Source of the DNA: an uncultured Acidobacteriia bacterium
GTDB taxonomy: Bacteria > Acidobacteriota > Terriglobia > Bryobacterales > Bryobacteraceae
Direction of reading: 5' to 3'
Assembly: GCA_903923395.1 (NCBI GenBank)
Contig: CAIXXM010000111.1
Span: 1-64,000, forward strand
Length of the DNA: 64,000 nt
Part shown: piece after piece, positions 1-64,000 of the stretch
Position numbering within the stretch: the stretch's first letter is position 1
Layout: each line of letters begins with the position of its first letter
Position numbers and translations under genes: made by a program
Notes under the pieces: model-generated
What the model was told of the DNA's origin: nothing
Database searches by the model: none
What the model saw: the letters and a program-made list of their open reading frames with translations, nothing else

Positions 1-290
1 ATCCCATGCAGCGGCCCGCGCGGACCTTTGGCAGCCCGTTCCTTATCCAAGGCTTCGGCCTCCTTGAGCGCGTTCGGATTCAGCGTGATCAACGCATTTA
101 GTTTCGGGCCATGGGTATCAAAGGCCTCAATGCGTTTGATATAAGCCTGCACCAGGGATTTCGATGTGGCCCGGCCCTCGGTCATTGCTTTCTGCAGGTC
201 GGAAATGGACGCCTCCGCGACCTCAATAGTTTGTGCGAAAGCGCTGCCTGCGAACAGGCAGAAGAGCAGGAATAACCGGGCTATTTTCAT
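1..290 (-). CDS. Amidase signature family enzyme, N-terminal part (runs off the window)
   Basis: The reverse strand reads from ATG at 290 to the window edge (96 codons) and is absent from the ORF track because it has no stop. It opens with a signal peptide (MKIARLFLLFCLFAGSAFAQ). The following stretch (ISDLQKAMTEGRATSKSLV, YIKRIEAFD, LNALITLNPNALKEA, ALDKERA, GPLHGI) is the classic N-terminus of amidase signature hydrolases related to GatA. The Ser-Ser-Lys catalytic residues lie beyond the edge. The signal peptide argues for a secreted amidase and against the cytoplasmic GatA subunit. The substrate cannot be told. Confidence 0.8.
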   Translation of the reverse strand, partial: MKIARLFLLFCLFAGSAFAQTIEVAEASISDLQKAMTEGRATSKSLVQAYIKRIEAFDTHGPKLNALITLNPNALKEAEALDKERAAKGPRGPLHG

Positions 291-314
291 TGGGGAAATA
301 CTAGCATCCCGCCT

Positions 315-1634
315 CTAGAGAACAGAAAGGAAATTGGTCAGATCGCGTTTCTCTGCTTCGGAGAGCCCGATTTCGTAAGTGCGGTCATAGTAATCCACCA
401 CCGCCCGCAGGGATGCTGCGGCTCCGTTGGTGAAGTAGGGAGCACGTGCGGCCAGCGCGCGGAACTGGGGCATGGCGAAGACCCCTGCGTCTGCAAATCT
501 GCCGGTGATCAGGGCCCGGCCCGGGTCTTCGGAATAAACTACCGTTGCGCCGTGCTTGAGCCGGAACAGGGGCAGGGGAGAATCCGCGGGTTGGGGATGA
601 CGTGCCGTGCCGATGTCGAGCAGGCGCTTGGTCCCGGGCTGGTGGCAGGTGGCGCAGGTCATCTCAGAGACGTCATCCATACGGAATGCCCGTGAGGCGA
701 AGAGCTTGCTGCCGCGGGCCGCCGAGGCACGGAATTCCCGCTGCAGATCAGTCTCATGAATCCCCTTCCATTTCCCAAGGTCGAGCCCCGCGAATAGCGA
801 TGGTGCAGGCCCGTTCATGAGGGGTTCCACGCCGAGGCCCGAGTTCTCCACCAAGCCGCCGCGCATGTCAGAGTTTTGGGCTGCGTAGACTTGCGTTTCA
901 AAGTCGAGGATGCGGTCCAGTTCTTCCACGGTCAGATGCCGGGGGGATTCTTCATGTACGAAGGCGGCGGTGATAGCCTGCGAGCGGAGCGAAGGTTCCC
1001 GGCCATCAGCCATGAGAACGGCGCCTTTGGGACCCTCGGTGAGCTTCGCCAAATTCGCGGCCATGCGCGGGCGGCGGTACACCGAAATCTGATGTGCCGC
1101 TGCGAGGCCGAACTTGGGACTTAAATTACAGCCAGCCGGGTCACGCACCACTTCGATCTCAAAATCGGGCTTCACATTCGGCGGGGGCCAGGGCAGGGCG
1201 ATGCGGAACAAGCCGCGGTCCAGCAGCAACGAATGCGAGGCGCGCTGCGCAGGCGGTTGATCCGGGCAATTCGCGCCATCCACCATGGCGAACACCGGGT
1301 CTTTGCCTTCTGTTTCGAGCCAGCGCTGCCGGAGCACTTCCGCTGAAACACTCATCGCGTTTGCCGGCTGATGACAGGTGACACAGGCGCGCCCGTTGGT
1401 GCCAAGCGCAGCGAAAAAGGGGTGGCCTTCTGTCTTCACGGCACCGTTCTTATTCGAAATGCGGACCTGCCCGGAAGGATTGTCAAAGTCTGAATCCCAG
1501 CCCAGGCTGTCTGTCTGACCGGCATCCCACCAAATCCGGCTGGGTCCGTAGCGGGATGTCTGGGCCACCAGCACAACCCCGGCTGCGAGGAAGGCTAACG
1601 TCAGACGTTTGTTCAAGATATAGCGCGCTGGCAT
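315..1634 (-). CDS. Di-heme cytochrome c peroxidase/MauG-like protein
   Basis: Exported di-heme protein of about 439 aa. The chosen ATG at 1634 starts a signal peptide (MPARYILNKRLTLAFLAAGVVLVAQ); the tracked GTG at 1685 adds 17 residues before it. Two c-type haem sites are visible: CVTCH at about residues 84-88 and CATCH at about 327-331. The C-terminal PQFRALAARAPYFTNGAAASL segment is typical of the CCP/MauG family. These proteins act in the periplasm, either reducing peroxide or oxidising a partner. The long spacing between the haem motifs suggests the broader family and not a classical CcpA. The substrate is unknown. Confidence 0.8.
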   Translation of the reverse strand: MPARYILNKRLTLAFLAAGVVLVAQTSRYGPSRIWWDAGQTDSLGWDSDFDNPSGQVRISNKNGAVKTEGHPFFAALGTNGRACVTCHQPANAMSVSAEVLRQRWLETEGKDPVFAMVDGANCPDQPPAQRASHSLLLDRGLFRIALPWPPPNVKPDFEIEVVRDPAGCNLSPKFGLAAAHQISVYRRPRMAANLAKLTEGPKGAVLMADGREPSLRSQAITAAFVHEESPRHLTVEELDRILDFETQVYAAQNSDMRGGLVENSGLGVEPLMNGPAPSLFAGLDLGKWKGIHETDLQREFRASAARGSKLFASRAFRMDDVSEMTCATCHQPGTKRLLDIGTARHPQPADSPLPLFRLKHGATVVYSEDPGRALITGRFADAGVFAMPQFRALAARAPYFTNGAAASLRAVVDYYDRTYEIGLSEAEKRDLTNFLSVL

Positions 1635-1730
1635 TAGGTACAAGCTAACACGGAGCGTACGTTTTGGCTGCGGTCCTGATAACACTTCTTAACGAAGTCC
1701 GGGAGTGCTTCCACGCGTCTTTAGAGTTGC

Positions 1731-3128
1731 ATGAATCTTCGCAACACGATCTTATCTCTACTTACTTGTTCCGCTTCTATCTTGCTTACCGCTGGTTTGG
1801 TCTATGCCGACGCCAACGGGCCTGACCCTGGTCTTTCCGGCGTGCCCGGAGAAGTTGGTACCTGCGCGAACTGTCACAGTGCCGGTGCCTCGACGATCAA
1901 CACCATGGGCGGCAAGCTATCACTCAACACCGGGACAGCATCGACTTATACACCGGGGGAGATTCAGCACTGGATCATCACGCTGGCTGATCCGACGGCG
2001 AAGCGCTGGGGCTTTCAGGCCACGGCCCGCCTCGCTTCCAGCACCAGCACCACGGCGGGCGGCCTTTCTTCGGCCGACAGTAACACGCAGGTGATTTGCT
2101 CGAATGCCTCATTCCGAACCGCGCAGCGCACCACGACGGGGTCCTGCAGTTCCTCGAATCCGCTGATGTATGCAGAGCAAACTCTGACTGGCACGCGCAA
2201 CGGGACCACCGGGTCCGTAACGTTTGCGATAGACTGGCAGGCACCCGCAACCAATGTCGGGTCTGTTACTGTCTATCTCGCTGGAAATGCCGCCAACGGG
2301 AATAACAATGACGACGTTGGGGACCATATCTACACCGCTACCGTAACTTTAACTCCTGCCAGTGCCGCAGCCGCACCGGTCATCACGCAGGTGGTGAACG
2401 GAGCCAGCTTTGGCACAGGTATCGAAGCCGGTTCCTGGGTGACCATCAAGGGCACGAATCTGACCGCGGCGACAAATTGCGATGCTGTGAACAATCCGTC
2501 CACGGGCTGCCGCACCTGGACGTCCGCTGACTTTACCAACGGCACGCCAACATCACTCGATGGTGTGAGTGTCTTGATTGGCGGGCAGCTGGCGTTTATC
2601 TACTTCATCAGTCCGGCGCAGATCAACGTGCAGGCGCCTGATGTAAGTCCGGCGAATGTTGCGGTTACGGTGACGAATTCTTCCGGTACAAGTAACTCAC
2701 TGACTGCGCCTCTGGCAAGTTATGCACCGGGCTTCTTCCAGGTGGGATCTTACGCAGTCGCCACGCATCTGGACGGGACTCTGGTGGCGCCGTCAACTTT
2801 GATCAGTACAGCCACGCCCGCGGTTGCCGGCGAGACGATCCTGCTGTGGGGCACCGGTTTCGGGCCGGTAAGTCCGGGCGTCGCTGCGGGAAAAACTCCG
2901 GCACAAGTGTTGGGACCAGGCACTCTGGCCTATGCCTCCATCCCCGCGGTGATCACTGTGGGTGGCATCCAGGCACAAGTGGTGTATGACATTCTCAGTC
3001 CCAATGCGATGGGCTTGTATCAGATCGCCATAACCTTGCCGGCGAATGTGCAAAGTGGAGACCAACCGGTCATTGCAACCACGGGGACAACCAGCTCTCC
3101 TTCGGGCGTTCTGCTTGCGGTGAAGTAA
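1731..3128 (+). CDS. Secreted protein with one haem-c motif and a Solibacter-type C-terminal domain
   Basis: This 465-aa protein starts with a signal peptide ending near LLTAGLVYADA. Next comes GPDPGLSGVPGE and a single CANCH haem-c motif at about residues 46-50. A beta-rich segment follows, resembling the choice-of-anchor/reeler-like domains found with such motifs. From about residue 215 the sequence APVITQVVNGASF...GSWVTIKGTNL matches the repeated C-terminal domain of Solibacter surface proteins (TIGR03437 type, by recall). A role at the cell surface is inferred; no enzymatic activity can be assigned. It is transcribed divergently from the di-heme cytochrome, so the two may share regulation. 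Confidence 0.75.
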   Translation: MNLRNTILSLLTCSASILLTAGLVYADANGPDPGLSGVPGEVGTCANCHSAGASTINTMGGKLSLNTGTASTYTPGEIQHWIITLADPTAKRWGFQATARLASSTSTTAGGLSSADSNTQVICSNASFRTAQRTTTGSCSSSNPLMYAEQTLTGTRNGTTGSVTFAIDWQAPATNVGSVTVYLAGNAANGNNNDDVGDHIYTATVTLTPASAAAAPVITQVVNGASFGTGIEAGSWVTIKGTNLTAATNCDAVNNPSTGCRTWTSADFTNGTPTSLDGVSVLIGGQLAFIYFISPAQINVQAPDVSPANVAVTVTNSSGTSNSLTAPLASYAPGFFQVGSYAVATHLDGTLVAPSTLISTATPAVAGETILLWGTGFGPVSPGVAAGKTPAQVLGPGTLAYASIPAVITVGGIQAQVVYDILSPNAMGLYQIAITLPANVQSGDQPVIATTGTTSSPSGVLLAVK

Positions 3129-3129
3129 G

Positions 3130-3981
3130 TCACGGTTGCCAGAATGGTTCAGCAGCGGGAATAAACTCCACGGGCACCTCCGGCACCAGAGGGCGCAGCC
3201 AGTCCGCGCATAGTTTCATTCCCGCCTGTTCGGACACCACATGTCCCAGGAGAATCAGCGCCTTCTTCTTGCCGGATGAGATCATATCCTGCACGTATTC
3301 TACGAGTTCCCATTCGCGCGTCTCACCCACAATCAGAACATCCACGCCGTCGCGCGCGATAACTGGAATGCCTGGAAACTGGCTGACATAGCCCCAACTG
3401 GTGGCCGCGCTGCGGATCACTAACTTCGGGTCTCCGATGACGCGCATGGTCCGGATGCCAAGCTTGGATTGCAGTTGTTTCGCCAAGTCAGCGAGACTGA
3501 TCGCGGGAAACACCAGTGAGCGCGGATTCTCTGGATCAGCATACCTTTCCCAGCCCAATTCCCGGTTCATGCCAGAGGCAATGCCGTCTGGCTTGCGTGC
3601 GTGCCAATGGTCGTGAAAGTGGAAGACCACCATGTTATTCCCGGCCAGGAAATCACGCTTATACAGATAAGTATCGTCTTTGGTCAATTGCTCCACCGCA
3701 TCCTGATGCGAGAAGTAAGTGGATTCATGGGTGATGATCATGTTACGCCCGGCCTTGGCGGCCCGCTGGGCTACATCGAGCGTTGCCATCATGGTGGTGG
3801 CAATGCCGCGCACGGCTGTGTCCGGGGAGCCTGCGATGATGTTGTCCACGGTGGTCTGTCGCCAGGGCACACCGATGTTCGCCTTGATCCGCTCCAGGAC
3901 AGCCCCCGCCGTCAGCGTGGAGACCTGACTGCGTGCAAGAGCAGTGGCACCTGTGAAAAGAATAGTTCGACGCGTATACAT
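3130..3981 (-). CDS. Nif3-like dinuclear metal centre family protein, exported
   Basis: About 283 aa from ATG 3981 ([18 protein letters not shown]); the tracked GTG at 4008 is less likely because the RR-containing leader begins at this Met. The body matches the Nif3/YbgI family: [31 protein letters not shown] followed by IITHEST, where the His would bind metal, and HVVSEQAGM near the C-terminus. Family members bind two metal ions and their reaction is poorly defined. The twin-arginine-like leader is unusual for a family normally cytoplasmic, so this looks like an exported paralogue. It converges on the preceding gene with a 1 bp gap. Confidence 0.7.
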
Positions 3982-4049
3982 TCCGCCCGAATCTATCACA
4001 AGGCGCACGATCCACTGCGCGGGGCGTGAACGATGCCCCCCGCGTGATC

Positions 4050-5399
4050 TTACATCCAGCGCTTGATGAAGTTTGTGTCGAACGTGCCAGCCACGAAGTC
4101 CGGTTCGTTGAGAATGCGTTTGTGCAAGGGGATCGAAGTATGGATTCCCTCCACGACAAACAAATCGAGCGCACGTTTCATGCGGGCGATGGCCTCATCG
4201 CGGTCCTTGCCGTGGGCAATGAGCTTGGCCACCAGCGAATCGTAGTAGGGCGGAATCACGCCGTCCTGATAAGCATGCGTATCCACCCGGATACCGTTGC
4301 CGCCGGGAAGATTGAGTCCGGTGATGCGGCCTGGAGAAGGCGCAAACGTGACTGGGTTTTCGGCGTTGATGCGGCACTCGATGGCATGGCCGTAGAACTG
4401 CACCGGGCCGCCAAGAATCTCGGGAAGCGTTTCGCCCATGGCGATACGGATCTGCGACTTCACAAGATCGATGCCCGTGACGGCTTCAGTCACCGGGTGT
4501 TCCACTTGAATGCGGGCGTTGACCTCAATGAAGTAGAGGTCCCCGTTCTCATCCATCAGGAATTCCACGGTCCCGGCGTTGCTGTAGCCGATGGCCTTGA
4601 TCGCTTCCTTGAGCTTCTCGCTGACCCGGTTGCGGACTTCCGGCCGCAGCGCCGGCGAGGGCGATTCTTCGAGGAGTTTCTGATGGCGGCGCTGGATGCT
4701 GCACTCGCGTTCGCCGAGGATCTCGACGTTGCCATGCTCATCGGCCAGCAGTTGAAATTCGATGTGACGCGGGGCCTGGATGAACTTCTCCAAATACACG
4801 TCCGCGCTCGAAAATGCCGCACCGGCTTCCTGCTGTGCTTGATTCAACAGGCCGGGGAGTTCTTCCGCGTTCCAGCAGACGCGCATGCCGCGTCCGCCGC
4901 CACCCGCGGAGGCTTTCAAGATAACCGGGAACCCGATCTTGGCCGCCGTTTCGATTGCTTCTTCGGGGGATTGCAACACGCCCTCGGAACCGGGCAGGAT
5001 CGGCACGCCATAGTCCTTCATGATGGCGCGGGCGCGTTCCTTGATGCCCATGGAGGCAATGACACCGGGCTTCGGGCCGATGAATTTGATGCCCGACATT
5101 TCGCAGACTTCCGCGAACCCGGCATTTTCGCTGAGAAAGCCGTAACCGGGATGAATGGCATCCACGTTGGTGATCTCAGCGGCGGAGATGATCGACGGTA
5201 TATCCAGATAGCTGCGGGCGCTCTTTGCGGGGCCGATGCAGACAGCCTGGTCAGCAAAGCGCACCGGCAGACTGTGCCGGTCAGCTTCCGAGTAGACCGC
5301 AACCGTGGGGATGCCGAGATCCTTACAGGCGCAGATGATGCGCAGCGCGATCTCGCCACGGTTGGCGATCAGGATTTTCTTAAAGGGGGCGGATGCCAA
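4050..5399 (-). CDS. accC: Acetyl-CoA carboxylase biotin carboxylase subunit
   Basis: AccC carboxylates biotin on AccB using ATP and bicarbonate, the first half-reaction of acetyl-CoA carboxylase in fatty acid synthesis. The protein shows [16 protein letters not shown] at the start, [15 protein letters not shown], the ATP-grasp glycine loop [12 protein letters not shown], and [15 protein letters not shown] place the start at TTG 5399, preceded by GGAG at a 9-nt spacing. It gives 449 aa, the length of E. coli AccC, whereas the tracked ATG at 5453 adds 18 residues that do not look like the family. The start lies inside the end of accB (20 bp overlap), implying translational coupling. Confidence 0.93.
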
Positions 5400-5841
5400 A
5401 GAGGGCTTCTCCGTATTCCACAGGCTGCGCGTTCTGCACCAGGCAGCTTTCAATCACGCCGGTCACATCGGCTTCAATCTCATTCATGAGCTTCATGGAT
5501 TCGATGATGCAGAGGACCTTGCCGGCAGTCACGTGTTCGCCGACATGGACAAAGTCAGGGGAGCCAGGTGACGGAGCGCCGTAAAAGGTGCCAACGATGG
5601 GCGACTTCACATAGTGGATATTGCTCTCCGGCTTGGAAGAAGCAGCTTCCTGCCTGGCCGCGGCGGCGGGTTCGCCGGCGGGTGCAATAGGGGTGTAAAC
5701 GGGGGCAGGGGAGGGAGCCGCAACCTCAGCGGGGAAGCCTGTTCGGATGCGGACGCGGTTCTCACCACGCTGCACTTCCAGTTCAGCAACGCCCGTGTCG
5801 GTAACGAGGCGGATCAGTTCCCGGATTTCATCGATTGTCAT
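5380..5841 (-). CDS. accB: Acetyl-CoA carboxylase biotin carboxyl carrier protein
   Basis: AccB is the 153-aa carrier that holds biotin for the carboxylase. It has the usual plan: N-terminal helix [23 protein letters not shown], a Pro/Ala-rich linker (about residues 45-75), then the biotinyl domain with [12 protein letters not shown], in which Lys at about 117 is biotinylated. The start is ATG 5841, preceded by a perfect AGGAGG four bases upstream; the tracked start at 5877 ignores this site. It is the first gene of accBC. The transferase subunits accA and accD are not in the window. Confidence 0.93.
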
Positions 5842-5851
5842 GCAACCTCCT
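5836..5851 (-). promoter_or_regulatory. Strong Shine-Dalgarno site deciding the accB start
   Basis: On the minus strand AGGAGG precedes the ATG at 5841 by four bases. It is one of the few perfect ribosome sites in the window and fixes accB at MTIDEIREL. Confidence 0.75.
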
Positions 5852-5884
5852 AGGGTACCAAGTGGACACGGATACACTGGTGTC

Positions 5885-6667
5885 GTGCCTGTCAGTGACC
5901 TGCTTTCCGCTCTCCAGAATTGCCGCGCAGTTGACCTCGCGCAGCCGTACTACACCGGTGCGCCGCATCATCCTTCCCACCCCGCGTACCTCTACAGTCT
6001 GAACAAGAAACATGGCGACTACATCAATCCGGGCGGTGCAAGTTCGGCTGCGGACGCGATTGCTCTGGGGACGCACGTTGGTACGCACATCGATGCGCTG
6101 TGTCACTTTTCCTGCTGTGGCATGTTACACGGCGGCGTAGAGGCCGCGAAAGTGCAGAGTTACGCAGGGGGCCTGGAACACCACACGATTGATCATGTGG
6201 CACCTATTTTCCGGCGGGGTGTTCTGCTCGATATTGCCAGGCAGCAGGGCGTGGAAGTCCTGCCGAAGGACTTCGCCATCACCGCGGAGCACCTTGAAGC
6301 CGAAGGTGCTGATATCCGGGAAGGAGATGTGGTTTTGATTCGCACGGGATGGGCGAAATATTGGGATGATGCGGCCAGGTTTATTGCGCAGGTGCAGAGC
6401 CCGGGCCCCAACCTGGATGCCGCAAAGTGGCTGAGTGCGAAGAAAATTTTCGCAGCCGGCTCAGACACCGCGCCGTTTGAGTTTGCCCCCAGCCCGGAAA
6501 TGAGCGTACACGTACATCTGCTGGTCGAAATCGGCATCCATATCATCGAGTGCCTGAACATGGAGGAGCTTTCGGCGATGGGAGCGAAGGAGTTTGTCTT
6601 CGCTGCTTCTCCACTGAAAATCCGCGGCGGCACGGGCTCACCCATCCGCCCGGTCGCCTTGCTCTAA
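5885..6667 (+). CDS. Cyclase family protein (kynurenine formamidase-like metal hydrolase)
   Basis: About 260 aa starting at GTG 5885 (VPVSDLLSALQNCRAVDLAQPYY); the tracked ATG at 5747 lies inside the divergent accB gene. The sequence GTHVGTHIDALCHF contains the HxGTHxDxxxH metal-binding signature of the cyclase/kynurenine formamidase family. VVLIRTGWAKYW and the C-terminal PLKIRGGTGSPIRPVALL are also typical. These enzymes hydrolyse amide or ester bonds with Mn or Zn. No tryptophan-degradation genes are nearby, so KynB is not claimed. Ferrochelatase follows after 13 bp on the same strand. Confidence 0.8.
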   Translation: MPVSDLLSALQNCRAVDLAQPYYTGAPHHPSHPAYLYSLNKKHGDYINPGGASSAADAIALGTHVGTHIDALCHFSCCGMLHGGVEAAKVQSYAGGLEHHTIDHVAPIFRRGVLLDIARQQGVEVLPKDFAITAEHLEAEGADIREGDVVLIRTGWAKYWDDAARFIAQVQSPGPNLDAAKWLSAKKIFAAGSDTAPFEFAPSPEMSVHVHLLVEIGIHIIECLNMEELSAMGAKEFVFAASPLKIRGGTGSPIRPVALL

Positions 6668-6680
6668 GAAAGAATTCGTG

Positions 6681-7667
6681 ATGCCTGATCAACGCTACGA
6701 TGCATTGTTATTCCTCTCCTTTGGCGGTCCTGAGACCCACGGGGATGTGATTCCGTTCCTTGAAAACGTGCTGCGCGGCCGCAATGTGCCACGGGAGCGG
6801 ATGCTGGAGGTCGCGGAACATTACTATCATTTCGACGGCAAGAGTCCGATCAATGACCAATGCCGGGAAATGATTGCTGAATTAAAGGAAGAATTCGGCG
6901 CCAACGGTGTGAATTTGCCGATTTACTGGGGCAACCGGAACTGGCATCCGATGGTCAATGACACCGTCCGGCAAATGGTGGATGACGGTGTGAAACGGGC
7001 ACTTGTTTACGTTACTTCCGCATTCAGTTCCTACTCCGGGTGCCGCCAGTACCGCGAAGACATGGCGGCGGCGATAGAGTCCGTGCAGGGTGCGCTGGAA
7101 CTCGAAAAGATTCCGTCGTACTTCGATCATCCGGGCTTTATCAGCACCATGGTGGAACGCGTGGAGGAAGGTTTGGCCGCGTTGCCCGGTGCCGGGGTGG
7201 TCTACACGGCCCACAGCATCCCTGTTTCCATGGCAGCCACAAGCCCCTACGTCGGGCAGTTGACCTACGCGGCGGGAAAGGTCAATGAAGCGCTGGGTTT
7301 GGGTGAGGTCAAGCTTCTGTACCAGAGCCGCAGCGGCCCGCCCACACAGCCTTGGCTGGAGCCTGACATCTGCGACTATATCCGTTCGACGGAGGCGAAG
7401 AAATTGATCGTGGTCCCCATCGGGTTCCTCTCAGACCATATGGAAGTGATGTACGACCTCGATACGGAAGCTGCCGAAGCTGCGGCGGAGCGTGGCATCG
7501 AATTCTTCCGGGCCAAGACCGTCGGAGTACATCCACATTTCGTCAGAGCTGTGCGGGAAATGGTACAGGATGCACTGGCCAACGGCATTACACCCATCTG
7601 CAAGGTGGATTGCTGTCAGCCTGCCCGCAGGCCGGGTGGTCCACCGCAACTCGTTCGCCCGGCGTAA
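6681..7667 (+). CDS. hemH: Ferrochelatase (protoporphyrin or coproporphyrin type)
   Basis: This 328-aa protein inserts ferrous iron into a porphyrin at the end of haem synthesis. It shows LLFLSFGGPE at the N-terminus, VYTAHSIPVS carrying the conserved metal-site His, and VPIGFLSDHMEVMYDLD carrying the conserved Glu. The spacing fits the HemH/CpfC family. Start at ATG 6681; the GTG immediately before it is an alternative that adds one residue. The C-terminus contains CKVDCC, three clustered cysteines of the kind that can hold an iron-sulfur cluster in some ferrochelatases. Whether it acts on proto- or coproporphyrin cannot be read from the sequence. Confidence 0.88.
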   Translation: MPDQRYDALLFLSFGGPETHGDVIPFLENVLRGRNVPRERMLEVAEHYYHFDGKSPINDQCREMIAELKEEFGANGVNLPIYWGNRNWHPMVNDTVRQMVDDGVKRALVYVTSAFSSYSGCRQYREDMAAAIESVQGALELEKIPSYFDHPGFISTMVERVEEGLAALPGAGVVYTAHSIPVSMAATSPYVGQLTYAAGKVNEALGLGEVKLLYQSRSGPPTQPWLEPDICDYIRSTEAKKLIVVPIGFLSDHMEVMYDLDTEAAEAAAERGIEFFRAKTVGVHPHFVRAVREMVQDALANGITPICKVDCCQPARRPGGPPQLVRPA

Positions 7668-7677
7668 ACTGCTAGGT

Positions 7678-7845
7678 ATGGAATTCGAAGTTGATATCGA
7701 CGATGAAGTTTACGCTCGTGTGAAGCAGGTCGCGGAGCGGGAGGGCATCACCGCCGAGGAACTGATCGTGCGTTACCTGACGCAGTACGTCGAAGGCCAG
7801 GCAAGAAAGCCAGCCCCGGAACCGCCGGATCACGCAACAGAATAA
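7678..7845 (+). CDS. Small ribbon-helix-helix-like protein
   Basis: A 55-aa protein beginning MEFEVDIDDEVYARVKQVAEREGITAEELIVRYL. The pattern of one short strand followed by two amphipathic helices looks like a ribbon-helix-helix DNA-binding or antitoxin-type protein. ATG 7678 lies 10 bp after hemH, so it may be cotranscribed. The tracked ORF starts at 7492 inside hemH, which is not plausible. No toxin gene is adjacent. Assignment is by pattern only. Confidence 0.55.
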   Translation: MEFEVDIDDEVYARVKQVAEREGITAEELIVRYLTQYVEGQARKPAPEPPDHATE

Positions 7846-7892
7846 AGTTTGAGATTACCGCCGGGCGTTTTCCACTTTGTGTATGAACGCCC

Positions 7893-8755
7893 ATGCAGGA
7901 ATACGACATTGCCCTGAAGCGGGTGCTGACCCGCCCCGGAAGCTTGCTGCTGTACGCGTTGACTGGCTGCAAGGTTCTGCATTGGCTTAATGTTGAGTTG
8001 CCGCAAACCAGCAACCTTCGTGTGGATCTCCTCGGAGAGTAGACGAAGGGCGGCTCATTCAGATTGAATTTCAGAGCCGCAACAAACCCCGCTTCGCCGA
8101 GAGAATGCATAAGTATCTGGTTCTGGTGGAGGAGTGTTTCCGCAGATACCCGAAACAGATCGTTCTTTATCTCGGCGAAGAACCCTGCCGCTTGCAACGT
8201 GGCATCAGCGATGACGCGTTCACTTACCGTTATGAGCTGTTCGATATCCGCGATTTTGATGGCGAGCAACTTCTGGCCAGCGACCACCTGACGGATAACG
8301 TGGCTGCGATTCTGACGCGTTTCGGCCAGGAGCCTCAGGTTCTGCGGAGAATTCTTGCAAAGCTTGCCGCGGCGCCGCCCGAGCAGCGTGAGGAAGCCCT
8401 TTCAGAACTCGCGTTGCTGGCAGGATTGCGTAGAATGAGAGAGGAACTTGCCTGGGAGGTCGAACATATGCCCATTGAAGCCGACATCATGGAAAACCAG
8501 ATTCTGGGACCCATTCTTCGCCGAAAGATGGAGGAAGGGGTGGCGCAGGGGATCGAAAAGGGTATAGAGAAGGGGATCGAAAAGGGGATAGAAAAGGGGC
8601 AGCGCAGTATGCTTCTCCAACTCGTGCAGAGCCGTTTTGGTGAAGTCTCGCCCAGCCTGATGGCGAGGTTGCAATCCCTCTCCTCCGCAGAACTCACTCT
8701 CGCCTGCGAAAGAATTCTTGATGCGAAGAGCATCAGCGATCTGTTTTCCCGCTAA
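7893..8755 (+). pseudogene. Rpn-family (PD-(D/E)XK, transposase-like) nuclease, frameshifted
   Basis: An ORF from ATG 7893 (MQEYDIALKRVLTRPGSLLLYALTG) reads through RVDLLGE and stops at TAG 8040-8042. The continuation DEGRLIQIEFQSRNKPRFAERMHKYLV is in another frame from 8042 and runs to 8755. Inserting one base at about 8040 restores one ORF of roughly 287 aa with the usual order of the Rpn family. The break falls between the presumed active-site Asp of RVDLLGE and the E-x-Q of QIEFQ, so neither piece alone has the nuclease core. The C-terminal half carries four GIEK units. The family is linked to recombination-promoting nucleases and mobile-element-like spread. Confidence 0.75.
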
Positions 8756-8764
8756 GCACCCAAG
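8460..8764 (+). repeat. Direct repeat, copy 1 (3' part of the Rpn-like gene)
   Basis: 305 bp, nearly identical to 8789-9081 and separated from it by 24 bp. It covers MPIEADIMENQILGP to the stop codon plus the following AAGCACCCAAG. It carries one extra 12-bp GIEK unit compared with copy 2; otherwise only scattered substitutions are seen. Confidence 0.92.
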
Positions 8765-8769
8765 GGAAA

Positions 8770-9072
8770 GTGCGCCACGAACGCAGAGTCGAATATATGC
8801 CCATTGAAGCTGACATCATGGAAAACCAGATTCTGGGACCCATTCTTCGCCGAAAGATGGAGGAAGGGGTGGCGCAGGGGATCGAGAAGGGTATAGAGAA
8901 GGGGATCGAAAAGGGGCAGCGTAGTGTGCTTCTCCAACTGGTGCAGAGCCGTTTTGGTGAAGTCTCGCCCAGCCTGATGGCGAGGTTGCAATCCCTCTCC
9001 TCCGCAGAACTCACTCTCGCCTGCGAAAGAATTCTTGATGCGAAGAGCATCGGCGATCTGTTTTCCCGCTAA
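8770..9072 (+). pseudogene. Duplicated C-terminal fragment of the Rpn-like protein
   Basis: A 100-aa ORF containing MPIEADIMENQILGPILRRKMEEG, three GIEK units and the C-terminal helices ending SIGDLFSR. It lacks the whole nuclease domain. Since it derives from the duplication at 8789-9081 and has no recognisable start signal of its own, it is probably not a functional gene, though the frame is intact. Confidence 0.6.
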
Positions 9073-9081
9073 GCACCCAAG
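8789..9081 (+). repeat. Direct repeat, copy 2
   Basis: 293 bp, matching 8460-8764 and including the stop codon and trailing AAGCACCCAAG. It has three GIEK units where copy 1 has four. The repeat boundaries agree with a tandem duplication of the gene's 3' third, followed by slippage in the GIEK tract. Confidence 0.92.
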
Positions 9082-9098
9082 ACAAGAACGCCAAACGC

Positions 9099-9130
9099 AA
9101 AAAGGCCGCCTCTTTCGAGGCGGCCTTTTT
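9099..9130. terminator. Bidirectional rho-independent terminator
   Basis: Perfect stem AGGCCGCCTC/GAGGCGGCCT with a TTTC loop, flanked by an A-run on the left and a T-run on the right. It sits between the converging Rpn-like fragment and aceE and can end transcription from both sides. Confidence 0.9.
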
Positions 9131-9149
9131 CAATTCACTCCAACAGCGC

Positions 9150-11828
9150 TTAGGCGATCGCCGAGTCAATCTTCTCCGGATTCACACCCAGATCCGTAAT
9201 GGCCTTCGCCGCCTTCTTCGCATCGAATTTGCCTTCCCGTACCAGCTTCGAGAGAGCCGCCACCACGATGGATTCGGGGTTCACTTCAAAGTGCTTCCGC
9301 AGGAAGCCGCGGTTTTCCGAGCGTCCGAAGCCATCCGTGCCCAATGCCACATAGCGGCCAGGGAACCACGGCGCAATCTGATCCTGCACGGTCTTCATGT
9401 AATCTGAAGCCGCGATGATCGGACCCTCAAAACCAGCCAGCGCCTTCTGCACGTACGGCACCTGCTCGGCCTTCGTGGGATGCAGCCGGTTCCAGCGTTC
9501 GACCCGCAGCGCTTCACGCCGCAGTTCGCTGTAACTGGTGACACTCCAAATGTCCGCTGCCACGTTGTACTTTTCTTCCAGAATTGCTGCCGCACGCCGC
9601 ACTTCCGGCAGGATTGGACCGCTGCCGAAAAGTTGCACACGGGCCTTGGCTTTCGCCAAAGATGACTTCGCAAACAGATAGATGCCCTTGATGATGCCTT
9701 CTTCGGCACCTTCCGGCATGGCTGCCTGCTCGTAGTTTTCGTTGTAAAGCGTCAGGTAGTAGAACAGGTCTTCCCGGTCCTCATACATGCGCTTGATGCC
9801 ATCGCGGACGATCACCGCAATTTCATATGCGTAGCAAGGGTCATACGCAGCCAGAGAAGGCACCGTGCTGGCCAGCAACAGGGAGTGTCCGTCCTGATGC
9901 TGCAGACCTTCACCGTTCAGGGTCGTGCGTCCAGCAGTGCCGCCCATGAGGAAGCCCTTGCCGCGGGAATCCGCGAACGCCCAGATCATGTCGCCAACGC
10001 GCTGGAACCCGAACATCGAGTAGTAGATGAAGAAGGGAATCGTATCGACACCGTAGTTGGTGTAGGCCGTTCCGGCAGCCGTGAAGTCGGCCATCGAGCC
10101 GGCCTCTGTAATGCCTTCTTCCAGAATCTGTCCGTCCGTCGCTTCTTTGTAGTACAGCAGGATGTCCGCGTCATGCGGCTTATAGAGCTGCCCGTTGGCA
10201 GCGTAGATGCCGAACGAACGGAACATGCTCTCCATACCGAACGTACGGGCTTCGTCGGGAATAATCGGCACGATGTTTTTGCCGATGCCCGGGGTCTTGA
10301 GCAGCTTGCCGAGCAACTTCACAAATGCCATCGTGCTCGAAGGATGCGGAGCCGTGGAACCGTGCTTGAACTCTTCCCAAACTTCATCCGCAGGCGTCTT
10401 GATCGTTGACGGACCCACATGCCGCGACGGAAGATACCCGCCAAGAGCCTTGCGGCGTTCATGCATGTAGATCATTTCCGGCGCAGTTTCCGCCGGCTTG
10501 TGCAATCCGCTGTGGGCCGCAGTTTCTTCCGGAAGATCAAGACCGAACCGGTGGATGAACTGCTCCACCGCCTTGTCGTTCATCTTCTTCTGCTGATGGC
10601 TGAAGTTGCGGGCTTCCCCGGAATCTCCCATGCCAAAGCCCTTCACGGTCTTCATCAGAATGACCGTGGGACCACCCTTGTGATCATGGGCGGCTTTGTA
10701 CGCGTTGTAGACCTTGATGGGATCATGACCGCCACGGCGCAGTGCCGCGATCTGGTCATCGGTCATATCTTCCACAAGTGCCGCTGTTTCGGGATACTTG
10801 CCGAAGAATTCCTTGCGGGCATACGCCGGGCCCTTGGCCTTGAACGCCTGGTATTCGCCGTCCACGCACTCATTCATGAGCTGGATCAGCTTGCCCGACT
10901 TATCCTTCGCCAGCAGCGCATCCCACTCGCTGCCCCACAGGCACTTCACCACGTTCCAGCCAGCACCGCGGAACAGAGCTTCAAGTTCCTGCACGATCTT
11001 GCCGTTGCCGCGTACCGGACCATCTAGCCGCTGCAAATTGCAATTGATCACGAAAATCAGGTTGTCGAGCTTCTCACGCGAAGCAACGCCAATGGCACCG
11101 GTCGACTCCGGCTCGTCCATTTCGCCATCGCCGAGATAGGCATAAACCTTGCGGTCGGTGACAGGGATCATCCCGCGCTTTTCCAGGTACCGCATGAAGC
11201 GTGCCTGATAAATCGAGTTGATCGGCCCCAGGCCCATCGAAACGGTGGGGAACTGCCAGAAATCCTTCATCAGCCAGGGGTGCGGATAGCTGGAAAGACC
11301 AGGGGTATCCCTCAATTCATGGCGGAAGTTGTTGAGCGCATCCGCACTCAAACGTCCCTCCAGGAAGGCACGGGAATACACACCGGGAGAAGCATGCCCC
11401 TGAAAGTAAACGAAGTCACCAGGCTGATCGCCGTAGCTGGCGCGGAAGAAATGATTGAAGCCCACTTCCAGCGTGGTGGCGAGGGATTGGTAGGTCGCAA
11501 TATGCCCGCCGATGCCTTCGTCCGTCTTGTTCTGGTGGTTCACCATAGCCATGGCGTTCCAGCGCACCAGACTTTCGACAACGGCTTCGGTCTTCAAATC
11601 GCCCGGGTACGGCTCCTGCTTCTCAACAGGGACAGTATTGACGTAGTCCGTATTGGAGCGGATGGGAACCGTCACGCCGTTTTCGCGTGCGCGGTCCTCC
11701 AATTTTTCAATGAGGAAACTGGCCCGGTCCGGCCCTGCTTCTTCAACGATCTGATCGAGAGCCTCGAGCCATTCGGCTGTTTCGCGGGGGTCCCGGTCAA
11801 CCATGCGTTCGGTGAGTTGTTGATGCAT
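9150..11828 (-). CDS. aceE: Pyruvate dehydrogenase E1 component, homodimeric type
   Basis: This 892-aa enzyme decarboxylates pyruvate with thiamine diphosphate and passes the acetyl group to the E2 lipoyl domain. It has the AceE N-terminus DPRETAEWLEALDQIVEEAG, the ThDP motif LGDGEMDEPES...NCNLQRLDGPV, and KTVKGFGMG. The length fits the homodimeric E1 of E. coli type (887 aa). The start is ATG 11828. No aceF or lpd lies in the window, so E2 and E3 must be encoded elsewhere. The gene is alone between a terminator and a decayed gene. Confidence 0.96.
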   Translation of the reverse strand: MHQQLTERMVDRDPRETAEWLEALDQIVEEAGPDRASFLIEKLEDRARENGVTVPIRSNTDYVNTVPVEKQEPYPGDLKTEAVVESLVRWNAMAMVNHQNKTDEGIGGHIATYQSLATTLEVGFNHFFRASYGDQPGDFVYFQGHASPGVYSRAFLEGRLSADALNNFRHELRDTPGLSSYPHPWLMKDFWQFPTVSMGLGPINSIYQARFMRYLEKRGMIPVTDRKVYAYLGDGEMDEPESTGAIGVASREKLDNLIFVINCNLQRLDGPVRGNGKIVQELEALFRGAGWNVVKCLWGSEWDALLAKDKSGKLIQLMNECVDGEYQAFKAKGPAYARKEFFGKYPETAALVEDMTDDQIAALRRGGHDPIKVYNAYKAAHDHKGGPTVILMKTVKGFGMGDSGEARNFSHQQKKMNDKAVEQFIHRFGLDLPEETAAHSGLHKPAETAPEMIYMHERRKALGGYLPSRHVGPSTIKTPADEVWEEFKHGSTAPHPSSTMAFVKLLGKLLKTPGIGKNIVPIIPDEARTFGMESMFRSFGIYAANGQLYKPHDADILLYYKEATDGQILEEGITEAGSMADFTAAGTAYTNYGVDTIPFFIYYSMFGFQRVGDMIWAFADSRGKGFLMGGTAGRTTLNGEGLQHQDGHSLLLASTVPSLAAYDPCYAYEIAVIVRDGIKRMYEDREDLFYYLTLYNENYEQAAMPEGAEEGIIKGIYLFAKSSLAKAKARVQLFGSGPILPEVRRAAAILEEKYNVAADIWSVTSYSELRREALRVERWNRLHPTKAEQVPYVQKALAGFEGPIIAASDYMKTVQDQIAPWFPGRYVALGTDGFGRSENRGFLRKHFEVNPESIVVAALSKLVREGKFDAKKAAKAITDLGVNPEKIDSAIA

Positions 11829-11912
11829 GTGGGGTAAGCCTCAAGTATAAGCGATGGGACGAAGCGGACCGGGACGAAGCGGAGGGGAACCAGCCTCTCC
11901 CGGTCCCCGCAC

Positions 11913-12550
11913 TCAATATTGGTTCCAGTGCCCAAACGCTACGGAAAATCCCATCGCCCGTGTCTGATAAGCGGAATAATTGCCATCGTTCCGCGTATAG
12001 CGGGTCCAGTTGTGGGCCACCTCCGCATAATTCCGGAAGATCCCATTGCGCCCAATGCCGCCCGGCGTGGTGGCTTGCGTAGCTGAAAGCCACTGCTGGA
12101 ATCGATTACCCTGACGTCATCGTAACCGAGAATCTCCCGGTAACTGCCCGGCGTCAGAACCACCTGCATCGAATTGGCGCGCATCGACTGCACCATCATC
12201 ATGTACCGGGTCGCCTCCGTCGCATGCACATACTTGATGGCGATCATGTCGCCTGCTGCGAAGCCACCTGGCCCCGGGAGCGTGCTTCAGCAGCATAGTG
12301 AAGAAGGTACTGCATTCGGAGCTAGCCGGCGGATGTGCAGGACGCCAGTCCATGGCACCGCTTGTGGCTTGGACGTTGGTGTTGACCGGGTGGGCAAGCA
12401 GTTCCGTAATCGGGCTTTGGTTAGGCCTGGATGAATCGCGCGGTGTGCGCCGCAAGCTGGCCCGGCTGGGCTGCTGTGAAAGCAACCAGAAGCGCAACTC
12501 CCGGGGGCACGCTTCGTAATACTGCATGATTTTCCTTCTGTTTTCCATGT
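11913..12550 (-). pseudogene. Decayed, unidentified gene with several frameshifts
   Basis: Protein-like sequence runs along the minus strand but changes frame repeatedly. One piece gives ECSTFFTMLLKHAPG, the next GDMIAIKYVHATEATRYMMMVQSM...LGYDDVRVIDSSSGF, and the last GRNGIFRNYAEVAHNWTRYTRNDG...FGHWNQY with a stop at about 11913. An upstream piece, VALLVAFTAAQPGQLAAHTARF, also looks coding. No single frame is open across them. I do not recognise the family. This accounts for most of the roughly 800-bp gap between aceE and the efflux operon. Confidence 0.55.
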
Positions 12551-12637
12551 GAGGTGCCATTGCTGTGGCATTCCCTCTGCCAGAACGAACCGAAATTGAT
12601 ACTGAAAGCAACTCATCTGCCATGGCCAGCAAATTGC

Positions 12638-14089
12638 ATGGACCTGGGCATGGGTACCGCGATTTCTGCTCTTCCGCCGTCAAGTACCAACCCGGACGTT
12701 CTTCCGGCCGGTGGAATTCCGCCGAAACCAAAGCGTTGGCTGAAAATACTCGTGTCCAGCGCTATTATCCTGGTGGCGGCATCCGGTCTCTATCTCTACC
12801 TGAACAGGGCTCCGCCCCTGGCATATGTCACCATGAGCATCGACCGCGGTGATATTGACGCGTCAGTCTCTACCACCGGGACCATGAACGCGGAAGTTAC
12901 AGTGCAGGTGGGCAGTCAGGTTTCCGGCAACATAATCGCACTCTACGCGGACTTCAACACCAGGGTCAAGAAAGGCCAGTTGATCGCCGTCATTGACCCT
13001 GCACCGTTCCAGGCCGCTGTGGATCAGGCCGCCGCGACACTGCTTTCCGTGAAGTCCGCGCATGAGACGGCGCTTGCCAACGTGCAGAAAACCTTGGCGG
13101 ATCAGGCCACCGCAGACGCCAACACGGCCAGTCAGCAGGCGAACCTCACCAAGGCGCAGAGCGCGGTGGACGTGGCAAAGACCATCACGGAGCGTCACGA
13201 GGAACTCGTCAAGGAAGGTGTTCTTGCGAAAGAAGACGGGGACACGACACACTCGATCTGGGAACAGGCGGTAGCTGGGGTCACTGCCGCAAGAGCTGCA
13301 GTAGCTGCGGCCGGGACCGCAGTAGAATCTGCCCGGCAGGCTGTCCAGGTTGCGCGTTACCAGGAGGCACAGGCATTGGCCATCATTGCGCAGAATCAGG
13401 CTGCGCTGGCGCAAGCCCAACTCAACCTCTCCCATACGAAGATTCTGGCACCGGTAGATGGCACTGTTGAGTCCCGCAATATGGACGTGGGCCAGACCGT
13501 AGCTGCGTCATTTGCCTCTCCCGTCATTTTTCTTATTGCGCGGGATCTGACAAAGATGCAAGTGGATACCAACGTGGATGAATCGGACGTCAGCGCCATC
13601 CGCCTGGGCCAGACTGCGACTTTTACCGTCGACGCTTATGCCAGTAGAACCTTCACCGGCAGGGTGATTCAGATCCGTGAGGCACCCATAAATGTACTCA
13701 ACGTCATCACCTATGATGTGGTGATTCAAGTTGCAAATGACGACCTCAATCTGTTTCCAGGCATGACTGCCAATGTGACCATCATGACCAGTCATGCCTC
13801 AAACGTGCTTCGGATACCCAAAGCCGCCCTGCGTTTCCGGCCACGCGGCGCAGTGCCTGCCGCGAAACCAACAAAGCAGGATGGCCAGACTATCTACGTA
13901 CCAGGCCCGAAAGGAGAACCGGAAGCCGTCTCCGTACAAACGGGTATCAGCGACGCCAACCGGACAGAACTAAAGCCCGGCACGCTGCAGGCGGGTGTTG
14001 CTTTGGTGACGGGAGTAGCAGTGAAGCCTGGCACGGCAACGCCGCCCCCTGCCAGTTCCTCAGGAAGTCCGAAGCGTTTAGGAATTTAA
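12638..14089 (+). CDS. MacA-like membrane fusion protein (HlyD family adaptor)
   Basis: About 483 aa with one N-terminal membrane helix (WLKILVSSAIILVAASGLYLYL, about residues 35-56). A barrel-sandwich domain follows (VQVGSQVSGNIIALYADFNTRVKKGQLIAVID), then a long Ala/Gln-rich coiled-coil hairpin and the second half-lipoyl segment LSHTKILAPVDGTVESRNMDVGQTV. Such adaptors bridge an ABC transporter to an outer-membrane channel. The start at 12638 is chosen because the 28 preceding residues do not look like the family; ATG 12650 is also possible. It abuts the next gene with no gap. No TolC-type gene is in the window. Confidence 0.85.
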   Translation: MDLGMGTAISALPPSSTNPDVLPAGGIPPKPKRWLKILVSSAIILVAASGLYLYLNRAPPLAYVTMSIDRGDIDASVSTTGTMNAEVTVQVGSQVSGNIIALYADFNTRVKKGQLIAVIDPAPFQAAVDQAAATLLSVKSAHETALANVQKTLADQATADANTASQQANLTKAQSAVDVAKTITERHEELVKEGVLAKEDGDTTHSIWEQAVAGVTAARAAVAAAGTAVESARQAVQVARYQEAQALAIIAQNQAALAQAQLNLSHTKILAPVDGTVESRNMDVGQTVAASFASPVIFLIARDLTKMQVDTNVDESDVSAIRLGQTATFTVDAYASRTFTGRVIQIREAPINVLNVITYDVVIQVANDDLNLFPGMTANVTIMTSHASNVLRIPKAALRFRPRGAVPAAKPTKQDGQTIYVPGPKGEPEAVSVQTGISDANRTELKPGTLQAGVALVTGVAVKPGTATPPPASSSGSPKRLGI

Positions 14090-15328
14090 ATGAACTTCAG
14101 AAAGTTCTCTGCGAGCGTTGGCATTGCATTCCGCGCCCTGCGCGTGAATAAGATGCGGTCTGCCCTCACTATGCTGGGCATAATTATCGGCGTCGCCGCG
14201 GTCATTGCGATGGTTGCTGTGGGTTCGGGCGCTGAGCAGCGGATCAAAGAACAAATCGCTTCCATCGGCAGCAATTTAGTCATCGTTCTCTCCGGGAGTG
14301 TATCGAGTTCCGGCATCCGCATGGGCACCGGCAATGCGCAGACCTTAACTGAGGACGACGCCAAAGCCATTGCCAGGGAAGCGGATGCTGCTCTCCTGGC
14401 TGCGCCAGCCGTCCGCGGCGGCGCACAGATCGTTTTTGGCAACAGCAACTGGGGCACCCAGATCCTTGGTACAACTCCCGAATATCTTTCTGTCCGAGAC
14501 CTGGAAATCGAGCAAGGCCAGGCGTTCCTCAGCAGTGATGTCGATGCCGCAGCCAAGGTCGCGCTGCTCGGCAAGACCGTGACCGGCAACCTCTTCAGCG
14601 GAGCGAGTCCCATCGGCCAGGTCATCCGTATCAAGAAGGTGCCATTCACCGTCATCGGGACGCTTGTGCCAAAAGGACAATCCCCAACCGGGCAGGACCA
14701 GGACGACGTTATCCTCATCCCCATCAGCACCGCGAAGAAAAAAGTTCTCGGCACCAGTCAGGCCAACTACGCAGCTGTCGGGTCAGTGATGGTCCAGGCG
14801 GCCGATGGCCGTACTCAGGATGTTCAGGACCAAATCAAGGCGCTCCTGCGCCAGCGTCACCACCTGCAGCCGAATGAAGATGATGATTTCAACATCCGCA
14901 ATATGGAGGAGGTTTTTCAGGCGCAGGAAAGCTCCGCTGGTGTGATGTCGATCCTGCTTGCCGCGATCGCCTCCGTTTCACTGCTGGTCGGTGGCATCGG
15001 CATTATGAACATCATGCTGGTCTCTGTCAGCGAGCGAACCAGGGAGATCGGTCTACGCCAGGCAGTCGGCGCTAAAACCCGTGACATCCTCAGCCAGTTC
15101 CTCGTCGAAGCGGTTACCCTCTCAGCCGTTGGGGGCGCCGTGGGGATCGCCCTGGGCCTCGGCTCCAGCGCGTTGATTTCGTACTTCGCAAAATGGTCCA
15201 CCGTGGTCAGCCCTGGTTCCGTTGTGCTGGCGTTTTTGTTCTCTGCGTTCATCGGTGTCACCTTTGGCTTCTACCCGGCAAGGAAGGCCGCTTATATGGA
15301 TCCGATTGAGGCACTGCGCCATGAATAG
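14090..15328 (+). CDS. MacB-type ABC transporter permease (FtsX family)
   Basis: 412 aa with four predicted membrane segments in the MacB pattern. TM1 is near residues 21-45 (MRSALTMLGIIIGVAAVIAMVAVG), then a large periplasmic domain (about 45-280), then three helices in the last 130 residues. GIMNIMLVSVSERTREIGLRQAVGAKTRDIL is the FtsX-domain signature. Unlike E. coli MacB the ATPase is a separate protein, encoded by the next gene. Its ATG directly follows the adaptor stop codon, so expression is coupled. Confidence 0.9.
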   Translation: MNFRKFSASVGIAFRALRVNKMRSALTMLGIIIGVAAVIAMVAVGSGAEQRIKEQIASIGSNLVIVLSGSVSSSGIRMGTGNAQTLTEDDAKAIAREADAALLAAPAVRGGAQIVFGNSNWGTQILGTTPEYLSVRDLEIEQGQAFLSSDVDAAAKVALLGKTVTGNLFSGASPIGQVIRIKKVPFTVIGTLVPKGQSPTGQDQDDVILIPISTAKKKVLGTSQANYAAVGSVMVQAADGRTQDVQDQIKALLRQRHHLQPNEDDDFNIRNMEEVFQAQESSAGVMSILLAAIASVSLLVGGIGIMNIMLVSVSERTREIGLRQAVGAKTRDILSQFLVEAVTLSAVGGAVGIALGLGSSALISYFAKWSTVVSPGSVVLAFLFSAFIGVTFGFYPARKAAYMDPIEALRHE

Positions 15329-16070
15329 TGCCAACATCATCGAGATTGATCATTTGACCCGAACATTTCAGATTGGGGACATGATTGTGAACGCCTTGCG
15401 GGATGTGAGTTTGGAAATCCAGCCCGGTGATTTCGTCGCTGTAATGGGCCCTTCCGGCTCGGGGAAATCAACTCTCATGAATATCCTGGGCTGCCTTGAC
15501 CGGCCTACTTCCGGCACCTACCGGCTCGATGGTATTCCCGTGGAAGGTATGAGCCGTGATCAACTTGCGGAAATCCGCAACCGGAAGCTTGGCTTCGTTT
15601 TCCAGCAATTCAACCTGTTGGCGCGGACAAGTTCCCTCGAAAACGTAGAGTTGCCCCTGCTGTATTCAACCGAGCCGGTACAAGACTCCCGGAAACTGGC
15701 GATGGATGCCCTCGCTGCCGTTGGACTCGCCGATCGTGCCGGCCATCACCCCAACCAACTCTCCGGTGGACAGCAGCAGCGCGTTGCGATTGCGCGGGCT
15801 CTGGTGAACAAGCCGCAGATTCTGATGGCTGATGAACCCACCGGTGCTCTCGATACCCGCACCAGTGTGGAGATCATGGCCATCTTCCAAAAGCTCAACC
15901 GGGAGCAGGGGATCACCACTATTGTGGTGACTCATGAACCCGATATCGCCCAGTACGCCAACCGTATTATTTATTTCCGTGATGGCCGCATTGAGAGTGA
16001 TCAGGCGATCACCAACCCCCGGGACGCAGCGGCTGAACTCCGGGGCGCGGCATCACTTGCGGTCTCCTAA
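15321..16070 (+). CDS. MacB/LolD-type ABC transporter ATPase
   Basis: 249 aa with Walker [10 protein letters not shown] (about residues 41-49), Q-loop FVFQQFNLL, signature [15 protein letters not shown], Walker [13 protein letters not shown] and the switch His in VVTHEPD. It powers the permease encoded just upstream. ATG 15321 overlaps the permease stop by 8 bp; the tracked start at 15222 lies inside the permease gene. Adaptor, permease and ATPase form one three-gene operon for export of an unknown substrate such as a peptide, macrolide or lipid. A hairpin-forming repeat follows the stop codon at once. Confidence 0.92.
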
Positions 16071-16150
16071 GTATTCGCCGGCAAAACGGACCTCGGGGCG
16101 GCGGCGAATGCTTGTATGTCATGAGGCCGCCCCGGCCTTTGCCGGCTAGC
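16071..16150 (+). repeat. Dispersed stem-loop repeat, copy A
   Basis: Begins with the base after the TAA of the ABC ATPase gene. Outer arms GCCGGCAAA (16077-16085) and TTTGCCGGC (16138-16146) pair perfectly; inner arms CGGGGCGGC and GCCGCCCCG also pair. Related copies lie at 24611-24651 and 30871-30934. No T-run follows, so it is not a classical terminator, though the hairpin could protect or end the mRNA. Confidence 0.75.
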
Positions 16151-16334
16151 CAAAGACCATTTCTCATTGACATGACAGAAAAACTCAACGACTCCGATCC
16201 GGGCACCGGTCACTGGACCTCAGTCCAGGTCAAGACGCACGAACACCCGGAACGTGCTTCCTTCGCACTGACTCTTGAGGTGCCCGCCATCATCATTTGG
16301 CTCCCCTGCAACATGACCGGACTATCCTGAACAG
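16151..16334 (+). other. Intergenic stretch with an unassigned 52-codon ORF
   Basis: An ORF 16172-16330 (MTEKLNDSDPGTGHWTSVQ...) is open but has no ribosome site and resembles nothing I know. A short inverted repeat CTGGAC-CTCA-GTCCAG lies within it. The stretch probably holds the promoter of the phosphonate-type pair that follows. Confidence 0.3.
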
Positions 16335-17462
16335 GTGACATGCAGAGCGGATGTTGCCGTCATCGGCGGCGGAATCTTGGGCCTGGCGCATGCCTGTGTA
16401 CTGGCGCGCGCTGGACGAAAAGTAGTCCTGTTCGAGAGAAATGCGAAGGCGCAGGGGGCCTCGGTCCGCAACTTCGGCATGATATGGCCCGTTGGTCAGC
16501 CCTTCGGAGCCATGCATGAGCTGGCGCTGCGCAGCCGGGCGATCTGGGATGAAGTGCTGGCGGCATCCAAACTGGACTGTCTTCGAACCGGCTCACTTCA
16601 TGTGGCCCACCACGACGATGAAGCAGGCGTTCTGCGCGAGTTCGCGGAGATAGGTCCGCCCGCAGGCTACCCCTGCCATTGGTTGAACGCAGCGCAGACG
16701 CTCGCAATGAGCAATGCGGTTCAGCCGGACGGGCTGCGTGGCTCGCTTTGGAGCGAAACTGAAATCACCGTTGATCCCCGCCAAATTGTTGCCAAACTTC
16801 CCGAATACCTCCGCGAACTTGGTGTCGAACTCCGTTATGGAACGGCGGTCCGCAGTATAGAACTCCCGTTCATCGAGGCCGGCGGAGAACGCTGGGAAGT
16901 CGGCGCGGCTATCGTCTGCGGTGGTGACGACTTCGAAACCCTTTACCCGGAAACCTTCGCCGCGAGTGGCATCATCCGCTGTAAACTTCAGATGCTGCGT
17001 ACCGTTCCACAACCTTCGAACTGGCAACTTGGTCCAGCTCTGGCAGCCGGCCTGACGTTGCGTTTCTACAAGGCCTTCCAGCAGTGCAAAACTCTGGACG
17101 CGCTCAAGGCCCGCATTGCCGCGGAGAAACCTGCGTACAACGAGTGGGCCATCCATGTTCTGGCCTCCCAAGCTGCGAATGGTGCCATCACCCTGGGTGA
17201 CTCCCACGAGTACGGCAAAGAGATCGATATTTTTAACAAGACGCTGCTCGATGACCTGATCCTGAAGGAAGCCCGTGTTTTCCTCCGTCTGCCTTCCTGG
17301 GAGATCGCGGAGCGCTGGTATGGTGTCTACCCGCTGCATCCCGAAAAGCCCTTCTTCGAAGCACAACCAGCGCCTGGCGTCCACCTCGTTACCGCGCCCG
17401 GTGGTTCCGGCATGACACTTTCGTTCGGGCTTGCCGAACGGACCATGGGGGCACTGGGATGA
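16335..17462 (+). CDS. FAD-dependent amine oxidoreductase of the phosphonate-associated group (TIGR03364-like)
   Basis: 375 aa with the dinucleotide-binding loop VIGGGILGLAHACVLARAGRKVVLFE at residues 8-33 and a C-terminal GVHLVTAPGGSGMTLSFGLAE FAD contact. VRNFGMIWPVGQP near residue 45 is characteristic of DAO-fold oxidoreductases that neighbour phosphonoacetaldehyde hydrolase genes. Start is GTG 16335. Its stop overlaps the phnX start by 4 bp (ATGA), strong evidence of a common pathway. By context it probably oxidises an aminoethylphosphonate or an N-substituted form to phosphonoacetaldehyde. That reaction is inferred. Confidence 0.8.
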   Translation: MTCRADVAVIGGGILGLAHACVLARAGRKVVLFERNAKAQGASVRNFGMIWPVGQPFGAMHELALRSRAIWDEVLAASKLDCLRTGSLHVAHHDDEAGVLREFAEIGPPAGYPCHWLNAAQTLAMSNAVQPDGLRGSLWSETEITVDPRQIVAKLPEYLRELGVELRYGTAVRSIELPFIEAGGERWEVGAAIVCGGDDFETLYPETFAASGIIRCKLQMLRTVPQPSNWQLGPALAAGLTLRFYKAFQQCKTLDALKARIAAEKPAYNEWAIHVLASQAANGAITLGDSHEYGKEIDIFNKTLLDDLILKEARVFLRLPSWEIAERWYGVYPLHPEKPFFEAQPAPGVHLVTAPGGSGMTLSFGLAERTMGALG

Positions 17463-18232
17463 AGCACGTCACCGCCGTCGTCTTTGATCTTGCCGGCACC
17501 GTGGTTGACCATGGCAGCAGAGCACCTGTCGCCACGCTGCAGTCTGTCTTCGAGGCAGCGGGTATTCCTGTTTCCATCGAAGAAGCCCGCGCGGATATGG
17601 GCATCGCGAAGAGGGAGCACATTGCGGCCATTCTTTCCAGAAGGCTGGGCCATCGCGCCCCGGATTCTGAAATTGATCGCCTCTATGCCGATTTCATCCC
17701 GAGGCAGTTTTCCTGCCTCCGCCAGTACTCTGATGTGATCGAGGGTGTGCCCGAACTGATGGCGCAGCTCAAAACCCGCGGCATCCTTGCGGCTTCCACC
17801 ACCGGCTACACAAGACCCATGCTGGAAGTTTTGCTTGAACACGCCGGACCGCAGGGATTCCAGCCGGATATAGCCCTGTGTCCCGACGATGTTCCCGGCG
17901 GCGGCCGCCCCGCGCCCTGGATGTGTTACCTCGCTGCCATCTGCCTCAAGGTGAGCCCGCTTTGGAGCATGGTCAAGATCGGCGATACACAGAATGACAT
18001 CGTTGAAGGACGCAACGCCGGAATGTGGACGATCGGGATCACCCGTACGGGCAATGAAGTTGGACTGACCGCAGCGGAGTGGGAGGCGCTCCCAGATAAG
18101 GCAGGTGTTCTTGAGCGCGCCGGCATGCGTCTGCGCAATGCCGGCGCTCACTATCTCGCCGGAAGCGCCGCCGAATGTCTACCGTTGTTGGAAGACATTG
18201 AGCAGCGCCTCGCCGCTGGCGAACGGCCTTAA
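17459..18232 (+). CDS. phnX: Phosphonoacetaldehyde hydrolase (phosphonatase)
   Basis: 257-aa HAD-superfamily enzyme that splits the C-P bond of phosphonoacetaldehyde to acetaldehyde and phosphate. It carries the nucleophile Asp10 in VVFDLAGTVVDHGSRAP, the Schiff-base Lys51 in DMGIAKREHI, the STTGYTRPMLE loop, CPDDVPGGGRPAPWMCY, and the metal site KIGDTQNDI. The Asp-to-Lys spacing of 41 residues equals that of B. cereus PhnX (Asp12/Lys53), so this is a true phosphonatase and not merely a HAD relative. It is coupled to the oxidoreductase upstream. No PhnW transaminase or phosphonate transporter is in the window. Confidence 0.88.
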   Translation: MKHVTAVVFDLAGTVVDHGSRAPVATLQSVFEAAGIPVSIEEARADMGIAKREHIAAILSRRLGHRAPDSEIDRLYADFIPRQFSCLRQYSDVIEGVPELMAQLKTRGILAASTTGYTRPMLEVLLEHAGPQGFQPDIALCPDDVPGGGRPAPWMCYLAAICLKVSPLWSMVKIGDTQNDIVEGRNAGMWTIGITRTGNEVGLTAAEWEALPDKAGVLERAGMRLRNAGAHYLAGSAAECLPLLEDIEQRLAAGERP

Positions 18233-18242
18233 CCAACCTATC

Positions 18243-19571
18243 TTATTTGCCTGCCGGGTACTTCGAGGCCAGGAAGTCCACGATGGCAGGCTTCTCTTCC
18301 GGTTTCACCGGCGCACCCCAACGCGTCATCTTGTCCACTTCTTTATCCCACTGTGCTCTGGTCATGCGCTGTCCCTGCATCATGTGATCGTCATGGCAGG
18401 TGATGCACTTGCTCTTCACTTCTTTGGGATATTCCACGCCTGTGACCTGAGGCGGACCAGGGCGCGGACCCATCACAACGCGGGGCTGCACATTCCACAG
18501 GTACCCTGACGGATTCCATTCCTGTTCCTTCGGCTGTACGTTGCCGCCTTCATCGGTGGCCCGTGCCACCAGGACGCCATCGGCAGGCACCGTCACTGCC
18601 AGACTCCACAAGCGCCAGCCCCACTGCGTCTTGTTCTTATCGAGCTTCGCCAGTTTCCAGGTCTTGCCGTCATCCACGGAAACTTCCACCTTCGCCACCG
18701 GCTTCAGCCCGCTGTAGGCAACTCCGCCCACCAGCACTTTGCCCGGGGCCAGCACCTTCGGCGAATGGATGATGCTTTTGACCTTGATCCAGGTCACCGG
18801 ATTGGTATCCTTCGGGTCCACTGCTTCGCCGGGCTTGCCCAGGACCTTCGGATAGCGGTAGGCCGTCTTCATGAAGAAGCCGTCGAACTCGGTGGGAATC
18901 GCTTCAATGTCGGTGACCCACTTCACCCAGGAATCGCCCGCCCAGCCCGGTACCACGAGCCGCACCGGACCGCCATGCACGGTCGGCAGCGCTTCGCCAT
19001 TCATTTCCCAGGCCAGCAGCGTGTCCGGGTGCATGCACTTTTCGGTTTCCAGGCTGCGGATGAACTTTGGCTGTGTACCCATCGGCTTGTCTGCGCTGTT
19101 GAACGCCAGATGCTTGCCTTCCGGTTTAATGCCCGCCATCGCGAGAACATCCTTGAGCCGCACGCCGCCCCACTTTGCATTGCCCACGGCACCCTGATCC
19201 CACTGGAGGCCGGGCATCGTCGGGCGATAGTTGGCGCGTCCATTGCCGGCGCACTCCATCACCGCAACGATCTCCACCTTCTTCATCTTCTTGAGATCGG
19301 CCAGCTTGATTGAAACTTCCTTGTTCACCAGCCCGTGGATTTTGATCTCGTAGTTCGCCACATCGGGCGTTGGGGTGAGTGTGTGCGTCCGAACATAGAA
19401 GCTGTCATTCGGGGTCAGGTATGACTCAAACCCGGCGAATTCCATCTCGTAGTCTTCCGGCCGGACAGACTGTGTCTTGAGGTTTTTGCCAGGTGCGGCA
19501 GAGGAAGAGGTTCCGGCAATGACGAGGCCGGCGAGGCCCGTGAGTAGCTCACGGCGGTCGAGAGAGCGCAT
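18243..19571 (-). CDS. Sulfite oxidase-family molybdoenzyme fused to a cytochrome c domain
   Basis: 442 aa. A twin-arginine leader (LDRRELLTGLAGLVIAG) suggests folded export with cofactor. The molybdopterin domain has the Mo-ligand Cys107 in VMECAGNGR and the conserved GGPVRLVVPGWAGDSWVKWV; a dimerisation domain with KVEVSVDDGKTWKLA follows. The last 60 residues hold a CITCH haem-c motif (Cys389-His393). SorA/SoxC enzymes normally pass electrons to a separate cytochrome, so this is a natural fusion of both parts. The likely reaction is oxidation of sulfite or a related sulfur compound in the periplasm. Convergent with phnX, 10 bp apart. Confidence 0.87.
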   Translation of the reverse strand: MRSLDRRELLTGLAGLVIAGTSSSAAPGKNLKTQSVRPEDYEMEFAGFESYLTPNDSFYVRTHTLTPTPDVANYEIKIHGLVNKEVSIKLADLKKMKKVEIVAVMECAGNGRANYRPTMPGLQWDQGAVGNAKWGGVRLKDVLAMAGIKPEGKHLAFNSADKPMGTQPKFIRSLETEKCMHPDTLLAWEMNGEALPTVHGGPVRLVVPGWAGDSWVKWVTDIEAIPTEFDGFFMKTAYRYPKVLGKPGEAVDPKDTNPVTWIKVKSIIHSPKVLAPGKVLVGGVAYSGLKPVAKVEVSVDDGKTWKLAKLDKNKTQWGWRLWSLAVTVPADGVLVARATDEGGNVQPKEQEWNPSGYLWNVQPRVVMGPRPGPPQVTGVEYPKEVKSKCITCHDDHMMQGQRMTRAQWDKEVDKMTRWGAPVKPEEKPAIVDFLASKYPAGK

Positions 19572-19600
19572 GGCAGTTATTCTATCGCGACAATGAGATT

Positions 19601-20248
19601 ATGCCGAAAGACTTGATCATCTGTGTTGCCACGGAGCTCGAAGCGGGGTCGCTGCGGGAACACCTGCCTGTGCTGGTCACCGGCGTGGGGGCGGTCAATG
19701 CCGCCATTGCACTTACGATGCATTTGGAACGGTTCGGGGCCGGGGCAGTGATCAGTTGCGGGATTGGTGGTGCTTATCCGGGCAGCGGTCTTGCGACTGC
19801 CTCCGCGGTTTGGGCGGAAAGTGAATGTTACGGCGATCTTGGTGCTGCCTCGCCAGAGGGCTTTCTCGATATGGAGGCGCTCGGTTTTCCGGTGATCCCC
19901 GGGGCCACTCCCACTTACAACCGTTTGCCGGTTCGCATTCGTCCTGCAGGACCTGCTGCCCGTTTTGTAACCGTCAACACCTGCACGGGCGATGAGCAGA
20001 CGGCCCATACCCTGGCTGCCCGCACTGGCGGTGCTGTAGAAAACATGGAAGGTGCGGCCATTGCGCATGTTGCCGCAATCTATGGGATCCCCATGGGGGA
20101 AGTGCGCGGCATCAGCAACCCAGCCGGCAACCGGGACCGTTCGGCCTGGCGGGTAAGAGAAGCAGCCGCAGCCGCACAGGAGTGCCTGCTGGCAGCCTGG
20201 CGGCGCGGCGAACTTACCAGTGCATTACTTGACCGCCATCCACATTGA
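19601..20248 (+). CDS. mqnB: Futalosine hydrolase
   Basis: 215-aa nucleoside phosphorylase-fold enzyme that removes hypoxanthine from futalosine in the futalosine route to menaquinone. The pattern fits MqnB: ICVATELEAG at the start, VTGVGAVNAAIALT, SCGIGGAYPGSGLA, YGDLGAASPEGFLDMEALG, and ENMEGAAIAHVAAIYGIPMGEVRGISN, with the catalytic Glu/Met/Glu segment. No other mqn genes are seen nearby. The gene starts 29 bp from the divergent sulfite-oxidase gene and overlaps the converging SDR gene by 35 bp. Confidence 0.88.
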   Translation: MPKDLIICVATELEAGSLREHLPVLVTGVGAVNAAIALTMHLERFGAGAVISCGIGGAYPGSGLATASAVWAESECYGDLGAASPEGFLDMEALGFPVIPGATPTYNRLPVRIRPAGPAARFVTVNTCTGDEQTAHTLAARTGGAVENMEGAAIAHVAAIYGIPMGEVRGISNPAGNRDRSAWRVREAAAAAQECLLAAWRRGELTSALLDRHPH

Positions 20249-20990
20249 TGGTTTGTCCTGTAACTTGCCGTGCCAGCGCGGAAGATAGAAAGACTAACAT
20301 CGCCGCGATATCTTCCGGTGTCTGCCAGCTTCCCAGCGGCGCGACACTGCGCACCTTTGCTCCCGCCCAATCGTCATAACTTCGCTGTTGGTCCGGCGGC
20401 TGCGCCTGATTCCAGGCCTGCCAGACTGCCTCATTCAAAGGGGTCTGCACCATGCCCGGATTCACCACGTTGACCCGGACGTTATACGGTGCCAGATCCT
20501 TTGCCACCGCCTGGGCAAAGTTGATGTTCGCGGCTTTGCTGGCGCTGTACGGCGGATCCGTCTGCGAGCCAATCTGCCCGGCAACGGAGCCAAGAAACAG
20601 CATCGTCCCTGAGCGCCGTTCTCTCATCCCGGGGGCGAAGGCGTGCGCGATATGCACGGTACCCATCACATTGACTGCCAGGACCTTCGCCCAGTCGGCT
20701 GGTTCCAGGTTTGTGAAGGGAAACCCGAACTTCCCGGAGCCGATTGCGGCGGCATGAACCACGTGCTGCACAGGCCCTTGGGCTGCTTCGGTATCGGCGA
20801 GCGCCCGCAGTACGGACGCGTAATCGGAAACATCCACGCGCGCAGAGAAAGCTGCTTCGGCCGGGCTGCTGTTCCGGTCCCATACGGCCACCTTGCAACC
20901 CTCCGCCAGGAATGCCCTGGCGCAAGCGAGACCGATCCCGCTCGCTCCGCCTGTGATGACAACGCTGTGTCCTGCGAGTTCCAGATCCAT
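20214..20990 (-). CDS. Short-chain dehydrogenase/reductase
   Basis: 258-aa classical SDR with the nucleotide loop TGGASGIG at residues 13-20, HAAAIG in place of the NNAG motif, a catalytic Ser in FLGSVAGQIG, the YSASKAA catalytic Tyr-Lys pair near residue 154, and a C-terminal QTINVDGG. An Asp (VWDRNS) after the second strand suggests preference for NAD over NADP. The substrate is unknown. Its ATG overlaps the stop of the upstream MmcQ gene (ATGA), so the two form an operon. Confidence 0.88.
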   Translation of the reverse strand: MDLELAGHSVVITGGASGIGLACARAFLAEGCKVAVWDRNSSPAEAAFSARVDVSDYASVLRALADTEAAQGPVQHVVHAAAIGSGKFGFPFTNLEPADWAKVLAVNVMGTVHIAHAFAPGMRERRSGTMLFLGSVAGQIGSQTDPPYSASKAANINFAQAVAKDLAPYNVRVNVVNPGMVQTPLNEAVWQAWNQAQPPDQQRSYDDWAGAKVRSVAPLGSWQTPEDIAAMLVFLSSALARQVTGQTINVDGGQVMHW

Positions 20991-21331
20991 CAGAATGCCG
21001 CTACAACTTTCCGGGGCAGCTTCGCCACCACCATGTCATACGATTGGCGCAGTCTGGCGCGCAGTTCCTTAGCCGGCATGGCATCAAAGGTTTCCAGTGC
21101 CACCCACGAGGCACGCGCCAGATAAGGTGCCGGCAGAATTCCTTCGCGCTCACAAAGTTCCGCGAACTCGGCGGCGGGTACTTTCAGGGACATGGCATTG
21201 CCCGCTGCCTCCAGATTGACTACCGCAAAGATTTTGCCGCCGGTCTTCAGAACCATATGTTCGCCCCATTGCAAAGACTCCGTGACGCCCGGCCAGGAGA
21301 GACAAAGCGCGCGGATGGTTTCCTGATTCAT
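20990..21331 (-). CDS. MmcQ/YjbR family protein
   Basis: 113 aa matching the MmcQ/YjbR family: an N-terminal helix IRALCLSWPGVTESLQWGEHMVLKTGGKIFAVV, then SLKVPAAEFAELCEREGILPAPYLARASWVALE and a terminal LRQSYDMVVAKLP helix. The fold resembles CyaY and members are often called DNA-binding, but the function is unsettled. It is translationally coupled to the SDR. Confidence 0.85.
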   Translation of the reverse strand: MNQETIRALCLSWPGVTESLQWGEHMVLKTGGKIFAVVNLEAAGNAMSLKVPAAEFAELCEREGILPAPYLARASWVALETFDAMPAKELRARLRQSYDMVVAKLPRKVVAAF

Positions 21332-21417
21332 TTGCCCGCTACGATACCACTTTTCCCCGGCACAAAGGAGCCTCGAGCCAGTCCAGTGAATTCCCTTTCA
21401 GGCGATACCATAAGCTC

Positions 21418-22830
21418 ATGGCAACCCCCATGTGGATTGGCGGCGCGGAAGTAACTGCCCCGAAGACCCGCGACATTCTCGTTCCTTTCGATGGCACCGT
21501 GGCCGGCACTGTGTTTGAAGCCGGTCCGGAGCAGGTCAGGGCGGCCATTGCAGCCGCGCAGGCAGCGGTGCCCGTGATGCGGTCCCTGTCGCGTTTTGAG
21601 CGTGGCGGGATCCTTTCCCGCGCCCGTGCCATTCTGCTGGAGCGCAAGGAAGAAATGGCACGCACCATTGCCCTCGAATCCGGGAAGCCCATCCGCGAAG
21701 CCCGTGTGGAAGTGGACCGCGGCCTGTTCACGTTGCTGTTCTCTGCTGAGGAAGCCCACCGTCTTGCCGGCGAAGAAGTGCCGCTCGATGCGCACATCGC
21801 GGGCGCGGGCCGTATGGCGATGACCATCCGTGAACCACTTGGCATCATCGCGGCAATCACCCCGTTCAACTTCCCGCTCAACCTGTCTTTACACAAGATT
21901 GGCCCCGCCATCGCCGCGGGGAATGCCGTGGTTCACAAACCGGCCTCGGCGACCCCGCTTTGCGCGCTGCTGCTGGCGCGGATCTTTCACGAGGCTGGAC
22001 TTCCCGCCGGTGCCTTGAATGTGATCACCGGCCCCGGCAGCACCATCGGCGACTTGCTGACGCAGGATTCCCGCATCGCGATGATTACCTTCACCGGCAG
22101 TCCCGACGTTGGCCAGCGGATCCGCAGTCTGGCAGGTATGAAGCGGGTCACGCTCGAACTCGGTTCAAACTCCGCGGTGATCGTGGAACCAGACGCCGAC
22201 TTCGCCAAAGCGATTCCCCGCTGCGTCGCCGGGGCGTTTGCGCACTCCGGCCAGGTCTGCATCTCGATTCAGCGGATCTATGTCCATTCCTCAGTTTTCC
22301 AAAGCTTCACGGAACGTCTGGCGGCGGAAACCGCAAAGCTGCAAACCGGTCACCCGCTGGAAGATGCCACAGACATCAGTTCCCTGATCAACGAAGCCGA
22401 GGCCGAGCGTATCTCCCGATGGATTGACGAAGCGGTTGCGGCCGGGGCAACGCTGCTCACCGGCGGCGTCCGGCACCGTGCGACGATCACTCCCGCGGTG
22501 TTGACCCAGGTTCCCAATGGCATCAACATCAGCTGTCGCGAAGCCTTCGGTCCTGTGGTGGCCGTGAATTCTTACGACACTCTCGATGAGGCCATCGCGC
22601 TGGTGAACAACTCGGATTTCGGTCTGCAGGCCTCCATCTATACGCAGAATCTCGGTCACGCCTTCCGCGCTGCCCGGGAAGTTCACGTCGGCGGTTTCCA
22701 TATCAATGAAGTTCCGGCATTCCGCGCTGACCAGATGCCTTACGGCGGCGTGAAGCTGAGCGGCACCGGCCGGGAGGGTCCGAAGTATGCCATTGAAGAA
22801 ATGTCAGAAATCAAGCTAATCTCGTGGTGA
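21418..22830 (+). CDS. NAD(P)-dependent aldehyde dehydrogenase
   Basis: 470-aa ALDH-superfamily enzyme. Visible elements are the cofactor-site PFNFPLNLSLHKIGPAIAAGNAVVHKPA, the general-base Glu in TLELGSNSAVIV, the nucleophile Cys in HSGQVCISIQRIYV, and the C-terminal EAFGPVVAVN. The CISIQRI variant occurs in lactaldehyde, glycolaldehyde and phosphonoacetaldehyde dehydrogenase branches. The PhnX operon lies 3.2 kb upstream and may be coincidental. The gene stands alone on its strand, followed by the ECF sigma gene after 46 bp. Specific substrate not assigned. Confidence 0.92.
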   Translation: MATPMWIGGAEVTAPKTRDILVPFDGTVAGTVFEAGPEQVRAAIAAAQAAVPVMRSLSRFERGGILSRARAILLERKEEMARTIALESGKPIREARVEVDRGLFTLLFSAEEAHRLAGEEVPLDAHIAGAGRMAMTIREPLGIIAAITPFNFPLNLSLHKIGPAIAAGNAVVHKPASATPLCALLLARIFHEAGLPAGALNVITGPGSTIGDLLTQDSRIAMITFTGSPDVGQRIRSLAGMKRVTLELGSNSAVIVEPDADFAKAIPRCVAGAFAHSGQVCISIQRIYVHSSVFQSFTERLAAETAKLQTGHPLEDATDISSLINEAEAERISRWIDEAVAAGATLLTGGVRHRATITPAVLTQVPNGINISCREAFGPVVAVNSYDTLDEAIALVNNSDFGLQASIYTQNLGHAFRAAREVHVGGFHINEVPAFRADQMPYGGVKLSGTGREGPKYAIEEMSEIKLISW

Positions 22831-22876
22831 CGTTTTTTCCGTTCATCCGTCCAACCGGACAGAACAGAACGAGACC

Positions 22877-23488
22877 ATGCAAATTGCAGGGACGGTGACA
22901 GCGAAACTGGCGGTGCCAATCGACGAAGCCGGGTTGATCCGGGCCGCCCAAAAGGGTGATCAGGACGCCTTCGAGCGCCTTGTGCGTGCCTACGACCAAA
23001 GTGTGCTCCGCGTGGCGATGAACCTGTTGCGCAGTCCGGAAGAGGCGCGCGATGTGTATCAGGAAGCTTTTCTGAAGGTCTATAAGAACCTGCATCTGTT
23101 CCGCTTTGACTGCTCTTTCCACACTTGGCTTTACCGTATTGTCACCAACATTTGCCTGGATCATCTGCGCCGCCGGAAGGTCCGCAAAGAGGAATCGACG
23201 GTGGTGGAGACGTCAGACGGTCCCATGGACCGCGCTGCGACGCTCGAAGAAGATTCCCCGCGCGGCAATCCCGAGCGCCAAATGTGGAACGCGCAGTTGA
23301 GTGACCGGATCCAGCGCGCCCTGGGGCAACTTACCCCTCGCGAGCGTACGGTCTTCGAACTGCGGCATTACGAGGGCCTCCGGCTGCGCGCCATCGGTGA
23401 CATGCTCGGTACCACCGAAGAGGCCGCGAAGAATTGTCTGTTTCGGGCTACGCAGAAAATGCGGGCCAGTTTGGAAAGTCTGTTATGA
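22877..23488 (+). CDS. ECF RNA polymerase sigma factor (RpoE-like)
   Basis: 203 aa with sigma region 2 (GDQDAFERLVRAYDQSVLRVAMNLLRSPEEARDVYQEAFLKVYKNL, then FHTWLYRIVTNICLDHLRRRK) and region 4 (LTPRERTVFELRHYEGLRLRAIGDMLGTTEEAAKNCLFRATQKMR). It directs RNA polymerase to a stress or envelope regulon. ATG 22877 is taken as the start. Its stop overlaps the ATG of the next gene by 4 bp, the classical sigma/anti-sigma coupling. Confidence 0.92.
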   Translation: MQIAGTVTAKLAVPIDEAGLIRAAQKGDQDAFERLVRAYDQSVLRVAMNLLRSPEEARDVYQEAFLKVYKNLHLFRFDCSFHTWLYRIVTNICLDHLRRRKVRKEESTVVETSDGPMDRAATLEEDSPRGNPERQMWNAQLSDRIQRALGQLTPRERTVFELRHYEGLRLRAIGDMLGTTEEAAKNCLFRATQKMRASLESLL

Positions 23489-24363
23489 ACTGTTCGGATT
23501 TCGCGCAGGATATCGCGCTCTACTGCTACGGCGAATTGACCGGTGAGGCAGAGGAGCGTTTGGAAGATCATCTCGCCGGATGTCAGGTTTGCCGTGAGGA
23601 ACTGGATCACCAAAAGCTCTTCATGGATGCCATGAATGACCGGCCGGAGGAACTGGATTTTGGCGTGCTCGCCGAATGCAGGCAGACGTTGCGGGCGCAG
23701 GTTGCCACCACGCGGCCATGGTCTTGGAATAACTGGTTCCGCAATGTGCAGATTCCTGTAGGTGCCATGGCGTTGGTGGCCCTCGGCTGGCTAGGCGCGC
23801 ATTACACTCCGGAACGCTTTGGTGGCGTCCGTGCCGGCCTGGGAACTCCGCCGCTCTTCTCCAGCGTGCGCAGTGTGGAGCCGGATGCTTCCGGACGGAT
23901 TCAAATCTCGGTGGATGATGTGACCCGCCGCGTTGTCAGCGGGGACCCGAATGACCCGCACATTCAAGCCCTGCTGTTGACCGCCGTGCGGGAAGAATCC
24001 AACCCCGGCATTCGTGTGGAATCGATCGGCATCCTGCAGAGCAGGGCAGGGACGGAAGAAGTTCGCCGGGCTCTCTTGGATGCCGTGTCGCATGACCCAA
24101 ATTCCGCTGTCCGCTTGAAGGCACTGCAAGGGTTGAAGACCTATTCGGCGAGCGCCGATGTCCGGCAAACACTGGCCAGCGTCCTGCTGAAGGATGATGA
24201 CCCGAATGTCCGCGTGCAGGCGATCGATCTGCTGACGGCCCACCGCGATGATGCGCTGGTGGGTGTGCTGCAGCAGATTGTGGAGAAGGAAGACAACGCC
24301 TACGTGCAGAGCCGTTGCATGAAGACGCTGCAGGCGATGCGGGCCTCGGTGGGCACTTACTAG
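23485..24363 (+). CDS. Membrane anti-sigma-like protein with zinc finger and HEAT repeats
   Basis: 292 aa from ATG 23485, which overlaps the sigma stop; the tracked start lies inside the sigma gene. Residues 1-40 form a zf-HC2-type domain (Cys3, His29-x3-Cys33-x2-Cys36), the usual sigma-binding zinc domain. One membrane helix follows (about 88-106). The outer part, about residues 150-290, is a run of HEAT-like repeats (DPNSAVRLKALQGLKTY, DDPNVRVQAIDLLTAH). It should hold the sigma factor at the membrane and release it on a signal. HEAT repeats as the sensing part are unusual and would suit protein binding. Sensor role is inferred. Confidence 0.82.
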   Translation: MNCSDFAQDIALYCYGELTGEAEERLEDHLAGCQVCREELDHQKLFMDAMNDRPEELDFGVLAECRQTLRAQVATTRPWSWNNWFRNVQIPVGAMALVALGWLGAHYTPERFGGVRAGLGTPPLFSSVRSVEPDASGRIQISVDDVTRRVVSGDPNDPHIQALLLTAVREESNPGIRVESIGILQSRAGTEEVRRALLDAVSHDPNSAVRLKALQGLKTYSASADVRQTLASVLLKDDDPNVRVQAIDLLTAHRDDALVGVLQQIVEKEDNAYVQSRCMKTLQAMRASVGTY

Positions 24364-24651
24364 CCGGCAAAAGACCTGATCCACAAATGTTTCTGGGTCC
24401 ACCTGAATCTATCGCTTGATGTTCGCGCGCCATTCTGGCGCGCGTGCCCAGGTAAAGACAACTTCCCGAAACAGGGGGGATTCATCCACTTTCGTGGTCG
24501 GCACGGCCATAGCCCAACATGCGACTGGCAGCCGCGTGTCCAAAATCACAACTGATTGTGACTATTTTTCCAGGCATCGGAATAAATAACATTCTGTGTG
24601 AAGCACTCCACTAGCCGGCAACGGCCCCAGGTCCGTTTTGCCGTCGAATAA
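24364..24651. other. Convergent intergenic region with repeat copies
   Basis: No gene seen. Its left end (TAGCCGGCAAAAGACC) resembles the start of the dispersed repeat and overlaps the preceding stop codon. A perfect 8-bp hairpin CGCGCGCC-ATTCT-GGCGCGCG lies at 24424-24444. Repeat copy C occupies the right end. Confidence 0.6.
24611..24651 (-). repeat. Dispersed stem-loop repeat, copy C (short form)
   Basis: Read on the minus strand it starts next to the TAA of the hydrolase gene and carries CGGCAAAACGGACCT followed by GGGGCCGTTGCCGGCTAG. It matches both ends of copy A but lacks the middle 40 bp. CGGCAA and TTGCCG form the hairpin arms. Orientation relative to the neighbouring gene is the same as in copy A. 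Confidence 0.7.
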
Positions 24652-25791
24652 TTAAGCGCCCTTCAGCCAGCGGTCAAACCACGCAAACGCATCCCGCTGC
24701 ATGTCGAGGTCAAATTTATGCGGGCCGGGGTAGAAGTTCATCTTGTACCGGTCTGGCAGGCTGGCCTTGCGGTAGACCTCACTCAGAATGCGGTCAGCCC
24801 GTTCCATCTCAGGCACGGTGAACAAGCCGTCTTCCCGGTTGTTCAGCACCATCAGGGCGTTGGGCACATTGAGTCCAAAGATCTCCGGATAATCGAGATC
24901 CTTCGGCAGTCCCGGAATGTAGGCCATCCAGGTGTGTGACGAACTGCGGTTCAAGACCAGATCACGCCAGGTGGTCATCATCCCGGCGCAGCAGGAACAT
25001 TTGATTCTGGGGTCCAGGCCTGTGAGCAATACGGTTCGCAGGCCGCCGCCGGAGAGTCCCCCAACGCCGATGTGCTTGGCGTCTACATCGGACCTTGATG
25101 CCAGATAGTCCAGAGCCTTTTGATCCTCCGCCACGAACGTGCCCGGCCAAGTGGTCCCGGCCGCGAAAAGGCTCTTCGACAGAATGTGTTCGTGATTGGC
25201 GGCGAAGGTGTTGTAGCGGGTGATTTCTTCGGGCGATTCGGGGTCTTTTTCCGCGAGACCCTGCGTGACCTTTTCCGGCAGATCCGCATACCGGACCCTG
25301 CGGCTGCCAAAGGCAAACGCATCCGGAACGAGTACTACGTAGCCGCGCTTCGCCAGTTCATTCGCCCAGGCCGCACCCCCATAGTACTTCCTTTGGTGTT
25401 GCTCCATCACCGGATGCAACTGATTGGTGATCCGGGTGATCTTGCGGGTTCCGAAATACTTCTGTCCGCCGTGGTCATGCATGCCGAGTACAGCGGGCAG
25501 TTTCCCTGTTGCCTTGGCGGGCTTCAGTAAGACTGCCTCCGTGGGCGGGCCATAGGGAAGTTGCCACTGCAACTGCTCTACATGCAAGCCATCGAACTCG
25601 AACTGATGAACGACGGATACGGCAGGCACCGGGCCAAGTTCCGGCAGCAGAAGCGCATCCATATAGCGGCGTCGGGCGCGGGGCTGCCACGCACCGGTGC
25701 TCTTGAATTCTGCCCGCCGGAAGGACAAATGAGGAGGATCAGGGGCCAGTTGCGCAGCCCATTCGCCATAGGCCCCGATCAGGTTCTGCAT
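24652..25791 (-). CDS. Alpha/beta hydrolase (dienelactone hydrolase/acetyl xylan esterase-like)
   Basis: 379 aa. The hydrolase fold is marked by LPAVLGMHDHGGQKYFG (oxyanion region), GYVVLVPDAFAFGSRR, the nucleophile elbow GVGGLSGGGLRTVLL, an Asp in LNNREDGLFTVPEM and a terminal His in YPGPHKFDLDMQ. The large N-terminal extension resembles hydrolases grouped with sugar esterases. No signal peptide is seen. The gene follows a Gfo/Idh/MocA oxidoreductase by 6 bp in the same operon, which suits carbohydrate breakdown. Precise substrate unknown. Confidence 0.8.
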   Translation of the reverse strand: MQNLIGAYGEWAAQLAPDPPHLSFRRAEFKSTGAWQPRARRRYMDALLLPELGPVPAVSVVHQFEFDGLHVEQLQWQLPYGPPTEAVLLKPAKATGKLPAVLGMHDHGGQKYFGTRKITRITNQLHPVMEQHQRKYYGGAAWANELAKRGYVVLVPDAFAFGSRRVRYADLPEKVTQGLAEKDPESPEEITRYNTFAANHEHILSKSLFAAGTTWPGTFVAEDQKALDYLASRSDVDAKHIGVGGLSGGGLRTVLLTGLDPRIKCSCCAGMMTTWRDLVLNRSSSHTWMAYIPGLPKDLDYPEIFGLNVPNALMVLNNREDGLFTVPEMERADRILSEVYRKASLPDRYKMNFYPGPHKFDLDMQRDAFAWFDRWLKGA

Positions 25792-25797
25792 CGCGGA

Positions 25798-27156
25798 CTA
25801 CACCTTGTCCGGAATGGCGTACGGAGCGCGCGGCGGCCGTGTGTAGAGCGCGCTGGCTTCCTTGTCGCCAATGGCGGCGCCAGTCATCGGGTCCAGATGC
25901 AACATCCGGTTGACGCGGTAGCCGATGTTCCCCAAGTGGCAGAACGCGGCCGAACGTGCGCCAATCTCGATCTCCGCATGCAGCGATTTGTAATCGCGGC
26001 TGCGAACGGCATCGAGGAAGTTCTTCATATGCGGCACCGTATCTTCCCCGGAAGGTTTGCCGGCTTCGTCCTTGATGTATTTCTCCTGGGCACCCGCACC
26101 TGCGCCGCGCGCCGCTTCGCCGGAGATCATGGCACCGGAGCTCTTGTAAAGCTGGAAGCCCTCATGATCCACCACCAGGAAGCCCTTGTCGCCCATGAAG
26201 ATGTTGCCCACATAGTTGGGTTTCAGGGGGGCCAGTGCCTCGGTCGGCGTGGGCAGATTCCGGACTTCGAAGGTGAATTCCATATCCCCGAAGTTGAATG
26301 AGGTCAGCAGCGTGTTGGGTGTTTCCTGATCATCCACCCAGGCGAACTTGCCACCGGTCGACATCACGGTCTTGGGCCAGTCCGTCCGGTTGATGCCCCA
26401 CAGAGCGATATCCATTTCATGGACGCCCTGATTGCCCACGTCTCCATTGCCGGTGTCCCACATCCAGTGCCAGTTGTAGACGAATCTGTTCTTGTTGAAC
26501 GGACGCATGGGCGCGGGGCCCAGGAACTTGTCCCAGTTCACGCCAGCGGGCACGGGTTCGTTCTCATAATGGCCAATCGAGAACCGGCGGCGGTAGCAGA
26601 TGCCTTTTACCTGATACAGTTTGCCCACTGCTCCACTGCGGACCAGTTCGATAGCTCTGGCCTTGTGTGGAATCGTCCGGCTCTGGGAGCCGACCTGCAC
26701 CATTCTCTTGTACTTGCGGGCCGCTTCGACCATCTTCTGGCCTTCGTAGATGTTGTGGCTGGCAGGCTTTTCCACGTAAACGTCTTTGCCAGCCTGGCAG
26801 GCCCAGATGGTGGCCAGTGCGTGCCAGTGATTGGGCACAGGCAGTGAGACCGCGTCAATGTCCTTGGACTCAAAGAGCTTGCGCATGTCATCGTAGTCGA
26901 CCGGCTTGTAGCCCTGCTCCTTCTCGATCTTCGCGACTGCCCGCTCCCGGGCCGCCTGCTGCACGTCGCAAACAGCAGCCATCTTGACGTCGGCGGGCAG
27001 TTTGCCGTAGTAATTCATGTGGTCATTGCCGCGCCCGCCCAGGCCAACGATACCGAGATTGACCCGGTCGTTCGCTCCGAGGATGGGGAACTGTGAGGTG
27101 GCAATTGCTGCCGCCGCACCGAAAGTGAATTGCCGCCGGGAAGGTACAGGAGTCAT
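25798..27156 (-). CDS. Gfo/Idh/MocA family oxidoreductase, Tat-exported
   Basis: 452 aa from ATG 27156 (MTPVPSRRQFTFGAAAAIATS), a twin-arginine leader; the tracked start 64 codons upstream has no family similarity. The Rossmann part begins NLGIVGLGGRGNDHM. The catalytic segment includes VPNHWHALATIWACQAGKDVYVEKPASHN with the conserved EKP Lys. The C-terminal domain carries GNGDVGNQGVHEMDIALWG. Members oxidise or epimerise sugars and some act as glycoside hydrolases with bound NAD; a secreted member fits the latter. First gene of the two-gene operon with the hydrolase. Confidence 0.9.
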   Translation of the reverse strand: MTPVPSRRQFTFGAAAAIATSQFPILGANDRVNLGIVGLGGRGNDHMNYYGKLPADVKMAAVCDVQQAARERAVAKIEKEQGYKPVDYDDMRKLFESKDIDAVSLPVPNHWHALATIWACQAGKDVYVEKPASHNIYEGQKMVEAARKYKRMVQVGSQSRTIPHKARAIELVRSGAVGKLYQVKGICYRRRFSIGHYENEPVPAGVNWDKFLGPAPMRPFNKNRFVYNWHWMWDTGNGDVGNQGVHEMDIALWGINRTDWPKTVMSTGGKFAWVDDQETPNTLLTSFNFGDMEFTFEVRNLPTPTEALAPLKPNYVGNIFMGDKGFLVVDHEGFQLYKSSGAMISGEAARGAGAGAQEKYIKDEAGKPSGEDTVPHMKNFLDAVRSRDYKSLHAEIEIGARSAAFCHLGNIGYRVNRMLHLDPMTGAAIGDKEASALYTRPPRAPYAIPDKV

Positions 27157-27360
27157 AGCAGCCGCTATTCTATCGCCTGCTGCACTGCGGTGGCATTCGG
27201 CACGGGTTTGTTTCAGCGCAGTGTGTATTTCCTTGATCGTAACTGTACTGGTACTGGTTCTGTGGCGAGTTGACTTTGGTTTAGCTATCATATGCCTACG
27301 TACAGGTGGACCCGTACTTTTCTTATGGGCGGGCCAGGCGAACATCACAACAACAACAAA

Positions 27361-28200
27361 ATGATCAACACGAAGAGCAACTTTTCCCGACTGGCCGTTC
27401 TTGCCGGTTTTTCTATCGGTTTAATGGTTTTCAGTACTCCCGCGTTCGCTGTGAACGTGGTGAATGGTAATTTTTCAACTTACACCGGCAGTGGTTCCGC
27501 CGGTTTGGTCTACAGCTTGAGTGGCTTTTCTGTCAACGGATCCAATCAAATCACCAGCACCACGTACATTGGTGGCTGGAACATCGCCACCAGCGATGGC
27601 AAGAATGCACTTGGCTTTATTTATGCTCCGGGTACGTATGGAAATACTCTTGCCGATAATTTTGGTGGCGGCTTCACGATGGGCGACTCGTCTGCCATCA
27701 CCGCCAGCACCGACGGCGGCAATTTCCTCGCGGCTGACGGCGATACCAATAACGATCTGGTGATCTACCAGACGCTGACCAGTCTCACGGCAGGTGCCAC
27801 CTACCAGGTCTCCTTCTACCAGGCAGCAGCGCAGCAGGCAGGATTCACCGGCAGCACAACGGAATACTGGCAGGTTGGCTTCAATGCGGGCAGCGTTACG
27901 CCTGCCACCACCCTGCAATCTACAGGTGCAAACTACCAGAACTCCACCGTCATGAACACCCCGCAGCAGGGTTTCAGCTCCTGGAATCTCCAGACGATCA
28001 ACTTCGTAGCCACCTCAGCGACGGAAACGTTGAGCTTCCTCTCGGAAGGCACCCCCGGCGGCGCTCCTCCGATGGTGTTCCTCGATGGTGTCTCCGTGAC
28101 CCAGGTTTCAGCTGCTCCTGAACCGGCGACTCTCGGTATCGGTCTGCTCGGCTTCGGTGCGCTCATTGCCGCCCGCCGCGCACGCAAGACCCGCGCTTAG
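27361..28200 (+). CDS. PEP-CTERM sorted extracellular protein
   Basis: 279 aa. A signal peptide ends at ...STPAFA (about residue 30). The body is Gly/Ser/Thr-rich and beta-type (VVNGNFSTYTGSGSAGLVY, FLDGVSVTQV), like surface or matrix proteins. The C-terminus PEPATLGIGLLGFGALIAARRARKTRA has the PEP motif, a membrane stretch and a basic tail, the exosortase recognition signal. ATG 27361 is the start of the leader. Exosortase and the export locus are not in the window. A terminator follows. Function beyond surface display is unknown. Confidence 0.9.
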   Translation: MINTKSNFSRLAVLAGFSIGLMVFSTPAFAVNVVNGNFSTYTGSGSAGLVYSLSGFSVNGSNQITSTTYIGGWNIATSDGKNALGFIYAPGTYGNTLADNFGGGFTMGDSSAITASTDGGNFLAADGDTNNDLVIYQTLTSLTAGATYQVSFYQAAAQQAGFTGSTTEYWQVGFNAGSVTPATTLQSTGANYQNSTVMNTPQQGFSSWNLQTINFVATSATETLSFLSEGTPGGAPPMVFLDGVSVTQVSAAPEPATLGIGLLGFGALIAARRARKTRA

Positions 28201-28225
28201 GTTGCTCTGCACCAACTGCTTCAAC

Positions 28226-28253
28226 GGCCCTCCCTTACCGGGGAGGGCTTTTT
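28226..28253 (+). terminator. Rho-independent terminator of the PEP-CTERM gene
   Basis: Stem GCCCTCCC/GGGAGGGC with loop TTACCG followed by five T residues, starting 26 bp after the stop codon. Confidence 0.88.
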
Positions 28254-28294
28254 GTTTTGCGTTCGTTTCGCAGGAATGGAATCATAAGAAGTCG

Positions 28295-29122
28295 ATGGAA
28301 CAGTACGTATTAACGTTCATCAAAGATATTGTCCGGCTGAGTGCCTGGCTCCTCATTCTTTTGACGATCTTCATCCCGGTGGAACGTCTCTTCCCGCTGC
28401 AACGCCAGAGGGTCGTGCGCAAGGAATTCTTCGTTGATCTTCTGTATTACTTCCTAAATAATTTGCTGCCGAAAGCCCTGATGATTGCCCCGATGGCGCT
28501 GGTTGCCTGGGCGGCGAGGCACGTCATGCCCGCAGGTTTTGTCAGCTATGTTGCCACTTTGCCGCTTTGGGCGAAGTTCGCCGCTGCCATGGTTGTCGGG
28601 GAAACCGGCTTCTACTGGGGCCATCGCTGGACCCATGAAGTCCCGTTTCTATGGCGCTTTCACGCCGTCCACCACAGTGCGGAAGAGATGGATTGGCTTG
28701 TGAACACAAGAGCCCATCCTCTCGACATGGTCTTCACACGGCTTTGCGGCTTCGTTCCGCTCTATATCCTCGGACTGGCGAATCCCAATGCCGGTGCCCT
28801 CGATACCGTCTCCCTGCTCTTCGTCTTCGTGAGCACGCTGTGGGGCTTCTTCGTGCACGCCAACGTGAAGTGGCGCTTCGGTCCTTTCGAGTGGCTGCTC
28901 TCCACTCCCGCTTTCCACCACTGGCACCACACATACTCGGAACCCATCAATAAGAACTACGCCGCCATGCTGCCATTCCTCGACATGATTTTCGGGACGC
29001 ACTATAACCCGAAGCATGAGTGGCCTGCACGCTACGGCACCGAAACGCCAGTTTCGCAAAACATGGGGGATCAGTTATTGGATCCCGTTTTGCCATCGCA
29101 GGCGGAAGCTATGCGAACGTAA
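28295..29122 (+). CDS. Sterol desaturase/fatty acid hydroxylase family membrane protein
   Basis: 275 aa from ATG 28295; the tracked start overlaps the PEP-CTERM gene and terminator. Four or more membrane helices surround the di-iron histidine clusters HRWTH (HxxxH), HAVHH (HxxHH) and HHWHH near residues 110-215. These enzymes hydroxylate or desaturate lipids, hopanoids or carotenoids in the membrane with O2. Which lipid is modified cannot be decided. It overlaps the converging isomerase gene by 14 bp. Confidence 0.88.
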   Translation: MEQYVLTFIKDIVRLSAWLLILLTIFIPVERLFPLQRQRVVRKEFFVDLLYYFLNNLLPKALMIAPMALVAWAARHVMPAGFVSYVATLPLWAKFAAAMVVGETGFYWGHRWTHEVPFLWRFHAVHHSAEEMDWLVNTRAHPLDMVFTRLCGFVPLYILGLANPNAGALDTVSLLFVFVSTLWGFFVHANVKWRFGPFEWLLSTPAFHHWHHTYSEPINKNYAAMLPFLDMIFGTHYNPKHEWPARYGTETPVSQNMGDQLLDPVLPSQAEAMRT

Positions 29123-30023
29123 CTCCAGCCTCTGCGCCCATGCGGAAGATGTAATTTCTACCTTCGTCATACTCCGCGGCAGTCTTCAAATGCTCCAGCA
29201 GCAAGGGCGCATCCAGGCGGGACAGGTTGCGCAGGTACGCCTGATAGTCCATGCTGCCGCGCCCCGGCACGACCTCCTGGAAGTGCACGTTATTCTCTGG
29301 AATCCAGGCCAGATCTTTGGCATGGCAGGAAATGATCCAGGGTCCCAGCTTCGCGAACAGCTCATCGATCAGTCCACCGTTGTTGTAGAAACGCTCCGGG
29401 GAGTTAACCGCATTGCAGACATCCATGTGGACCCCGAAGCCTTTCCTATCCACGGCCCGAATCAGTTCCAGATAGCGGTCCGCTCCATCTGGAAGACTCC
29501 AGGGCATCATCTCGATGGTGAATCTGGTGCGCTTCGGCTTCACTGCATCCAGAACGGTGCGGCAGTTGGCCACGGTGGCGTCAAAGAACTCTTTCGAATA
29601 GTTCTTCGGATGCGCGCCGTACCAGTAATCGCGATTGTATGAACCCGCAATATCCACGCAGCACCTGGCGCCCACTTCCTCGGCAATGGCGCAGCGTTCG
29701 GTCACGTAGGTGAGATTCCTGGCGCGGGCCGCCGGGTCCGGGTCCAGCATATTGACCCATGCGCCTACCTCCGCGATCACGACATTCTCCGCGGCGAAGG
29801 CCTTCGCGATGGCCCGCATTCTGGTGGAATCACCCGGTTGAACCGACGGACAGGTCGCTGCCCGATAGCCCAGCCGGACATGTTCGCGCGCCAATTCCGC
29901 GGGGTCATCGGACTTGAGGAAGACCGGTCCACCGAGACGCACCGGATGTCGGGATTGTCCCAAGAGCGGCGCTGCTGCCAGCATGCCGCCGAAGAGTCTG
30001 CGCGAAATCTTGCCCTGGCTCAT
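29109..30023 (-). CDS. Sugar phosphate isomerase/epimerase-like TIM-barrel protein, exported
   Basis: 304 aa with a twin-arginine-like leader MSQGKISRRLFGGMLAAAPLLG. The AP endonuclease family 2/xylose isomerase-like barrel shows AEVGAWVNMLDPDP, RFTIEMMPWSLPDG (metal-ligand Glu), VHMDVCNAVNSP, ISCHAKDL and the closing Glu/Arg region. Members isomerise sugars or related polyols. The start overlaps the stop of the MBL-fold gene (ATGA), so the two are coupled. Confidence 0.82.
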   Translation of the reverse strand: MSQGKISRRLFGGMLAAAPLLGQSRHPVRLGGPVFLKSDDPAELAREHVRLGYRAATCPSVQPGDSTRMRAIAKAFAAENVVIAEVGAWVNMLDPDPAARARNLTYVTERCAIAEEVGARCCVDIAGSYNRDYWYGAHPKNYSKEFFDATVANCRTVLDAVKPKRTRFTIEMMPWSLPDGADRYLELIRAVDRKGFGVHMDVCNAVNSPERFYNNGGLIDELFAKLGPWIISCHAKDLAWIPENNVHFQEVVPGRGSMDYQAYLRNLSRLDAPLLLEHLKTAAEYDEGRNYIFRMGAEAGVTFA

Positions 30024-30844
30024 TGAATTTTCACCACACCCGGCGCGATCTCTGGAAATCCCTTCATCACGGCGGGGTCATGGCCTGTGATGATCCATTG
30101 GGGCTTGGTCGCGAGTTGACGCATCCTGTCCTGCGCTTTCAAATTGGACTCCCCATCGAGCGTTGCCGCGATGGGTACATGCCGGTCGAGATTCTCCTGG
30201 AGGTAGACGTTATCACTGGCAAGCACCACCGTGCCACCGGCTGTATTCACGCCGATGTACTGCGACTGGAAAGTATGCTTCCCGCCGGTGTAGCAAATGA
30301 TTCCGGGGAAAACCTCCTGGGCATCGCCATTCACCAAATTGAGACGGCCTTCGGTATTGAATTTGATCAGGCCCAGAAGATCCTGCGGGTCAGCTGCAGT
30401 ACGCTTGTGGCCCTGCCAGGCATCGGTTGCATAGAATGCCAGTTCGTCGCGCTGCAGCCAAACCTTCGCCATGGGGAAGAGATCGAAGCCGTCGGCATGG
30501 TCCCAATGGATGTGGCTGATCACGATGTCTGTAATATCTTCCGCGTGCAGGCCCGCACGTTCCAGCGCTTTCGATGGCTTTTCATATTGCTGGGGGTGCC
30601 ATTGCTGCTGGAAAGACTCGCGGTAGAAGCCGCAGTCGAAGAGAATATTCCTGCCGCCTCCACGGATGAGCCAGAACATCATCGCAATGTCCATTTTCCG
30701 TTCTTTGTCAGCGCCCGCGACCAAACCGGAGACGGCAAAGTCCTTCAATGTGGCGTATTGAATCGCGTAGACCTCATACTTCGGTTTCGTTTGCGCGAAC
30801 AAAGGCAGGGCGAGGAAAACGCAGAGCAGGATCTTGAGACTCAT
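30020..30844 (-). CDS. Secreted metallo-beta-lactamase-fold hydrolase (AHL lactonase-like)
   Basis: 274 aa from ATG 30844 (MSLKILLCVFLALPLFAQ, signal peptide). The metal motif SHIHWDHADG (HxHxDH), a later GGKHTFQSQ, ASDNVY and the terminal ITGHDP match the N-acyl homoserine lactonase-like branch of the fold. The substrate could be a lactone of any kind; quorum quenching is only one possibility. The partner gene is the TIM-barrel isomerase downstream, which would suit sugar-lactone metabolism. LysR is encoded just upstream on the same strand. Confidence 0.8.
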   Translation of the reverse strand: MSLKILLCVFLALPLFAQTKPKYEVYAIQYATLKDFAVSGLVAGADKERKMDIAMMFWLIRGGGRNILFDCGFYRESFQQQWHPQQYEKPSKALERAGLHAEDITDIVISHIHWDHADGFDLFPMAKVWLQRDELAFYATDAWQGHKRTAADPQDLLGLIKFNTEGRLNLVNGDAQEVFPGIICYTGGKHTFQSQYIGVNTAGGTVVLASDNVYLQENLDRHVPIAATLDGESNLKAQDRMRQLATKPQWIITGHDPAVMKGFPEIAPGVVKIQ

Positions 30845-30870
30845 TTCCCGTGAGTATAAACGTCTCCTGG

Positions 30871-30934
30871 GTATTCGCGGCAACACGGACCCCGGGCGGC
30901 GGGGAATGCTTGTTTGTGATGGGGCCGGTTAGCC
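30871..30934 (+). repeat. Dispersed stem-loop repeat, copy B
   Basis: Shares with copy A the order GTATTCG, CGGCAA, CGGACC, CGGGCGGCGG and GAATGCTTGT. It covers the lysR stop codon at 30929-30931. The outer arm is diverged, but CCCCG/CGGGG can still pair. It separates lysR from the MBL-fold gene. Confidence 0.7.
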
Positions 30935-31801
30935 TTGAATCATGCGGACAAATGCGTCTGCGGCATAGCTCAAGGCGCGGCGGCTGGGTTGCACCAGGTA
31001 GATCTTGCGCTGAATGGATATCTCCGGCACGGTCGGGGAAAGCAGCCGTCCATCGGCCAATTCCTGTTGCACACACATCCGCGGCAGGAAGGCCACGCCC
31101 AAGTTATCTTCCACCATCCACCGGATCGTCTCCACCGTGGGCATCTCCACATCCATATGGAGCGTGACACTGCGTTCCTGGAATGCGCGCAGCACAAACT
31201 CCCTGTAAGGCGAAAGAACGTTATGCGCGATAAACGTCTCATCGCCCAACTCCCGTATGGAGACCTCACCCCGCCCCGCAAAACGGTGCTTTTTCGAAAT
31301 CACGAAGGCCAGCGAGTCTTCAAAGATCTCAGCGGAAAGCAGGCGCTCATCCCGGGGTTCATAGCTGATCACACCCAATTCCAGATTGCCATCCACAATC
31401 TCGTCTGGAATCTTGCTCGAAAGGCTGCGCCGGACCTGAATCTTCACCTTCGGGTAAAGCCTTCGGTACCGCTCCAGCGGCCGCAACAGATACAGCGTGG
31501 TGGATTCGTTCGCCCCGATGACCAATTTTCCGGCTGAGTGATCCCGCAGCTCGGCAATCGAATTCTGGAGTTCCGATTCCAGGTTCTGGAACCGGCGTGC
31601 GTAATCCAGCACGATGCGGCCGGCATCCGTCAACATGAGGTCTTTTGCCGAGCGGTCGATCAGCTTTTCGCCCAAATCGAGTTCGAGCCGCTGCAGCGCG
31701 AGTGACACGGCGGGTTGGGTTCTGCCAAGCTTTTCGGCAGCCCGCGAAAAGCTGCGCTCATTCGCAATGGTGAGAAAGACGCGCAGTACGCTGAGTTCCA
31801 C
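30929..31801 (-). CDS. LysR-family transcriptional regulator
   Basis: 290 aa with the N-terminal winged helix MELSVLRVFLTIANERSFSRAAEKLGRTQPAVSLALQRLELDLGEKLIDR, and the two-lobed effector domain from about residue 90. The start is GTG 31801 with AGGA just upstream. LysR proteins usually regulate themselves and a neighbouring gene through T-N11-A sites, and two such sites lie directly upstream. The divergent phosphodiesterase gene and the downstream MBL-fold/isomerase pair are candidate targets. The inducer is unknown. Confidence 0.93.
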   Translation of the reverse strand: MELSVLRVFLTIANERSFSRAAEKLGRTQPAVSLALQRLELDLGEKLIDRSAKDLMLTDAGRIVLDYARRFQNLESELQNSIAELRDHSAGKLVIGANESTTLYLLRPLERYRRLYPKVKIQVRRSLSSKIPDEIVDGNLELGVISYEPRDERLLSAEIFEDSLAFVISKKHRFAGRGEVSIRELGDETFIAHNVLSPYREFVLRAFQERSVTLHMDVEMPTVETIRWMVEDNLGVAFLPRMCVQQELADGRLLSPTVPEISIQRKIYLVQPSRRALSYAADAFVRMIQG

Positions 31802-31811
31802 ATTCCTGAGT

Positions 31812-31826
31812 ATAACTTCCGATTAT
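31812..31826. promoter_or_regulatory. Putative LysR operator I (ATAA-N7-TTAT)
   Basis: ATAACTTCCGATTAT fits the T-N11-A rule with a 4-bp dyad and lies 11 bp upstream of the lysR start. Its position suits autorepression. Confidence 0.55.
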
Positions 31827-31841
31827 TGACTTCGCCTTGGA

Positions 31842-31858
31842 GATAAAGAGCGTTTATC
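31842..31858. promoter_or_regulatory. Putative LysR operator II (GATAAA-N5-TTTATC)
   Basis: A perfect 6-5-6 inverted repeat that also contains ATAA-N7-TTAT. It begins 31 bp from operator I, about three helical turns, and lies about 25 bp before the phosphodiesterase start. Confidence 0.55.
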
Positions 31859-31882
31859 GAGCTTGGCCGATTAAACTGAAGG

Positions 31883-33127
31883 TTGCTTCGTTTCTTTACC
31901 GCATTTTTTCTGTTCACTGCCAGTCTTGCCGCTGCGCCGCGGCAAGTCATCGTCATTTCGATTGACGGCATAGATGCCCGTCTTCTGCGTGATGCCGACA
32001 GCCTCAAGCTGAAGATCCCCAACATTCGCAGGCTTTTCGCCACGGGAACTTCCGCCGATCTCCGCGGCGTCAACCCTTCGGGCAACTTCGCCGCCAACGT
32101 TTCTCTCGTGACCGGACTGCGGCCTGCCGAACACGGCATCAAGGAATCCGATGAACTGGATTCCATGCCAGCCCGCAATTTTGAAGCCGCCACCATCCAC
32201 GGCCAGACCCTTTGGCAGGCAGCAAGCGCGGCAGGACTGAAGACGGGCCTGGTCTTCTGGCCTGCAAGCGCCGGTGCTGGTGTGGCGTTCAATCTGCCGG
32301 AGTACTGGTCCGGTAAACCGGCACGTGACGTCGAGTTTGAACCCGTTGCAACTCATGCGTTTCCCGCCGGACTGCCCGCCATGATCTCGAAGGCTTCCCC
32401 GCAGTTTGAAAAGCAGCTTTGGGATGATTCCTCTGCCGCGCAGGCAGCGGTGTATCTGCTGCGCACGGCCAAGCCCGATCTCCTGTTGGTCCACATGTCC
32501 GGCTTCGAAATCGAGCAACATGAGACCTCGGCCGGCAGTGTTTACGCCCGCGAGGTGCTCGAGAGTGAGGATGACCTGATCGGCCAGATCTTGGCGGCAT
32601 CTCCGCAGGGTGCAGTCACCGTTCTGGTTTCGTGCCACGGCTTCGAGAATGCCAATAAAGTTCTGCGCCCCAAGGTGCTGCTGCAGCAGGCCAAGGTGGC
32701 AGCGAAGATCGATGTGGCGGATGGATTGATCGGGGTCACCGGCAAATCTGGCGCTGATTATCTGCGCACCTTGATCGGCAACCCGAAATTTGGCATTGCG
32801 CGCGAAGTGCCCATGGATGAAGTGCGGCAGCGCGCCCCGGAATGGAAAGCGTGGACGGCAGCATTCGATACCCAGAAAGATTGGGTGGCCAGTGAAGAGG
32901 CCAAGGGCAGCGCTGCAAGCACCGGCTCTCATCAGGGCGTGCATGCCTTCTGGCCCACGCATCCGGGCTACCGCTCCATCGTAGTCTTTTCGGGGCAGGG
33001 CATTGTGCGAGGCAGGAAGCTGGGCGAAATCGATCTCATTGACGTTGCGCCAACTCTGGCGGAACTCCTCGGGGTAAAGTTGCCGCAGGCCAAGCGGAAG
33101 TCACTCCTGCCTGTCATGACCCATTAG
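31883..33127 (+). CDS. Secreted type I phosphodiesterase/nucleotide pyrophosphatase-like protein
   Basis: 414 aa of the alkaline phosphatase superfamily. After a signal peptide (LRFFTAFFLFTASLAAAP) the metal site VIVISIDGIDARLL begins. FAANVSLVTGLRPAEHGI corresponds to the nucleophile loop, although Ser stands where Thr is more common, and LLVHMSGFEIEQHE and GVHAFWPTHPGYRSI supply later ligands. A TTG at 31883 is the first in-frame start after a stop and agrees with the leader; the start is uncertain. It probably hydrolyses a phosphate ester or nucleotide outside the cytoplasm. It may be controlled by the divergent LysR. Confidence 0.8.
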   Translation: MLRFFTAFFLFTASLAAAPRQVIVISIDGIDARLLRDADSLKLKIPNIRRLFATGTSADLRGVNPSGNFAANVSLVTGLRPAEHGIKESDELDSMPARNFEAATIHGQTLWQAASAAGLKTGLVFWPASAGAGVAFNLPEYWSGKPARDVEFEPVATHAFPAGLPAMISKASPQFEKQLWDDSSAAQAAVYLLRTAKPDLLLVHMSGFEIEQHETSAGSVYAREVLESEDDLIGQILAASPQGAVTVLVSCHGFENANKVLRPKVLLQQAKVAAKIDVADGLIGVTGKSGADYLRTLIGNPKFGIAREVPMDEVRQRAPEWKAWTAAFDTQKDWVASEEAKGSAASTGSHQGVHAFWPTHPGYRSIVVFSGQGIVRGRKLGEIDLIDVAPTLAELLGVKLPQAKRKSLLPVMTH

Positions 33128-33799
33128 CGCGAGGGCTTGCGCTCGCACCGCTTCATGCAGCGCGGGGGCCCACGGGGCGCGGTCCCGGTGCTCCGGTGCC
33201 AGCCAAACGCACTTTTCCTGTGACCCGAAACGCTGCACCGCAAGGATCACATGTTCAAGATAAAAGTTGCTTCCCGCCGGGCCGCCATAGCGGACGTCGC
33301 CGGTCAACGGCGCTCCCCGATGGGCCAGCATCACGCGGATCTGATGGAAGCGCCCGGTATGCAACTGTACGAGTACATGGCTTTCTCCACGCCTGCCAGG
33401 CACAGCGGTGGCCATCGTGATGTCCAGAAACGAGGGTTTCCCGCCGGAGCGGACCAAGCGGGCGGAAGCGCCTTCGGTCTTCAGATAGGCTTTGTGCGCG
33501 CCGGTCAGCTTGGCCGCTTGCGTCTCTGTCGCAGCCACTTGGGCCACGTACCATTTCTGCCAGCGTCTCGCTGCAATTTCCGCGGAATAATAGGCGGCAG
33601 CTTCCGCCGAGCGGGCAGCGAGGAACAAACCACAGGTGGGAGAATCCAGACGGTGCACCAGCCGCAAGCCCGGGTAGCCCTGCGCCGCCAGCCGTCGCAC
33701 AAGGGAATCCGCTGCGGGATCACGCGGGAGTTCGCAGGCCAAACCGGCGGGCTTGAGCGCGATGATCTCGTGCTCGGTAACGTCCAGGATTTGGATCAT
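33101..33799 (-). CDS. RluA-family RNA pseudouridine synthase
   Basis: 232 aa with the catalytic Asp motif LRLVHRLDSPTCGLFLAA (about residues 46-63), KAYLKTEG, and LVQLHTGRFHQIRVMLAHRGAPLTGDVRYGG, all standard for RluA-type enzymes converting uridine to pseudouridine. No S4 domain is present, as in short members such as RluA or TruC. Target RNA unknown. Its 3' end overlaps the phosphodiesterase gene by 27 bp in convergent orientation. Confidence 0.88.
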   Translation of the reverse strand: MIQILDVTEHEIIALKPAGLACELPRDPAADSLVRRLAAQGYPGLRLVHRLDSPTCGLFLAARSAEAAAYYSAEIAARRWQKWYVAQVAATETQAAKLTGAHKAYLKTEGASARLVRSGGKPSFLDITMATAVPGRRGESHVLVQLHTGRFHQIRVMLAHRGAPLTGDVRYGGPAGSNFYLEHVILAVQRFGSQEKCVWLAPEHRDRAPWAPALHEAVRAQALALMGHDRQE

Positions 33800-33828
33800 A
33801 AGGAAGAACGCCGCGCGCGACAGCCGGG

Positions 33829-35181
33829 CTAGGACTTCTTCTTCTCTACCGCCAAAACCGGTCTGACCCGCGTTCCTTCCCGCACACGGTCGCCCGGATT
33901 CACGATGACCTGCTGGCCCGCGTCGAGGCCCATCAGCACTTCCACCTTTTCGCCGAAATCGCGCCCGAGTTTGACCTTCTGGAAGTGGACTTTTTTATCG
34001 TCCCCCACCAGCGCCACCTGGGCACCTTCGCCGCGCATGACGAGCGTGTCACCGGGGATCAGCAGCGGTGGATCTTTGCGTGACACGCTGAGATCCACTT
34101 CGGCGTACATGCCGGGCATCAACAGTGCCGCCGCGTTTGCAACCTGCACTTCCACCAGCAGGGTTCGGGATGTCGGGTCCAGTGCATTCGCCGTGCGCGT
34201 GACAGTGCCTTCAAACTGCTTCTTCGGCAGATCCGGAACGGAAAGCGTGGCTTTCTGGCCGACATGCACGGAGTCTGCTTCCGACTGGGGAACGTTCAAG
34301 TAAGTGCGCAGATGATCGGTTTGAGAGACACGGTAGAGCAGGGTACTGCCCTCATTCACCAGAGCACCAACATCGATATTGCGCAGTGTGATCACGCCGG
34401 CAAACGGTGCCCGCACCTGCAGATAACTCTGCACATCCGTGAGCCGTGCAAGGTTTGCCTGGGCGACGCGGATGTTGCTCTTCGCGACGTTGACCGCTTT
34501 CCCGAGTGCCTCCGTATTTGCTTTCTGCGATTCGTATTGTGCGAGGTAAGTATCCGCATCCTGCCTCGACACTGCGCCGCGCTTCACCAGTACTTGATAG
34601 CGTTCTGAAGTGATCTGCGCCAGATGTTCGTTGGACTTGCCCTGCGCGAGGTTTGAGTTGGCCTGTTCGAGAGCGGCGTTCATTTGGTCGAGTGTGGCCT
34701 TGGCCTGCAGAACCTGTTGTTCGAGTTCCACGGCATCCAGTTCGGCCAGCACCTGGCCCGCCTTCACGCGGTCACCGATATCGACATAGCGCTTCTTCAC
34801 GTAGCCGGTCGCGCGGGCCAGCACAGGTGCTTCCGTAACCGCCTGGATATTGCCCGGCAGCACGAGCTTCAATTTGCCTGCGCCGGGAACAGCTTCCGCC
34901 ACAGTGACGGCGGGCGCGGTTTCCCCGTCGGATTTAGCCTGCACGAGCAGTTCTTCCCGCCGCTTCTGGCCGGGCAGCCAGCCTGTAAAAAACGCAGCAG
35001 TGAAAACTACAGCGATCAGCAGGAAGAGCGCGATCAGCACACCGGTCGAGGGCTTGCCGGTTTGGCGCTGGTGCGGGCGTGCCGTGTCTAAGAGCTTTTC
35101 CTGGTCCCGCAGGCGCTGTTTGAGCGCGTCAATTTCGGCCAGCAGTTGTGCTTCCGAGTTTCCGGTTACCCCGTCGTTCAA
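33829..35181 (-). CDS. RND efflux periplasmic adaptor subunit
   Basis: 450 aa. A short coiled coil at the N-terminus (LLAEIDALKQRLRDQEKLL), then a membrane anchor (VLIALFLLIAVVFTAAFFTGWL, about residues 48-69). The barrel-sandwich half VLARATGYVKKRYVDIGDRVKAGQVLAELD, an alpha hairpin, and RAPFAGVITLRNIDVGALVNEG follow. The beta-barrel ends with LMPGMYAEVDL. It pairs with the RND pump immediately upstream in the operon (pump stop overlaps this start by 4 bp). No outer-membrane factor gene is present. Confidence 0.9.
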   Translation of the reverse strand: MNDGVTGNSEAQLLAEIDALKQRLRDQEKLLDTARPHQRQTGKPSTGVLIALFLLIAVVFTAAFFTGWLPGQKRREELLVQAKSDGETAPAVTVAEAVPGAGKLKLVLPGNIQAVTEAPVLARATGYVKKRYVDIGDRVKAGQVLAELDAVELEQQVLQAKATLDQMNAALEQANSNLAQGKSNEHLAQITSERYQVLVKRGAVSRQDADTYLAQYESQKANTEALGKAVNVAKSNIRVAQANLARLTDVQSYLQVRAPFAGVITLRNIDVGALVNEGSTLLYRVSQTDHLRTYLNVPQSEADSVHVGQKATLSVPDLPKKQFEGTVTRTANALDPTSRTLLVEVQVANAAALLMPGMYAEVDLSVSRKDPPLLIPGDTLVMRGEGAQVALVGDDKKVHFQKVKLGRDFGEKVEVLMGLDAGQQVIVNPGDRVREGTRVRPVLAVEKKKS

Positions 35182-38100
35182 TGAGATCCCTCCGACAATT
35201 CGTAGAGCAAGGTCATGTCCTGTGCTGCTTCTTCCTCAAGAAGGCGTTCGTGATCGACCGGCGGTTTCTTCCGGAGAATGCTGTAGAGCAAAGGAACAAC
35301 GAAAAGTGTGGTGACTGTGCCCAGCAGCAGGCCGCCGATGACCGCGCGGCCCAGGGGGGCATTCTGTTCGCCGCCTTCTCCGAGGCCCAGAGCCATGGGG
35401 AGCATGCCGATGATCATCGCGGCGGCGGTCATGATGACCGGGCGGATACGAACCCCGCCAGCTTCGAGCGCGGCATCGAGTGCATTCGCCCCTTCAATGC
35501 GAAGGTCATTGGCGAAGACCACCATCAAGATGGAGTTCGCCGTCGCCACGCCGATGCACATAATGGCACCCATGAGCGAGGGCACGTTGAAGGTTGTTTG
35601 CGTGACGAAGAGCATCCAGACAATCCCCGCCAGTGCGCCGGGCAGCCCCATCAGGATGATGAACGGGTCGACCCAGCTTTGGAAATTCACGGCCATCAGC
35701 ATGTAGACCAGAACAATAGCGAAAATCAGGCCCAGCCCCAGCCGCTGGAAGGAGGTCTGCATGGTCTTCACTTGGCCACGCACCTCCATGGAACTGCCCT
35801 TGGGCAACTTCTTCCGCGCTGCCTCCACAATCTTGTCGACTGCTGCGCCCACTGACCCCAGATCCTGCCGGTCCACGTTGGCGTAGACGTCGAAGACAGG
35901 CTGCACGTTGTAGTGGTTGACGATCAACGGAGAAACGCCCCGGCTGGTTCTCGCCAGATTCGCGAGCACCTGCGTGGAGGGAGCCACTGCCCCGGGGTTG
36001 CCGTAATTCATAGAGTTCTGGGCGGGTCCGGCACCAATACTGGTCTGGCTGCCCGGAACGCTTCCTGAACTGAGGTTCCCGGCCAGCGGCGCAATGGGCG
36101 TTGACATCAAGGCATCCATGGAATTCATCCGGTATTGCGGCGTCTGCACGGTGATGTTGTAATTCACGCCATTCTGCGGATTGACCCACTGGTTCGGCGC
36201 CGTCTGGCCGGAACCGGAGAGGGAAATCATCATGGAGTTGGAGACGTCGCGCTGTGTGAGCCCGACCTGACCAGCCTTGGCGCGATCTACATTGACGCGA
36301 ATTTCCGGGTAATCGACGACCTGGTGGACGTGAACATCGGCGGCACCGGGAATTCTTGCGATCTGATCCTTGAGTTCCTCGGCGAGGGCGTAATTGGCAT
36401 CCGCCGCGCGCCCGATCACCTGCACATCAATGGGAGCGGGCAGGCCGAAATTCAGAATCTGATTCGTGATATTCGCGGCTTGGAAGAAGAAAACAATATC
36501 CGGGAATTTCTCTTTCAGGCGCTTGCGGATCCGGGTGGTATAGACATCAGAGGGAGCGTGCTTCTCTTTGTTGAGCGAGATCAGAATCTCGCCGTCGCTG
36601 GCACCCAGCGTGGGGCTGTCACCATAGGCCAGGTTGAAGCCGCTGTTCGGCAAGCCGATGTTGTCGAGGACTGCTTCGAGCTCCGCAGGCGGAATGATCT
36701 CACGGATTTCACGTTCAATATCCGCGAAGATGGCCTCCGTTTCTTCGAGACGCATGCCGGTGGCGGCGCGGGCGTGCAGGCGGAGCTGGCCGGAATCCAC
36801 ATTAGGGAAGAAGTCACTGCCAATGAAGAAGATCAACCCGAAGGAGCCAAGCGTGAAGAGCGCGAAGCCCAGTAGCACGGCGCGGCGGTGTTCCAGGCTC
36901 CATTCAAGCAGCGAGACATAGAAGCGGCGAAGCTTTTCGAATTGGTTGTTGAAGGCGTAGTGGGTCTTCCAGAAGATGCCCGTGCCGCCTGCGGAATGCC
37001 CGTGTTCGCCCATCATGTAGAGCTTCATTTCCGGGCGGAGCATGTAATGCACCATGTTCGGAATCAAAGTCCGGGAGAGCAGATAACTCGCGAGCATGGC
37101 GAAGACGACCGCTTCAGCCAGTGGCGTGAACAGGTATTTGGCGGCACCAGTCAGCAGCAGCACCGGTACGAACACGATGCAAATACAAAGTGTGGAAACA
37201 AAGGCTGGCGCAGCGATCTGTTCCGCGCCATCCAAAACGGCACGCACGAGCGGCTTCTTCATGCCCATGTTGCGGTGCGTGTTTTCGATTTCGACCGTTG
37301 CGTCATCCACCAGAATGCCGACGGCCAGCGCCAGACCGCCCAGCGTCATCACGTTGATGGTGTGACCCATCAAGCTCAGGATCGTGAGGGAGACAAGAAT
37401 CGACAGTGGGATGGAAATACAGACAATAATGGTGCTCCGCCAACTGCCCAGAAACAAAAGAATCATCAACCCCGTCAGCAGCGCGGCAATGAGCGCTTCC
37501 CGCAGCACGCCCTCAATAGAGGCGCGCACGAAGACGGACTGATCCACCAGTTGCTTGACCTCCAGTTCCGGCGGCAGTCCGGCGAGAATCTTCGGCAGGG
37601 TCTTCTTCACTTCATCGACGATCGCCAGGGTGGAGGCGCGGCCGTTGCGAAGCACAGTCAGCAGTGCGCCCTTGGTGCCATTCGTCCGGACCATGCCGGA
37701 TTGCACCGTGGCACCGTCGCGAACCTGGGCCACATCCCGGATGAAGACTGTCGCACCGTTGACGACCTTCACCGGCATATCGTTCATCTCGTCCAGAATC
37801 CGCGGACTGGAGTTCATCTTGATCTGGTAATCGCGGTCGCCGATCTTGGCCGTGCCGGCGGGCAGGATCAGGTTCTGGAGATTCAGAGCGTTCGAAACGT
37901 CGGTCGCCGAGACCCCTTTCGCGTACATGGCCGGGGGATCGAGGTCCACCATGATTTGGCGGAATTTGCCGCCGAAGGGTGTCGGAACCGAGGCACCCTG
38001 GATGGTGGCGAGCTGTGTCCGGATAAAGTTCTGGCCGTAGTCGAACAGTTGCTGTTCGCTCATCGTTTTGCTGCCCAGACCCAACTGGAGGATCGGCACG

Positions 38101-38507
38101 CTCGACGCATCATATTTGATGATGGTGGGCGGAAACATGCCGGGCGGCATGGCGCGGAGGGTGGAGTTCGAACTCGATGCGATCTGTGCCAGCGCAAGTT
38201 CCACTTTGGCGATGGGCTGGAAGTAGACGCGGATTACGGAGATGCCGTTATACGACTGCGACTCAATGTGCTCGATGTCATTGACCGAGGTGGTCATCGA
38301 CCGCTCAAAGACGGTTACGACACGCTTTTCCATCTCTTCCGGAGAAAGCCCGGAGTATTGGAAAACCACGCTGACCACGGGGATGTCGATATACGGAAAG
38401 ATATCGACGGGCATCGTATAGATGGACGCCCCGCCGAGCAGGACGATCAGCACCGACATAATGACGAACGTATAAGGCCTGCGAAGGGCTAATCTGACGA
38501 TCCACAT
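35178..38507 (-). CDS. RND multidrug efflux pump, AcrB/HAE1 type
   Basis: 1109-aa inner-membrane transporter with twelve expected helices and two large periplasmic loops. The N-terminus MWIVRLALRRPYTFVIMSVLIVLLGGASIYTMPVDIFP, the proton-relay TM4 with GILVDDATVEIENTHRNMG (adjacent Asp pair), and the C-terminal ALDAALEAGGVRIRPVIMTAAAMIIGMLPMALGLG are hallmarks. A Gly/Ser/Gln-rich loop near residues 790-830 is longer than in AcrB. It expels hydrophobic compounds using the proton gradient, together with the adaptor encoded downstream. The pair forms an operon without a visible regulator. Confidence 0.93.
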   Translation of the reverse strand: MWIVRLALRRPYTFVIMSVLIVLLGGASIYTMPVDIFPYIDIPVVSVVFQYSGLSPEEMEKRVVTVFERSMTTSVNDIEHIESQSYNGISVIRVYFQPIAKVELALAQIASSSNSTLRAMPPGMFPPTIIKYDASSVPILQLGLGSKTMSEQQLFDYGQNFIRTQLATIQGASVPTPFGGKFRQIMVDLDPPAMYAKGVSATDVSNALNLQNLILPAGTAKIGDRDYQIKMNSSPRILDEMNDMPVKVVNGATVFIRDVAQVRDGATVQSGMVRTNGTKGALLTVLRNGRASTLAIVDEVKKTLPKILAGLPPELEVKQLVDQSVFVRASIEGVLREALIAALLTGLMILLFLGSWRSTIIVCISIPLSILVSLTILSLMGHTINVMTLGGLALAVGILVDDATVEIENTHRNMGMKKPLVRAVLDGAEQIAAPAFVSTLCICIVFVPVLLLTGAAKYLFTPLAEAVVFAMLASYLLSRTLIPNMVHYMLRPEMKLYMMGEHGHSAGGTGIFWKTHYAFNNQFEKLRRFYVSLLEWSLEHRRAVLLGFALFTLGSFGLIFFIGSDFFPNVDSGQLRLHARAATGMRLEETEAIFADIEREIREIIPPAELEAVLDNIGLPNSGFNLAYGDSPTLGASDGEILISLNKEKHAPSDVYTTRIRKRLKEKFPDIVFFFQAANITNQILNFGLPAPIDVQVIGRAADANYALAEELKDQIARIPGAADVHVHQVVDYPEIRVNVDRAKAGQVGLTQRDVSNSMMISLSGSGQTAPNQWVNPQNGVNYNITVQTPQYRMNSMDALMSTPIAPLAGNLSSGSVPGSQTSIGAGPAQNSMNYGNPGAVAPSTQVLANLARTSRGVSPLIVNHYNVQPVFDVYANVDRQDLGSVGAAVDKIVEAARKKLPKGSSMEVRGQVKTMQTSFQRLGLGLIFAIVLVYMLMAVNFQSWVDPFIILMGLPGALAGIVWMLFVTQTTFNVPSLMGAIMCIGVATANSILMVVFANDLRIEGANALDAALEAGGVRIRPVIMTAAAMIIGMLPMALGLGEGGEQNAPLGRAVIGGLLLGTVTTLFVVPLLYSILRKKPPVDHERLLEEEAAQDMTLLYELSEGSH

Positions 38508-38601
38508 GACGGTAGGAGAGCGGTAACTCTAGATTCTAGCGCTGAGGCCATTATGGAATCACAACCACGGGTACGGAGTGAGCCGATATATACTTTTGCC
38601 C

Positions 38602-39528
38602 ATGCGATCCGTTCTTTTGCTGGCAGTTGGCACCGCGATGGTGCTCCAGGCGCAGGAGGTCCAGCGCCCGCGAATCCTGGGCATCCCGCATATTGCCTTC
38701 CGGGTGCACGACATTACTGCCTCCCGGCACTTCTACAAGGATTTCCTTGGATTTTCCGAACCCTTTTCGATCCAGCCGGATGGCAAGTTATCGATGACCT
38801 TCATCAAGATCAATGACCACCAGTACATTGAGCTGGCTCCGGAAACGAAGCCCGGGGAAGCGAGTTTCATCCACCTGGCAGTGCAGACGGATAACGCCGA
38901 ACAGTTCCGTCTTTACCTGAAATCGAAGGGTGTCAAAGCTTCGGATAAGCCGGCAGCCAAGGGTCGCATCCGCAACACCTCGACCAGCGCGACGGACCCC
39001 GACGGAAATGTGATCGATGTCACACAATACGAGCCGGACGGCGAAAGCATGAAGTTTGCGGGCAAAGAGATGCCGGACACCCGGATTTCGCGCCGCATGC
39101 TGCACGTGGGTTTCTATGTTTCGAAGCCCGAGACACTGGCTTACTACCGGGATATCCTGGGCTTCCGTGAATTCTGGCGAGGTTCTGTGGATGGCAAGAC
39201 CGCAAGTTACTCAAACCTTTATGCCCCCGAGGGCGATGAGTATGTGGAATTCATGCTGGGCACGGAACCGCCCACCAAACAGCGCGCCGGTTCCGTCTTT
39301 CATCTTGCGCTGGAAGTTCCAGATATAGAAGCGGCGGTGGCAAAACTCAATGCGAACCCATCCCGGAAAGACTACAAACGTCCTCTTGAAATCAAGACTG
39401 GCCTGAACCATAAGCGCCAATGCAACCTCTATGACCCGGATGGCAACCGTGTGGAGTTGATGGAAGACCATACCGTGGATGGCATGCCTTCCCCGATGTC
39501 CACGGTTCCGCTGTTCCCTGTACCTTGA
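38602..39528 (+). CDS. Secreted protein with two VOC (glyoxalase-like) domains
   Basis: 308 aa with a signal peptide from ATG 38602 (MRSVLLLAVGTAMVLQAQ). Two VOC domains follow: residues about 27-150 (GIPHIAFRVHDITASRHFYKDFLGF...TDPDGNVIDVTQ) and about 165-300 (LHVGFYVSKPETLAYYRDILGF...YDPDGNRVELME). His and Glu at domain edges can form a metal site as in extradiol dioxygenases or glyoxalases. Export of a VOC enzyme is unusual. The reaction is not assigned. Divergent from the RND pump operon. Confidence 0.82.
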   Translation: MRSVLLLAVGTAMVLQAQEVQRPRILGIPHIAFRVHDITASRHFYKDFLGFSEPFSIQPDGKLSMTFIKINDHQYIELAPETKPGEASFIHLAVQTDNAEQFRLYLKSKGVKASDKPAAKGRIRNTSTSATDPDGNVIDVTQYEPDGESMKFAGKEMPDTRISRRMLHVGFYVSKPETLAYYRDILGFREFWRGSVDGKTASYSNLYAPEGDEYVEFMLGTEPPTKQRAGSVFHLALEVPDIEAAVAKLNANPSRKDYKRPLEIKTGLNHKRQCNLYDPDGNRVELMEDHTVDGMPSPMSTVPLFPVP

Positions 39529-39620
39529 GCGTCAGGCAGGAAGTGAGATCCTCTCGATGATGTTACTTTCGTTGCCAGTGAACTTCTTAGTCAGATTTTT
39601 CAACTTACGCGATTAGTATA

Positions 39621-42600
39621 GTGGTGGAGGCTCAGCAGTTGGCCAACAAATTCCCCGCCGGGCTCAACAGCACCTGGAGAATCAGCATCCTTGTGCCGTT
39701 CACCTTGTTGGTTGCTCTGGCAGGGTGGGTCTATTCCTCGGAACATCACCGCACCTTTGAAGAGGAATTGCGCTTAAGGCTCCGCGAGGCTGCGGAGATG
39801 AAAGCAAGAGGGATTTCGGCCTGGTTGCGGGAGCGTCTGGCGGATGCGCGCGTTTCCGCCGTCGATGTGGCGTTGCTGCCTTCCGTACGGCGTTTGGTGA
39901 CAGGCACGGGGTCGAGGGAAGACTCTAAGGACGCGCTCCTGTGGCTCGAAACCATCCGGACCCAGTATCGCTATGAGAACGTCGCGCTCTTCCGCAATGA
40001 TGGCGTGGCACTGCTCACGGCGGGAGAAAATCCCGGCGGTGGACCCTATTGCACCACGGTGGAGACGTTAACTTCCGAGGAGTTCTCCACGCCCCGCCTT
40101 AGCGGACCAGCGCGGGCAGGGGGCAATGGCCAGCCCTGTCTGAGTATTACGATCGCGATTCCTTCGCCCTCCGGCGCAAGGTTCGCCAACCTGGTTCTGG
40201 GGATTGATCCGGAGCATGACCTTTATCCGGCTTTGCGGCAGTGGCCGGGTTCGGGGAGTTCCGGAGATATCTTCCTGCTGCGAAAGAACGGCAGTGATGT
40301 TGAATTCCTGAATGAGACGCATTTGGCGGGCAAGTCTGTCCTGTTCCGGAAACGGCCCCTCTCTGAATCCAGTTTGCCTGCGGCCAAGGCAGTGCTCGGT
40401 GCCACGGTTGCGGATGGTGTTGACTTCCGGGGTGTCCCGGTTCATGCGGCTGCCGTTGCCGTCCCCGGTACGGACTGGTTTGTTTTGGCGAAGGTTGACG
40501 GGGAAGAAGCTTTCGCACCCTTGCGGCGCGAAGATATTTTCGAAGTTGCTTTCCTCGGTACGGTGGTGCTGCTGATCTTTCTCGCGGGCGGGTTGCTCGA
40601 GTACAGACACCGGGAGCGGCAACTCGCGGAAAAGCAGATCCAGGACGCCGAGCGGCTTGCCCTGCTGGGCAGTTATGACTTCCTTTCCAGATTTGCCAAT
40701 GACGCCATTCTCGTCTGGCAGGACCAGGGTTTGATTCTGGAAGCGAATGAACGTGCCCGGCAGATGTTTGGCTTCGAAGAAGCGGAGATGACTGGGCGGC
40801 TGGTTTCAGAACTCGCCTTAAACCAGCCGCCGGAGTCCTTTGAGAACAGTGCCGTCTTTGAAACCACTTATCACCGGGCCGATGGCACGGCGTTCCCCGC
40901 GGAAGTTAGTCTCCGCCGCACGGAAGTCTCCGGCAAGGTTCTCTACCAGAGCATCATCCGCGATATTTCCGAGCGCAGACAGGCCGAGCGACAGATCCAC
41001 CGTTTGAACCGTCTTTACGCGGTCTTTAGCGCCTGCAGTTCCGCAAGTTGCCGGATGAGAAATGAAGATGATCTCTTCCGTGAAGTCTGCAGGGTCGTGG
41101 TGGAGTGCGGCGGTTTTCCTTTGGGTTGGGTGGGCCGGTTGGATTCGCTCAGTCTTCGCGTTTTTCCCGTCGCGGTTGCTGGTTCGAAGTCGTCATACAT
41201 GACTGGCGTGACCATCGCGGTGGATTCCAGCCCCTGGGGGTCAGGCCCGACAGGTTTGTGTGTCCGTGAAGGCCGGCCTGTTGCCTGCACGGACTTTGAG
41301 ACAGATCCGATGATGCTCCCCTGGAGGGAGCGCGCCCGCAAGGAAGGACTGCGATCCTCCATTTCCGTGCCACTGGTGCGGCGCGGCCGGACGGGGTTCG
41401 TCCTGGGAATGTATTCCTCTGAGCCATTTTTCTTTACCGGCGAAGAAATATCCCTGGTGGATGAGGTGGCCGACATTGTTTCCTTCGCCTTGGATCGAAT
41501 GAGCCTGGAGGCTGAACGCGATCAGGAGGAATTGCAGCGGAAGGTCACGCAGGAGCGTCTGGAACTTGCACTGGATGCCGCTTCGGAGGGCTTTTGTGAC
41601 CTGCGCCTGGATGGCACCGGGTCTTATGCCAGCCCACGCTTTTTCAGTATGTTGGGCTACGAGCCGAATGAGTGCAGAATCACTCCGGAGTTTCTCATCC
41701 GAATCACGCACCCGGACGATCGTCCGCTGTTCCAACTGAAGTTTGGGGCCATTCTCGACGGTACGGTTTCGGAAAGCTCCGCTGAATTCCGGGCGGCGAA
41801 GAAAGATGGTTCGTATATCTGGGTGCAGGGGCGAACCAAGACCGTGAGCAGGGATGATACGGGCAAGCCTACGCGAATTGTTAACACCAGAGCGGAGATT
41901 AGTTCCAGAAAGCTGCTCGAGCAGGAATTCCTGCAGGCGCAAAAGATGGAATCCATCGGGCGCATGGCTGGCGGCGTGGCGCATGATTTCAATAATCACC
42001 TGACTGTGATCAACGGGTATTCGAGCATGGTGCTGCGCCGCCTGCCCGCCGACAGTCCTCTGGCGAGACCTTTGCGTGAAATTCAAAATGCCGGCGAGCG
42101 TGCCGCGGGTCTAACCCGCCAGTTACTCGCTTTCAGCAGAAAGGACGTGGAACACAAAGAGCCCTTGAACGTGAATGAGGTCATTCAGACCCTGCAGAAA
42201 ATGTTCCTCCATTTGATGGGCGAACATATCCAACTGGACTTGCACCTCGATTCCGCTGCGCCTGCGGTGCTGGCGGATAAGATCCGGATTGAGCAGATCG
42301 TGATGAACCTTGTTGTCAACGCCCGTGACTCGATTCATGATCACGGCCGTGTTGCGGTAAGAACAGAAAATGTCTATCTGGACCCGTTAACGCGGCCGGA
42401 CAAAGCGGGGCGCTATCTGCTGCTGACCGTGCAGGATACTGGTTGTGGCATGGCTCCGGGAGTGAAAGAAAAGATCTTCGAACCTTTCTTTACCACCAAA
42501 GACAAATTCCGCGGCACGGGGTTGGGACTCAGTACGGTTTACGGCATCGTGCAGGATTGTGGCGGTTGGATCGAAGTGCAAAGTGCGCCGGGACAGGGGT

Positions 42601-43064
42601 CGGCGTTTCAGATCTATCTGCCCGCGTTTTCAGATTGTCTTGCCAAAGGACCCGAGACGAAGGCTGAGGCCGGTCTGGCCTATGGCGCCGGCACGATACT
42701 GATTGTGGAGGATCAACCGGGAGTCCGTGAGATGGCCGTGGAGTTCGTCGGGCAACTCGGTTACAAAGTGCTTTCCGCGCCGGATGCGGAAAAGGCAATT
42801 CAAGTTTCCAGAGAATATCCCGATAAGATCGACGCGGTGATAAGTGACGTGGTTATGCCGGGCATGAATGGTCCGGAGATGGTGCATGAGATCCTGCAGC
42901 GAAGGCCGGGGATGAAGGTCCTGTATGTTTCCGGTTATGCTGGGGATACATTCCGGCTGGCCCGGTTGAAGGATTCGGGTGCGGTGTTTCTTCCCAAGCC
43001 TTATACGCCAGATATACTTTCGCGGGCTGTCAGGGCACTACTTCAACCTCAAGGAAAATCCTAA
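39621..43064 (+). CDS. Hybrid sensor histidine kinase with PAS, GAF and receiver domains
   Basis: 1147 aa. Order: TM1 (about 19-38), periplasmic Cache-type domain (about 40-300), TM2 (about 305-325), PAS (about 350-460), GAF (about 475-625), second PAS (about 640-765), HisKA with the phospho-His in [16 protein letters not shown] (about 787), HATPase with [10 protein letters not shown] and [13 protein letters not shown], then REC with the phosphoacceptor in [12 protein letters not shown] (about 1075). It senses an external ligand and internal cues. Start is GTG 39621 or GTG 39624. The REC-EAL gene follows after about 90 bp and is the likely output partner. Confidence 0.9.
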
Positions 43065-43157
43065 GTATGATTCTTTTGAGTCCTGTGTATTGGGCTTCTA
43101 TTCTGGGTTCAGACAGGCTAGGATTGGACCAGTGGTTCATACGGTCGAGGTTTCCTG

Positions 43158-44363
43158 TTGCCTCCTGAAAGAAGTGTCGCCTTGCCCAAGCTCCTCGTCG
43201 TGGATGATGACCCAGCAGTTGCGGAACTGATCCGCTTGACGGCTTGTGACGCTGGTTTCGACGCCTCTTCCAGCATTGGCAATCTGGACCTCCATAGTGC
43301 TTTGGCAAAGCCCCCGGATTTGCTGGTGATTGATCTCCAGATGCCGGGCCGGGACGGCGTGGAACTCATTCGGGATCTTTCCTCCGCTGGATCTCAATCC
43401 GCCGTGTTTCTGGTCAGCGGACTTGGTGACCGGATGCTCTCCACAGCGGTGGAACTCGCGGAAGCCAAGGGACTGCGTGTGCTGGGTTCTCTCGGAAAGC
43501 CTTTCTCAGACGATGAGCTCTTCTCTTCGCTCAGCAAAGCCCGCAGTGCTTTCGGTGCCGCGGTGGAACCGGCCATGGCGGAGAAATTCTTTGTCTTCAC
43601 AAGGGAGGAATTGGAAGCAGCCCTGGATCTGGGACAGATTGAGGTTTGGTACCAGCCCATCGTCACGGTTTCGAACGGGCGTCAGGTCAGCGCGGAGGCA
43701 CTCTCCCGCTGGCATCACCCGGAGTTGGGCCTGTTGCCGCCCTCTGCTTTTATCCCGCTGATGCAGAGCTATGGTTTGTTGGGCCGGATGAATTGGATGG
43801 TGCTGGAGACAGTCTTGCGGGATATGAAGGCCTTCCCGCGGCGTCCCGTTCCGATTTCCGTCAACTTCAACGCCTGCGATCTGACCGATGTCACGATGCC
43901 GGACCGGCTCGCACGGGCAGTGCACGATGCAGGACTCCCGCTGGACTGTATCAAGGTGGAGCTTACCGAGGGCAATATGATCGAGGATCTCCCCAGTGCT
44001 CTTGACACGATGATGCGGCTCAGAATGAAGGGAATCAAACTGCTTCTGGATGACTTTGGCACGGGTTATTCCGCCATGGAAAAGCTCCGCCGCCTGCCGC
44101 TCAGCGCCCTGAAGATCGACCGTTCTTTTCTGCCCTTGCAACCGCGGCCGGAAGATGAAGTGCTGCTCGAAAGCCTGGTCAGTCTGGCGCACCAGATGGG
44201 ACTGCCCGCGATTGCGGAAGGCGTGGAGACCAGGGCTCAGTTGGAATTACTCCAGCGCCTCGGTTGTGATGAAGCGCAAGGTTACTATCTGGCGATGCCG
44301 ATGCCGATCAGCCAGTTCCGATGTTGGACGGAAGGTTTTCCCGCAGTTGCCGCAGCCTGCTGA
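43158..44363 (+). CDS. Response regulator with EAL (cyclic-di-GMP phosphodiesterase) output
   Basis: 401 aa. REC domain at residues 1-130: acidic pair VVDDDP, phosphoacceptor Asp in LLVIDLQMPGRDG, Lys in GSLGKPF. EAL domain at about 150-395 keeps the catalytic residues: SAEALSRW, SVNFNA, VELTEG, LLLDDFGTGYS, ALKIDRSF, IAEGVET. It should therefore hydrolyse c-di-GMP and control a surface-attachment switch. The start is TTG 43158, with GAGG seven bases upstream. The upstream hybrid kinase is the natural phosphodonor; no HPt protein is seen. Confidence 0.9.
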   Translation: MPPERSVALPKLLVVDDDPAVAELIRLTACDAGFDASSSIGNLDLHSALAKPPDLLVIDLQMPGRDGVELIRDLSSAGSQSAVFLVSGLGDRMLSTAVELAEAKGLRVLGSLGKPFSDDELFSSLSKARSAFGAAVEPAMAEKFFVFTREELEAALDLGQIEVWYQPIVTVSNGRQVSAEALSRWHHPELGLLPPSAFIPLMQSYGLLGRMNWMVLETVLRDMKAFPRRPVPISVNFNACDLTDVTMPDRLARAVHDAGLPLDCIKVELTEGNMIEDLPSALDTMMRLRMKGIKLLLDDFGTGYSAMEKLRRLPLSALKIDRSFLPLQPRPEDEVLLESLVSLAHQMGLPAIAEGVETRAQLELLQRLGCDEAQGYYLAMPMPISQFRCWTEGFPAVAAAC

Positions 44364-44366
44364 ATA

Positions 44367-44918
44367 CTACTGCTTCGCAGCCACCGTGGTTTCTTTCGCA
44401 AGAGCTTCGCGGTATTGTTTCTCCAGACCCATCACGTCGAACGATTCCGGTAAACGCCCCTGTGTCTGGTAAGCCTTGGCGGTGCGATACTCCTCCAGCA
44501 AGGCCGATGACTCTCGGGCATCTCCATTCGCATGCACGCTTTCATGGACCAGCACTCCAGCCACAACCAGTGCGATCCACGGCGATTGCGCGAAAGAGTT
44601 TTCAAACACCGGGTGTGTATCCAGATTGATGTAGATTGGCCATTTAGGTGTGAGGCAGAAGGCGAACGCATGCACCGCGCGTTCCCTGAGATATCCGTCG
44701 GCGGCGATGTTGGGATGATCTTTGAGAAACAAGGCCAGGTTGCGGATCACCACCAAGTGTTCCGCGTCACACGGGAAACGGCGTTCTTTTGGGAGTTGTT
44801 TCCATGCTGCCTGAATGACTGGGACGTCCGTGCAGGTGTCTGTTGCTGCCAAATCTTTCGCGCAGAATCCATAAGTTGCCAGCAATGCCAGCGGGAGAAG
44901 CCAAGTGATTCCGTTCAT
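44367..44918 (-). CDS. Small secreted HExxH protein, putative metallopeptidase
   Basis: 183 aa with a signal peptide (MNGITWLLPLALLATYGFC, followed by AKD). The sequence VLVHESVHANGDARESSALLEEYRTAKAY carries an HExxH zinc motif (about residues 122-126) and a downstream Glu that could be the third ligand. Cysteines at about 29, 50 and 88 may form disulphides. I do not recognise the family. It converges on the EAL gene with a 3 bp gap. Confidence 0.65.
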   Translation of the reverse strand: MNGITWLLPLALLATYGFCAKDLAATDTCTDVPVIQAAWKQLPKERRFPCDAEHLVVIRNLALFLKDHPNIAADGYLRERAVHAFAFCLTPKWPIYINLDTHPVFENSFAQSPWIALVVAGVLVHESVHANGDARESSALLEEYRTAKAYQTQGRLPESFDVMGLEKQYREALAKETTVAAKQ

Positions 44919-45062
44919 GAGCGGAAGCTTGGCGTGGAACCGGGGAGCCGGTCCATATTCCGGAAAGAGTCTCTACCTATCCATCTAAAGAACTGTTTCC
45001 ATGGGACTTAGCGACTCAGGTAACCCGCCGGAGCGCCATGTTAAACTCGGACTCACCCCGTC

Positions 45063-47150
45063 ATGCCTGACCGCATTGTCCGATTTGGACTCTTCGAAGC
45101 AGATCTGGAAACTGGAGAACTCCGAAAGGCCGGCTTGCGGCTGAAGATTCAGGACCAGCCCATGTTAGTCCTGACCGTGTTACTGGAGAATCCCGGGCGG
45201 ATTGTTACCCGTGAGGAACTCCAGCAGCGCCTTTGGCCGGACACCGCATTTATCGATTCCGAGCACGGTCTCAACATGGCCGTGAAGAAACTCCGCGCTG
45301 CCTTGAATGATTCCGCCGATACGCCGCGCTATGTGGAGACGGTTGCGCGGAAGGGCTACCGGTTTATTGCGCCGTTGATTCCGCAGGAAACGGCAACGGT
45401 GGTGCCTGTCACGGCGGAAACGCCTGTGGAGTCTGCTTCGCCTGCACCTCCAGCCCCGCGGCGGCGTTTCCTCTGGATCGCCGCGGCATTGCCCGCCGTT
45501 GGGGTCTTGGCTCTGGCCGGTTGGCGCCTGCGGCATCTGCCAACCCCTGTTGTCACACCGTTGATTTCCGTCGCCGGGGCTCCCAGAGATCCAGTGTTTT
45601 CGCTCCCCGGGACGGAAGTGGCATACACGCTGGAGGAATCACCGGGGCTCACCCGCATTTACGTTAAGGCACTTGGGATCGCCCCGCCGCGGCGTCTGAC
45701 GGATTCCACGGAGCGGCTGTCGGAAACCAGCGCGCAATGGATTCCAGACGGCTCCGGGATTTCGTTTCTGCGTGCCAATCCTGAGCGGGGACGGTCCCTG
45801 TTTATGGTGCCGGTCACCGGGGGAACACCGCGCAAACTGGCTGACCTGGGAACCTGTCTTGGATACCACTGGTCCCCGGACGCCACACAACTGGTTCTCT
45901 CAATCACCGGCCCCGAAGGCGACGCGGAACTCTACGTCCAAGACCGCAAGACTGGCGCGCGCCGGATGCTGATGCAGCCTGGTGCGGGCGGTGTTTTGCC
46001 GCGCTTCTCGCCCGATGGCAGGACGATCGCTTTCAGCCGGAACCGCTCGGGGCACGTCTCGCTGATGACGGTCCCGGTCAGCGGCGGGGTCCCGCGCACG
46101 ATCAACCCGGAGAACCTTCAAGTCAGCAGGTTCGAATGGACACCGGATGGCCGTGGAATTATCTTTGCTGCGGCGGGCGAACAGCCCTTCGTTTCGCTCT
46201 ACCGCATCAGTGCGGATGGTGGCAAGCCGCCGGTTCTTTTGGGGATCGGGCAGGGCGCGGCCGTGGGCCAACTCGCGATCTCCTCTTCCGGCAACCGGCT
46301 TCTGTATTCGGTGCCTGCACTCCGCAACACGATTTGGCGTTACATGCTGGGTACGGACCACAAACCCTCTGATCCGGTTGCGGTGGCGCGGTCCCCCCGC
46401 TTGCAGATTTCCCCGGATTTCTCTCCCGATGGCAGGAGGATTACCTTCGCCTCAGACCGCGGCGGCACCTTCCAGATCTATGTCGCGGACCGCAACGGAG
46501 GCAACCCGGTTCAACTTACCGCGCTAAAGTCTGGCGACGCCGGTTCCCCCCGCTGGTCTCCAGATGGCAAAAAGATAGCTTTCGATGGCGTGGAGGGCGG
46601 CCACAAGAGTATCTATGTGGTTGATGCGGAGGGTGGGGAACCCAAGCCGGTAGTTACCGGGGAAGTTGACGCGATGATGCCGCAATGGGCTCCCGATGGA
46701 AATTGGATCTATTACACGCGAAGTGATTTGAAGCGCAACACGGATATCTGGAAATCACCTGCAGACGGTGGTCCTGCTGTGCGGGTAACTCATGGCGGCT
46801 GGTTTGGTGTGCTGGTTTCTCCAGACGGCAAGACGCTCTATCTTGGCAGGCAGCGGCAGGAGGGCATTATGGAATATCCGCTGCCAGATGGTCCGGTGAG
46901 GAAACTGGAACTGTCTGGCGGGGCGGACCTGAGGTGGACTGCGATGGGGCGGAGCGGTTTGTATTATGTTGCCTCGCTGCGCCGGTTGATGTATTACAGC
47001 TTCAGCAGCGGCCAGCTGAGTGAGGTCGCCGTATTACCCGGGCCGCGGCAACCTCCAGCCATGGCTTTGTCAGCGGATGAGAAAGAACTTATGGTCTCAC
47101 TTGATGACGGGCGTCTCTTTACTTTGATGTTAGTGGATAACTTCCGCTGA
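45063..47150 (+). CDS. CadC-like winged helix fused to PD40/TolB propeller repeats
   Basis: 695 aa. Residues 1-100 are an OmpR-type DNA-binding domain (FGLFEADLETGELRKAGLRLKIQDQP, RIVTREELQQRLWPDTAFIDSEHGLNMAVKKLRAAL, YVETVARKGYRFIAPL). A membrane helix lies at about 137-157 (FLWIAAALPAVGVLALAGWRL). Outside is a beta-propeller with repeated SPDG motifs (WSPDATQLVLS, FSPDGRTIAFSRN, WSPDGKKIAF). It is a one-component membrane-bound regulator whose propeller probably senses a ligand or protein. This architecture is abundant in Acidobacteriota. Target genes are unknown. Confidence 0.9.
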   Translation: MPDRIVRFGLFEADLETGELRKAGLRLKIQDQPMLVLTVLLENPGRIVTREELQQRLWPDTAFIDSEHGLNMAVKKLRAALNDSADTPRYVETVARKGYRFIAPLIPQETATVVPVTAETPVESASPAPPAPRRRFLWIAAALPAVGVLALAGWRLRHLPTPVVTPLISVAGAPRDPVFSLPGTEVAYTLEESPGLTRIYVKALGIAPPRRLTDSTERLSETSAQWIPDGSGISFLRANPERGRSLFMVPVTGGTPRKLADLGTCLGYHWSPDATQLVLSITGPEGDAELYVQDRKTGARRMLMQPGAGGVLPRFSPDGRTIAFSRNRSGHVSLMTVPVSGGVPRTINPENLQVSRFEWTPDGRGIIFAAAGEQPFVSLYRISADGGKPPVLLGIGQGAAVGQLAISSSGNRLLYSVPALRNTIWRYMLGTDHKPSDPVAVARSPRLQISPDFSPDGRRITFASDRGGTFQIYVADRNGGNPVQLTALKSGDAGSPRWSPDGKKIAFDGVEGGHKSIYVVDAEGGEPKPVVTGEVDAMMPQWAPDGNWIYYTRSDLKRNTDIWKSPADGGPAVRVTHGGWFGVLVSPDGKTLYLGRQRQEGIMEYPLPDGPVRKLELSGGADLRWTAMGRSGLYYVASLRRLMYYSFSSGQLSEVAVLPGPRQPPAMALSADEKELMVSLDDGRLFTLMLVDNFR

Positions 47151-47160
47151 GAAATCTTCC

Positions 47161-47190
47161 TTGACACTGACTGGGAACTGAAGATATCAT
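47161..47190 (+). promoter_or_regulatory. Consensus-like sigma-70 promoter for the patatin gene
   Basis: Perfect -35 TTGACA (47161-47166), 18-bp spacer, -10 TATCAT (47185-47190). The ATG lies only 8 bp after the -10 box and no Shine-Dalgarno is visible, so the transcript should be nearly leaderless. Confidence 0.65.
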
Positions 47191-47198
47191 CAGCGCTC

Positions 47199-49943
47199 AT
47201 GGCGAAAGCACTTACGCAAGAGCACCGGATTGCCGTTGTGATGTCCGGGGGAATTTCCCTGGCTATTTATATGAACGGTATTGCGCAGGAACTTCTTGCG
47301 CTGGTCCGGGCCACATCACCCAATAATGAGGGTCCACTAACGGGCACGGATGTGGTGTATCGGAAGCTGGCTGGCGAACTGGGCTGCAGATTCAGCGTGG
47401 ATATTATCTCCGGGAGTTCAGCCGGTGGCATCAATGGCGTCTTCCTCGCGAAAGCCCTGGCCACAGGTGCGGATATGAGCACGCTGAAAAACATGTGGGT
47501 GGAAGAGGGCGATTTCGCCAAGATTCTGAATGATCGCGGCGCGATAGATGGGTTAAGTCTGCCGCAACAGAAGCCTCCCAAATCGATTCTGAGTGGAGAG
47601 CGGATGTATCTGAAACTGCTGGCCGCCTTGGATGGCATGGATCAGCAGTCAGGGACTAAGGCCTATGTGGAAGACGTGACTCTCGCAGTGACGACCACGG
47701 ATATCTATGGCAAGGTGGTTGCCTTGCAACTGGCGGATGGCAACCCTGTAAGTGAGCGGAACTACAAACAGTCCTTTCGTTTCCGGTATTCAGAAAAGGG
47801 CGGGGACAACAATGACTTCACGCCCGTAAATACACCGTTTCTGGCATTTGCCGCAAGGTGTACCTCCAGCTTTCCCGTGGCGTTTGAACCCATGCAGTTA
47901 GACTCCGTACAGCGTCTGATCCCGCTGTATACCCCACCGAAGGGAAGAGGGAATCCCTCTTGGATGACTATCGCCGACTGGCGGAAGCAATGCAGCGATT
48001 GGGAACAATACTTCGCGGTAAAGGATGGAACTGGCAGCGTTCGCGAACGGTACTTCGCGGATGGTGGTTATCTTGATAACCATCCCTTTGACCATGCGAT
48101 TGATGCTCTGGCTAGCCAGTCATCCGTAGCTTTGCAGGGCAGGACCCTGTTCTATATTGAACCGTCGCCAGGCCATCCCAACGAAAACCAGAACCCCCGG
48201 GGTGCGGATGGCAAACTTCTTCAGCCCGATGCGATTTCCAACGCCTGGAGTGCCCTTTCCGGTATTCCCACCCAGCAACCGATTCGCGAAAGTATCCTGC
48301 GTCTCCAGGAACGCAACCGGTTGATTGAGAAGGTGAATGACGTGGTTAGTGCCGCCGTGCTTGATCTGGATAGTATTCGGGACGGCAGCGAAAATAATGC
48401 GTACTTGCGGTTGCGCGCCTCCAGTGTCACGGATGACTTTGCCAGGCGGTTGGCATCTATTCTTGGCTGTGACGTGCGGTCTGATGATTTCTGCAAAATC
48501 CGGCAGTTGGTCAAGCAATGGCGGGATTCCAAAGTTAAAGTTAAAGTTAAAGGTAAAGTTGAAGTTGAGGATTGGGAGCCGTTTCTTGAGGGCGTTGACA
48601 TCTCATACTCGGTACGCCGCATTCAATTCCTGAAGAGTCAACTTCTTTACATGGTTTCCGATGGCGCGCAACGGGAAAAGCGGTTGAAGGGGTTTGGACT
48701 GGAATGGTCTGGGACCGAGGAAGATCTGGTCAAAGGGATCGACAAAATCCGGGGCTACCTTCACGAAGCTTACCTCATTCTCCGCGGCGCTTCCAGGGCT
48801 GCGAAGCAGCCAGGGGGCCTGAAGCTTCCCGGGGAGTTCTTGAAGGAAGTGAGGCGGAAAATCGCTGACGAGAATGCATCTTCCGGGGTCTTCAATTTTG
48901 ATCCACTTGTTGAGGCGATCAAAGAGCACTACGGACCCAAGTTGAAAGATTCGTCAACTCAGATAGTGGCTGCATGGGGAGAAGAGAAGTTAGTTGAGCA
49001 AAAACTTCTCAAACAGTATTTCGAAAATTTCCCAACGTTTGATTCCATCGTTTTCCCGTTAACCTATGGCACGGACTCCACGGTTCTTGTGCCGGTCGAA
49101 ATCGCAAGAATCAGTCCGGAGGATGCCACACAGATTCAGGATGAGGCGAAGACTGGTCGTCCGAAGCTTGCAGGCGCGGCGCTCGGTTCTTTTGGGGCGT
49201 TCCTCGATAAAACATGGCGGCAAAACGATATTCTGTGGGGCCGTCTGGATGGTGCGGAACGTCTCATCCGCGTTCTCGGCAGGGACCTCGAGGAATCCAT
49301 GGTGGTGTGTCTCATTCGTCAGGCACACAGGGCGATCATTGCAGAGGATTTGTTTCAGAAGCAGAATGAAGGGCTCAGGATGGCCATTGGAGGCACTGAT
49401 GTTGCGTCATTGCTGCGGGAACTGGAAACCTTTCAAGTGAATAGAGATCTCGACCGCATCGTAGGTATGAAGAACCTTGCGCGGGCTGTCAAGATTACAG
49501 GCAAGATGCTGGAAGATGCGGGCCGGGGCACCAGCACGCTGAGTTCATTGGGCAAGCGACTGGCGCAGGCGGGGTCTGTGTTGTGGGGCTTGGTTGAGGT
49601 GGCGACGCCCGGGGTGGTCAGATCGAAAATACTTAACTACTGGTTCGGCTTGCTGATTCTGTTCTCGCTGGTGATGATTGGGTTTGGCACTGTTGCCTCC
49701 ACCCCTTTGCAAACCGCCGGCGTGAAATTATTCGCCTTGTTGGTCGCGACGCGCGGGTTGGTAGAGCTGCTTCGGCATTTCCTGGAGGGTCGTAAACGGC
49801 TGGTCTGGGAAGTGGCCATTCTTACCGTTGCCGCCATTCTCGGGTTGGGAGCCTACTGGGGATATTCCCTGCGGGACTGGCTTGCGGAGCGACAGGCTTC
49901 TGCTGCCCACCGATGCTTCGCGCAAAGCGAGACGTGCAAATAG
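47199..49943 (+). CDS. Large patatin-like phospholipase-related protein
   Basis: 914 aa. The N-terminal lipase core shows VVMSGGISLAIYMNGI (oxyanion loop), the nucleophile elbow SGSSAGGINGVFLAKAL, AARCTSSFPVAFEPM and the catalytic Asp in FADGGYLDNHPF. The middle (about 400-770) is helical and charged. Two membrane helices lie near the C-terminus (YWFGLLILFSLVMIGFGTVA; VAILTVAAILGLGAYWGYSL). Length and layout match the patatin-related family of TIGR03607 type. The likely activity is acyl-ester hydrolysis of phospholipids at the inner membrane. A KV-repeat tract around residues 445-457 is odd. Confidence 0.85.
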   Translation: MAKALTQEHRIAVVMSGGISLAIYMNGIAQELLALVRATSPNNEGPLTGTDVVYRKLAGELGCRFSVDIISGSSAGGINGVFLAKALATGADMSTLKNMWVEEGDFAKILNDRGAIDGLSLPQQKPPKSILSGERMYLKLLAALDGMDQQSGTKAYVEDVTLAVTTTDIYGKVVALQLADGNPVSERNYKQSFRFRYSEKGGDNNDFTPVNTPFLAFAARCTSSFPVAFEPMQLDSVQRLIPLYTPPKGRGNPSWMTIADWRKQCSDWEQYFAVKDGTGSVRERYFADGGYLDNHPFDHAIDALASQSSVALQGRTLFYIEPSPGHPNENQNPRGADGKLLQPDAISNAWSALSGIPTQQPIRESILRLQERNRLIEKVNDVVSAAVLDLDSIRDGSENNAYLRLRASSVTDDFARRLASILGCDVRSDDFCKIRQLVKQWRDSKVKVKVKGKVEVEDWEPFLEGVDISYSVRRIQFLKSQLLYMVSDGAQREKRLKGFGLEWSGTEEDLVKGIDKIRGYLHEAYLILRGASRAAKQPGGLKLPGEFLKEVRRKIADENASSGVFNFDPLVEAIKEHYGPKLKDSSTQIVAAWGEEKLVEQKLLKQYFENFPTFDSIVFPLTYGTDSTVLVPVEIARISPEDATQIQDEAKTGRPKLAGAALGSFGAFLDKTWRQNDILWGRLDGAERLIRVLGRDLEESMVVCLIRQAHRAIIAEDLFQKQNEGLRMAIGGTDVASLLRELETFQVNRDLDRIVGMKNLARAVKITGKMLEDAGRGTSTLSSLGKRLAQAGSVLWGLVEVATPGVVRSKILNYWFGLLILFSLVMIGFGTVASTPLQTAGVKLFALLVATRGLVELLRHFLEGRKRLVWEVAILTVAAILGLGAYWGYSLRDWLAERQASAAHRCFAQSETCK
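48531..48569 (+). repeat. Hexanucleotide repeat (AAAGTT)n inside the patatin-like gene
   Basis: About six imperfect AAAGTT units encode alternating Lys-Val and then Glu-Val. The tract is unlike the surrounding sequence in base composition. Because units are 6 bp, length changes keep the frame. Confidence 0.8.
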
Positions 49944-49952
49944 CAGCTGGGC

Positions 49953-50417
49953 TTATGCGGAGAACCGGAAGGTTTCGAATTGCGCCACATTTCCATAATC
50001 CGCGACTGCGAGGATTATGGAATCTGTCAGCGACCCGGCATTAAACGCGATCTTTTCATTCTCAAAAACGCTCGTATCCACGTAGAGAGGGAAGGGCAGG
50101 ATCGGCTCCCCGAATGGCGGCACCGAACCGGGCACCAGACCTGTCCGTTCCAGTAACTCCTCCGGGCTCGCGAAGCGGCTCTTCTTTGCGTTGAAGTGGA
50201 GTTTGATCGCGCTCGAATCCGCTTTGCGGTCCGCGCTGAGCACAAAGAGACGGAAAGTATCATCCACTTTGAGCAGCAGCGCCTTGCCACCCGTCTTGAG
50301 TTCTTCGCCGCGGGCACGGGCGGAGTCTTCACTGGTGCGGGTTGGCTCGTGGTGAACCTCACGGAAAGGCACACCAGAGGTGACAAGCAGTTGACGGATC
50401 TTTTCGAGGACGGTCAC
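49953..50417 (-). CDS. YbaK/EbsC-type aminoacyl-tRNA deacylase
   Basis: About 154 aa from GTG 50417 (VTVLEKIRQLLVTSGVPFREVHHEPTRTSEDSARARG). The longer tracked ORF enters the neighbouring gene. GGKALLLKVDDTFRLFVLSADRKADSSAIK includes the conserved Lys of the editing site, and GLVPGSVPPFGEPILPFPLYVDTSVF follows the YbaK/ProX pattern. Family members hydrolyse mischarged tRNA such as Cys- or Ala-tRNAPro. A short GTG start without a clear ribosome site leaves the N-terminus slightly uncertain. Confidence 0.82.
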   Translation of the reverse strand: MTVLEKIRQLLVTSGVPFREVHHEPTRTSEDSARARGEELKTGGKALLLKVDDTFRLFVLSADRKADSSAIKLHFNAKKSRFASPEELLERTGLVPGSVPPFGEPILPFPLYVDTSVFENEKIAFNAGSLTDSIILAVADYGNVAQFETFRFSA

Positions 50418-50458
50418 GGATCGATTATGGCAGGCCGCGGGACGGTCGCACGGCGTGG

Positions 50459-51547
50459 CTAGTCTTTGATCAATTTCAGAATCATCCCCGTGTCGGTCGC
50501 GGCGTAGGCGGCGTCCTGCGTGGGGATCGAGAGGAAAGCCGTGTGAGCCACCGCACGATAATCCACTTCCATTTCCTTCCATTCGGTCAAGTCATCGCTC
50601 ATGATGATCTTGAGCTTGCCGGGAATAGGGCTGCGGTAGATGGTGCCGGAAGTCTCATAGCCGATCAGGAAGGTCCGGTGTGTCACCGGGGCCTGCTTCA
50701 CGTCCGTAATCGCACGGTCGGTTTCGCGGTAGACGCGCTGCATCTTGCCGCCCTTCAAATTGACGCCGTAGACCTCGGCGGGATATTCGAAGGCATCCCG
50801 GAATTGAATCAGCCCGAGCCCCAGGTTGTCATCGGCCATGTTGATCCGGGTAATTTGGCCGAAGATCGATGATTCCGATTTCGTCCACGTCTTGCCGCCG
50901 TCCAGGGTTTCGAGAATGACCGAGTAGTTCGGCAACTGCCGCCGCATTTCGCGGTCCGTCTCCATCCAGTCCGGCCCGCCAGGGCGCGGAGGAATATTCC
51001 AGCCGGAGATCAAGCCGCGGTCGCCCAGAAAAGCAATTTCACCGAAGGTGGTGAACCGGGGATCTCCCGTAATGTCCTGCAGGATGGAAATTGGCTTCCA
51101 GGTGTCGCCGCCGTCGAACGTTTCCGCCACGGTCTTGTCGAGGCCCGCGGCGAACCCGTGCTGCCGGTTGAGGAACCATACTTTGATGAAGCCGGCGGGC
51201 GCTTTCAGCCGGGTCCAGCTGCGGCCTGCTTCGGCGGTGTACCAGAGCCCTTTACTGCTGACCATCCACCCGTTGCCATCGTCGAGAAAAAACAGGGAGA
51301 GGCAGGTATCTTTGGCCGGGACTTCCGTCCAGTTCGCTCCGCCATCGGCAGTCACGGTCAAGAAGGGGTGATCCTTGCCTTTGCGGTCCGTGGTGTAGCC
51401 GCAAGCCATGCCGCGTTTGGCACTGGGGAAACTGAAGTCATTCAGCGTAAGCACGCTGTCGAGCTGGGTGTAGCGATAGACGATATCCCAGTGTTCCTCT
51501 GCCACAAGTGGCAGGGCCACAGTGAGAAGCAAGAGCAGGAGGCGCAT
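50459..51547 (-). CDS. Secreted BNR/Ycf48-like beta-propeller protein
   Basis: 362 aa from ATG 51547 with a signal peptide (MRLLLLLLTVALPLVAE). Asp-box type repeats recur: TADGGANWTEV, TAEAGRSWTRL, TFDGGDTWKPI, TLDGGKTWTKS. The fold should be a sialidase-like or photosystem II assembly factor-like propeller. No catalytic sialidase residues are evident, so a binding role is more likely. Its start overlaps the stop of the upstream GAF gene (ATGA). Confidence 0.82.
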   Translation of the reverse strand: MRLLLLLLTVALPLVAEEHWDIVYRYTQLDSVLTLNDFSFPSAKRGMACGYTTDRKGKDHPFLTVTADGGANWTEVPAKDTCLSLFFLDDGNGWMVSSKGLWYTAEAGRSWTRLKAPAGFIKVWFLNRQHGFAAGLDKTVAETFDGGDTWKPISILQDITGDPRFTTFGEIAFLGDRGLISGWNIPPRPGGPDWMETDREMRRQLPNYSVILETLDGGKTWTKSESSIFGQITRINMADDNLGLGLIQFRDAFEYPAEVYGVNLKGGKMQRVYRETDRAITDVKQAPVTHRTFLIGYETSGTIYRSPIPGKLKIIMSDDLTEWKEMEVDYRAVAHTAFLSIPTQDAAYAATDTGMILKLIKD

Positions 51548-52191
51548 CAGCGTCCCATCCGCGGGGGACCGGAAGCGAGCACGAGTTCCGCATGGTTTAG
51601 AGATTCCATCGCATTCGGTTCCATGCGGGCCAGTGTCAGCGCACATCCAATCTGTTCGCCGACCGTCGTGAGAACTTCCATTTCGCTCCCCGTATGCTGA
51701 TGGGCGTTCCTGTGCTGCACGTTAATCACGCCGACGACGCGGTTGCGTGCGATCACGGGTGCGGAAAGAAAGGCCTCAAAGGAATCCTGGGGCAGTTCGC
51801 CGAAAAATTTGAACCTCGGGTCGCGATATGCTTCGCGTGAGATGGACAACAACCGGCGTTCCCGCGCCACCCAGCCGGTAAGACCTTCGTCCAGTTTGAG
51901 CCGCACGCTGCCCGAACTGGGGTCGAACCCGGAATTGGAGGCACAGAGCACCAGGTCATCTTTGTCCAAAAGATAAACCAGACACGAATCACACTCCATG
52001 AACTCGACCACAAGGGACACGACACCCTGCAGCAATTCACGCAGACTCATCTCCCGAACCATGAACCTGCTGACCCTTTGGAACAGTCGAAGCTGCTGCT
52101 CGGTTCGCTGCAGTCTTTGCTCCAGGTCTTTCGCCTTAGACACGGCTTCATTATAGTAGAGAGTCGGGGGGATGTTGTTGGCTTCTCCCAA
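51547..52191 (-). CDS. GAF domain protein with N-terminal coiled coil
   Basis: 214 aa. An N-terminal coiled coil (KDLEQRLQRTEQQLRLFQRVSRFMVREMSLRELLQGV) leads into a GAF domain (about 55-195: DSCLVYLLDKDDLVLCASNS, GLTGWVARERRLLSI, LSAPVIARNRVVGVINVQHR). Such domains bind small ligands or nucleotides. No output domain is fused, so it probably acts through a partner. The tracked start is TTG 52191. A GTG at 52143 also fits, and a perfect TATAAT on the minus strand at 52150-52155 would place a transcript start almost on it. Confidence 0.8.
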   Translation of the reverse strand: MGEANNIPPTLYYNEAVSKAKDLEQRLQRTEQQLRLFQRVSRFMVREMSLRELLQGVVSLVVEFMECDSCLVYLLDKDDLVLCASNSGFDPSSGSVRLKLDEGLTGWVARERRLLSISREAYRDPRFKFFGELPQDSFEAFLSAPVIARNRVVGVINVQHRNAHQHTGSEMEVLTTVGEQIGCALTLARMEPNAMESLNHAELVLASGPPRMGR

Positions 52192-52202
52192 AGACGGCCC
52201 TT

Positions 52203-53717
52203 ATGCAAGAGTTTTCCAGCTGGTTCCATCCCTCATGTCCGATTGAAATCGAATACTCCGTGCAGGCGCTGGAGGCGATTCGTGAGAAGGCCGTGGAGGG
52301 TCTCGTCTCCATGCCAAAACAGGGACTGGGTATCGGCTGTCTGCTGCTGGGAACACGGCGCGGCAACGGCTTTATCCGGATACTCGATTTCGAAGAAATC
52401 CCCTGCAGTCATGCCGCGGGGACAGGCTTTGTGTTGACCCCGCAGGAACTCGAAGCGCTTCGTCTGCGGTTGCAGCAACGGGGGCAACTGGCAGTGGTGG
52501 GACTATTTCTCAGCAAGCCACGCGGCGGCCTGGATTTGGTGGAAAGCCAGCGCATCCTCTTCGAGCGCTTGTTCCCAGAGGCTTACCAGGTGGCTCTGTT
52601 GATGCGGCCAGCGTCCCTGGACCCTTCCCGTTGCGTCTTCTACTTCCAGAACATGGGCCTGCTGACCCGGGGGCCGGAATGGGAATTGCAGCCGCTGGCA
52701 GCGACCACGCTCATGGAAAACGCTGCCGCGCTGGATCGCCCAACAATGGATTTACCTATGCCGGAGCGCCCTGCAGCGGAACGGTCTGGCATGGAACGGA
52801 CCATACCAGAGCGGCAGGCTTTCGACCGTACGCTGATTGACAGACCTCCGGTGGTCAACCCCATTTCCGTCCAGTTCGCCGGTCGTAAGGATTTGTCGGC
52901 AAGTGTGCCCGCGCCCCCTCCGCCTGCACCGCCAGCACCTGCCCCGCCAGTTGCGATGCCGCCAGCCTTAACGCCACCAGCGTCACCGGCACCTGTGGAG
53001 CGTGCTGCCGTTGCGCCACCGGTTGCCGAACCCGCTCCAGTGACACCAAAGCCCGAGTTTGCCGCGCCGGCTCCCGCTGTCCCGGTGAAGCCCATCAATG
53101 TTGCCTTTGACTCGAAAGCTTACAAGCCACTCGCACCCACTGGCGTGCGCAAGTTCTTAATCGAACTCGATGCCGCGTACAAATCCGTCCGGCTTGGTTT
53201 GTCGAAAGTACTGTACAGCGTGCTCTTCGTTGCCTTGCTCGGCGGTGTGGTGTACGGCGTTTACCTGTCGCGGCCACTGTGGGTGACTCCGCCGCCAGCC
53301 AATTTGACCGTGACAGACGCGGTTGGCATCCTGACCTTCCGCTGGAACCCGGAGGCTGTGGAGTTTGTCGATTCCGGGACTATCTCCATCCTGGATAACG
53401 GCCGGAGACGCACCATCGCCCTGACGCATAAGGATCTCTTGAAGGGTTCCTATGATTACCGGCGCAGAAGCGGCCGGGTCACGGCCAGTCTGGCTCTCGA
53501 CGAACGCCGGTTCATCGCGGCATTCAATGACCCGAATGCACCAGCAGCCGACCCGACTTCAACCCAGGCTGCACCGGCTGCCAATACGACACCCGCGCAG
53601 AATGCGCCACAACCCGCGTTGCCGCAATTGCCCACGTTGCCCACTTTACCCACGGTGAATGATCTGAATGACGCGAAACCGGCTCCCGCCAAGCCCAGTC
53701 CTCTACCGCAAAAATGA
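52203..53717 (+). CDS. Membrane protein with degenerate JAB/MPN-like domain and Pro-rich linkers
   Basis: 504 aa. Residues 1-160 (EIEYSVQALEAIREKA...GIGCLLLGTRRGNGFIRILDFEEI...AVVGLFLSKPRGGLDLVESQRILFERLFPEAYQVALLMRP) follow the order of JAB/MPN metalloprotease domains. The HxH(x)nD zinc ligands are replaced (LFLSKP where VGWYHSHP is usual), so it is probably inactive. Then a variable PERP/Pro-Ala linker (about 185-300), a membrane helix (LYSVLFVALLGGVVYGVYL, about 337-355), a small outer domain and a Pro-Ala tail. Function unknown. The domain match is by pattern, not search. Confidence 0.6.
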   Translation: MQEFSSWFHPSCPIEIEYSVQALEAIREKAVEGLVSMPKQGLGIGCLLLGTRRGNGFIRILDFEEIPCSHAAGTGFVLTPQELEALRLRLQQRGQLAVVGLFLSKPRGGLDLVESQRILFERLFPEAYQVALLMRPASLDPSRCVFYFQNMGLLTRGPEWELQPLAATTLMENAAALDRPTMDLPMPERPAAERSGMERTIPERQAFDRTLIDRPPVVNPISVQFAGRKDLSASVPAPPPPAPPAPAPPVAMPPALTPPASPAPVERAAVAPPVAEPAPVTPKPEFAAPAPAVPVKPINVAFDSKAYKPLAPTGVRKFLIELDAAYKSVRLGLSKVLYSVLFVALLGGVVYGVYLSRPLWVTPPPANLTVTDAVGILTFRWNPEAVEFVDSGTISILDNGRRRTIALTHKDLLKGSYDYRRRSGRVTASLALDERRFIAAFNDPNAPAADPTSTQAAPAANTTPAQNAPQPALPQLPTLPTLPTVNDLNDAKPAPAKPSPLPQK

Positions 53718-53836
53718 AGCGGACAGGAAAGTCAGATTATTTTCCATTTAGAATCGCCTAACTTCTGGGCAGCGCAGGTGTTTTGCAGTAACGTCAGGTA
53801 GTTGTGCATCGATCCAAAGCACTGAGGCAAATCGAG

Positions 53837-55807
53837 ATGAAACTCCGCCGTACCATCTTTCCGATATTACTAGTCACCTGTTCGGCCTTTGCACAGGGAC
53901 CCGGACCGCAGGATCCTCCTTCCAGGGTGGCGCGGTTGAACTGGCTCAACGGCTCGGTTTCCTTCCAGCCCGCTGGCATTGACAGCTGGACGGCTGCCAC
54001 TGTGAATTACCCCTTGACCACAGGGGACCATATCTACACGGACACGGGTTCGCGCGCAGAGATGCATATCGGCGCCAACGCCATCCGCTTGAGTGAATTG
54101 TCCAATTTTGGGTATCTGAACCTGGATGACCGCACGGTGCAAGTCCGGTTTGCGGAAGGCTCGATGGAAGTTCGCGTCCGGCATCTGGAAGATGATGACT
54201 TATACGAAATCGATACGCCGCAGGGCGCGATTACCCTTCTGCGCGGCGGCGATTACCGCATTGATACGGACCCGAACCGCAACGCAACCATGGTGACCGT
54301 CCGGTCGGGCGAGGCCGAAGTAACAGCTAACGGACAAGCCTTCCCGGTGCACCCGCGCCAGACGGCTTACTTTACCGGTGACAGCGCGCCGGATGTCCGT
54401 ACATTCAATGAACCCGATGATTTCGACCGCTTCACGGACAGCCGCAACCGGTTGGAAGATATGCCTCCGCCCCGGCAGTATGTGCCCACTTCCATGCCTG
54501 GTGCGAATGATCTCTACGCGTACGGTTCCTGGCGCAATATGCCCGGTTACGGTATGGTCTGGGTTCCGCCAGGTGGCCGCGACTGGGCCCCGTACCGCTA
54601 TGGTCACTGGGCTTGGGTGGAACCGTGGGGCTGGACTTGGATTGATGATGCTCCCTGGGGTTTCGCACCCTTCCACTATGGCCGCTGGGCCCATGCTGAT
54701 TTCGGCTGGTACTGGGTGCCCGGACCGGTGGCAGTGCGCCCCGTGTATGCTCCCGCGCTGGTGGCCTTTGTCGGTGGACCGCGCTTCAGCCTGTCGATCA
54801 GCGTTGGCGGCGGTGGCGGTGGAGTCGCATGGTTCCCACTCGGCCCGCGTGAGGTTTACCAGCCGGCTTACCGGGTCTCAAACACCTACGTGAACCAGGT
54901 CAATGTGACGAATGTCACCAACATCACCAACGTCACGAACGTTACCAATGTGAACAACGTGCGGTATGTAAACCAGAACGTTGCTGGTGCAGTGACGGCT
55001 GTTCCCCAACAGGCTTTCGTCTCACGCCAGCCGGTCCACACGGTGATGCAGCCCGTTTCGGCCCAGCAGATGCAGCAGGCGCAAGTGATTGGTGCGGCTC
55101 CCACGGTTGCCCCGCAGCGCGCCAGTTTGGTCGGTATGCAGAATGCACGTGTTGCGCAGCCCTCCGCGCAGTCCATGATGCGTCCGGTGGCAGCGAAGGC
55201 GACACCACCTCCTCCTCCCGTGAGCTTTGCGGCCAAGCAGCAGGCGTACGCGCAGAATCCGGGGCGTCCACCGGCTCCTGAAGCGATTCAGTCCATCCGC
55301 GCGCAACAACCCAGAGCCCAGGCAATGGTGGCACCGGTGCGCTCGGCAACGGCACCTGCTCCGCTCTCGAACCGTCCGGCTGTAGAGGCAACGCGCCCCA
55401 TGCAGTCCCGCCCGGTGCCGTCGCAACCTTCGAATGCCACTCCGGCCAATGCCACACCGGTTGCCCCGCAACGGCCAGCGGACCGCTTTGACGCGCGGCC
55501 TCCAAGTGCCCGCCCGGCGGCAGCGCCCACTCCAGCAACTTCTGGAACCTCGCAGACTCCTGCTCCCGCACCCGCCCGCACGGAGATGCAGACGCAGCGC
55601 CCCGTGGCCCAGCCCCGCCCGGAGAATACGGTCCAGCCCCGCACGGAGACACCCCGTCCGGCGGCCACGCCTGCTCCGGCGCCGGCACGTCCCGCCGCTG
55701 CTCCCGCTCCTGCAAGACAGGAAGCACGACAGGAAGCCCGGCAGGAAAAGAAGGCCGTGAAGAAGGACGAGAAGAAAGAGGAAAAGAAGGAAGAGCAGAA
55801 GTACTAA
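53837..55807 (+). CDS. FecR-domain protein with DUF6600-like YXW repeats
   Basis: 656 aa from ATG 53837 (signal peptide MKLRRTIFPILLVTCSAFAQ), with GAGG nine bases upstream. A FecR-type beta domain covers about 35-200 (ARLNWLNGSVSFQPAG, AEGSMEVRVRHLEDDDLYEIDTPQGAITLLRGGDYRID). Next is a Trp/Tyr-rich DUF6600-like region (YGSWRNMPGYGMVWVPPGGRDWAPYRYGHWAWVEPWGWTW). A VTN/ITN repeat follows (about 355-375), then a long Pro/Ala/Gln tail ending in a Lys/Glu-rich stretch. An exported structural or surface role is likely. It overlaps xseA by 4 bp, tail to tail. Confidence 0.85.
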   Translation: MKLRRTIFPILLVTCSAFAQGPGPQDPPSRVARLNWLNGSVSFQPAGIDSWTAATVNYPLTTGDHIYTDTGSRAEMHIGANAIRLSELSNFGYLNLDDRTVQVRFAEGSMEVRVRHLEDDDLYEIDTPQGAITLLRGGDYRIDTDPNRNATMVTVRSGEAEVTANGQAFPVHPRQTAYFTGDSAPDVRTFNEPDDFDRFTDSRNRLEDMPPPRQYVPTSMPGANDLYAYGSWRNMPGYGMVWVPPGGRDWAPYRYGHWAWVEPWGWTWIDDAPWGFAPFHYGRWAHADFGWYWVPGPVAVRPVYAPALVAFVGGPRFSLSISVGGGGGGVAWFPLGPREVYQPAYRVSNTYVNQVNVTNVTNITNVTNVTNVNNVRYVNQNVAGAVTAVPQQAFVSRQPVHTVMQPVSAQQMQQAQVIGAAPTVAPQRASLVGMQNARVAQPSAQSMMRPVAAKATPPPPPVSFAAKQQAYAQNPGRPPAPEAIQSIRAQQPRAQAMVAPVRSATAPAPLSNRPAVEATRPMQSRPVPSQPSNATPANATPVAPQRPADRFDARPPSARPAAAPTPATSGTSQTPAPAPARTEMQTQRPVAQPRPENTVQPRTETPRPAATPAPAPARPAAAPAPARQEARQEARQEKKAVKKDEKKEEKKEEQKY

Positions 55808-57162
55808 GCTTCTTCCGCGATCACTTTCGCTTTCGCTTCACCCTTGGCAAACAACAGGCGGAGTTCAGTTCCTTCGGGCGCTGACTCCGCCTCTTTTATT
55901 ACGCGTCCGTTGGGTCCCAGAACGATGGAATAGCCGCGCTGGAGCACGATCTTCGGATCCATCTGCGTCAGTTTGGTTTGCTGTGTATCCAGGCGCTGCC
56001 GCTTGCGTTGCACCGCCGACCGGATCAATGTTTCCAGCCGGTAGATCGAGGAAACCATCCGCTCGCGGTCGCGGCCCAGGCGGGGACGGAGATCGTAATA
56101 CCGCAGCTTCTCTTCAAGCATCCGGCGGCGGCGTTCGAGGGAGGAGAAACGGTTCCGCATCGCGGCGCGCATGCGTTCATCCAGATCATCGAGCCGCTGC
56201 GTACGCCGGGAAAATCCCCGCTGCAGCAGGCTCAACGCACGGTTGATGGTCTGCTCTTCCAGTTGCCGGCCGAGGCGGGCAATACGGTAGCGGACAGACT
56301 GCGTCATCCGCTGTTCTGCATAAGTGATCTTGTCGAGAAGTTCCTGGCGCGAGACGATGATCATCTCCGCGGCGGCAGAAGGCGTGGGCGCGCGAAGATC
56401 TGCCACGAAATCCGCGATGGTGAAGTCGGTTTCGTGACCGATTGCCGAGATCGTGGGAATTGGACAATCCGCAATGGCGCGGGCAACGGCCTCTTCATTG
56501 AAGGTCCAGAGATCTTCGAGGGAGCCTCCACCGCGCGCAATCACCAGCACCTCTGCCCAGCCCGACGTGGCGAAGTAATCCAAACCGCGGCAGATGTCTT
56601 CGATGGACCCCAGGCCTTGAACGCGGGCAGGGAACAGGCGCACATGCACGCCGGGGAAGCGGCGCGACAGAACCTGTAGAAAGTCCTGAATCACCGCGCC
56701 GGAGGGTGACGTAATGATGCCGATCCGCATAGGGTACTTCGGCAACGGCTTCTTGAATTCGGGGTCGAAGAGGCCTTCCGAAAGAAGCTTCTTCTTCAAC
56801 TCTTCAAAGGCCAGCTGCAAAGCACCTTCACCGCGCGGTTCAATGGTTTCCACCACGAACTGGTATTCACTGCGGCCTTCGTAGATATCAACACGCCCGC
56901 GGATGACGGCCTGCATCCCGTCTTTCGGTTTGAATTTCAGCCGCCAGTAGGAGAGCTTCCAGCAAACGCATTTGATCTGCGCGTCGGCGTCTTTCAGCAC
57001 GAAATAACAATGCCCGCTGGGAACCAGTTTGACGGCCGAGATTTCTCCGGCGACCCAAATGTTGGAGAATTGCCGGTCCAGCGCGGAACGGATGCCATCA
57101 CTCAGCTCGCGCAGCGTGAAGATGCGGCGTTCATTGACGAAATTGAGGGCGAATTGTTCCAT
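55804..57162 (-). CDS. xseA: Exodeoxyribonuclease VII large subunit
   Basis: 452 aa (E. coli XseA 456). The N-terminal OB fold (FTLRELSDGIRSALDRQFSNIWVAGEISAVKLVPSGHCYFVLKDADAQIKCV) binds single-stranded DNA. The catalytic core has PMRIGIITSPSGAVIQDFLQVLSRRFP and ARGGGSLEDLWTFNEEAVARAI. A long coiled coil precedes the C-terminal segment VLQRGYSIV. The enzyme degrades single-stranded DNA with the small subunit XseB, which is not in the window. ATG 57162 overlaps the modA stop (TAATG); the longer tracked start lies inside modA. Confidence 0.94.
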   Translation of the reverse strand: MEQFALNFVNERRIFTLRELSDGIRSALDRQFSNIWVAGEISAVKLVPSGHCYFVLKDADAQIKCVCWKLSYWRLKFKPKDGMQAVIRGRVDIYEGRSEYQFVVETIEPRGEGALQLAFEELKKKLLSEGLFDPEFKKPLPKYPMRIGIITSPSGAVIQDFLQVLSRRFPGVHVRLFPARVQGLGSIEDICRGLDYFATSGWAEVLVIARGGGSLEDLWTFNEEAVARAIADCPIPTISAIGHETDFTIADFVADLRAPTPSAAAEMIIVSRQELLDKITYAEQRMTQSVRYRIARLGRQLEEQTINRALSLLQRGFSRRTQRLDDLDERMRAAMRNRFSSLERRRRMLEEKLRYYDLRPRLGRDRERMVSSIYRLETLIRSAVQRKRQRLDTQQTKLTQMDPKIVLQRGYSIVLGPNGRVIKEAESAPEGTELRLLFAKGEAKAKVIAEEA

Positions 57163-57920
57163 TACTGGCGGGTGTAACCATATTTCTTGAACTTGGTGCG
57201 TGCTTCCAGACTGTCGAGAAAGCTGGCGTAGAGTTCCGCAGCGTCTTTGTCCTTCGCCGACTTCAGGACGCAAAGGGTCTGATCAATGGGCTTGTAGAGT
57301 TTGGAATCAATGGTGAAGTATTTGCCCTGCGCCTGATCCACCAAAGAGAGCGAGGTGAAGGCAGCATCCACGTTGCCTGTTTGTGCGTACTGCATCACCG
57401 CGGCGATGCTGCCCGCGTACTTGGTGTGGCTCTCCATCTGCGACCAGATGCCGGCGGCCTGCATGGCTTCGATGGCGGCACGTCCGTAGGGGGCAAGTTC
57501 GGGTTTCGCGACGGCAATTTCCGCTGGCTTGGGCTTTGCAAGGTCGGCGAGAGTGTGTAGGTCCGTGCGCGTGGGGACGAAGACCACCAGTTGGCCGCGC
57601 GCGTAGACCTGCTTGCTCTTGGGGTCGGCGAGCCCTTTCTGGATGAGTTCATCGACGTGTTCGGTATCGGCCGAGAGGAGAACGTCAAACGGCGCACCGG
57701 CTTCAATCTGCTGCGTGAGTTGTGCGGTGGAGCCATAGCTGGCAACTACATGAACCTGGGTATTGCTCTCGAAGCCACCATCGAGATCATCGAGCACTTT
57801 CGCGAGGTTGGATGCCGCCGCGACCCGGATCTCACGCCGGTCCGCGATGGATTTTTCTACTCTGCGGATACAGCCGGTGGAAAGCAGGGCAACGCAGCAA
57901 AGCAGGGGGACGAAGCGCAT
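57162..57920 (-). CDS. modA: Molybdate-binding lipoprotein (ABC transporter substrate-binding protein)
   Basis: 252 aa. Lipobox LLSTGC gives a lipid-anchored Cys17. The mature part REIRVAAASNLAKVLDDLDGGFE...VVASYGSTAQLTQQIEAGAPFDVLLSAD is the ModA signature; oxyanion-binding residues sit in AASN and GSTA. It delivers molybdate or tungstate to a ModBC permease, but no modB or modC is here. The gene is cotranscribed with xseA. It could feed the molybdoenzyme encoded at 18-19 kb, though they are not linked. Confidence 0.88.
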   Translation of the reverse strand: MRFVPLLCCVALLSTGCIRRVEKSIADRREIRVAAASNLAKVLDDLDGGFESNTQVHVVASYGSTAQLTQQIEAGAPFDVLLSADTEHVDELIQKGLADPKSKQVYARGQLVVFVPTRTDLHTLADLAKPKPAEIAVAKPELAPYGRAAIEAMQAAGIWSQMESHTKYAGSIAAVMQYAQTGNVDAAFTSLSLVDQAQGKYFTIDSKLYKPIDQTLCVLKSAKDKDAAELYASFLDSLEARTKFKKYGYTRQ

Positions 57921-57960
57921 ATCTTCAGTCTATCCACTGCGGCAAATCGAGCCCGGCGCG

Positions 57961-58464
57961 TTACAACTGAAAGGCGCTGGAGTAACGAACGCTGCCCCGC
58001 ACCCCCGCAAGAGCACCCTCCACCAATTCGAGCGCCATGAATGCCTCCGGCGGGAAAGGGCTGTGCAAATCCGCAGTTTTTTCCGCTGAAAACCCGAAGC
58101 GTGGATAGTACTCCTTGTGTCCGAGCACGATCACAATACGGCCGGCACTATCGCGGAGCCTGGCCAATCCGCAACGAACCAACTCGCTGCCAACCCGTTG
58201 ACGCTGATGCTCCGGCAGAACGGCCATAGGCGCTAACGAAATTGCAGCCACTGATTCCGCAGCGGTCTCAATGCTCATGCGGCTGAACAGGATATGACCA
58301 ATCACTTGTCCCTCCAGTTCCGCTACAAGGGAGAGAACGATGTCTCCGCCGTCCCGCAATCTGTCGATGAGATCTGCTTCACCGGCGCGGCCGAAGGCTG
58401 CTTCATTCACTTGGCGAATCCACGGAACATCTGCCGGTTGTTCCTCCCTGATCTGCAAGCTCAT
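57961..58464 (-). CDS. GNAT N-acetyltransferase, YhbS-like
   Basis: 167 aa. It has the GNAT order: N-terminal LQIREEQPADVPWIRQVNEAAFG, VAELEGQVIGHILFS, the acetyl-CoA loop LAPMAVLPEHQRQRVGSELVRCGL, and VLGHKEYYPRFGFSAEKT, which is typical of the YhbS branch. The acceptor substrate is unknown. ATG 58464 (or 58479) lies inside the end of the ECF42 sigma gene, an overlap of about 60 bp. It is therefore probably the third gene of that operon. Confidence 0.85.
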   Translation of the reverse strand: MSLQIREEQPADVPWIRQVNEAAFGRAGEADLIDRLRDGGDIVLSLVAELEGQVIGHILFSRMSIETAAESVAAISLAPMAVLPEHQRQRVGSELVRCGLARLRDSAGRIVIVLGHKEYYPRFGFSAEKTADLHSPFPPEAFMALELVEGALAGVRGSVRYSSAFQL

Positions 58465-59656
58465 GTGCCATTGTCCCATCGAATCTTTTCTGAAGAAACG
58501 CCAGTTCCTTCTCGTTTGTTGTCAGCGCGATTGCTTTTTGATACTCCTGCACCGCCTCACCATGCCTGCCGAGTCGCTGGAGCAAGTCCGCCCGCACCGC
58601 AGGCAACAGGTGATAACCGGGAATATCCAATTCCTGTATCCATTCCAGCCCTGCTGCCGGGCCTTGCGCCATCGCCACCGCCACCGCCCGGTTCAACGTC
58701 ACCACAGGAGACGGATACATACGCTCCAGCGCTCCATACAACGCCGCAATCTGCGCCCAGTCCGTTTCAGCGGCAGTTCCGGCAGCAGCGTGCAATGCCG
58801 CGATGGCCGCTTCGATGGCGTAGCGCTCACGACCGCCGCCTCGTCGAAGAACGTCTTCCAGAATCCGGGTTCCCTCACTGATCTGGCTTCGATCCCACAA
58901 ACTGCGATCTTGCTCTTCCAGCAGGACAATCTCTCCTGCGGCATCGGTTCTCGCCAGACGCCTGGAATCCTGCAGCAGAAGCATGGCCAGCAAAGCACGC
59001 GCACTGAGTGCCTCCGGCAACAGAGTCGCCACCAGCCGTGCCAGCCGGATCGCCTCTTCACACAGCGGACTCCGCACCAGTTCCGCACCGAAAGTCGCAG
59101 CATAGCCTTCGGTAAAGATCAGGTAGATCGTCGTCAACACGGCATCGAGACGTTCCCGCAGTTGCCCCTTCGCTGGCACGACGTAGGGAATGCCCGCATC
59201 ACGAATCTTCCGTTTCGCACGCACAATCCGTTGCGCCATGGTGGCGGGCGGGACCAGGAAACAGCGTGCTATTTCCTCTGTCGTCAAACCGCAGAGCGTG
59301 CGAAGCGTCAATGGAACCTGCGCTTCCACAGCCAGCGCGGGATGGCAACACGTGAAGATTAGACGGAGACGGTCATCCTCCCACATTTCGATTTCATCCT
59401 GATGCGCGGAAAGGTCGTGGTCCCGGAGCATCTCAAATCGCGCATTCCGCCGGAGGATGTCAATCGCCTTGAAGCGCGCCGTGGAAATGATCCACGCTGC
59501 CGGATTCGTTGGCGTTCCTTTCACCGGCCATTGCTCCACGGCAATGGAAAACGCCTCCTGCAGGGCTTCTTCCGCGAGGTCGAAATCCCGCAGGAGGCGG
59601 ATCAGCGTCGCCAGAATCGCGGCGCGGTGTTCCCGATAGACAACTTCTGGCGTCAC
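58403..59656 (-). CDS. ECF42-group sigma factor with long C-terminal extension
   Basis: 417 aa, about twice a simple ECF sigma. Region 2 (YREHRAAILATLIRLLRDFDLAEEALQEAFSIAVEQWPVKGTP, NPAAWIISTARFKAIDILRR) and region 4 (LRTLCGLTTEEIARCFLVPPATMAQRIVRAKRKIRDA) are followed by a DUF6596/TPR-like extension (about 185-400, with LLPAVRADLLQRLGRHGEAVQEYQKAIAL). This architecture and the DGPF-domain gene 5 bp upstream define ECF42. These sigma factors lack a normal anti-sigma partner; the extension is thought to control activity. Start is GTG 59656. A matching promoter precedes the operon. Confidence 0.9.
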   Translation of the reverse strand: MTPEVVYREHRAAILATLIRLLRDFDLAEEALQEAFSIAVEQWPVKGTPTNPAAWIISTARFKAIDILRRNARFEMLRDHDLSAHQDEIEMWEDDRLRLIFTCCHPALAVEAQVPLTLRTLCGLTTEEIARCFLVPPATMAQRIVRAKRKIRDAGIPYVVPAKGQLRERLDAVLTTIYLIFTEGYAATFGAELVRSPLCEEAIRLARLVATLLPEALSARALLAMLLLQDSRRLARTDAAGEIVLLEEQDRSLWDRSQISEGTRILEDVLRRGGGRERYAIEAAIAALHAAAGTAAETDWAQIAALYGALERMYPSPVVTLNRAVAVAMAQGPAAGLEWIQELDIPGYHLLPAVRADLLQRLGRHGEAVQEYQKAIALTTNEKELAFLQKRFDGTMAHELADQGGTTGRCSVDSPSE

Positions 59657-59661
59657 TGTTT

Positions 59662-60009
59662 TCAGAACTTCATCAGAGGGCGTACTTCAATGGAACCCAT
59701 CCGTGCCCCGGGAATGCGCGCGGCGATGCTGATGGCTTCATCCAAGTCCGCCGCCTCCACAATGTAGAAGCCGCCGATTTGTTCCCGTGTCTCGGCAAAC
59801 GGCCCGTCTGTGGCGATTGTCTTCCCCTCGCGGACCTTCACCGTCGTAGCGGTAGACGTCGGCAACAGCGGCGACCCCGTCTTGTAATGGCCACTCTCCC
59901 GGATCTCCGTGGTGAACTTCCAGTAGTCGGCGTACATTGCCTTCTTCGCAGCTTCGTCCATGGCCGCTTCCTCGGCTTCCGGTGTACAGATCATGAGCAT
60001 GTATTGCAT
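59662..60009 (-). CDS. YCII/DGPF-domain protein, ECF42 partner
   Basis: 115 aa: MQYMLMICTPEAEEAAMDEA..., with the name-giving DGPFAETREQIGGFYIVEAADLDEAISIA. The ferredoxin-like YCII fold is implied. DGPF proteins are nearly always encoded beside ECF42 sigma factors and are their regulon members; their biochemical role is unknown. ATG 60009 has AGGAG nine bases upstream. First gene of the operon DGPF-ecf42-GNAT. Confidence 0.93.
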   Translation of the reverse strand: MQYMLMICTPEAEEAAMDEAAKKAMYADYWKFTTEIRESGHYKTGSPLLPTSTATTVKVREGKTIATDGPFAETREQIGGFYIVEAADLDEAISIAARIPGARMGSIEVRPLMKF

Positions 60010-60034
60010 GGTTTGTTGCTCCTTTCACTGGATA

Positions 60035-60061
60035 GTCGAATGGGGCGGGAAAAATTCGACA
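60035..60061 (-). promoter_or_regulatory. Putative ECF42-type autoregulated promoter
   Basis: On the minus strand TGTCGA (60061-60056), then exactly 17 bases, then CGAC (60038-60035). As I recall, the published ECF42 consensus is TGTCGA at -35 and CGA at -10. The -10 element lies 26 bp before the DGPF start codon, leaving a short leader with AGGAG. The flanks GTCGAA/TTCGAC also form an inverted repeat. Confidence 0.7.
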
Positions 60062-60076
60062 GTCCCGGGGAAAATA

Positions 60077-60994
60077 TTATGCTGTGACTTGCACCGGGCG
60101 GGTCAGGTCCTGTCCGGGGAACGTGCGGTCGAGCAACTTGGCGAGTTGCGCTGTGGTTCCGGCATCGATATTGCCGCCCGGGTGCCGGACCCGTCCACTG
60201 TCGATCAGCCCCCGCCGGCGCAGGATTTCTTTGCGTACCGCCAGGCCTGGCTGCTGCTCAAACACCATCAGGGGCAGATAGCGGGTGTAAAGCGCGTAGG
60301 CCGTATCAAAGTCCTGTGACTTGGCTGCATTCACCATGGCGAGCAGCACCTCTGGGAAAGCGAATCCGGTGTTGAAGCCATCGGAACCGCGCTCCAGATC
60401 GAAATGGCCGTAAAGTCCGCCCAAGCCGGTGAGAACAGTGACCGGGCGCTCCATGGATTTCTTGAGCAGGGCGATTTTTCCGGGGCTCGGCACGGCCTCT
60501 GCCTTCACCGTGATGACGGAAGGGATCTCGCGGATGATTCGCAGAATCAAGGCGGCACTCATCTGGACTTCCGTGGACGCCGGGTGGTCCTGCAACACCA
60601 CCGGCACACCGGCCCCTTCTGCCACGCGCCGGTAATACTCGAAAACGGTATCGTCATTCGCGACGGGTTGCTTCGAAGGCGCGATCATGACGGCGGCAGC
60701 CCCCAGCGCAGCGGCTTCTTTCGAAAGGGCCACGGTGGCGGCAGTGCCGGTATGGCTACAGCCCACAATCACCGGCAGCTGACCCGCCGCGGCAACGGCT
60801 GTTTCGATGAGTTCGGCGCGCTCAGCATCCGTCAGTCGGTTCGATTCTCCCAGCACACCGAGCAGAGTCACACCGCTCACGCCCAAGCCGGCAAAGAAGC
60901 GGATCATCCGGTCCAGAGAAGGCAGGTCGAGGCTTTCGTCGTCAAGAAACGGGGTGGCGAGAATGGGGATAACGCCCGAGAGCTGTAGAGACAT
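60077..60994 (-). CDS. DapA-family (dihydrodipicolinate synthase-like) aldolase/lyase
   Basis: 305 aa TIM-barrel protein: GVIPILATPFLDDESLDLPSLDRMIRFFAGLGVSGVTLLGVLGESNRLTDAER at the start and IPSVITVKAEAVPSPGK containing the Schiff-base Lys at about 163. The usual YNxP tyrosine position reads VVLQDHPA, so the classical catalytic Tyr is missing. GGLYG also departs from the GGI loop of true DapA. It probably acts on another 2-keto acid and not in lysine synthesis. Exact substrate unknown. Confidence 0.8.
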   Translation of the reverse strand: MSLQLSGVIPILATPFLDDESLDLPSLDRMIRFFAGLGVSGVTLLGVLGESNRLTDAERAELIETAVAAAGQLPVIVGCSHTGTAATVALSKEAAALGAAAVMIAPSKQPVANDDTVFEYYRRVAEGAGVPVVLQDHPASTEVQMSAALILRIIREIPSVITVKAEAVPSPGKIALLKKSMERPVTVLTGLGGLYGHFDLERGSDGFNTGFAFPEVLLAMVNAAKSQDFDTAYALYTRYLPLMVFEQQPGLAVRKEILRRRGLIDSGRVRHPGGNIDAGTTAQLAKLLDRTFPGQDLTRPVQVTA

Positions 60995-61014
60995 ATCGGC
61001 TACCAGAATAGCCG

Positions 61015-61758
61015 CTACTTCTTTCTCACGAGCTTGATCTCATACAGCTTCGGCCAGAGTTTGCCTGTCACGAAAAGGCGGTCCGCGGCGGCGTCATAGG
61101 CGATGCCATTGAGTACATCGTGAGAGCCGCCGTCTTTCAAGATGCCGGTGAGATCGATCCAGCCGAGCACTTTGCCATCCACCGGGGAAATCCTCGCGAT
61201 GCGGTCCGTCTGCCAAACGTTGGCGTAGATCTCACCCTTCACCCATTCCAGTTCATTCAGTTCCGCGATGGGCTGGCTGCCATCGTGAACCTTGATGCGG
61301 CGGATTTCTTTGAGGGTGGCGGGATCCCAGACGCGGATTTCCGGCGTGCCATCGCTCATGTAGATCTGCTTGCCGTCGTTGGTCAGGCCCCAGCCTTCGC
61401 CGGGATACTGGAAGGTCCGCTTGAGTTCGAATTTGTCCTGCGAATAGATGAAGCCCTGCTGCGCCTGCCAGGTCAATTGAAAGATCTCGCCTTTGAAAAC
61501 GGTGATGCCTTCGCCGAAGAAGCGCTGGGGCAGGGAACCGGTCTTCTGGATTGGCACGCCCGTCTTGAGCGTGACTTGCCGCAGGGTCGACTTCCCGTTC
61601 AGGCCGGTGCTTTCATAAAGCACGCCATTGCGGTATTCCAGGCCTTGTGTGAAGGATTCGGGGTCATGCGGGAAGGTGTTCACCACCTGGTAGGTGTAAA
61701 CCGGTGTTTGCGCGGATAAGAACCCGGCGGCGCAAAGTGCGAGGGCAAGAAGACGCAT
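61015..61758 (-). CDS. Secreted glutaminyl-peptide cyclotransferase
   Basis: 247 aa with a signal peptide (MRLLALALCAAGFLSAQ). The five-bladed propeller of the plant/bacterial QC family is clear: TYQVVNTFPHDPESFTQGLEYRNGVLYESTGLNGKSTLRQV, GEGITVFKGEIFQLTWQ, GWGLTNDGKQIYMSDGTPEI, ELNELEWVKGEIYANVW, and a C-terminal DVLNGIAYDAAADRLFVTGKLWPKLYEI. It converts N-terminal Gln to pyroglutamate on exported proteins. Twenty bases separate it from the DapA-like gene. Confidence 0.9.
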   Translation of the reverse strand: MRLLALALCAAGFLSAQTPVYTYQVVNTFPHDPESFTQGLEYRNGVLYESTGLNGKSTLRQVTLKTGVPIQKTGSLPQRFFGEGITVFKGEIFQLTWQAQQGFIYSQDKFELKRTFQYPGEGWGLTNDGKQIYMSDGTPEIRVWDPATLKEIRRIKVHDGSQPIAELNELEWVKGEIYANVWQTDRIARISPVDGKVLGWIDLTGILKDGGSHDVLNGIAYDAAADRLFVTGKLWPKLYEIKLVRKK

Positions 61759-61763
61759 CCTGC

Positions 61764-62363
61764 TTATGATACTGATGCCGGATGCCGCAGGTTTCGGCGG
61801 CGCACAAAAACAGCCGGATTTCCGCCGTGGATCTCAAACGGCGGAACATTGCGGTTGGCAACGCTGCCTGCCGCAAGCACCGCGCCTTCGCCCACCGTCA
61901 CCCCGGGGCAGACAACCGCACGGACCGCTACCCAGCAGCCATCCTGCAATGCAACCGGCTGCACGAACAGCCGCATATGCGGGTCAGAATAGTCATGGTT
62001 TCCAGTGCAAAGGTAGACATCATTCGAGACCACCACGTTCGCACCGATCCGGACGGCAGCCAGATTGTCGATCTTGACGTTCGCGCCAATCCAGGTGTTA
62101 TCCCCGATTTCGAGTTTCCACGGGAACTTCACGTCGAGCCCCGCCTTGCGCATCACGACCTCTCTACCAATCCTGGCACCAAAGGCGCGCAATAGCAGAA
62201 CACGCAGGCGCGACGAGACGATCCAGCGGCTTTGGATCAGGGGAGAACCGAATAGATACCAGAGAATTTCCAGCCAGGCCGGGCGGCCTCGGACCAGTTC
62301 GCTTGCGTCCGATTTCGACAAATCGACGCGCGGTGGCAAAGATGCCAGTTGCGGCGGTGCCAT
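61764..62363 (-). CDS. WcaF-like hexapeptide-repeat acyltransferase
   Basis: 199 aa. An N-terminal segment (RPAWLEILWYLFGSPLIQSRWIVSSRLRVLLLRAFGARIGREVVMRKA) is followed by left-handed beta-helix turns (IGDNTWIGANVKIDNLAAVRIGANVVVSNDVYLCTGNHDYSD, GVTVGEGAVLAAGSVANRNVPPFEIHGGNPA). This is the pattern of sugar O-acetyltransferases in colanic acid or exopolysaccharide synthesis. The His in CTGNHDYSD is the catalytic candidate. Glycosyltransferases are absent nearby. Confidence 0.88.
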   Translation of the reverse strand: MAPPQLASLPPRVDLSKSDASELVRGRPAWLEILWYLFGSPLIQSRWIVSSRLRVLLLRAFGARIGREVVMRKAGLDVKFPWKLEIGDNTWIGANVKIDNLAAVRIGANVVVSNDVYLCTGNHDYSDPHMRLFVQPVALQDGCWVAVRAVVCPGVTVGEGAVLAAGSVANRNVPPFEIHGGNPAVFVRRRNLRHPASVS

Positions 62364-62393
62364 CCGGTTTTAGAGTAGCAGGAATTCGACGCG

Positions 62394-63221
62394 TTACTCT
62401 TGCGCGCCCAGGGAGCGCAGGCAGTGGGCGATCGCTTCCTGATTTGTTCCGCCGCCGTAGATGGCCCAGCCGAGCGGTGTCCCCTTCCAGATCGTATCGC
62501 GGAAATCCAGTCGGGCCCCGCGTGCGACCAACAACCGGATCACTGCTTCGTGCCCGCCGAGTGCGGCCTGGTGCAGCGGCGTGGAGTGCGCGTGATTCCC
62601 CGGCAGATTGAAGCGGTTCGGATCTTCGCCCGCATCCAGCAACAGTTCGAGAATCGCTGTCCGTCCATGTTGTGCGGCCAGAGACAGCGCCCTGTGGCGG
62701 GCTTCCGCATTCGCCGCAGGGAGCAACCGGGTGGCTTCTTCCAGCAGGCCGAGTCCGGCGGCGATGGGCAGATCGACTGCCGCACCGCGCCGGTGGAGAA
62801 CCTGTGCGGCCTCCAACATGCCAAAGGCCAAAGCGGTGCAGAGCGGGCGCGCACCGATGCCGTCGACTGCGGCACCGAAATCCAATAGCAGTTCCACCAG
62901 CGGAACCTGCAAGCCAGCCTTCGCCGGGGGCGTACTCGAAACCATCATGTTCAACGTGGTGTTCGGTACACCATACATCACGGCGAGCGCATCGGGCTCG
63001 GCTCCGGCTTCCAGCAAGGTCCTGGCGATCTCCACAATGTTTGATGGGGTTTTCTGCAAATCTTGTTCCACACCATTGGCTGCGGTGTAATGCAGCAGCG
63101 TTGCTCCGTTGTCTTCCGAACGGGCCTGGATGAGTTCGGGGTGATCTCGCAGCAGAGTCCGCAACCGTGGCAGGTGCCCTTGGACGATGGCATCGGCTGC
63201 GGCGTGGAAGGCAGTGCACAC
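62394..63221 (-). CDS. Ankyrin-repeat protein
   Basis: 275 aa with six or so ankyrin repeats: DNGATLLHYTAANGV, RTLLEAGAEPDALAV, ARPLCTALAFGMLEAAQVLHRRGAAVDLPIAA, HRALSLAAQHGRTAILELLLDAGEDPNRF, STPLHQAALGGHEAVIRLLVARGARLDFRD. No signal peptide or membrane segment. It binds a protein partner that cannot be inferred. GTG 63221 lies 3 bp after the lepB stop, so it is in the lepB transcript. Confidence 0.85.
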   Translation of the reverse strand: MCTAFHAAADAIVQGHLPRLRTLLRDHPELIQARSEDNGATLLHYTAANGVEQDLQKTPSNIVEIARTLLEAGAEPDALAVMYGVPNTTLNMMVSSTPPAKAGLQVPLVELLLDFGAAVDGIGARPLCTALAFGMLEAAQVLHRRGAAVDLPIAAGLGLLEEATRLLPAANAEARHRALSLAAQHGRTAILELLLDAGEDPNRFNLPGNHAHSTPLHQAALGGHEAVIRLLVARGARLDFRDTIWKGTPLGWAIYGGGTNQEAIAHCLRSLGAQE

Positions 63222-63224
63222 CGG

Positions 63225-63788
63225 TTAGTGAACCCGGCCCATTTTGTCGAAGGGCCAGTACACAAACACAGCTTTGCCGTAGATATACTTGCGGTCCACC
63301 GTGCCCCACATGCGGCTGTCATTGGAGGAACTGCGGTGGTCGCCCATGACGAAGTAATGGTCCAGCGTGACTACGGTTTTCCGGGTGGACATCCGGTCGC
63401 GGTATTCCTCGGGCACATAGGGCTCTTTGAGTTCTTCGCCGTTGACGAAGACCCGGCCTTCCTGCACCTGCACATAATCGGCAGGCAGACCGATGACGCG
63501 CTTGATGTACTTCTTCGTGGTGTCATACGGATACTCGAAAACGACGAGATCGCCGCGCTCGATATTGCCGATGCCGAGTTTATAGGTGTACTTGTTGATG
63601 AATATGCGGTCGTTATCCGTGAGCCCCGGCATCATGCTGGTGCCTTCCACGCGCACCGGCTGGTATACGAAGATGATCACGAATACGGCGAGGATGACGG
63701 ACAGCGCAACATCCCGCAGCAGGGGGAGTTTGAAATCACCGCCCGCGGGTGTCTGTTCCGGTACTGGATTCTCTGCGTCCACTGGCAC
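63225..63788 (-). CDS. lepB: Signal peptidase I
   Basis: 187 aa. One membrane anchor (VALSVILAVFVIIFVYQPVRV, about 27-47) precedes the catalytic GTSMMPGL with Ser51; the general base is Lys96 in KYIKRVIGLPADYVQV. VMGDHRSSSNDSRMWGTVDRKYIYGKAVFVYWP is box E. It removes signal peptides from exported proteins at the outer face of the membrane. The window encodes many such exported proteins. It is divergent from the M13 peptidase gene. Confidence 0.94.
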   Translation of the reverse strand: MPVDAENPVPEQTPAGGDFKLPLLRDVALSVILAVFVIIFVYQPVRVEGTSMMPGLTDNDRIFINKYTYKLGIGNIERGDLVVFEYPYDTTKKYIKRVIGLPADYVQVQEGRVFVNGEELKEPYVPEEYRDRMSTRKTVVTLDHYFVMGDHRSSSNDSRMWGTVDRKYIYGKAVFVYWPFDKMGRVH

Positions 63789-63871
63789 TTCAGTCTACCA
63801 ATGAAAAATACGTATGAGCGGGGGAAAGGTTATCCCCCGATTTTCCGATTTGACATGACAAAATAGAGCAT

Positions 63872-64000
63872 ATGCGTTTTTATTCGTCTCTCCTGCTGCT
63901 CGCGGCCGTGACCGTGGCTTATGGGCAGTCACCCGCCGGCCTGAAGGCTACACCGGCCTTCGATCTTGGTGCCATCGACCGTTCCGCCAACCCGTGCAGC
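63872..64000 (+). CDS. M13-family metallopeptidase, N-terminal part (runs off the window)
   Basis: 43 codons from ATG 63872 to the window end. A signal peptide (MRFYSSLLLLAAVTVAYGQ) is followed by FDLGAIDRSANPCS, which matches the conserved start of neprilysin-like M13 peptidases (usually ...MDRSVNPCDDFYQYACG). The HExxH zinc site would lie beyond the edge. Confidence 0.7.
   Translation, partial: MRFYSSLLLLAAVTVAYGQSPAGLKATPAFDLGAIDRSANPCS

Follow-up and report, generated by a model that had tools for sequence, protein, structure and literature searches.

A predicted ECF42-type promoter precedes the YCII gene of a YCII–sigma factor operon in an acidobacterial genome

Introduction

ECF42 sigma factors with YCII/DGPF partners have been described in S. 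venezuelae (Sven_0747, Sven_7131, and Sven_4377) and in P. putida (ECF-10), as reviewed in PMC8999054. These proteins couple sigma2 and sigma4 regions to a TPR-type extension of ~200 residues or more, and they are encoded adjacent to a YCII-related gene with no anti-sigma gene nearby. The extension is reported to be needed for activity in other ECF42 members, and the review proposes a regulatory role for the YCII protein as well (PMC8999054). In S. meliloti, a YCII gene (SMc01151) lies directly upstream of the gene encoding the ECF42 factor RpoE10 (SMc01150), and the promoters of this system were mapped by 5′-RACE to sites of the form TGTCGG...CGTC (PMC6180224). RpoE10 targets there include other operons, and its over-expression was not accompanied by a rise of its own YCII-rpoE10 operon, despite the presence of a matching motif (PMC6180224).

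Here, we describe an ECF42-type locus in a 64,000-nucleotide stretch of DNA (hereafter, the window) from an uncultured Acidobacteriia bacterium of the family Bryobacteraceae. The locus has in common with the S. venezuelae and P. putida systems a sigma2–sigma4 protein with a long TPR-type extension, the adjacent YCII-related gene, and the lack of an anti-sigma gene nearby. It differs from them in its lineage, in belonging to a genome where the YCII gene and the sigma gene of this type are each present once, and in a GNAT acetyltransferase gene, private to this genome, that overlaps the sigma stop codon. With S. meliloti it shares the gene order and the promoter type; the window promoter, in contrast to those mapped in that organism, is predicted from sequence, and it reads TGTCGA...CGAC. 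The pairing of an ECF42-type promoter with a YCII gene is an arrangement of a known kind, to which the window locus adds a new example.

Results

The gene for the DGPF/YCII protein (115 aa) occupies positions 59662–60009 on the minus strand of the window. Its product matches the YCII family (PF03795; 81 bits, E = 8.6e-23), contains the DGPF motif, and has 1s7i (PA1349) as its best solved relative (E = 1.5e-25). On the same strand, 5 nt past the DGPF stop, begins a sigma factor gene with a GTG start codon (58403–59656) that encodes a 417-aa protein carrying a C-terminal extension of helical repeats. The ECF core of this protein consists of regions 2 and 4 only, as is characteristic of ECF42 (Sigma70_r2 at residues 7–73 and Sigma70_r4_2 at residues 100–151), and is followed by DUF6596 (residues 169–268) and a weak TPR_8 match. 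AlphaFold2, supplied with an alignment of 50 sequences, gave a model of the protein with a mean pLDDT of 93, in which the extension (residues about 160–407) forms repeat helices at high confidence, and the best solved fold matches of the sigma factor are TPR superhelices; the protein thus has the TPR-rich C-terminal extension of ~200 residues that marks ECF42. Likewise typical of the group are the nearby YCII/DGPF gene (59662–60009) and, at the level of a promoter predicted from sequence, a TGTCGA...CGA/CGT-type site upstream of it. No anti-sigma domain was found among the scanned neighbors, which belong to the DHDPS, YCII, GNAT, solute-binding protein, and glutamine cyclotransferase families, and no group-specific ECF model of NCBIfam scored above cut-off for the sigma factor. 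A preliminary description of this DNA had identified an ECF42-type sigma factor with a DGPF partner; sigma2, sigma4, DUF6596, and the TPR-like extension support the first assignment, and the PF03795 match supports the second. Across the genome, we found only one gene for a YCII protein and only one for a DUF6596/ECF42 protein.

Upstream of the DGPF gene lies a dihydrodipicolinate-synthase-family gene (60077–60994), and the 67-nt gap between the two (60010–60076) holds the predicted promoter site. By direct reading and pattern search of the minus strand, the site consists of a −35 element, TGTCGA, at 60061–60056, a 17-nt spacer, ATTTTTCCCGCCCCATT, at 60055–60039, and a −10 element, CGAC, at 60038–60035, followed by TAT; the preliminary description had given the same elements and spacing, which are confirmed. 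TGTCGA is also the top hexamer before the YCII genes of relatives in unbiased counting, the T-rich start and the [AG]TT end of the spacer fit conserved flanks, and a −10 of CGA type is the usual form in the clade of the window sigma factor. From CGAC, the minus strand continues through TATCC to AAAGGAG (60025–60019), a Shine-Dalgarno-like sequence for the DGPF gene visible by direct reading, and to the ATG at 60009–60007, such that the promoter site stands 26 nt upstream of the DGPF/YCII start codon (60009). The site matches the TGTCGA/CGA-type promoter that we take to be the ECF42 motif. The promoter is in addition a near-palindrome (60030–60061), its plus strand reading AGTCGA-N17-CGAC, one mismatch from the motif and directed antisense into the upstream gene. 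We rejected a bidirectional promoter: the A after the −10 that a full reverse −35 requires is not enriched in relatives, and there is no sign of selection.

To assess conservation, we drew on 121 genomes, taking the stretches that surround their ECF42-type and YCII genes. TGTCGA-N17-CGW occurs in the 200 nt preceding 58 of 119 YCII genes of relatives, versus 5 of 711 other ORFs from these loci (Fisher p = 2e-49, a nominal value, as related genomes are not independent). With spacers of 16–18 nt and the same distance limit, TGTCGA-N16-18-CGW precedes 52 of the 81 ECF42-linked YCII genes, versus a mean of 0.6 in dinucleotide shuffles, and 17 of the 41 that are not ECF42-linked, versus 0.3. When all hexamer-gap-triplet pairs were counted with no prior choice, the most widespread pair before the YCII genes of relatives was TGTCGA...TCG, and the spacer is 17 nt long in 60 of 70 sites. 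Under the fixed pattern, about half of the relatives' YCII genes have no recognizable site. The position of the window site and this conservation before YCII genes support the earlier proposal that it is an ECF42-type promoter. Several YCII genes with no ECF42 gene in the fetched stretch (L171, L173, L178, L185, L187, and L210) still carry the motif; in some relatives, ECF42 regulons may accordingly be distributed.

Within the 6.15-Mb genome as a whole, TGTCGA-N16-18-CGAY has 71 matches, versus 43 for a reversed control, and the matches fall nearly always within coding sequence. The short pattern alone is weak evidence; position and conservation give the site its significance. Using a matrix built from 59 sites of relatives, with the window site left out, we obtained 26.8 bits for the window site, the first among all positions of the 64-kb window (next best, 8.3 bits), with the core columns fixed by construction because the training sites were picked by their core letters. 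The window site also fits the flank preferences, which were not selected for: a T-rich spacer start, [AG]TT before the −10, and TA after it. Among strict TGTCGA-N14-16-TTCGW matches in the genome, it is the only one that is intergenic and has a well-scoring coding start at a suitable distance. For the other genomic sites, we retrieved the loci, evaluated their coding potential, and applied the matrix to the fetched loci. Further regulon members in this genome were rejected, with nearly all remaining matches inside coding ORFs; the next best by the matrix among fetched loci (L238, 18.7 bits) lies inside a flagellar-ATPase-like ORF, and the candidate at L265 is antisense to an ORF. Among the fetched and scored sites, the window site thus appears to be the sole ECF42 target in this genome.

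Loci in which the YCII and sigma genes diverge indicate which of the two genes the site serves. In the 13 such loci of relatives, the site faces YCII in 12 and sigma in 1; among 50 co-directional loci, 32 have it upstream of YCII and 1 has it directly upstream of sigma. By these comparative counts, the site goes with the YCII gene rather than with the sigma gene. Since it tracks YCII in relatives, feedback in the window would follow from co-transcription. No separate promoter site was found upstream of the window sigma gene, and a promoter scan of the region returned no sigma-70-like site on the operon strand. Positive autoregulation had been called expected on the ground that the sigma gene lies in the operon; the operon arrangement does imply positive feedback, and the expectation is weakened by the orientation of the site in 12 of the 13 divergent loci and by the YCII-rpoE10 operon of S. 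meliloti, which did not respond to RpoE10 over-expression (PMC6180224).

The GNAT acetyltransferase gene (57961–58479, minus strand; PF13508/PF13527/PF00583) shares 77 nt with the sigma gene, or 62 nt should an internal ATG at 58464 serve as its start, and it is probably co-transcribed with the sigma gene. Its homologues occur in 13 of 72 other relatives, never on an ECF42 contig. Among 60 ORFs that follow ECF42 genes, 2 encode a GNAT domain, those of the window and L116, and the others are diverse; counting relatives alone, 1 of 59 ECF42 loci has a downstream GNAT gene, and it is of an unrelated family. In that locus (L116:2425–2925), whose sigma factor belongs to the same clade as that of the window, the GNAT gene also overlaps the sigma stop, and the two GNAT proteins are unrelated (BLASTP E = 12). 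The window overlap falls in a C-terminal sigma tail of ~25 residues (58403–58480) that is absent from or variable in most relatives, and the want of a clear counterpart there suggests, on sequence comparison, that the GNAT/sigma overlap is a recent gene junction. GNAT as a conserved module partner was rejected, given homologues away from ECF42 and an unrelated protein as the only other downstream GNAT. Of the preliminary description's module of sigma factor, DGPF protein, and acetyltransferase, the overlap of the GNAT and sigma genes therefore stands; membership of the acetyltransferase does not, its adjacency being private to this genome.

When 72 ECF42-type proteins were placed in a tree, the window sigma factor grouped with those of L116, L155, L119, L123, and L125 (forks at 86–94, not starred). 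All of these loci have the order YCII then sigma, with the site 19–27 nt before the YCII start, versus 26 in the window. Promoters fall into sub-types: most sites read TGTCGATTY...GTTCGAC; a second sub-type has CGTC(GTA) as its −10; and a third, TGTCGAGAAT-N-CTCCGAC, lies ~50–59 nt before the start codon where the YCII gene neighbors a member of one ECF42 clade (L096, L114, L135, L138, L146, L148, and L165). The first two cluster on the sigma tree, where 0 of 500 label shuffles needed as few changes; for the third, a small group, 50 of 500 did. Judged by this clustering, the −10 variants follow sigma clades. Residues that might set the −10 type were sought and set aside, as columns that differ between classes exist and are inseparable from shared ancestry.

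Discussion

We consider it very likely, with a probability of roughly 0.87, that the ECF42-type sigma factor recognizes the site in the gap as the promoter of its own operon, giving a positive feedback loop. This reading builds on the observed site and its conservation, on where it lies with respect to the YCII and sigma genes, and on protein domains and structure modeling. RNA polymerase with the window sigma factor would bind TGTCGA-N17-CGAC, as conservation and co-location suggest, and the spacing would place the transcription start near 60028–60030. The DGPF and sigma genes would be transcribed from there, probably with read-through into the overlapping GNAT gene, and the presence of sigma in the transcript would close a feedback loop, the positive sign of which we infer. 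To judge from other ECF42 members (PMC8999054), the TPR-like C-terminal extension, and not an anti-sigma factor, probably controls activity. As its conserved output, the system would yield the DGPF/YCII protein, which may in turn act on the extension.

Of the other accounts, we would give some weight to one in which the site is ECF42-dependent and drives DGPF while feedback is negligible and a separate basal promoter supplies sigma; we regard it as unlikely. The association of the site with YCII rather than sigma where the two genes diverge speaks for it, as does the failure of RpoE10 to raise its own operon in S. meliloti (PMC6180224), but the sigma gene of the window shares a strand with the DGPF gene, starts 5 nt beyond its stop, has no separate site upstream, and lies in a region where the promoter scan found no sigma-70-like site on the operon strand. 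It is far less probable that the acetyltransferase is the functional effector of a dedicated three-part module of DGPF, sigma, and GNAT. The gene overlap makes co-expression likely, and a GNAT gene overlaps the sigma stop in L116 as well, in the same sigma clade; yet the homologues of the window GNAT in 13 other genomes are never on an ECF42 contig, the L116 protein is unrelated, and the ORFs downstream of ECF42 genes, these two aside, are diverse.

We give the least credence to a chance match, with the DGPF operon read from elsewhere, such as from the upstream dihydrodipicolinate-synthase-family gene. The 71 genome-wide matches are indeed not far above the 43 of the reversed control, but such an account is hard to square with the conservation before YCII genes (nominal p as above, from related genomes that are not independent), with the prevailing spacer of 17 nt, and with the top score of the site in the window under a matrix trained without it.

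The locus offers an exact ECF42 promoter prediction in a minimal case, a genome in which the sigma gene, the YCII gene, and a credible target site each occur once, and the promoter set from ~50 relatives is of use for work on sigma specificity. We tentatively suggest, at somewhat less than even odds, that ECF42 promoter specificity diverged together with the sigma factors, the CGAC/CGAT, CGTC(GTA), and TGTCGAGAAT...CTCCGAC clades forming parallel channels, often several per genome. If so, a sigma factor of the window type and its target would be insulated from paralogous ECF42 systems. Across the comparative set, the conserved role of the site would be to activate expression of the YCII protein, with or without a sigma gene downstream, which points to YCII as the output of these systems and to autoregulation as optional.
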